A stretch of DNA of 25,550 bases from Carex sylvatica. Taxonomy: Eukaryota; Streptophyta; Magnoliopsida; Poales; Cyperaceae. Positions 1-25,550 of this stretch are shown one piece after another. Numbering within the stretch: position 1 is the first letter of the stretch; each line of letters starts with the position of its first letter. The stretch lies in contig CAXKVR010000699.1 of NCBI GenBank assembly GCA_964058845.1, forward strand, positions 1 through 25,550, written 5' to 3'. The translations under genes and the position numbers were made by a program. The notes below the pieces were generated by a model. That model had not been told where the DNA came from and did not search any database. It worked only from the letters and a program-made list of their open reading frames with translations.

Positions 1-1523
1 CCGCCGAGTGATGGTATCCAGAAAAACCCTTCGGTTAATAACCCCTTCAATTTCATAAAAATAAAAAATCTGTTAATTTCATAAAACAAAATCAGTTAAG
101 ATCACCTCTTTACCGAAAACAACTAAAAGGAGTAAAAAAATTATTTACCTCATTGGCTACGTTTGAAAGAGCTTGGTACAAACCGATCCAGACAGGTATT
201 GTTGCCAAAGTTGGCAAGCACCCTGTTAATGCATTCTAATGTTAAACCAGATAAAACTGAGAGAGCGAGAAAGAGAGAGTTTTTCAAAAGAGAGGGAGGG
301 AGGGACAGGGAGGGGGAGAGAGATTTGGCAGCCACTGCCAAGATTCCACGAGAGATAGAGGACGAAGGATATAAAATCTGTTTTGCAGACCAGCCCAGTT
401 TTATTTAAAAAAGAAAAGAGGGAGGGGAAAGGAGGGTAGAGATAGAATAAGGACCTGCTAAAGGATTTACTCCAGCTTGTCTATACAATCGAGCTGTCTC
501 AAGTTGAATTCTCTCCTAAAATGACACGAGTAGTACAAAATTGTTAGGAATCTAAATTTATGAAAGAAAGGACTCAAAAGTTTACTTTCACAAGAAACAA
601 AATAGAACCTGATTGCCAGCATATCTTTCTTGAATTGCCTTCAACTTTGGTTGTAAACTTTGCATTGCAAGTGTCGACTCTACCTATAAAACAAAATCAT
701 GGGATATAAATTTCTCTTGCTAGATGAAACAGAAAACACCATATTATCATTATATTGTTCCATCTTTGATTATTACTTTTTCTTTGAGATACCCTTACCA
801 ACTTCAGAAAGGTTGTTTGTTACCTAAATCGGTAAAAAGAGCAGTCAGTAATAGGGCAAAGAGGTTAGAAATTTCACCTGTTGTTTTGTCAGAGGTAAAG
901 TTGCCACTTTTACAATAACTGTGAGAAGTATAATTGCAAAACCATACGCATATGGTACGTGCAGAGCTGAAAGGCCGTCCTTTAGGATCTTCACTCAAAA
1001 GATACAATCAAAATAACAACAAAAAATCATTAGAAATAAACTGAAATTCTTGATTAACACTAGAAGAAAAAAATATAGCATATACAACTAATAAAATGTG
1101 GGAAGTATTGCCACCTCAATTTTATAATTGCTGAAACAAATCTTTGTCAGGACTCAAGAGGGATATATGATTTATGAACAGGGAGGGATGATTTTGAACA
1201 TTTGAAACTCAGAGAGAATGTATGATAAAACCATTGATTCAACAAAAAGGAAAAAAAAAATACCAAATCACGATTTGGTTTGGCCGTTTAGACCTAATTT
1301 TGGGTAACATAAGCTTCAATAATTTTAAATTATCTGTAATGCCATAATTACATTCCAATTGAGTAAAAATGTCAAGTTCAGCAAGGTTCTATTGTCCTGA
1401 ATCAGGACAAAGTTCATACAGTGACCAAACTAAATATGAATTGAGTCTCGTCTATCCACCATCAGCTCCACTAATTAGAGTTAGCTATTCAAATTCAGAT
1501 AAATAAAGACAAATGGAATTTAC
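1..1523 (-). other. ALB3 first intron (incomplete)
   Basis: No sequence resembling the conserved ALB3 membrane domain is seen on the minus strand here, so this is read as the first intron, longer than 1.5 kb. It is AT-rich apart from a purine run at about 256-330 and 410-440 (GAGAGAG/GGGAGGG type). The short open frames in it are of low complexity and are not called as genes. Confidence 0.6.
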
Positions 1524-1853
1524 CTTGAGCACCACTTCCATACCATCAGAAATAAACCCAAACCAGCCACCATTCTTCTGTGTTGTTGCATCAGCAGCAC
1601 TTCCAGCAACAGGGTCCGCTGCAACTACAGCCGCATCAGCCAGAGTATACATCAAACCCTCAATTCTCTCCCCAAGTGCATGCAAGTCGACGTCTACTGA
1701 ACCCAAAGGAGGTATTATGTCGTTCAAGCTCAATCTCACCTTCACGCCAGTTCTCTTTATGTGCTGCGAAGGGGTGGAGAAGGTGCGAGAGAAGAGGCGA
1801 CCGTGGCGAGTCGAAAGAGGGGAGAGAGGCGTGAAGATTGTAGCTTGCGCCAT
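1524..1853 (-). CDS. ALB3: ALBINO3 thylakoid membrane insertase, exon 1 (partial gene)
   Basis: First exon, 110 codons, of ALBINO3, the YidC/Oxa1-family insertase that places light-harvesting proteins in the thylakoid membrane with cpSRP. Recognised from the stretch LADAAVVAADP followed by GGWFGFISDGMEVVLK, which matches the region just before the first membrane domain of ALB3. The first ~50 residues are rich in S, T and R with few acids, as expected for a chloroplast transit peptide. The start MAQATIF at 1853 is chosen over an upstream in-frame ATG at 1880 because ALB3 proteins begin in this way. The exon ends at a codon boundary in AAG|GTAAAT (donor at 1523-1522). The membrane-insertase domain is not in the window; the remaining exons must lie to the left of position 1. 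No break is visible. Family identity is from memory of ALB3/PPF-1 sequences. Confidence 0.88.
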
Positions 1854-2395
1854 GGATTCAAGGGTTGGGGGCTTTATCACCGTCCTCCCTCCGGTCTCTA
1901 GGGATTGAAGGGATAAGCAGAGGGGGGAGAGGAGAGAGTGAAGGACAGAGGAAGTGGCCTCTCTCTCTCTTTCTTTGAGAGGCTGTTATCCGAGTACTTG
2001 GAAGAGTTTGGACTTGGGATGGTCGATCTTAGAGTAGACCGGGCTCACAGTGGGCAAATAATTGTGTGCACTGGACCGTCAGCAAGTTGATTTGTCTCGG
2101 TTTATATGGTTTTGAACCGGACCAGTGGATTGAAAACAATTCCTCTCTGTTTCTACGATAAATAAATAAATAACAAAGATTGAAAAGGGGAAAAAATATA
2201 TTTTTTTGATCTGCTCTGATGTTTAAAAACAGAATACTATTATTTGTCTTTTGTCATTTTCAAATTTCAAGCTCTTCACCTTTGCTGCTAAAAATAAAAT
2301 ATAATTTCTGGGCTATATCCGGTTCGGTTTGCACTGTGCATCGAACCGACCAATTGCCCTCTCCTAGCTCAACTCCCGGCTCATGAATTCATATC
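1854..2395 (-). promoter_or_regulatory. ALB3 5' leader and proximal promoter
   Basis: Region upstream of the ALB3 start. The part nearest the gene (about 1910-1980) reads on the minus strand as a CT-repeat pyrimidine leader, a common feature of plant 5' UTRs. Further out there is a short inverted repeat with arms GGTTCG and CGAACC around 2321-2347. No convincing TATA box could be assigned by eye. The boundary to the fold-back elements at about 2396 is approximate. Confidence 0.45.
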
Positions 2396-2551
2396 ACCTG
2401 AGTAACAGAAACTTTTGAGTTTAGATTCCAACCGTTCGATCTGTTTTGGCACTAATATTTAAGAGCCGGTACATCCCACTTCGGACCGGATTGGTCCGCA
2501 TCCTGTTCGGACGGTACGGATCTAAACTCAAATATTCTGTTATCTAAGAGG
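2396..2551. repeat. Fold-back (MITE-like) element 1
   Basis: Inverted repeat with arms of about 38 bp. The left arm around 2399-2440 contains TTTGAGTTTAGATTC and the right arm around 2507-2550 contains its imperfect reverse complement GATCTAAACTCAAA; both also share the outer AACAGAA/TTCTGTT block. About 65 bp separate the arms. No coding capacity. A target duplication could not be fixed by eye, so the ends are approximate. Confidence 0.5.
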
Positions 2552-2703
2552 ATATGGACTCAGGTTCAATGGTGTCATCCCACAAGTTCCTTCAGAAAGA
2601 GGGACAGACATGGTTCATGCCTTCATGGTGAACCTCGGTGTTTGCTGTTTCGGCGGCAGATATTTACCAATTACGATAACCATAGTCCATGCGAATTCGC
2701 ATC

Positions 2704-2853
2704 AGATATCTCATATTTTGGTGATTTTTTGGAAAGTCTCAACCGTTCAAATACGTTTTGCACGAATCTCAAATCACAAATAATGCTGGTCCCTGCGCCG
2801 TCCCCGAATAGGCACCGGACACGTCGGTCACGCAAAATATGAGATATCTCGGA
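2704..2853. repeat. Fold-back (MITE-like) element 2
   Basis: Perfect inverted arms of about 17 bp: AGATATCTCATATTTTG near 2704-2720 and CAAAATATGAGATATCT near 2835-2851. The 115 bp between them hold nothing recognisable. Similarity between the arms falls off outside this core, so it may be a decayed MITE or a chance palindrome. Confidence 0.4.
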
Positions 2854-2910
2854 GGACGGAGGATACGCACTCAGTCCATACACTATCAGGTAGGATTCAG
2901 ATCAAGCTGG

Positions 2911-3101
2911 TGGAAACAAATATGCTGCGATTCGAATCCTTGCTACAGTACTCTAAAACTGTTGATTTTTTTTTAGATACGTGCACAGAAAAACTAGCTA
3001 TTTAGAGATGCGTGTACTGAAAAAAATGAACGATGAGATTAGAAAAAGCAGAGATTTCAGGGTACTGTAGCAGAGATTCAGATCGCAGCAAATTTGATTC
3101 C
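2911..3101. repeat. Fold-back (MITE-like) element 3
   Basis: Imperfect inverted repeat with arms of about 50 bp, 2911-2960 and 3050-3101. The left arm reads GGAAACAAATATGCTGCGAT then TTGCTACAGTACTCT. The reverse complement of the right arm reads GGAATCAAATTTGCTGCGAT then TCTGCTACAGTACCCT. The spacer of about 90 bp has no coding capacity. The ends fit a non-autonomous DNA transposon; no clear target duplication was found. Confidence 0.55.
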
Positions 3102-3117
3102 CAAGTGTACCTGGAAT

Positions 3118-3318
3118 AGGGAGATTATTCTCTGCGGAGTTTTTCCGTACGGAGCCGTGCGGTTCTTTTTATCTGGTCCATTTGTTTTCAATCGGACATA
3201 CCATAACAGAGGGACTGTTCTTTTGAGATCTGATCTGGTTTGTTTGATCAAAACAAATGGTCCATATTAAAAACTCCTCACAGCTCCGCACGAAAAAACT
3301 CCACAGAGAATAGCATTT
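3118..3318. mobile_element. MITE, ~201 bp, with 8-bp flanking repeat
   Basis: Inverted arms of about 75 bp: 3118-3193 (TTCTCTGCGGAGTTTTTCCG, later GGTCCATTTGTTTT) and 3247-3318 (AAAACAAATGGTCC, later CACGAAAAAACTCCACAGAG). The direct repeat CCTGGAAT flanks it at 3110-3117 and 3319-3326, consistent with an 8-bp target duplication as made by hAT elements (a ninth matching A would allow 9 bp). No coding capacity. It sits 16 bp from fold-back element 3. Confidence 0.65.
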
Positions 3319-3326
3319 CCTGGAAT

Positions 3327-4433
3327 ATACCCAACATAGTCATCTTATCCTGCGTTTATTGGTCTGGGCCGAAGGAGGCCTGGAGGCTGGAGGGTGTAAC
3401 GTGTAATGACTAATGACCACCATGGCAAAGTCGTAGGAAAAAGTATAAAATTATTTCCCTTTTTATGTTAATGGAAGTGTTGTTGTTGTTTTTTAAAAAA
3501 AAAAAAAAAAAATTGGCAATGGCTGTCAAGTAAATGTTTATGGAATTGTTGAAAGAAGTAATCAGTTTTTTTGGAAATAACTATTTTGAAATTTGAATTG
3601 AGAATATAATCACATGATAATGGTTGAGGTTGATTATTAATGCCTTGCTAATGAAGGTGAGTGATGCTCGCTTCTTATATGCACTTACGCTGATATTTTT
3701 TTTCAAAAAAGTTTTTATATTTGATATAAAAATATTTATTGTTGTGTAAAATATTTTTTTTCTGTAGCGGCTAGGTATAGCTGAAGAATACTGTTTGATA
3801 TTCATTTCATGAATTTTATATTTTATATTTTTAATTTTAGTTAATTAATCTATAAAGGATAATGTTTATAAAGGTGAGAGATGTTTATTTATGCGTAATG
3901 TTATAAAATATTTTATTTCTCTAATGATGCCAAGAATATATACCTACGAGTTTTTAGTTTGACTGCCTACAATTTATTGCTCACCATTACTTTTTTTTTA
4001 AAATAATGCCTAATAAATAGAGAGAACACTTTTTTTGTAATAACAAATTTTATACACCATTTTAAATATTCTCGCAAAAAAAAATATTGATAAGTAATGA
4101 CTAATGAGTAAAAATCGTGCCAAAGTAATGCGAAGTGTTGCATCTAGGGTATAGAAATATGCAGGAAGAAATTGTTAATTGGAACTTCTAGAGCGGTGAG
4201 GAAAATAGTTCTAAAAGAGGAAACAGAGGATGTGGATAAAAAAAAATTAACTCCAACCTATTTGTTTTCCCATGAATTGAAATTATTGTGAAAACTAGTC
4301 CAAATAAAATGAAATAAATTCCCGAACATTTTCGAGAGTATCTTTTGAGCTAAAATTTCTAGGTTTCGTCAGTTCGTCACAGAACAGATTTGCAGAAAGA
4401 CCGTAATCAATTTTAAAAATTGTATCAAGATGT
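3327..4433. other. AT-rich intergenic DNA, no gene seen
   Basis: Very AT-rich stretch with homopolymer runs (for example an A run at about 3496-3511). No open frame with recognisable protein, no RNA gene and no clear element ends are visible on either strand. Confidence 0.6.
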
Positions 4434-4441
4434 GTTGATCC

Positions 4442-5268
4442 TAGGGCTGGTAAAAAAAATTCATAGTTCGTGATTTGATTCGAGTTTAATTCGATTCAAA
4501 ATGGGTTCAAATTGAAATGAATCAAATTAGATTCGGTTCGAAATTAATTCAAACTAAACTCAAAACTAACCTGGTTTGATCGAAATAGATTCGCGAACTT
4601 TTATGGTTCGAATCTCATAATAATATCGGCCGTTCATTTACCTGCCCAAAATAGAGAGTCATAATTTAACTTAGCGAACGCTCCATCGCTCTCAAATCTC
4701 AATAACCTAGTTCTCTCTCCGCCTCTCCCTAACTCACTCTCTATCTCGCTCTAAAATCTAGCCAACGCTCTCGGCGACTGGTTGTCTTTCTGGCCGTCAC
4801 TCCTCTCTCCGGCCTAGACGGCTGTCTCTCCTCCGCCTTCTCTACCTTTCGGATTCTCACTTCATTTGATGGTTCGATCGAGGGTTTGTTCGAGTGAGCA
4901 CTCGAAGTACGATTACTTGTTTTACTGCATATTTCAGTTCTTGTACTTAATCTTCTTTTTACGATTATTTATTGTGATATATTTTTTCATGAATAATTTT
5001 TAAACTTAAAAACACTCTTTTCATACCGGTAAAAGTAAGCCATGTAAATTTTGTCCCGCAAGAAAAAATTAATGTATAAACTACCGATATAACTAGGGCT
5101 GCTAAAAAATAATTTAGTTCGTGATTCGATTTGGATTCGATTCAAAAAATGTGTAGTTCGCAATTAATTCGATTCGAAACGAATCAAATCAGGTTCAGTT
5201 CGAATCTTATTCAAACCAAACTCAAACCTATAGTAAGTTTGATTCGGTTCGATTCGTTGCCACCCCTA
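4442..5268. mobile_element. Non-autonomous hAT-type element, 827 bp
   Basis: The ends read TAGGGCTGGTAAA on the left and, as reverse complement, TAGGGGTGGCAAC on the right; TAGGG.TGGCAA ends are typical of plant hAT (Ac/Ds-like) elements. A perfect 8-bp duplication GTTGATCC flanks it at 4434-4441 and 5269-5276, the length made by hAT transposases. Both subterminal zones are rich in GATTCG and GTTCGAATC motifs, probable transposase-binding repeats. From 5096 the left-end sequence is repeated in direct orientation (TAGGGCTGCTAAA), without its own target duplication, so it looks like an internal duplication. The middle (about 4690-4860) is a pyrimidine-rich block unlike the ends. No transposase gene is present. 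Confidence 0.78.
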
Positions 5269-5497
5269 GTTGATCCTATCCGTATGTACGGACGGCTCAG
5301 ATTAAACCTGACTCTATTTTGATGTATCAATTTTCACTTTCTGACTTCGGTCAAATTCTTGTCAGCTGTTAATGAATACGGAAACCGGAACATGCAATAT
5401 TTGTTATTCTCCAACTTTGTTTGAGATAATTAAGAAATGTTAATAACACCTCCCGGAGAATAATTTTTTACAGAGTTTTTACATGTCATCATGTTCC

Positions 5498-5507
5498 TCC
5501 GAAACAT
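5498..5507. repeat. MULE target-site duplication, left copy
   Basis: TCCGAAACAT directly precedes the left end of the MULE and is repeated exactly after its right end at 22244-22253. Ten bases falls within the 8-11 bp range of MULEs. Confidence 0.88.
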
Positions 5508-5740
5508 CCGATTTTTTTAATAATAAAAATTAAATAAATAAAATATCGGAATACGATACTGATTTTATTTTATTTTTAAATATGAGTAGAACGGGATGCT
5601 TGAACCCGTCCCATTGGACGGGACAAATTATCCCGTCCCGAAATCCGCTAATTACCGCTGATTACCACCCATTAATCAAAAAAAAAAAAAAACCAGGACG
5701 GGAAGGGTGGACCCGTCCCGGAAATGAAAAAAACAGAAAA
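5508..5740. repeat. MULE left terminal inverted repeat
   Basis: The outer ~100 bp match the right end with few mismatches (AAATATCGGAATACGATA shared). A GC-rich zone follows, with short hairpins made from GGACGGG and CCCGTCC, then one copy of a unit GACGGGAAGGGTGGACCCGT followed by an A-rich run. The inner limit is approximate because the A-rich part drifts. A pair of 22-bp direct repeats (TCTGCGAAGAAAAGAAGCTC type) lies further in, at 5866-5887 and 5889-5910, in what is probably the transposase leader. Confidence 0.82.
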
Positions 5741-5910
5741 AAAAAGAAAGAAAGAGGAGACGGGAAGGGAAGAACCGTCTCAAACTATTATTAATAAGAG
5801 AGAAGAGAAGAAAATCTATCGACAGAGAGAGAAATAAAATAGAGACAGACAGAGACAGAAGTTCATCTACGAAGAAAAGAAGCTCCAATCTGCGAAGAAA
5901 AGAAGCTCCA

Positions 5911-6096
5911 GAGTTAAGTTAATTATTTTCAATAACGAAGTTGAATTTTAAATCGTTGACTTATTAATTATATTTTATGCTGCATCATTCTATCTATTGT
6001 AAAATAATTTAATTAATATTAGTTTTTATTATTGTAATAATAATAATATGTTATTTATTCATTGTTTTGTAGGTTAATTTATAAAAATAATTAATC
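5911..6096 (+). promoter_or_regulatory. MULE transposase leader, likely with an intron
   Basis: AT-rich stretch between the terminal repeat and the first coding exon. TTTTGTAG|GTT at about 6065-6074 is a good splice acceptor 23 bases before the ATG, so a 5' UTR intron is likely. The donor may be the GTTAAGT just after 5911. Inference from splice motifs only. Confidence 0.4.
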
Positions 6097-7473
6097 ATGT
6101 TAATGCTGAGTATTTATTTTGGTGGTGAAATACGACACGGTCGTAAAGGAGTGGAGTATAGTATTAGTCCTCGATTCTCATTAAGTGTAACTGATGAATA
6201 CGGTTGGTATGATGTGAAAGGTGAAATTTATCGCCAACTTGGATATTCCGAGAATGAATATAACCTAAAAGCACATGCACGGGTTAATGTTGGTACAACA
6301 GCCCGACGTTATTATGAGAAAATTGAAATCGTGTGCGATCAGAGTTGGAGAGCCAAGACCTTTATCTGCATCCTTATCCCAATGTTCAGACAGAATACAA
6401 TAATCAGAATAGCCCATGGATCGATCCACCGGAGGTAGCTGATCCTAATACTGATTTTGATGATGTGCCGCAAAGTGATGACGAAGACGACGCTGACTCA
6501 TGTGAGGATGACGCCGACTGGGATGATGAAAATGATTTAGAAGGGGATGTCCGGGATGATACCTCGACACAATCACACCAAACACACCGCGTTCAGGCTG
6601 AACATTTTCCTATATCTGACCGTGGTGTAAGTCACCCTGTAGCAAGCTTCAATGACACCTCAGCATTTCAACCCACATATGTCAACTTCTTCAGTAGGCC
6701 CCAACATCACCATGATACACTTGCAGTAGGTAATGAGTTCTTTTCAAAAGAGGCTCTACGATTGAAAATAAATGATTATCACATCAGAAAGAATATTGAA
6801 GTAAAAATTACATGGAGCAATAGAACTGGTATGGTAGTCAAATGCAAAGACACCATGTGTACGTGGCGTTTGTATGCCAAGTCGGGATTATTTTCATCTA
6901 AGTGGAAAATTAGAACAATTTCAGGGCCACATACATGCCATGCCGATGCTTCTCATACTGATCATGCACAATTAACTGCAGAAATGATTGCCGATGTTAT
7001 ACGAGAAGATATTAGGGAAAATGTTGCGTTAACCATTAAAAGCGTTAAAGGGCTAGTCCGTAGAGAATACAAGGGAATTACTCTAAAATATAACAAGTTG
7101 TAGCGTGGCCGAGAGCTGGCAATCGCACAACTATTCGGTAGTTGGGAAAAATCTTACAACCTTCTAACTCCACTGTTGGAAGCAATTAAAAGAGATAATC
7201 CAGGAACAAAATATGGAGTTGCGCACGAACCCACAGGAGATCCAACAGAAAGGTTGTTTAAGGCAGCTGCGTGGGCTTACGGTCCGTGCATTGCTGCAGT
7301 GCCTCATCTCAGACCAATCATTAGTATTGATGCATGCTTCCTTTCTGGTAGGTATCAAGGGAGATTGCTAATAGCGTGCGGTTACGATGCTGAGAACCAG
7401 TTGCTTCCTCTGGCTTTTGCATTAGTCGGGGAAGAGAGTTTTCAGACATGGGGATGGTTCATGAGGTGGTTGC
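6097..7473 (+). pseudogene. MuDR-type MULE transposase, N-terminal half (interrupted)
   Basis: N-terminal and central part of a MULE transposase. It begins MLMLSIYFGGE, typical of MuDR proteins. An acidic linker rich in D and E follows (6440-6560). The MuDR DNA-binding domain (about 6745-7000) has the zinc-type residues CKDTMC and GPHTCH. The start of the MULE catalytic domain (7310-7473) has SIDACF with the first catalytic aspartate, then YQGRLLIACGYDA and LPLAFALV. Defects seen: the frame changes near 6340 (codons 6097-6340 are in frame 1, the rest in frame 3), and an in-frame TAG at 7101-7103 interrupts the link between the two domains. The coding sequence then stops at 7473, where the Athila retrotransposon is inserted; the protein continues at 16393. 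Confidence 0.85.
7469..7473. repeat. Athila target-site duplication, left copy
   Basis: GTTGC directly before the left LTR, repeated at 16393-16397. Five bases is normal for Ty3/gypsy integration. Confidence 0.88.
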
Positions 7474-7792
7474 TGATCGTACTGGAATATATGCTACAAA
7501 GTTTCAGTATAGCAAGCTATACTTTTTAAACCTTTGTTATACTCTGTCAATTCAGATAGCAAGTGAACTATCCTGTCGTTGAGTATGCTCAGGTATCGAT
7601 CCACAGGGACGGAAGAAAAACACTAGACTTATCCTAAAATCACTTGAAATTCTAAAAGTGAGAGAAATTGGTTTGGTTTTAGTTCTAACAATTCTACTGA
7701 TTAAAAGACAATAAAAGATAATTAAAGTTATTTTCAATTGATAAAAAGGAGTTTCCAGGGTTCAGATTTCATTTCTGTTCAGTCTCAAGGCA

Positions 7793-7824
7793 TACGGCCC
7801 GTACAGATTCCCGTACGGTCCGTA
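7793..7824. repeat. Palindrome pair, 3' LTR, a
   Basis: TACGGCCCGTA at 7793 and TACGGTCCGTA at 7814, start-to-start 21 bp. The same pair is in the 5' LTR at 15254 and 15275. Confidence 0.9.
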
Positions 7825-8627
7825 TGGGACCTCAAGTTAATGCTGCAGCTACTGTTTTCTGTGTTGATACTGTGTTTAGGGTTTCTTTTGACCAGATCTA
7901 GATACCTAACCTCAACTTTCGCATTTTGGCCTAATACCCGATTACCGGACTCAAGTACTTCCCTCTTAGATGCGTTAAACCTCAACTTTCGTATTTTGGC
8001 CTAATTTATCTAAGTTACTTGTTAGTTTACTAAAAGTATCCAAGGACTTTCGCCTCAAGAAAAGTTTCGCCTTTCGGGTACTCCTTGGTTTCACCCTACT
8101 TCATATACTTTATTCGGTTGGAATGAATTTCATAGACTTGGCTCCTAACACTTAGATGTGCGCATTCATCTAACGGGATGACTAATCAGATTCAAGCAAG
8201 CACAAATAGAGCAATAAAAATACTACATAACAAAGTAAAAACAAAGCGTTCAACACAAAATCCAAGTAGCATACAAGCAAAATAAAACTAGAAACTACAT
8301 CTTACCCCTAGAAACTAAGTAAATTAGCTACTCATGTTCATAAGATAACACAAATAACAAGAAGTAAAAGAGTTCATGATAAAACAGTGGAAAATTCGAA
8401 GGTCCGTTCAAAACTTGCGTTCTTCCCTTCTCTTCTTCTTTTCCTCTCGTCCAAGCCAACCTCTCCTTCAATAGAATGATAATGGATGGAAAGTTATTGA
8501 TTGATTCGTTTTTCCTGCTGTGGAATATCTCCTTTAATGCCCCAGATCACGCCTCCAGGGGTTTCCTTTTCGGCTCCTCAAATCGTGCTCAATTCAGATT
8601 CCAGCTGGATTTTCCGAATCAGCGTTG

Positions 8628-8659
8628 TACGGCCCGTACAGGATCCCGTACGGACCGTA
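8628..8659. repeat. Palindrome pair, 3' LTR, b
   Basis: TACGGCCCGTA at 8628 and TACGGACCGTA at 8649, 21 bp apart; repeated in the 5' LTR at 16089 and 16110. Confidence 0.9.
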
Positions 8660-8728
8660 TGCCTGGGCTTTGTCTTGGAGACTTTGTGCCTCTGTTGTGG
8701 ATCCTTCTATGTGGTTGGGCAGAACTTG

Positions 8729-8760
8729 TACGGTCCATACAGAATATTATACGGGCCGTA
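8729..8760. repeat. Palindrome pair, 3' LTR, c
   Basis: TACGGTCCATA at 8729 and TACGGGCCGTA at 8750, 21 bp apart; in the 5' LTR the pair is at 16190 and 16211, where the first copy is the perfect TACGGTCCGTA. Confidence 0.9.
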
Positions 8761-8931
8761 TGAAAAGTAGTAAGAACCAGTTTTTCGCCATTTTTCCTAC
8801 AAAATACCAAACAAAGCATAGCAGTACCACATTTCATCTAAATACAAGTAAAAAGTCCACATTCATAGGCTTTAAAGCACAGATTTAATTGTAAATTAGG
8901 GCCATAATTTAGATATAATATGGAGATATCA

Positions 8932-8945
8932 AATCCCCCAAGCTT
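8932..8945 (-). other. Polypurine tract
   Basis: Minus-strand AAGCTTGGGGGATT directly before the 3' LTR, in the position where plus-strand DNA synthesis is primed. Near copies of the motif occur at 9246-9257 and 9807-9819. Confidence 0.8.
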
Positions 8946-9893
8946 GAACTTTGCTTGTCCTCAAGCAAAAATTCTAACTTAGGTGTGGTTTTGATTGTTG
9001 GACTTACCTAAATGCAAGTTAATCTACCAAGAGGGAAAATGTGCATGATCTTGCGTTCGTTAGAAATCTATTAGAGTCATTTTGGATAGTAATTCGGTTT
9101 TCTTTGGTCAACTTTGATTCACCCCACAATTCAATTAATCAAACCCTAACTTCAAGAATGTAATGCTATTTGTAAGAATTAAGCAATCAAACGTATCAAT
9201 AGTTCATTCTTTACCAAATTTATGCCCTCATTTGTGGTTGGAAATCCCCCCAAGCTTGGAACAAGCTTAGGTCAGAAAGTTGCGGACTTTGTGTGTTGAT
9301 GTATGTAAAGACTCTTCTCAGTTTTTTTTTTTTTTTTTTTTTATAGGTGTACGGTCCGTATGATCTGGGTACGGTCCGTATGGGAGACAAACTCAAAGGC
9401 GCCAAACATGGCTTATTGCCAGTACTCTTATATTCTCCATCTTTTCTCTTCGTATACATCATGAATACACACATCCAATGATATTCATTCATACCAATGG
9501 ATGTCCAAATCTTTCTATTGCTTTGAAATCCCATTTTTCTATTTTTACAAGGCATAGTCCGGTTTCAAATGCTTTCTTAACACAATTCAATTCAATCCCA
9601 CAAAGTCCCAAAACAGACTATCGTATACAGTTCTTTCAACCAAATGCGTGGTTATTTCTAATTTCCCTAATTCAACCATTTCACAACCCCAATTTCTCAA
9701 ATTGGACCCTAATTCACGCAATTCACACAAATTTAATTCTCAAGACATGCAAACACGAAAACAAACTAAATCAAACTAAATGCAAAATAAAGAAAATAAC
9801 TAATCACCCCCCCAAGCTTAGTCTGAGCATTGCCCTCAATGCTTCAAGACATGTAATGTAAAAATAAATAAGCTGGGGTTGGGAAAAACCTGA
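8946..9893 (-). other. 3' non-coding part of the Athila element
   Basis: Between the env-position ORF and the polypurine tract. AT-rich, with a run of about 20 T at 9322-9342, a palindrome pair at 9350-9360 and 9370-9380 (both TACGGTCCGTA), and two extra polypurine-like tracts (AAGCTTGGGGGG on the minus strand) at 9246-9257 and 9807-9819. No gene seen. Confidence 0.6.
9350..9380. repeat. Palindrome pair, 3' non-coding region
   Basis: Two TACGGTCCGTA copies, at 9350 and 9370, 20 bp apart (9-nt spacer TGATCTGGG). Confidence 0.9.
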
Positions 9894-11228
9894 TCAGTAG
9901 TCAGAGGAGGGGTCGAAGCGCCAGTCGCGAAACTGGTCCTCAATGTCACCAAGGTGCTCGTCATAGTCAGCCATGTACCCACTAATCTCATCCAGGCGAG
10001 TGGTGTGCTGAGCTGTCTGCTGCTGGATGGCGGTGATGTCACGGCCCTGCTGCAGCTGAGTGTCCCGGATGTCAGACAGGAGGGAGTAGATATCCCTAAG
10101 AGAGGGGTCAGCTGGGCAATGGTGTGCATACGCAGATGGAGGTGGCTGGGAGGAGGAACTGGGGATGTCCGAGTGAGGAGGTGGAGTCACAGAGACCAAC
10201 CAGGTGGAGGGGTCAGCCACAGAGATAGATGGGCCAAATGGGAGGCGGCGTGAAGATCCATCGACAAAGCGCCAGTCATAATAGTCAGAATGACCGGCGG
10301 GTCCGCGGGAGATCGAGAGGAAGAGGGCCTGGCGGAAGCTCTCGGGATCCATAAGAGTGGGGCCATGACAGATGTCGCGACCCGGATACGCCCCCAATCC
10401 GAGGCGTTGCTTGATGACCTCGACATAGGCTCCAATTTTTATCTTCCCACCCGGCTTGTTCTTGGCTTGCTGACCAAGCCAATGTTGGACCATGAGAAGG
10501 GCCAAGTCCGGATACTCAGGGGCGGGACGGAGCATAGTGTCCATGAGCATGAGGTCGATGCTGTTGGCGCGGTTCTGAGTCTCACCGCGCGCGAAGATGG
10601 TAGAGGCAAGGGCGCGCTGGATAATACGAAGAACCAGGTGAGGGATGTAGCGGGCGCGATAGTGGGCATTTGCTGATCGAGGGCAGCCGGTGATCATGGC
10701 CCAGAAGGTATCGCGATCCCATCCCGCTCGGAAACTGAGGGTGTCAGTAGAGGGTGTACTATGGAAACCGAACCATTCGCGTAAAAGAGAGAGATAGACG
10801 CGTTGGGTTCGATTGCACAGGCGGAATTTGAGGAATGGGACATCCTGGTTGTCCAACTTGAGCTCGAGAGAGGAGAGGAATTCCTTGGTGTCCATCTCAT
10901 AGGCGGGATGGTGAAGGTTCCAGAAATCTTGGCTGAACCCAATCCTAGTGGTGAGGGTGAGGAAATCATCTTCCACTCCAAAGCTGTGTAGTGTGTCGAG
11001 GTGGACCATGGCAGTGTTCTCAAAAACCTTATTTTGTAAAGAGATGAAATTCTCGTACATCCGACGAGTGGGCATGTCAAAATACCGTGCCGCAAAGCGG
11101 TCGGCGCGATCAGTGTATTCGCCAGAGGAGGTTTGTTCAGCGCCGGAGTCATAGGGCTCCGGGGATGAATGGCGGGGTGGTGTGGGGGAGCGGTCCTGGC
11201 ATCGTTTTTGACGGTGCTCACCAGACAT
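9894..11228 (-). CDS. Athila env-position ORF, 444 aa, function unknown
   Basis: Intact 444-codon ORF between integrase and the polypurine tract, where Athila and related elements carry an extra 'env-like' ORF. N-terminal ~45 residues are polar and disordered-looking (SPTPPRHSSPEPYDSG). A folded region follows with MYENFISLQNKVFENTAMVH, then RARYIPHLVLRIIQRALAST and FARGETQNRANSIDLMLM, reminiscent of the Athila ORF family of plant transposon proteins. After a proline/serine linker (VTPPPHSDIPSSSSQPPPSA) there is a probable coiled coil (LLSDIRDTQLQQGRDITAIQ...). I see no signal peptide and no membrane segment, so an envelope role is not supported. It is the only long gene of the element, besides integrase, without a break. 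Confidence 0.75.
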   Translation of the reverse strand: MSGEHRQKRCQDRSPTPPRHSSPEPYDSGAEQTSSGEYTDRADRFAARYFDMPTRRMYENFISLQNKVFENTAMVHLDTLHSFGVEDDFLTLTTRIGFSQDFWNLHHPAYEMDTKEFLSSLELKLDNQDVPFLKFRLCNRTQRVYLSLLREWFGFHSTPSTDTLSFRAGWDRDTFWAMITGCPRSANAHYRARYIPHLVLRIIQRALASTIFARGETQNRANSIDLMLMDTMLRPAPEYPDLALLMVQHWLGQQAKNKPGGKIKIGAYVEVIKQRLGLGAYPGRDICHGPTLMDPESFRQALFLSISRGPAGHSDYYDWRFVDGSSRRLPFGPSISVADPSTWLVSVTPPPHSDIPSSSSQPPPSAYAHHCPADPSLRDIYSLLSDIRDTQLQQGRDITAIQQQTAQHTTRLDEISGYMADYDEHLGDIEDQFRDWRFDPSSDY

Positions 11229-11247
11229 ATCTGTCAGTTGAAACTGG

Positions 11248-11321
11248 TACGGGCCGGATGAGGTTTTGTACGGGTCGGACGGCTATCGGTACGGGCCGGA
11301 TGGGTAGGTGTACGCGCCGTA
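11248..11321. repeat. Run of four palindromes upstream of the env-position ORF
   Basis: Starts at 11248, 11269, 11290 and 11311, exactly 21 bp apart: TACGGGCCGGA, TACGGGTCGGA, TACGGGCCGGA, TACGCGCCGTA. Somewhat degenerate. The nearest copy ends 20 bp from the ORF start codon at 11228. Confidence 0.85.
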
Positions 11322-11806
11322 GGGTTTAAGGTTTGCGCAGAGGGAAAAGAGGCGGCGGGTAGTAGAGCTGGTGGATGCGGTGGCTATGTAGAAGGTGTTG
11401 TCGGCGAGGCTGTGGAGGTGTTGAGACGGCGAGCCGATGGGGTGATGCGCTGCTACAGATGGAGAACGGGTGGCTGGTGTGAATGAGAGAGTGGCGGCGG
11501 CTAGGGCTTAGTGATCCGCTAGAGGCGGAGAAAAAGGTGGTGGAGATCCGGTGGTTGGTGTGCTGTAAGAGGCGGAAAGCGGCGGTTGGTGCGGAGGAGA
11601 AGGCGGCGGCTGGTTAGGGTTTGTGGTACGGGGTGGTGTTCGGTCCGTAGGAAGAAAACGACAAGAGTTGGTGGGGTGGGTAAGGTCTGTCGGGGGGGGT
11701 CGGGTATAAAAGGGGAGAGGGTCTAGTCGAAGGGACGGGAGTTAAGTCGAAGGGACGCGAAGAGAGAAGGTCGCGCCCCTTGAGGTTTTGCGTCGGATGG
11801 GTGACC

Positions 11807-11838
11807 TACGGCCCGTATGAAATTTGGTACGGACCGTA
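11807..11838. repeat. Palindrome pair after integrase
   Basis: TACGGCCCGTA at 11807 and TACGGACCGTA at 11828, 21 bp apart, about 210 bp past the integrase stop on the minus strand. Confidence 0.9.
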
Positions 11839-12050
11839 CCAACCCCCAGAAATGGTTTCTTCTGATATCTGCTCAGAATTGAAAAATAACAACTACAAAT
11901 TGAAAAGTCAGAATTAAACTAATATAAAACTAAATATTCAGAAACTAAAACAAAAATAAAAGAAATGACTAAACATAACAATTTTAAAGGTTCTTGGGTT
12001 GCCTCCCAAGAAGCGCTCGTTTTAGGTCCTTAGCTAGACCACCTTACAAC

Positions 12051-14096
12051 TTAAGCTTCCATCGGAGCGGGGTCAGTAAGAAACTGAACACTCCGCTCAT
12101 TCATCAAGTGGTCAGCAACGTAGTGCTTGAGACGCTGACCATTTACCTTGAAGGTCCCACTTTCTTTGCTCCAGATATCAACCGCTCCGAAGGGGTACAC
12201 TTTCTCCACCTGAAATGGGCCAGACCATCTTGATTTGAGTTTACCTGGAAAAATTCTCAATCTAGCATTAAATAAAAGTACAAGATCTCCCTCTTTGAAC
12301 TGGCAAGGCGAAATGCGCTGGTCGTGTAATCGCTTCGTCTTTTCCTTGTAAAATTTTGCATTCTCATACGCATGCAACCTCATTTCCTCCAGCTCATGCA
12401 AGTCGAGGACACGCTTTTCTCCAGCTGCAAGCAGGTCCATGTTGATCGCTCTTGTGGCCCAAAATGCCTTGTGCTCAATTTCAACGGGAAGGTGACACGG
12501 CTTTCCATACACCAGCTTGTAAGGGCTCATGCCAATCGGTGTCTTGAAGGCGGTGCGGTAGGCCCAAAGTGCATCATGCAGCTTGAAAGCCCAATCCTTC
12601 CTCGTCCTTGCGACCGTCTTCTCTAAAATCGACTTGATTTCCCTGTTGAAAATCTCAGCTTGGCCATTAGTTTGAGGGTGATAAGAAGTGGATACCTTGT
12701 GAGTCACCCCATGTCGGCTCAAGAGTTTTTTGAATTGTCGATTGATGAAGTGCTTGCCTTCGTCACTGATGACAGCTCGAGGCACCCCAAAACGAGGGAA
12801 AATGATCTCATTGAAAAACTTTCTTACCGAATTCGTGTCAGCTTTGCGGCACGCCATTACCTCAACCCACTTTGATACATAGTCGACTGCCACCAAAATA
12901 TACTCATTCCCTTGAGAAGAGGGGAATGGACCCATGAAATCGATGCCCCAAACATCAAAAATCTCAATCTCAAGAATAAAGTTGAGAGGCATCTCACTTC
13001 GTCTTGTCATGTTTCCGGTCCTTTGGCACCTGTCACAAGCTATAACAAAAGATCTTGCATCTTTAAAAAGAGAAGGCCAAAAGAAACCAGATTGTAATAC
13101 CTTGGCAGTGGTCTTAGAGAATGAAGAGTGTCCTCCATAAGCGGACGAGTGGCAATGTGCAAGAATAGAGTCTGTTTCCTCAAGTGGTACACAACGTCGG
13201 AATACGCCATCGACTCCAACTTTGAAGAGGTAGGGCTCATCCCAAAAGTAGTACTTGGAATCCGACCTTAGTTTCTTCTTATGTTGTTGGGACATTGTAG
13301 CGGGCAAAACTCCAGAGACCAGGTAATTTGCGATGTCGGCATACCAGGGAGCTTGCTGTTTGGTTTGGTTGGCATTTGTACGGTCCATATGAATTTGTGT
13401 ACGGTCCGTATGTTGGATTATACAGGCCGTATGAACTTCTGTACGGCCCGTATGGATGTCGTCCAGATCAGAATTGATTGCAAGGAGTTGTTCATCTGGG
13501 AATGAGTCATTGATCGGGAACTTAGTTGTGGTATCTTCTTCCTAATGAAGACGTGACAGATGGTCCGCCACAGAGTTCTCGACTCCTTACGTATCCTTTA
13601 TCTCGAGATCAAACTCCTGCAAAAGAAGAATCCATCTAATCAGTCTTGGTTTTGCATCTTTCTTACTTAAGAGGTACCTTAGTGCGGCATGATCTATGTA
13701 GACCACTATCTTCGAGCCCACCAAATACGATCTGAATTTGTCGAGAGCAAATACAATGGCGAGCAGCTCCTTTTCGGTTGTGGTGTAGTTCATTTGGGCC
13801 GGATCTAGCACCTTGCTAGCATAGTAAATAACACACGGCTTTTTGTCTTTCTGCTGCCCCAGAACTACTCCGACTGCATAGTCGCTTGCATCGCACATCA
13901 ACTCAAACGGTAGTGACCAATCTGGCGGTTGTAAGATAGGTGCAGAGATAAGAGCTTCCTTTAAACTGCAAAAAGACTTGACACAATCATTAGTGAAAAT
14001 AAAATCAGAATCTTTAATAAGTAAATTGGTCAAAGGTTTCGCGATTTTCGAGAAGTCCTTTATGAAACGGCGATAAAAACTGGCATGTCCAAGAAA
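12051..14096 (-). pseudogene. Athila pol remnant: RT C-terminus, RNase H and integrase
   Basis: One continuous frame from about 14096 to 12051. First the end of reverse transcriptase ([15 protein letters not shown]), then RNase H ([45 protein letters not shown]). Two in-frame stops follow: TAA at 13589-13587 and TAG at 13544-13542. A linker holding four 7-residue repeats ([28 protein letters not shown]) leads to integrase. Integrase shows the HHCC zinc finger ([10 protein letters not shown]...CDRCQ), the catalytic D (GIDFMGPF), D (VISDEGKHF) and E ([12 protein letters not shown]), and the GPF-type C-terminal module (RWSGPFQV). Integrase itself (13388-12051) is open. Protease and the reverse transcriptase catalytic core are deleted. 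Confidence 0.9.
13379..13452. repeat. Run of four palindromes inside pol
   Basis: Starts at 13379, 13400, 13421 and 13442, exactly 21 bp apart (TACGGTCCATA, TACGGTCCGTA, TACAGGCCGTA, TACGGCCCGTA). They lie in the reading frame between RNase H and integrase and are translated as four 7-residue repeats. Confidence 0.9.
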
Positions 14097-14650
14097 ACTG
14101 GCATGTCCCTAAACCTTTCCCAGGCCTCATTCAGTGGTTCATCAGACCTTTGTTTGAAACTGGTCAGTTGGGTCCTAACCTTGGCAGTTCTTTTATGGGG
14201 GAAAAATCTGGTCAAAAACAGTTTGGACAATTCCCTCCAAGTGATAATTGAATCCCTTGGTAATGACCCTAACCATTTCTTGGCTTTATCCCTAAGAGTA
14301 AAAGGAAATAAAGCAAGTCTAATATAATCAGCTATTGCGCCATTAATTTTAATGGTGGCACAGCATTCAAGGAAGGTCTGAACATGGGCATGCGGATCCT
14401 CATGATCCATGCCATGGAATGTGTTTTGCTGCACGATGTTGACAACGCCTGGATTGAAGTTGGGTTGGTTGCCGACAATCCTTGGCAATCGGATTGCTCC
14501 TCTAACATCTCCAGCTCTCGGGACATTGAACTCTCGCAACGTCCTTGGCGCATAGTTTGCTCCTTCGTCATTAGAGTATTGATCCTCGTTGGGTTGACCT
14601 TGTCCAGTACCCTCGTTGAGTGGATCCTGTTCAGCACCGTGGTTGTTCAT
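14097..14650 (-). pseudogene. Athila gag, N-terminal part, truncated
   Basis: Start of the retrotransposon Gag. It begins MNNHGAEQDP with a polar leader, then the retrotransposon gag domain: PHAHVQTFLE, IRLALFPFTL, KKWLGSLP, FLTRFFPHKRTAKVR and [11 protein letters not shown], in the order known for Athila gag. The native gag stops after WERFRDM at about 14105. From there the sequence is the end of reverse transcriptase in another frame, so translation runs on briefly to a stop at 14060. The C-terminal half of gag with the CCHC zinc knuckle is missing. Confidence 0.85.
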
Positions 14651-14910
14651 TTTACTTTGTTCTGGATCTGTCTGGCCTCTGTTGTCGGTTTGTACGGCCT
14701 GTATGAATCTTGTACGGGCCGTACGGAGAGGTGACAGATGTGGTGGCGCTAGAACAAATGTGTTGGAAGTTTGCCCTTTGCTTCTGAGATGGTAATGGTT
14801 CTTGGGCAGTGACTCTTCCAGTATGTTCCTGCAAAGATGGAATACGAAAAATTAAAATTAAAATCTAGAATCAAGCAAAAATAAGAAAAAGTATAGAATT
14901 TTAGTTGCCG
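14651..14910 (-). other. Athila untranslated leader
   Basis: Region between the primer-binding site and the gag start. It carries a pair of the palindromes at 14693-14703 (TACGGCCTGTA) and 14713-14723 (TACGGGCCGTA), 20 bp apart, the nearer one about 43 bp upstream of the gag ATG. No gene is called here. Confidence 0.6.
14693..14723. repeat. Palindrome pair upstream of gag
   Basis: TACGGCCTGTA at 14693 and TACGGGCCGTA at 14713, 20 bp apart (9-nt spacer TGAATCTTG). Confidence 0.9.
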
Positions 14911-14928
14911 TCCCCGGCAACGGCGCCA
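14911..14928 (-). other. Primer-binding site, tRNA-Asp type
   Basis: Minus-strand TGGCGCCGTTGCCGGGGA, six bases inside the 5' LTR. It is complementary to the 3' end of plant tRNA-Asp (from memory), the primer usual for Athila elements. Confidence 0.85.
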
Positions 14929-14934
14929 AAAACT

Positions 14935-16392
14935 TGATCGCACTGGAATATATGCTACAAAGTTTCAGTATAGCAAGCTATACTTTTTAAACCTTTGTTA
15001 TACTCTATCAATTCAGATAGCAAGTGAACTATCCTGTCGTTGAGTATGCTCAGGTATCGATCCACAGGGACGGAAGAAAAACACTAGACTTATCCTAAAA
15101 TCACTTGAAATTCTAAAAGTGAGAGAAATTGGTTTGGTTTTAGTTCTAACAATTCTACTGATTAAAAGACAATAAAAGATAATTAAAGTTGTTTTCAATT
15201 GATAAAAAGGAGTTTTCAGGGTTCAGATTTCATTTCTGTTCAGTCTCAAGGCATACGGCCCGTACAGATTCCCGTACGGTCCGTATGGGACCTCAAGTTA
15301 ATGCTGCAGCTACTGTTTTCTGTGTTGATACTGTGTTTAGGGTTTCTTTTGACCAGATCTAGATACCTAACCTCAACTTTTGTATTTTGGCCTAATACCC
15401 GATTACCGGACTCAAGTACTTCCCTCTTAGATGCGTTAAACCTCAACTTTCGCATTTTGGCCTAATTTATCTAAGTTACTTGTTAGTTTAGTAAAAGTAT
15501 CCAAGGACTTTCGCCTCAAGGAAAGTTTCGCCTTTCGGGTACTCCTTGGTTTCACCCTACTTCATATACTTTATTCGGTTGGAATGAATTTCATAGACTT
15601 AGCTCCTAACACTTAGATGTGCGCATTTATCTAACGGGATGACTAATCAGATTCAAGCAAGCACAAATAGAGCAATAAAAATACTACATAACAAAGTAAA
15701 AACAAAGCGTTCAACACAAAATCCAAGTAGCATACAAGCAAAACAAAACTAGAAACTACATCTTACCCCTAGAAACTAAGTAAATTAGCTACTCATGTTC
15801 ATAAGATAACACAAATAACAAGAAGTAAAAGAGTTCATGATAAAACAGTGGAAAATCCGAAGGTCCGTTCAAAACTTGCGTTCTTCCCTTCTCTTCTTCT
15901 TTTCCTCTCGTCCAAGCCAACCTCTCCTTCAATAGAATGATAATGGATGGAAAGTTATTGATTGATTCCCTTTTCCTGCTGTGGAATATCTCCTTTAATG
16001 CCCCAGATCACGCCTCCAGGGGTTTCCTTTTCGGCTCCTCAAATCGTGCTCAATTCAGATTCCAGCTGGATTTTCCGAATCAGCGTTGTACGGCCCGTAC
16101 AGGATCCCGTACGGACCGTATGCCTGGGCTTTGTCTTGGAGACTTTGTGCCTCTGTTGTGGATCCTTCTGTGTGGTTGGGCAGAACTTGTACGGTCCGTA
16201 CAGAATATCATACGGGCCGTATGAAAAGTAGTAAGAACCAGTTTTTCGCCATTTTTTCTGCAAAATACCAAACAAAGCATAGCAGTACCACATTTCATCT
16301 AAATACAAGTAAAAAGTCCACATTCATAGGCTTTAAAGCACAGGTTTAATTGTAAATTAGGGCCATAATTTAGATATAATATGGAGATATCA
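14935..16392 (-). repeat. 5' LTR of the Athila element
   Basis: 1458 bp, the LTR next to the primer-binding site, so the 5' LTR on the minus strand. It starts (minus strand) TGATATCTCC and ends CGATCA. It contains three pairs of the TACGGNCCGTA palindrome (15254/15275, 16089/16110, 16190/16211), each pair 21 bp apart, and a 26-bp direct repeat (CCTCAACTTT..ATTTTGGCCTAAT) with a 70-bp period near 15370-15465. All transcription signals should lie here, but no TATA box was assigned. Confidence 0.9.
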
Positions 16393-16397
16393 GTTGC
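16393..16397. repeat. Athila target-site duplication, right copy
   Basis: GTTGC directly after the right LTR, identical to 7469-7473; the MULE transposase frame resumes here. Confidence 0.88.
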
Positions 16398-17744
16398 GTA
16401 TGGAGGTAATTGGTAATAAGTTCATGTGCGTTGTTTCTGATCGGCACATGGGGATCAAGAAAGTATTCACCGATAGATATGGTGGTTGGTACGAGAATGG
16501 TGGCGAGTGCGTTCACAGATTGTGCTCACAACACATTGCCGAGAATTTGATGAAAAAAGTACACAATAAAAAACTCTGTGACCTATTTAAAATACTTGTG
16601 AACAAAAAAAAACCACGGAGGTTTGAGGAGTTCTTCGAAATATTACGAAAGAAAAATCCAAATGCAGTTGCGTATTTAAATAATGACGGTAAATATCAAG
16701 ATACCAACCATAATGAGATCCCTAAACCATGGAAGGTGTATCAATGCATGGACAACGGCGCTCGTTGGGGAATTATGACTACTAACGGATCTGAATCGTT
16801 GAATGCAGTATTCAAATGTAGCAGGAGATTGCCAGTTGTGGCACTCATGGAAGACACATATTATAAGTGTCTCGCTTGGTTTAGGGATAGACGAGAGAAA
16901 GCAATGACTCGCCTAGCTAGTCAACAACTCTGGTCAGAGCGAGTTGAAAAGCTATTAGCAAAAAGAATAAAAAAATGTCTGGAAATAAATTCCATGCCAC
17001 TTGGTGTGCACGGTGAACACAAGGTCAAGGTGAATGATGAAAGGGTCGTGTACAAAGAACGAGACGGAAATTTTACTTATAAAAAAGAAACTTTCCGGTA
17101 TAAGGTCATCATAAGTGATGGAAATATAGCACAATGTGCATGTCTCAAACCACAGCTTACAGGTATACCATGTGCTCATGTACTTGCCATGTGTCAGAAC
17201 CGGAGATACAACCATAACATATTCGTAAATCAATTGTATTCCGCAAAGACACTTGCCGAAACTTGGAGTGGCCAATTTCACGGCTTTGCCAACCAATGTG
17301 AATGGCCACGTTATGACGGTCTAACTATTGTTCCGGATAAAAATAAAATTAAGAAAGGTAGGAGAAAGCACGCTCGTATAGTCATGACGATGGATGAAAT
17401 GCAAGGAATGAGAGTGGGACACCAATCTAGACGTTCGACGTCCGACAGACGTGCAGCAGGTTGGTTAATTTTATTTTCAACAACTGATTTTTGGTTTTAT
17501 TTCCATTTGAAATATATGTACATAATATATTAATGACTATCATATTGTGTTATTGGTTTAGAGGCTTCTTCTAGTAGGACAATGGGACAGCAAGCAAGAC
17601 GTTCTACGTCTGACATACATGCAGCAGGTTTTGTAAAATTTTAATATTTATTATTGTTTTTACTTATCCAAAAATTGTGTATTCTACTTAATATTTTTTT
17701 AATTTTCTTTTGCAGGAACATCTTCTGGTTATAGGCGAAGATGA
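16393..17744 (+). pseudogene. MuDR-type MULE transposase, C-terminal half
   Basis: Continuation of the transposase after the nested retrotransposon, in the matching codon phase. CVVSDRH holds the second catalytic aspartate; GSESLNAVFK and LMEDTYYKCLAWF are typical of the later catalytic domain. A SWIM zinc finger (CACLKPQLTGIPCAHV) lies near 17130-17180. Splice sites suggest the main exon ends at 17459 (GCAGCAG|GTTGG), a 66-bp exon runs 17562-17627, and a last exon 17716-17744 ends in TGA. The 66-bp exon repeats the end of the previous exon (RRSTSD..AA in both). The whole is listed as a pseudogene because the N-terminal half is broken by a stop, a frame change and the insertion; this half itself reads open. 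Confidence 0.85.
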
Positions 17745-17973
17745 TTTCAGATTTGAAGACTCATTTTTTATAGTTTATCTTTGTAGATCATTTGATTTGC
17801 AGTTGAAGATTAATTAAAGTAGTTCAAGTTTATGTTATTTTGCAGTTTATTTAGCTATTTTTGTTTAAACTACCATGAACAAGTTCAAGTAACATTCATA
17901 CAAAATAAAAACAAAATAAGAATGAAATAAAACATTCTGAAGTAGTAAAAGCTAAAATAAGTAACAATCCATT

Positions 17974-18080
17974 TAACTAACAGTCCATTTAAATACAATC
18001 CCACGTAGCACAAACTAACTAACAGTCCATTTAAATACATTCTCACGTAACACAAACTAACTAACAGTCAATTTAAATAC
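17974..18080. repeat. 42-bp tandem repeat, about 2.5 copies
   Basis: Units start at 17974, 18016 and 18058 (TAACTAACAGTCCATTTAAA), the first two followed by a CACGTARCACAAAC tail. It lies between the ends of the two convergent MULE genes, directly after the PMD stop, so probably in its 3' UTR. Confidence 0.8.
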
Positions 18081-18084
18081 CTAA

Positions 18085-21038
18085 TCAAAAGTGAACATAT
18101 CTGGTGCTCGACGATCTCGCTCTGGGTATAACTTCTTGATTGTTCGCTCTCCTACGCCTGACATAAACATTATTGTATGATGGAAAAAAGGCCTCTACTG
18201 CTTGTGTACGTGGCGTAACGACCGGACTAGGTCCTATGTTGTCTTGTGCACCAGTAAAATCTAGCGGGGCCAACCCGATATGATCCGAATCCTGCAATAA
18301 TCATTTTAGTATTTAATAAATATAATCGATTATCATTTAAATAAAATAAAATTATTTTGAAATTATTACCTGATATACTGGACTAGGTCCTGTATGACCC
18401 ATGTATTGCGCATCATGAGGATACGCCTGATCGTATGTATGGTCCCAACTGACAAATGTATTAACTCCCTGTAATAATTATTTTATTATTAATAACAAAC
18501 ATAATAAACGATTAGTTAAAATTTATTTCAGGAGAGATAAAATTACTTGATAGACCTGACTAGGTCCTGCGTTGTCTTGTTCGAACGTGATAGGAACCTG
18601 TGATTCCTATAATAATTACTTTAGTACTTAATAAACTATATAAATGATTATTAAAATTAAAAATCTTAAGTGAGGAAATTAATACCTGATGGACCTGACT
18701 AGGTACTGTGTGATGAACTGGTACGTACCCCGGGTTGTCCAACAACTCTGACATGAACTGCCCAACTGGGTCCTCCGTTCCCTATAAAAATAATTTAGTA
18801 TTGTAATAACAAACTCGACGATTATTTCTAATTTCTTAGAGTATTAAATAATTACCTGACAGTCCTGACTAGATTCTACGTTGCCTTGTGCGGTGGTGCC
18901 ATGATCATCCCCTCCATATAATTAATATTTTACTATCTTAGTAAACACAATCGACAACCAATGAAAATATTTTTTTAATACTTACCAGATCAACCTGACT
19001 AGGTCCAGTTTCAAAGGTTCTGAGATATTCAGTTAACCCGTCATTTGTTTCTATCCATCTATCATGATAGTTGGGGTCTAAATCTTGCGGCAAGTTGGGG
19101 ATGGGTTCTGGATTATCACCATCTGATATGTCATTGATATTGTCTGGAAGATCGACCGCCCTCAACATACTTTGCAATTTAGCATCCATACCGTTGTCTC
19201 TGAGAAGGCCACAACTTGCTTTGAGAAAAAATTTCCCTATTTTCTTGAGTGCTCTTGATTTCGTCAATCCTATAGCTGCTGATATTATTTTTATCCCTCG
19301 TAATAACTATAAAATAAAAAAAGTTGTAAATTCACTGAAAAAATAATATCATCTTATAAATATTTCTAATTTATAAAACTTACATCACGTGTCAATTTTG
19401 GGGCACCGGGAATGCACCCTACTTCACCAGTCTCATCTCTATATTCTGGAACGGGATCGTCAAGACCCTCTATGCACTGTCTTCCTAAGAATATATTGAA
19501 CATGCCATTATTCTGGAACCAACTTCGATATGGCAATATGTCGTAGTGACTCCAATATCCGGTTGCAACAACTAAGTGGTTTTCTGGATTATATGCCTCA
19601 TTTACGTAATTCTGATGCACATTAGACCAATTTACTAATCCCACATTAGAACTGTGAACAAATTTATGCAACCGGCGTACCTCATCCTCGGAGAGCAGCA
19701 GTGGTGGCGGGATGGGCTGTGCATATCCGAACTGCCGCATCACACGATCTGGGTAATAATGCTCAATTATCCAAAAGTGCACAAGTGGTACACGAGCTAG
19801 CCATACATCCCTTTCATTAATAACTCGTGATGGCAGCTTACACGGTATCTCATTTAACATCGCATTGTAAGGCTCCCATTTTACCATGTAATCTTCGAGA
19901 TCCTGTAGTTGATTGCGGAAGTAACTAACTCCACTCCGATTGTGACCTTGTTGATAATCATGGAGACAACACCACTTATCACTGAATGCTGGACACTCTT
20001 CTTGATTTGGCATGCCCCAATCTGGACTCCAATTATGTAAGGGACGAGGACAACCGGTCGGTAAATGAGACCAACACCAATGTTGTAGAAGCACGGTTGA
20101 TCCTGACATACACTTTGTTTTACGCCGAACCGCAACACAAAGGCTTCTGTAGAGATAAGCTAGAACAGCCCCACCCCAGTTGTGCTATTCCGGAGAATCA
20201 AGATTTACTAGAAATTGTAAGTACATTGCCGGAACCGAATCTCCCGATGAATCGACAAAAAAGATAGACCCGAACAAATCGAGTACATACGCCCTTGTGT
20301 ACTGACGTACCTGCTCCTCTGTTGGCTCACCCTCTTGAGTGTTTAGCATTGCAGCAAATCGATTACGCAACTCCTTCAAATTTATAGCATACCCAGAAGT
20401 TGTTCGAACCTCTGCCGCATCGTTTGGCCCCGATCTCTTCTTCTTTTTAAGCACCGCACTTACGGTCCATTTCCAAGAAGCTGATCCACTAAGATAGACC
20501 AAGTACGGTCTGAAGGACCCGTCACCGGTAATCCCATGATCGGCAGTGCCCAGAGACAAGAAACATCCTGTAGTGTTATTGTCATCTCTCCCACGGGAAG
20601 ATGAAAACTGTGGGTCTCTGGTCTCCATCGCTCCACGAGACCAGCGAGGAGTGCTGGATCAATTTTTATGTGATCCATTTGAGAAACCTGATACAAACCG
20701 AGTCTAAGCAAAAATGGTTTGCAAAGGTCATTGTACGCAATCCTAGTCCAGACATTTCGAGGTTCCACTCCTATATCTCTGTAATCCTGTCAACGTTATA
20801 TAAATTGATTAAAATAAAATATTGTAATTCAAATATGTATATAATATTTTATAAAAAAATATATTATATGATTAATGGAGTAACTTACATTGTCATAGAT
20901 TCGTGAGATCTTATGTTGGTCATGCGGCATCCATAATAAATTGCTAAAATTACTTGCTGACCATGCCGGATCAAAACCAACATCATCATATGCAGCTGCA
21001 GCATCTGAAGTGCCACACGGATTACGACTGCTTGACAT
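18085..21038 (-). pseudogene. Plant mobile domain (PMD, MAIN-like) gene carried by the MULE
   Basis: Gene for a protein with the plant mobile domain (Aminotransferase-like, PF10536), the family of MAIN/MAIL1, host nuclear proteins that help silence transposons; related genes are also carried by transposons. Exons by splice signals: 21038-20889 (MSSSRNPCGTS start), 20786-19384 (PMD), 19306-18986, then short exons 18911-18856, 18781-18686, 18606-18547, 18468-18370 and last 18291-18085. PMD marks: LVERWRPETHSFHLPVGEMT, LWALPIMGLPVTG, RSGPNDAAEVRT, GYAINLKELRNRFAAM and NWGGAVLAYLYRSLC. Breaks: an indel near 20462 shifts the frame, an in-frame TAG sits at 20187-20185, and exon 18911-18856 has a length (56) that does not keep frame. 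The three other internal short exons are multiples of three. Otherwise about 780 codons. Confidence 0.85.
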
Positions 21039-21944
21039 TCTACATGCATAACGTTTTGAAAGAATTAATAACAATCTAAATTTACTAACCATTCACATTA
21101 TTAAATAAATTACTAAATTAAGCAAATACCTATGAACTATAAAACACACATGAACATTATTGAGAAAAATTAAGAAATAGATAAAATAAGAGATTAATAA
21201 ATTATCTAATTTATCACTTCTTGCAAAATACACTTAACAAACTAATAAAATTAAATCTAGTTAATTCAATTCATTTTCATAATAAATTAAAAAAAATAAG
21301 TACCTACATTACCTAAATTACTTGCATTACTAAAAATCCAAAATGAATGAACTATGAACTTTATGCTAAAATATTCTCAAAATAATATTACGAATTATTC
21401 ATATCTAATAAATTGCAACTAATCTCAACAATAATTAAAATAATACTATCAACCTTCTCAATTATATGCTATGGACTAATTTAAATAAATAAATTAAACG
21501 AAATTAATTTTATCATATCAAATGGTTTAAAAATAAATTAATTATTCTAAACTCTAATTTATCAATTCTTTTAATTTATAATTAACAAACTAATAAAATT
21601 CACTATAATTAGATAATAAATTAAATTGAAACTTATTATTAATTAATTTCTATACTAATTTATTTTAATTTTATATAAATAAAAAAATTACCTTGAAAAA
21701 AAATGAGAGAAATGAGAGAAGTCGGCAGAGGAGATAAAAGGCAGTAGAGATCCGGACGGGCTACTGTAATCCGTCCTAGCACCGACGCCGTTTTTCCTTT
21801 CTTCTTCGGAGGGGGTAGACAGCGAAATATTTCGCAGACAGAGAGAGACAGAGAAGGCAGAGAGAGAGAGTTTGGCAGGGAGTGATGTAAGAAGAAGGGT
21901 ATGGGACGGGTTGGATTGTCCCGTCCCTATTTTTTTTTTTTCGT
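21039..21944 (-). promoter_or_regulatory. PMD gene leader and upstream region
   Basis: CATGTAG|AATGTC just before the start codon (about 21042) is a good splice acceptor. TTTCAAG|GTAATTTT near 21691 is a good donor, so a 5' UTR intron of about 650 bp of very AT-rich DNA is likely. The first leader exon (about 21690-21900) is pyrimidine-rich on the minus strand, next to the right terminal repeat, which probably acts as promoter. Inferred from motifs. Confidence 0.45.
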
Positions 21945-22243
21945 TTTTTTTCATTTACGGGACGGGTCTACCCTTCCCGTCCCGGTTTTTTTTTTTTTTT
22001 TTTTCGTTTTTTTCATTTGCGGGACGGGTCCACCCTTCCCGTCCCGGTTTTTTTTTTTTTTTTTTTTTTTAAGCTTGATTAAGATTAGACGAGGATTATG
22101 CAAATACATTTTGGGACGGGTTAATCTGTCCCGTCCCATCGGACGGGTTAACTCATCCCATTCTACTCATATTTAAAAAAAAAAAAAATCAATATCGTAT
22201 TCCGATATTTTATTTATTTAATTTCTATTATTAAAAAAATCGG
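21945..22243. repeat. MULE right terminal inverted repeat
   Basis: Reverse complement of the left terminal repeat over the outer ~100 bp. The inner GC-rich unit (GACGGGTCCACCCTTCCCGT plus poly-T) occurs twice, at about 21959-21985 and 22021-22047, against once on the left. Several GGGACGGG...CCCGTCCC hairpins are present (21903-21928, 22113-22138). This end is longer than its partner because of the extra unit and the T runs. Confidence 0.82.
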
Positions 22244-22253
22244 TCCGAAACAT
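22244..22253. repeat. MULE target-site duplication, right copy
   Basis: TCCGAAACAT, identical to 5498-5507, directly after the right terminal inverted repeat. Confidence 0.88.
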
Positions 22254-22628
22254 TGCACAACTTTACAGAAACTGGCAAACTGCTCACATGATCCCCTACA
22301 GAATCTGAGAACAGTACAGGAGACCTTGTAGGATGTCTATCTGATATACTCTTACTAAAGGAAAACTTGCAACAAAATAAAACTTTTTGCTTTTTGTTCA
22401 AATTCAAATTCAAATTCAAATTGCTTCAACATCCATTTTGGAAATATTTTAGATGTACACCAAAATCTCACAAAATTCCCCATCAAATAATTTAGATGTA
22501 CAACAAAATCTCCTGAAGCCCATCTCGATACTTCTATTGTACTATATTTTACAAATCTACACACACTATGATTTTTCCAATTAAATATGAGGAATTTCAG
22601 CATTTTAATTTTTGGATAACCTCTACAA
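22254..22628. other. GGB 3' flanking region
   Basis: Between the MULE and the GGB stop codon. It contains a CAAATT hexamer run at about 22399-22422 and would include the GGB 3' UTR and polyadenylation region. No gene recognised. Confidence 0.5.
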
Positions 22629-25550
22629 TCAACTAAATGTAGCCAGGCCCAGCTCGACACAAAGGGGGTCAAGTTCCGTCCCTAACAAGCTGAGAGCTGC
22701 AAAGCCATAGTAGGAGTGATATAGATCGGGTATTGCCTCGTACTGAAATTTTGTGAACCCACCATACTGAAAAGTTAAGAAGTAATGAAAGGAAGTAATG
22801 TATTATTGAATCAAAAATAAAAAACTTTTGATTACAGGTGTAGAAAAATATACATGAAAGAATGGATTATTACTGGTGATTGGCAAGATAACAAAAAGTC
22901 ACGAAGTGCCGATTGGTTGATCAAGTGATATAACCCTAACATTTTCAGTGCACCTCCAACCCTAGAGATAGAAGGAGCAAGAGTCAGTTAGGCTTAAAAC
23001 ATGGGCTTAACTTTTTATATAATTTGAGTTTATATAACAACAATGAAAATAATCACCATTAACATTGTTCTAATAGTCATGATAATAATCAGCAGCAATA
23101 CTGGTAATTGTAACTGTAATGACTAATATATGAACATTATTTGAGAATATACCAAAAGGCATAGCAAGTATCACTGGGCTTGTTAGCTCGACCTTGAAAC
23201 CCTCCATCAGCCCCTTGCCTCTAAAATTAAAATTGGATTCAGCAAAAGATCATATAAGAAAACTGATAATGAGTATATTTGAAACAAGAAGACTTCACCT
23301 GTAAACACCATTCAACAAGTGAAGATATATCAATAATAGTACACCTATTATTATAATCAGTCTGGATAAATCCCATGAGAAAAAGAGCAGCAACTGCACA
23401 ATATGTTCCGCCACCTGTCACACTAAAGCCAGTTTAGAAATTATATATTACTCATTCAGGGTTCTGGAAGAACCAATAACTATTAAATTGCCACACAAAG
23501 AATTCATAATTTCTAAATTTGTCATAGTACAGAGCTTTGTTCAGAACTTGGTTGTGTCGCAATTTAGTACAGAACCTACTTTCTAAATTTGTCATACTAA
23601 ATTGCCACACAAAGCTAAAGTAGGTTGTAAAGAACTCAAATAATACAGAGCTCTGCTAAGAATTTAAAGAAAAACACGAGCATAATGGTCATAGAGTACC
23701 AATGAAAGTGGGATGTACAATAATTACCAAAAAAGATGGGCAGCCATGAAAATGAAATACATACCATGAGACTCAGAACCCGGTGTCAGGCCAAAACCAC
23801 CATCATAAGACTAGAAAAAAAAAGAGTATGAAATAATAATTAGCAAACTTTATGAGGTGCATTTAAAAATACATCTTTTCTGACTTTGAAAAGCCAACCT
23901 GGCACTTGATAATGTAATCCTTGGCCTTTTCTCTATCCATTCCTGACCAATCATTTAGCATGGAACTGATAGCAGCTGAATACTTTAACCAGTGAGTATT
24001 CCAATAAAAAAGCCAGGATACTAAAATAGACTAATGTTAAGGAGGATAGTACATAAGACACTGTACCAGCACAATAAACAAATCGAAGGTCCTTCTCAGC
24101 CCCATAATCAATTGGCATAAAGCTGTACAAAATAGAAAAAGAAATTTCATAACTAATTTCAAAGGAATAAACATCATAAATAGAATTCTAAAGGACTAAA
24201 TATAGAATTTTGGCTGGTAAGAGTACTGGTAGACACCAACTCCCTTAAAACGTCAATAAAATATATCCAAAGGCTCAATCAGCTTCAATTGACCATTAGT
24301 TGTAGTAGTTGTGCACGCAAGTCTCAATTTTTAATCTAATTTTGCCTCAAATACCCTGATCTTGCAATTGCAATGAAGCAGATCATTATTCAGCCCAATT
24401 TTGCTTAATGAACCCTTTAAGTACTGAACTATTACTATACCAACAAGATTTAGTATCATTATGCACATGAACATTGTAACAGAACAGGCCAAGATTCTGA
24501 AAGAAAAAGGGCTCAAAATTTATTATGTTGGCAGCAGCAACTACATACTTGTACTGTCTTAAACAAGGATACCATTCAAACAACTTGTTTACCTTCCATC
24601 TGGCATTTGAAGATTTTTCATAGATTCCAAGATTGACCTCGAGTTAAAATTCTCGAAGTCATAACCAACAACTTTCAAAATTGCCAAAGCACTATAGGTG
24701 CTAGCCAAATTACTCACACTTTGACACGAATCCTGCATACAAAAAACCAACAGTTGTGTGGAAATATTTACCTATTAGAAATTGAATATATATGACATCT
24801 TTTATACTGAACCGAGAAACTTAGAAGAAACTAATCAGATTAATTTAGATGTTCTGAAGTATGAAACATTTGAATATGTACTGAATAATGTGGTGACCTA
24901 TGTGTTTCCCTTTCCCAAAAAATACATGTAAAAAGAATAGAGAAGAAAGAGAAGAGTATAAAGGTTACCTCCGAGAACTGAGAACTTCTAGAACCACAAA
25001 ACCCAAAAAATGTACCTAAAATTAAAAAAACTAATCACAAATCTTACTGGTTTAGAAGAATGACTGATAAAGTAGTAAATACACAGGAAAAAAAAAATAG
25101 AAAAAAATATGTACCATCAGCTACATTGCTCATCTCCTTTGGTTTTGCTTGAAAGGATAAAACCCATCTGGCAATTTGATCCTTGTCAACCTAAAGATTA
25201 AATGATTCTGTATTAAAGCAATGCCTCCATGCCATGTAAATAAGGCCTGTAACTCTCATAAATCTAAATTTGAAATATTCCTAAATTCCATAGTCAACTA
25301 AACTACAATTTCAATGTTTTCACTTTCAGAATTCCCAAATTCAACTGAAATTGCACTGTCATTGACAGGTCAAGTCTTAATATGAATAACAAAAGGGGTT
25401 AGAATGCAAGAATTACACGATCGAGGGAGCGAAGGAGGGAGAGAGAGGAGACGACGAAGTAGGCGAGAGTGAGGTGGTTGATCTCCTGTGGAGCGTACTC
25501 TTTAGGCAGCTCGTGCAGAAGCATCTCGGCGAACGCCTCGTGTCTCTCCC
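22629..25550 (-). CDS. GGB: Protein geranylgeranyltransferase type I beta subunit (5' end cut off)
   Basis: Beta subunit of the enzyme that attaches geranylgeranyl to the cysteine of CaaX proteins such as ROP GTPases; it works with the shared alpha subunit in the cytosol. Exons by GT-AG sites: 25550-25417, 25190-25115, 25015-24969, 24732-24593, 24122-24067, 23975-23899, 23810-23765, 23414-23299, 23220-23153, 22961-22874, 22766-22629; about 327 residues in the window. The phases fit throughout. Family marks: PKEYAPQEINHLTLAYF, LSFQAKPKE, YDGGFGLTPGSESHG, GGTYCAVAALFLMGFI, ADGGFQGR, and the zinc ligands D and C in KPSDTCYAFW and H in DLYHSYYGF. The frame is open beyond the ATG at 25524 to the edge, and the homologous protein is longer, so the true start lies to the right. 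No defect seen; the end (LCVELGLATFS) is a few residues shorter than Arabidopsis. Confidence 0.92.

What the first reader, a model, noticed from the sequence alone, without database searches (positions are those of the whole stretch)
7793..16221. Family of TACGGNCCGTA palindromes on an exact 21-bp grid at every module boundary of an Athila retrotransposon
About 26 copies of an 11-bp palindrome occur in this element: six in each LTR, and 14 internal (9350, 9370; 11248, 11269, 11290, 11311; 11807, 11828; 13379, 13400, 13421, 13442; 14693, 14713). None stands alone. Start-to-start spacing is 21 bp in all but the 9350 and 14693 pairs (20 bp). Spacers in the internal copies share a loose TGAATTTG pattern, while the flanking sequence differs. 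They sit upstream of gag, between RNase H and integrase, after integrase, before the env-position ORF, and before the PPT. Two readings fit. (1) 21 bp is two helical turns, so a dimeric DNA-binding protein would see all sites on one face. (2) Because each unit is self-complementary, neighbours can pair in RNA as an ~11-bp stem with a 10-nt loop, a possible packaging, translation or processing signal. Each unit also carries two CpGs. I know of no described Athila feature like this.
Basis: partly seen in the sequence, partly recalled or inferred. Interest (0 to 1): 0.87.

Follow-up and report, generated by a model that had tools for sequence, protein, structure and literature searches.

The report
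Family-specific palindrome arrays in Athila retrotransposons
A plant jumping gene, probably from a sedge, carries paired 11-letter mirror-image DNA tags two helix turns apart in its ends and in the gaps between its protein domains; related families carry their own versions, which suggests that each family marks its own DNA for a specific binding protein.

Summary
In detail: 26 TACGGNCCGTA units on a 20/21-bp grid (18 exact; shuffles give none). The window copy is internally deleted. Longer relatives carry further pairs in the gag-protease and protease-RT linkers, within an open pol frame and in three reading frames, so protein-level selection does not explain them. Genome-wide: 1166 exact units (reversed word 23), 401 close pairs (0).

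Palindrome columns vary less among copies than matched columns; spacers vary more than other non-CpG columns. Neighbouring units show no compensatory change. Ten sedge (Carex, Rhynchospora) Athila proteins have 20 linker peptide pairs compatible with such dyads (0.4 expected); 102 other listed proteins have 1.

Best reading: arrays of binding sites for a dimeric, family-specific DNA-binding protein, perhaps element-encoded. Shown: anatomy, conservation, family specificity. Inferred: the protein and its effect. Closest known: Sirevirus CGG-CCG repeated motifs and VANC/VANDAL target motifs. New variant of a known kind.

The parts
14935..16392 (-). 5' LTR (1458 bp) with three pairs of units at 16211/16190, 16110/16089 and 15275/15254
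   Evidence: LTR-LTR alignment 98.56%; unit positions
7474..8931 (-). 3' LTR with three pairs at 8750/8729, 8649/8628 and 7814/7793
14693..14723 (.). pair (20 bp) between the primer binding site region and gag
   Evidence: gag ORF 14060-14650; PBS-like stretch next to the LTR (PBS identity recalled)
14060..14650 (-). gag fragment (PF03732)
13599..14006 (-). RNase H domain, 95% identical to relative L013; no protease or RT match in the window
13379..13452 (.). four-unit array on a 21-bp grid in the RNase H - integrase linker
   Evidence: linker comparison
12051..13388 (-). integrase (H2C2 zinc binding + rve core)
11807..11838 (.). pair (21 bp) downstream of integrase
11639..11649 (.). lone unit with one mismatch, probably the remnant of a second pair
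   Evidence: homology inferred from distance
11248..11321 (.). four-unit array just upstream of the ORF1 start (ATG at 11228, minus strand); units here carry 1, 2, 1 and 1 mismatches, sense-strand left half mostly TCCGG/TCCGA
9894..11228 (-). ATHILA ORF-1 (PF03078), 444 aa; AF2 model with a globular part and a long C-terminal helix (377-437)
9350..9380 (.). pair (20 bp) between ORF1 and the 3' LTR

Best explanation
The palindromes are arrays of protein-binding sites in DNA. Each unit is a dyad of two half-sites separated by one free base (roughly YRCGR-N-YCGYR); units recur every 20-22 bp, two helical turns, so dimers would sit side by side on one face of the double helix. Each well-sampled Athila family has its own half-site word repeated at its sites, so the trans-acting partner is probably family-specific and most simply element-encoded; ORF1 (PF03078), found in at least one copy of every family examined and modelled with a long C-terminal helix that could dimerise, is the leading but untested candidate. 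Sites every 0.6-1.7 kb from LTR to LTR, even inside polyprotein linkers, would let an element mark its own copies and activate them or protect them from silencing, as VANC proteins do for VANDAL transposons. Shown: sequence, positions, period, family specificity, conservation. Inferred: binding by protein, which protein, the effect.
For: Unbiased scan of all 1024 odd 11-bp dyads: the commonest is TACGG.. in A (170 of 415), CACGG.. in B (9 of 33), CCGCA.. in C/D (12 of 46), TGCGG.. in E (19 of 31); the commonest in four background pieces is AAAAA.. (5 of 77). Genome counts against the reversed word: 1166 v 23, 256 v 0, 2314 v 3, 280 v 5. Same-orientation half-sites within 30 bp are 19-22 bp apart in 20 of 21 (B), 31 of 34 (C/D), 18 of 19 (E), 2 of 3 (B') and 167 of 258 (A, where overlapping CCGTACGG adds 9- and 12-bp classes). 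200 palindrome columns: summed diversity 3.37 v 8.06 +- 1.24 expected, 0 of 5000 stratified permutations as low. Units in 3 reading frames of one open pol frame (8, 2, 2 of 12). Sites between integrase and ORF1 in A, B, C, D and E. Linker peptide pairs compatible with such dyads: 20 v 0.42 expected in 10 sedge proteins, 1 v 0.24 in 102 others.
Against: No binding protein shown. ORF1 has no significant PDB fold match (0 of 218 at E<=0.001) and its only Pfam match is PF03078. Athila of other plants also have ORF1-type proteins (PMC11728184, passage), yet 101 of 102 proteins not named as sedge lack the linker signal, so ORF1 alone does not explain it. ORF1 matches lie near only 8 of the 12 fetched relatives. 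B' and F give no winner in the unbiased scan (TGCGA 1 of 10; 0 dyads). C/D/E linkers that could be cut lack sites at gag-PR and RNase H-IN. In the leader, palindrome CpGs vary more than other CpGs (0.100 v 0.052), and in the LTR the CpG difference is small (0.038 v 0.045). Family B half-sites are not strictly symmetric. The period could partly be inherited from a common ancestral array.
Confidence: 0.55

Rival explanations
1. RNA signals: units pair with neighbours, or with the same unit in a second genomic RNA, giving family-specific dimerisation or packaging.
For: Each unit is self-complementary and family-specific palindromes would favour like-with-like pairing; units lie along the whole element.
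Against: No covariation between neighbours (centre 22 of 84 v 22.5 shuffled; compensation 6 of 86 v 3.5 shuffled). Flanking bases give A.C (outer, 45 of 67) or C.A (inner, 37 of 67) mismatches in distinct pairs. The innermost pair (G..C in A, A..T in B') is kept across one base, which a single-unit hairpin cannot use. A 20-22-bp period has no obvious RNA reason. Intermolecular dimerisation is not excluded.
Confidence: 0.17
2. Host transcription-factor sites: cis-regulatory motifs for the LTR promoter and an internal ORF1 promoter, read by host proteins, as proposed for Sirevirus repeated motifs.
For: LTR position 172-304 of about 1458 and upstream of ORF1 resembles Sirevirus RM placement (PMC2829016, section 9 read).
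Against: Sites also in gag-PR, PR-RT and RNase H-IN linkers within an open coding frame; commonest words differ between families of one genome, which one host factor would not require. No TATAWA box found in the two window LTRs or the 873-nt pre-ORF1 stretch.
Confidence: 0.18
3. Mobile or neutral minisatellite: a 21-bp palindromic repeat that spread by duplication or insertion into tolerant linkers, without function.
For: RNase H-IN linker is 177-198 bp in A/B (3 sequences) against 84-87 bp in C/D/E (5 sequences), consistent with inserted arrays; a B-type LTR has six CACGG-led units in a row where family A has one pair at what looks by eye like the same LTR position.
Against: Units conserved while spacers vary more than other non-CpG columns in all 5 segments; spacers do not resemble the flank after the second unit (70 of 352 positions identical v 0.26 shuffled); each well-sampled family has its own word.
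Confidence: 0.1

Closest known systems
Sirevirus repeated motifs (RM), Ty1/copia; Bousios 2010, PMC2829016 (abstract, section 9 and passages read)
   Same: Family-specific palindromes, CGG-CCG core in all but one of 13 elements, at least eight copies each, clustered in the upper half of the LTR and mostly upstream of the env gene.
   Different: Athila here is Ty3/gypsy by gene order. Sites also lie inside gag-pol at domain linkers and between ORF1 and the 3' LTR, on a 20-22-bp grid. The parts I read describe no unit spacing and no sites in pol; the paper calls the RM Sirevirus-specific, as absent from the classic retrotransposons compared.
VANC target motifs of VANDAL transposons; Hosaka 2017, PMC5735166 (passages read), Sasaki 2023, PMC10398659 (abstract and outline seen)
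   Same: Short motifs, often in tandem repeats, within the element, differing by family and recognised by an element-encoded protein.
   Different: VANDALs are Mu-like DNA transposons; the word palindrom does not occur in the 2017 text and the motifs sit in noncoding regions. Here no protein is shown to bind and some sites are in coding sequence.
Maize Sirevirus palindromic LTR motifs linked to small RNAs; Bousios 2016, as described in PMC10760457 (passages read; the 2016 paper was not held)
   Same: Clusters of palindromic motifs in LTR retrotransposons, possibly forming structure seen by the host.
   Different: Small-RNA data could not be tested here; neighbouring units show no covariation.

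Membership tests
Athila (Ty3/gypsy) | Gene order gag-PR-RT-RNase H-IN | tested here: met
   One open frame in relative L013 has PR, RT, RNase H and integrase H2C2 in that order; the window copy has gag, RNase H and IN
Athila (Ty3/gypsy) | ATHILA ORF-1 (PF03078) 3' of integrase | tested here: met
   E 4.1e-15; 67 matches genome-wide
Athila (Ty3/gypsy) | RT phylogeny within Tat/Athila | not tested
   no tree built
Sirevirus repeated motif | Palindrome with CGG-CCG core, repeated at least eight times | tested here: met
   for A, B, E; in C/D the tight unit is CCGCA-N-TGCGG, in B' the core is CGA-TCG
Sirevirus repeated motif | Location in LTR upper half and before the env ORF | tested here: met
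   LTR 172-304 and array next to the ORF1 start; but also at LTR 1108-1139 and in pol
Sirevirus repeated motif | Host element is a Ty1/copia Sirevirus | tested here: not met
   Ty3/gypsy gene order
VANC/VANDAL-type anti-silencing | Family-specific motif arrays within the element | tested here: met
VANC/VANDAL-type anti-silencing | Element-encoded protein binds the motif and removes methylation | not testable with these tools
   no binding or methylation data; ORF1 fold gave no match
VANC/VANDAL-type anti-silencing | Mu-like DNA transposon | tested here: not met
   LTR retrotransposon
RNA stem-loop or dimer signal | Compensatory change between neighbouring units | tested here: not met

The most novel reading that the evidence does not exclude
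Athila retrotransposons of sedges carry a private DNA address code: each family installs its own dyad, in helically phased arrays, in the LTRs, before ORF1 and in the polyprotein linkers that tolerate it, and an element-encoded dimer reads only its own word to activate or un-silence its own copies. This would be an LTR-retrotransposon counterpart of VANC/VANDAL; because sedges are holocentric (PMC6070107, passage) the arrays could instead serve chromosome-wide placement of these elements.
Probability: 0.33. Interest if true: 0.87.

Novelty: new variant of a known kind. Interest (0 to 1): 0.74.

Why it matters
Selfish elements must tell their own DNA from the host's. A family-specific dyad code threaded even through coding linkers would be a naturally diversified set of binding specificities within one genome, open to direct test (does protein X bind word X?). 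It would also join two separate observations, Sirevirus palindromes and VANC targets, into a wider pattern across unrelated plant mobile elements, and would bear on how Athila persists in holocentric plants.

Tried and rejected
Protein-level selection on a YGPY-like heptad: rejected, units occupy all three frames of one open pol frame and occur in LTRs. RNA pairing between neighbours: no covariation. Recent tandem duplication as cause of the period: spacer and downstream flank are not alike. Identifying ORF1 as a DNA-binding fold: fold search and sequence search against solved structures gave nothing usable. IMG/VR for relatives: nothing. Literature: the four palindrome strings (one genome-assembly software paper in the listing), Athila+palindrom+retrotransposon (26 papers, 15 listed; passages of PMC6911290, PMC12046899 and PMC3212565 seen, none describes this), CGG-CCG+retrotransposon (the Sirevirus paper only), Athila with Cyperaceae or Carex (Eleocharis paper PMC6070107, passages seen, 'palindrom' does not occur in it). 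A LTR-only conservation test on 16 copies was weak (CpG p 0.08, other p 0.03); I then ran the stratified multi-segment test, in which the segments IN-ORF1 (1 copy) and ORF1-PPT (3 copies) were dropped as too few. L016 was left out of the family sets because it also holds B-type units; it is in the A set and also in the B set.
Full report
Observation. The exact 11-mer occurs 18 times in the window; 100 dinucleotide shuffles give none. One further unit at 11639 stands alone. The element is on the minus strand: 5' LTR 14935-16392, 3' LTR 7474-8931 (98.56% identical), GTTGC on both flanks, inserted between Mu-like transposase fragments (the MuDR match, 23.5 bits, is below its cut-off of 25). Pfam finds gag, integrase and ATHILA ORF-1; RNase H is present and protease and RT give no match.

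Relatives of the same family. The window belongs to a 64-Mb unnamed assembly. It holds 1166 exact units against 23 for the reversed word and 401 pairs with an 8-12-nt gap against 0. For gaps of 13-43 nt there are 27 pairs, all with a 31-nt gap, i.e. two grid steps across a decayed middle unit. In 16 pieces, 212 units with at most one mismatch have their next neighbour at 20 (31 cases) or 21 bp (68 cases) and at no other distance below 42; 18 of the 212 have none within 45 bp, one of them outside the element in the window. Four arbitrary 10-kb pieces show no unit. The longer copies have two pairs in the gag-PR linker, two in the PR-RT linker and the four-unit array in the RNase H-IN linker; in L013 all 12 lie within one 1148-codon open frame, outside the Pfam domains, in frames 8, 2 and 2.

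Sister families have their own words. A protein search of the assembly listed 88 places, from 95% (apart from the query's own place) down to 47% identity. I fetched 12 of the more divergent ones. In the PR-RT linker they show CACGG-type units (B; L025, L026), TGCGGNCCGCA (E; L032, L033), alternating TGCGG and CCGCA with the tight unit CCGCANTGCGG (C/D; L029-L031, L035, L036) and one ACACGGCC..GGCCGTGT (F; L034); L027 and L028 (B') are degenerate there, with TGCGANTCGCA clearest in the L027 gag-PR linker. Genome counts against the reversed word: TTGCGGNCCGCAA 256 v 0, AGTGCGN{1,12}CGCACT 2314 v 3, CACGGNCCGTG 280 v 5, CACGGCCN{0,9}GGCCGTG 6 v 0. Of the 50 places listed for AGTGCG..CGCACT, 48 are 14 or 23 bp long although 13-24 were allowed. 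An unbiased scan of all odd 11-bp dyads picks a different CG-containing winner in A, B, C/D and E, and a non-CG one with 5 of 77 in background; B' and F give no winner.

Common geometry. The half-site words differ, and in C/D the tight unit is turned inside out, but the same-orientation period is 20-22 bp in A, B, C/D and E (B' has only three pairs). Sites recur in LTRs: in A, in E by position (C1:226131/226214 and 237132/237215, an exact 11001-bp offset), and in a C/D-type element by an exact 7047-bp offset of three sites; the last two are inferred to be LTRs from the offsets. Sites lie between integrase and ORF1 in A, B, C, D and E. A B-type LTR piece has six CACGG-led units at 20 bp, three of them full dyads. 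C/D/E lack sites in the gag-PR and RNase H-IN linkers that could be cut; the latter is 84-87 bp there against 177-198 bp in A/B.

Selection. Over LTR (20 copies), leader (8), gag-PR (5), PR-RT (5) and RNase H-IN (6) segments, 200 palindrome columns have summed diversity 3.37 against 8.06 +- 1.24 expected by permutation within segment and CpG class; 0 of 5000 as low. Non-CpG spacer columns vary more than other non-CpG columns in all 5 segments. Against this: leader CpGs are more variable inside the palindromes, LTR CpGs nearly equal, two segments had too few copies, and copies are related, so columns are not fully independent evidence.

RNA reading. Among 84 distinct neighbouring pairs the centre bases are complementary in 22 (shuffled 22.5), and 6 of 86 deviating bases are compensated in the neighbour (shuffled 3.5 +- 2.5; 535 of 2000 shuffles reach 6); 4 of 86 are compensated within the unit. 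Outer and inner flank positions are mostly A.C or C.A.

Other species. A search with the linker and RT start found 2537 proteins, 120 listed. The ten listed under sedge names (five Carex rostrata, five Rhynchospora) formed the sedge set; Carex rostrata and Rhynchospora breviuscula are Cyperaceae. I had looked at the linkers before designing the test. For 112 of the 120 at least one linker could be cut. Windows whose codons could encode a dyad, in pairs 19-22 nt apart, number 20 in the 10 sedge proteins (expected 0.42; 8 of 10 proteins) and 1 in the other 102 (expected 0.24); single windows also exceed shuffles in the others (84 v 54). Examples: ISDRN repeated seven residues apart can be read as ATTTCGGACCGAAAT; DATRI is what the L027 gag-PR linker encodes. 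This is compatibility, not DNA evidence. That the window's host is a sedge is inferred from these hits only.

Which protein? ORF1 is present in at least one copy of every family examined and near 8 of the 12 fetched relatives, with an AF2 model of mean pLDDT 77.9 and a long C-terminal helix, but no PDB fold match and no Pfam match other than PF03078. It stays a candidate. The Sirevirus repeated motifs (PMC2829016) share core, family specificity, LTR position and the place before env, in another superfamily; VANC targets (PMC5735166) share the logic of family-specific motif arrays. I found no report (searches named in Tried and rejected) of phased arrays inside polyprotein linkers of Ty3/gypsy elements or of such a diversity of words within one genome.

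Noticed in passing
window 5508-5779 and 21930-22243: Long inverted repeats (four reported arm pairs, 86-93% complementary) about 16 kb apart enclose Mu-like transposase fragments (6333-7103, 16394-17533) and a plant mobile domain gene (19366-20109): probably a MULE carrying a PMD gene, split by the Athila insertion.
   Followed up: partly
window 14006-14120: Junction of the internal deletion (gag fragment next to RNase H); a short repeated stretch lies at the join.
   Followed up: no
G000 C896 (8-11917): Three LTR segments and three ORF1 matches at equal 4327-bp steps: a tandem LTR/ORF1 array, perhaps from unequal recombination.
   Followed up: no
L013, L006, L025 and the window LTRs: A pair-to-pair distance of 101-102 bp recurs in the LTR, gag-PR and PR-RT linkers of family A and once in B; unexplained.
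   Followed up: no
G000 C692, C109, C44 (family F): The ORF1 match lies directly after a shortened RT match: possible RT-ORF1 fusion or deletion derivative.
   Followed up: no
window 11705-11711: TATAAAA on the plus strand in the IN-ORF1 spacer, i.e. antisense to the element; no TATAWA on the sense strand there.
   Followed up: no
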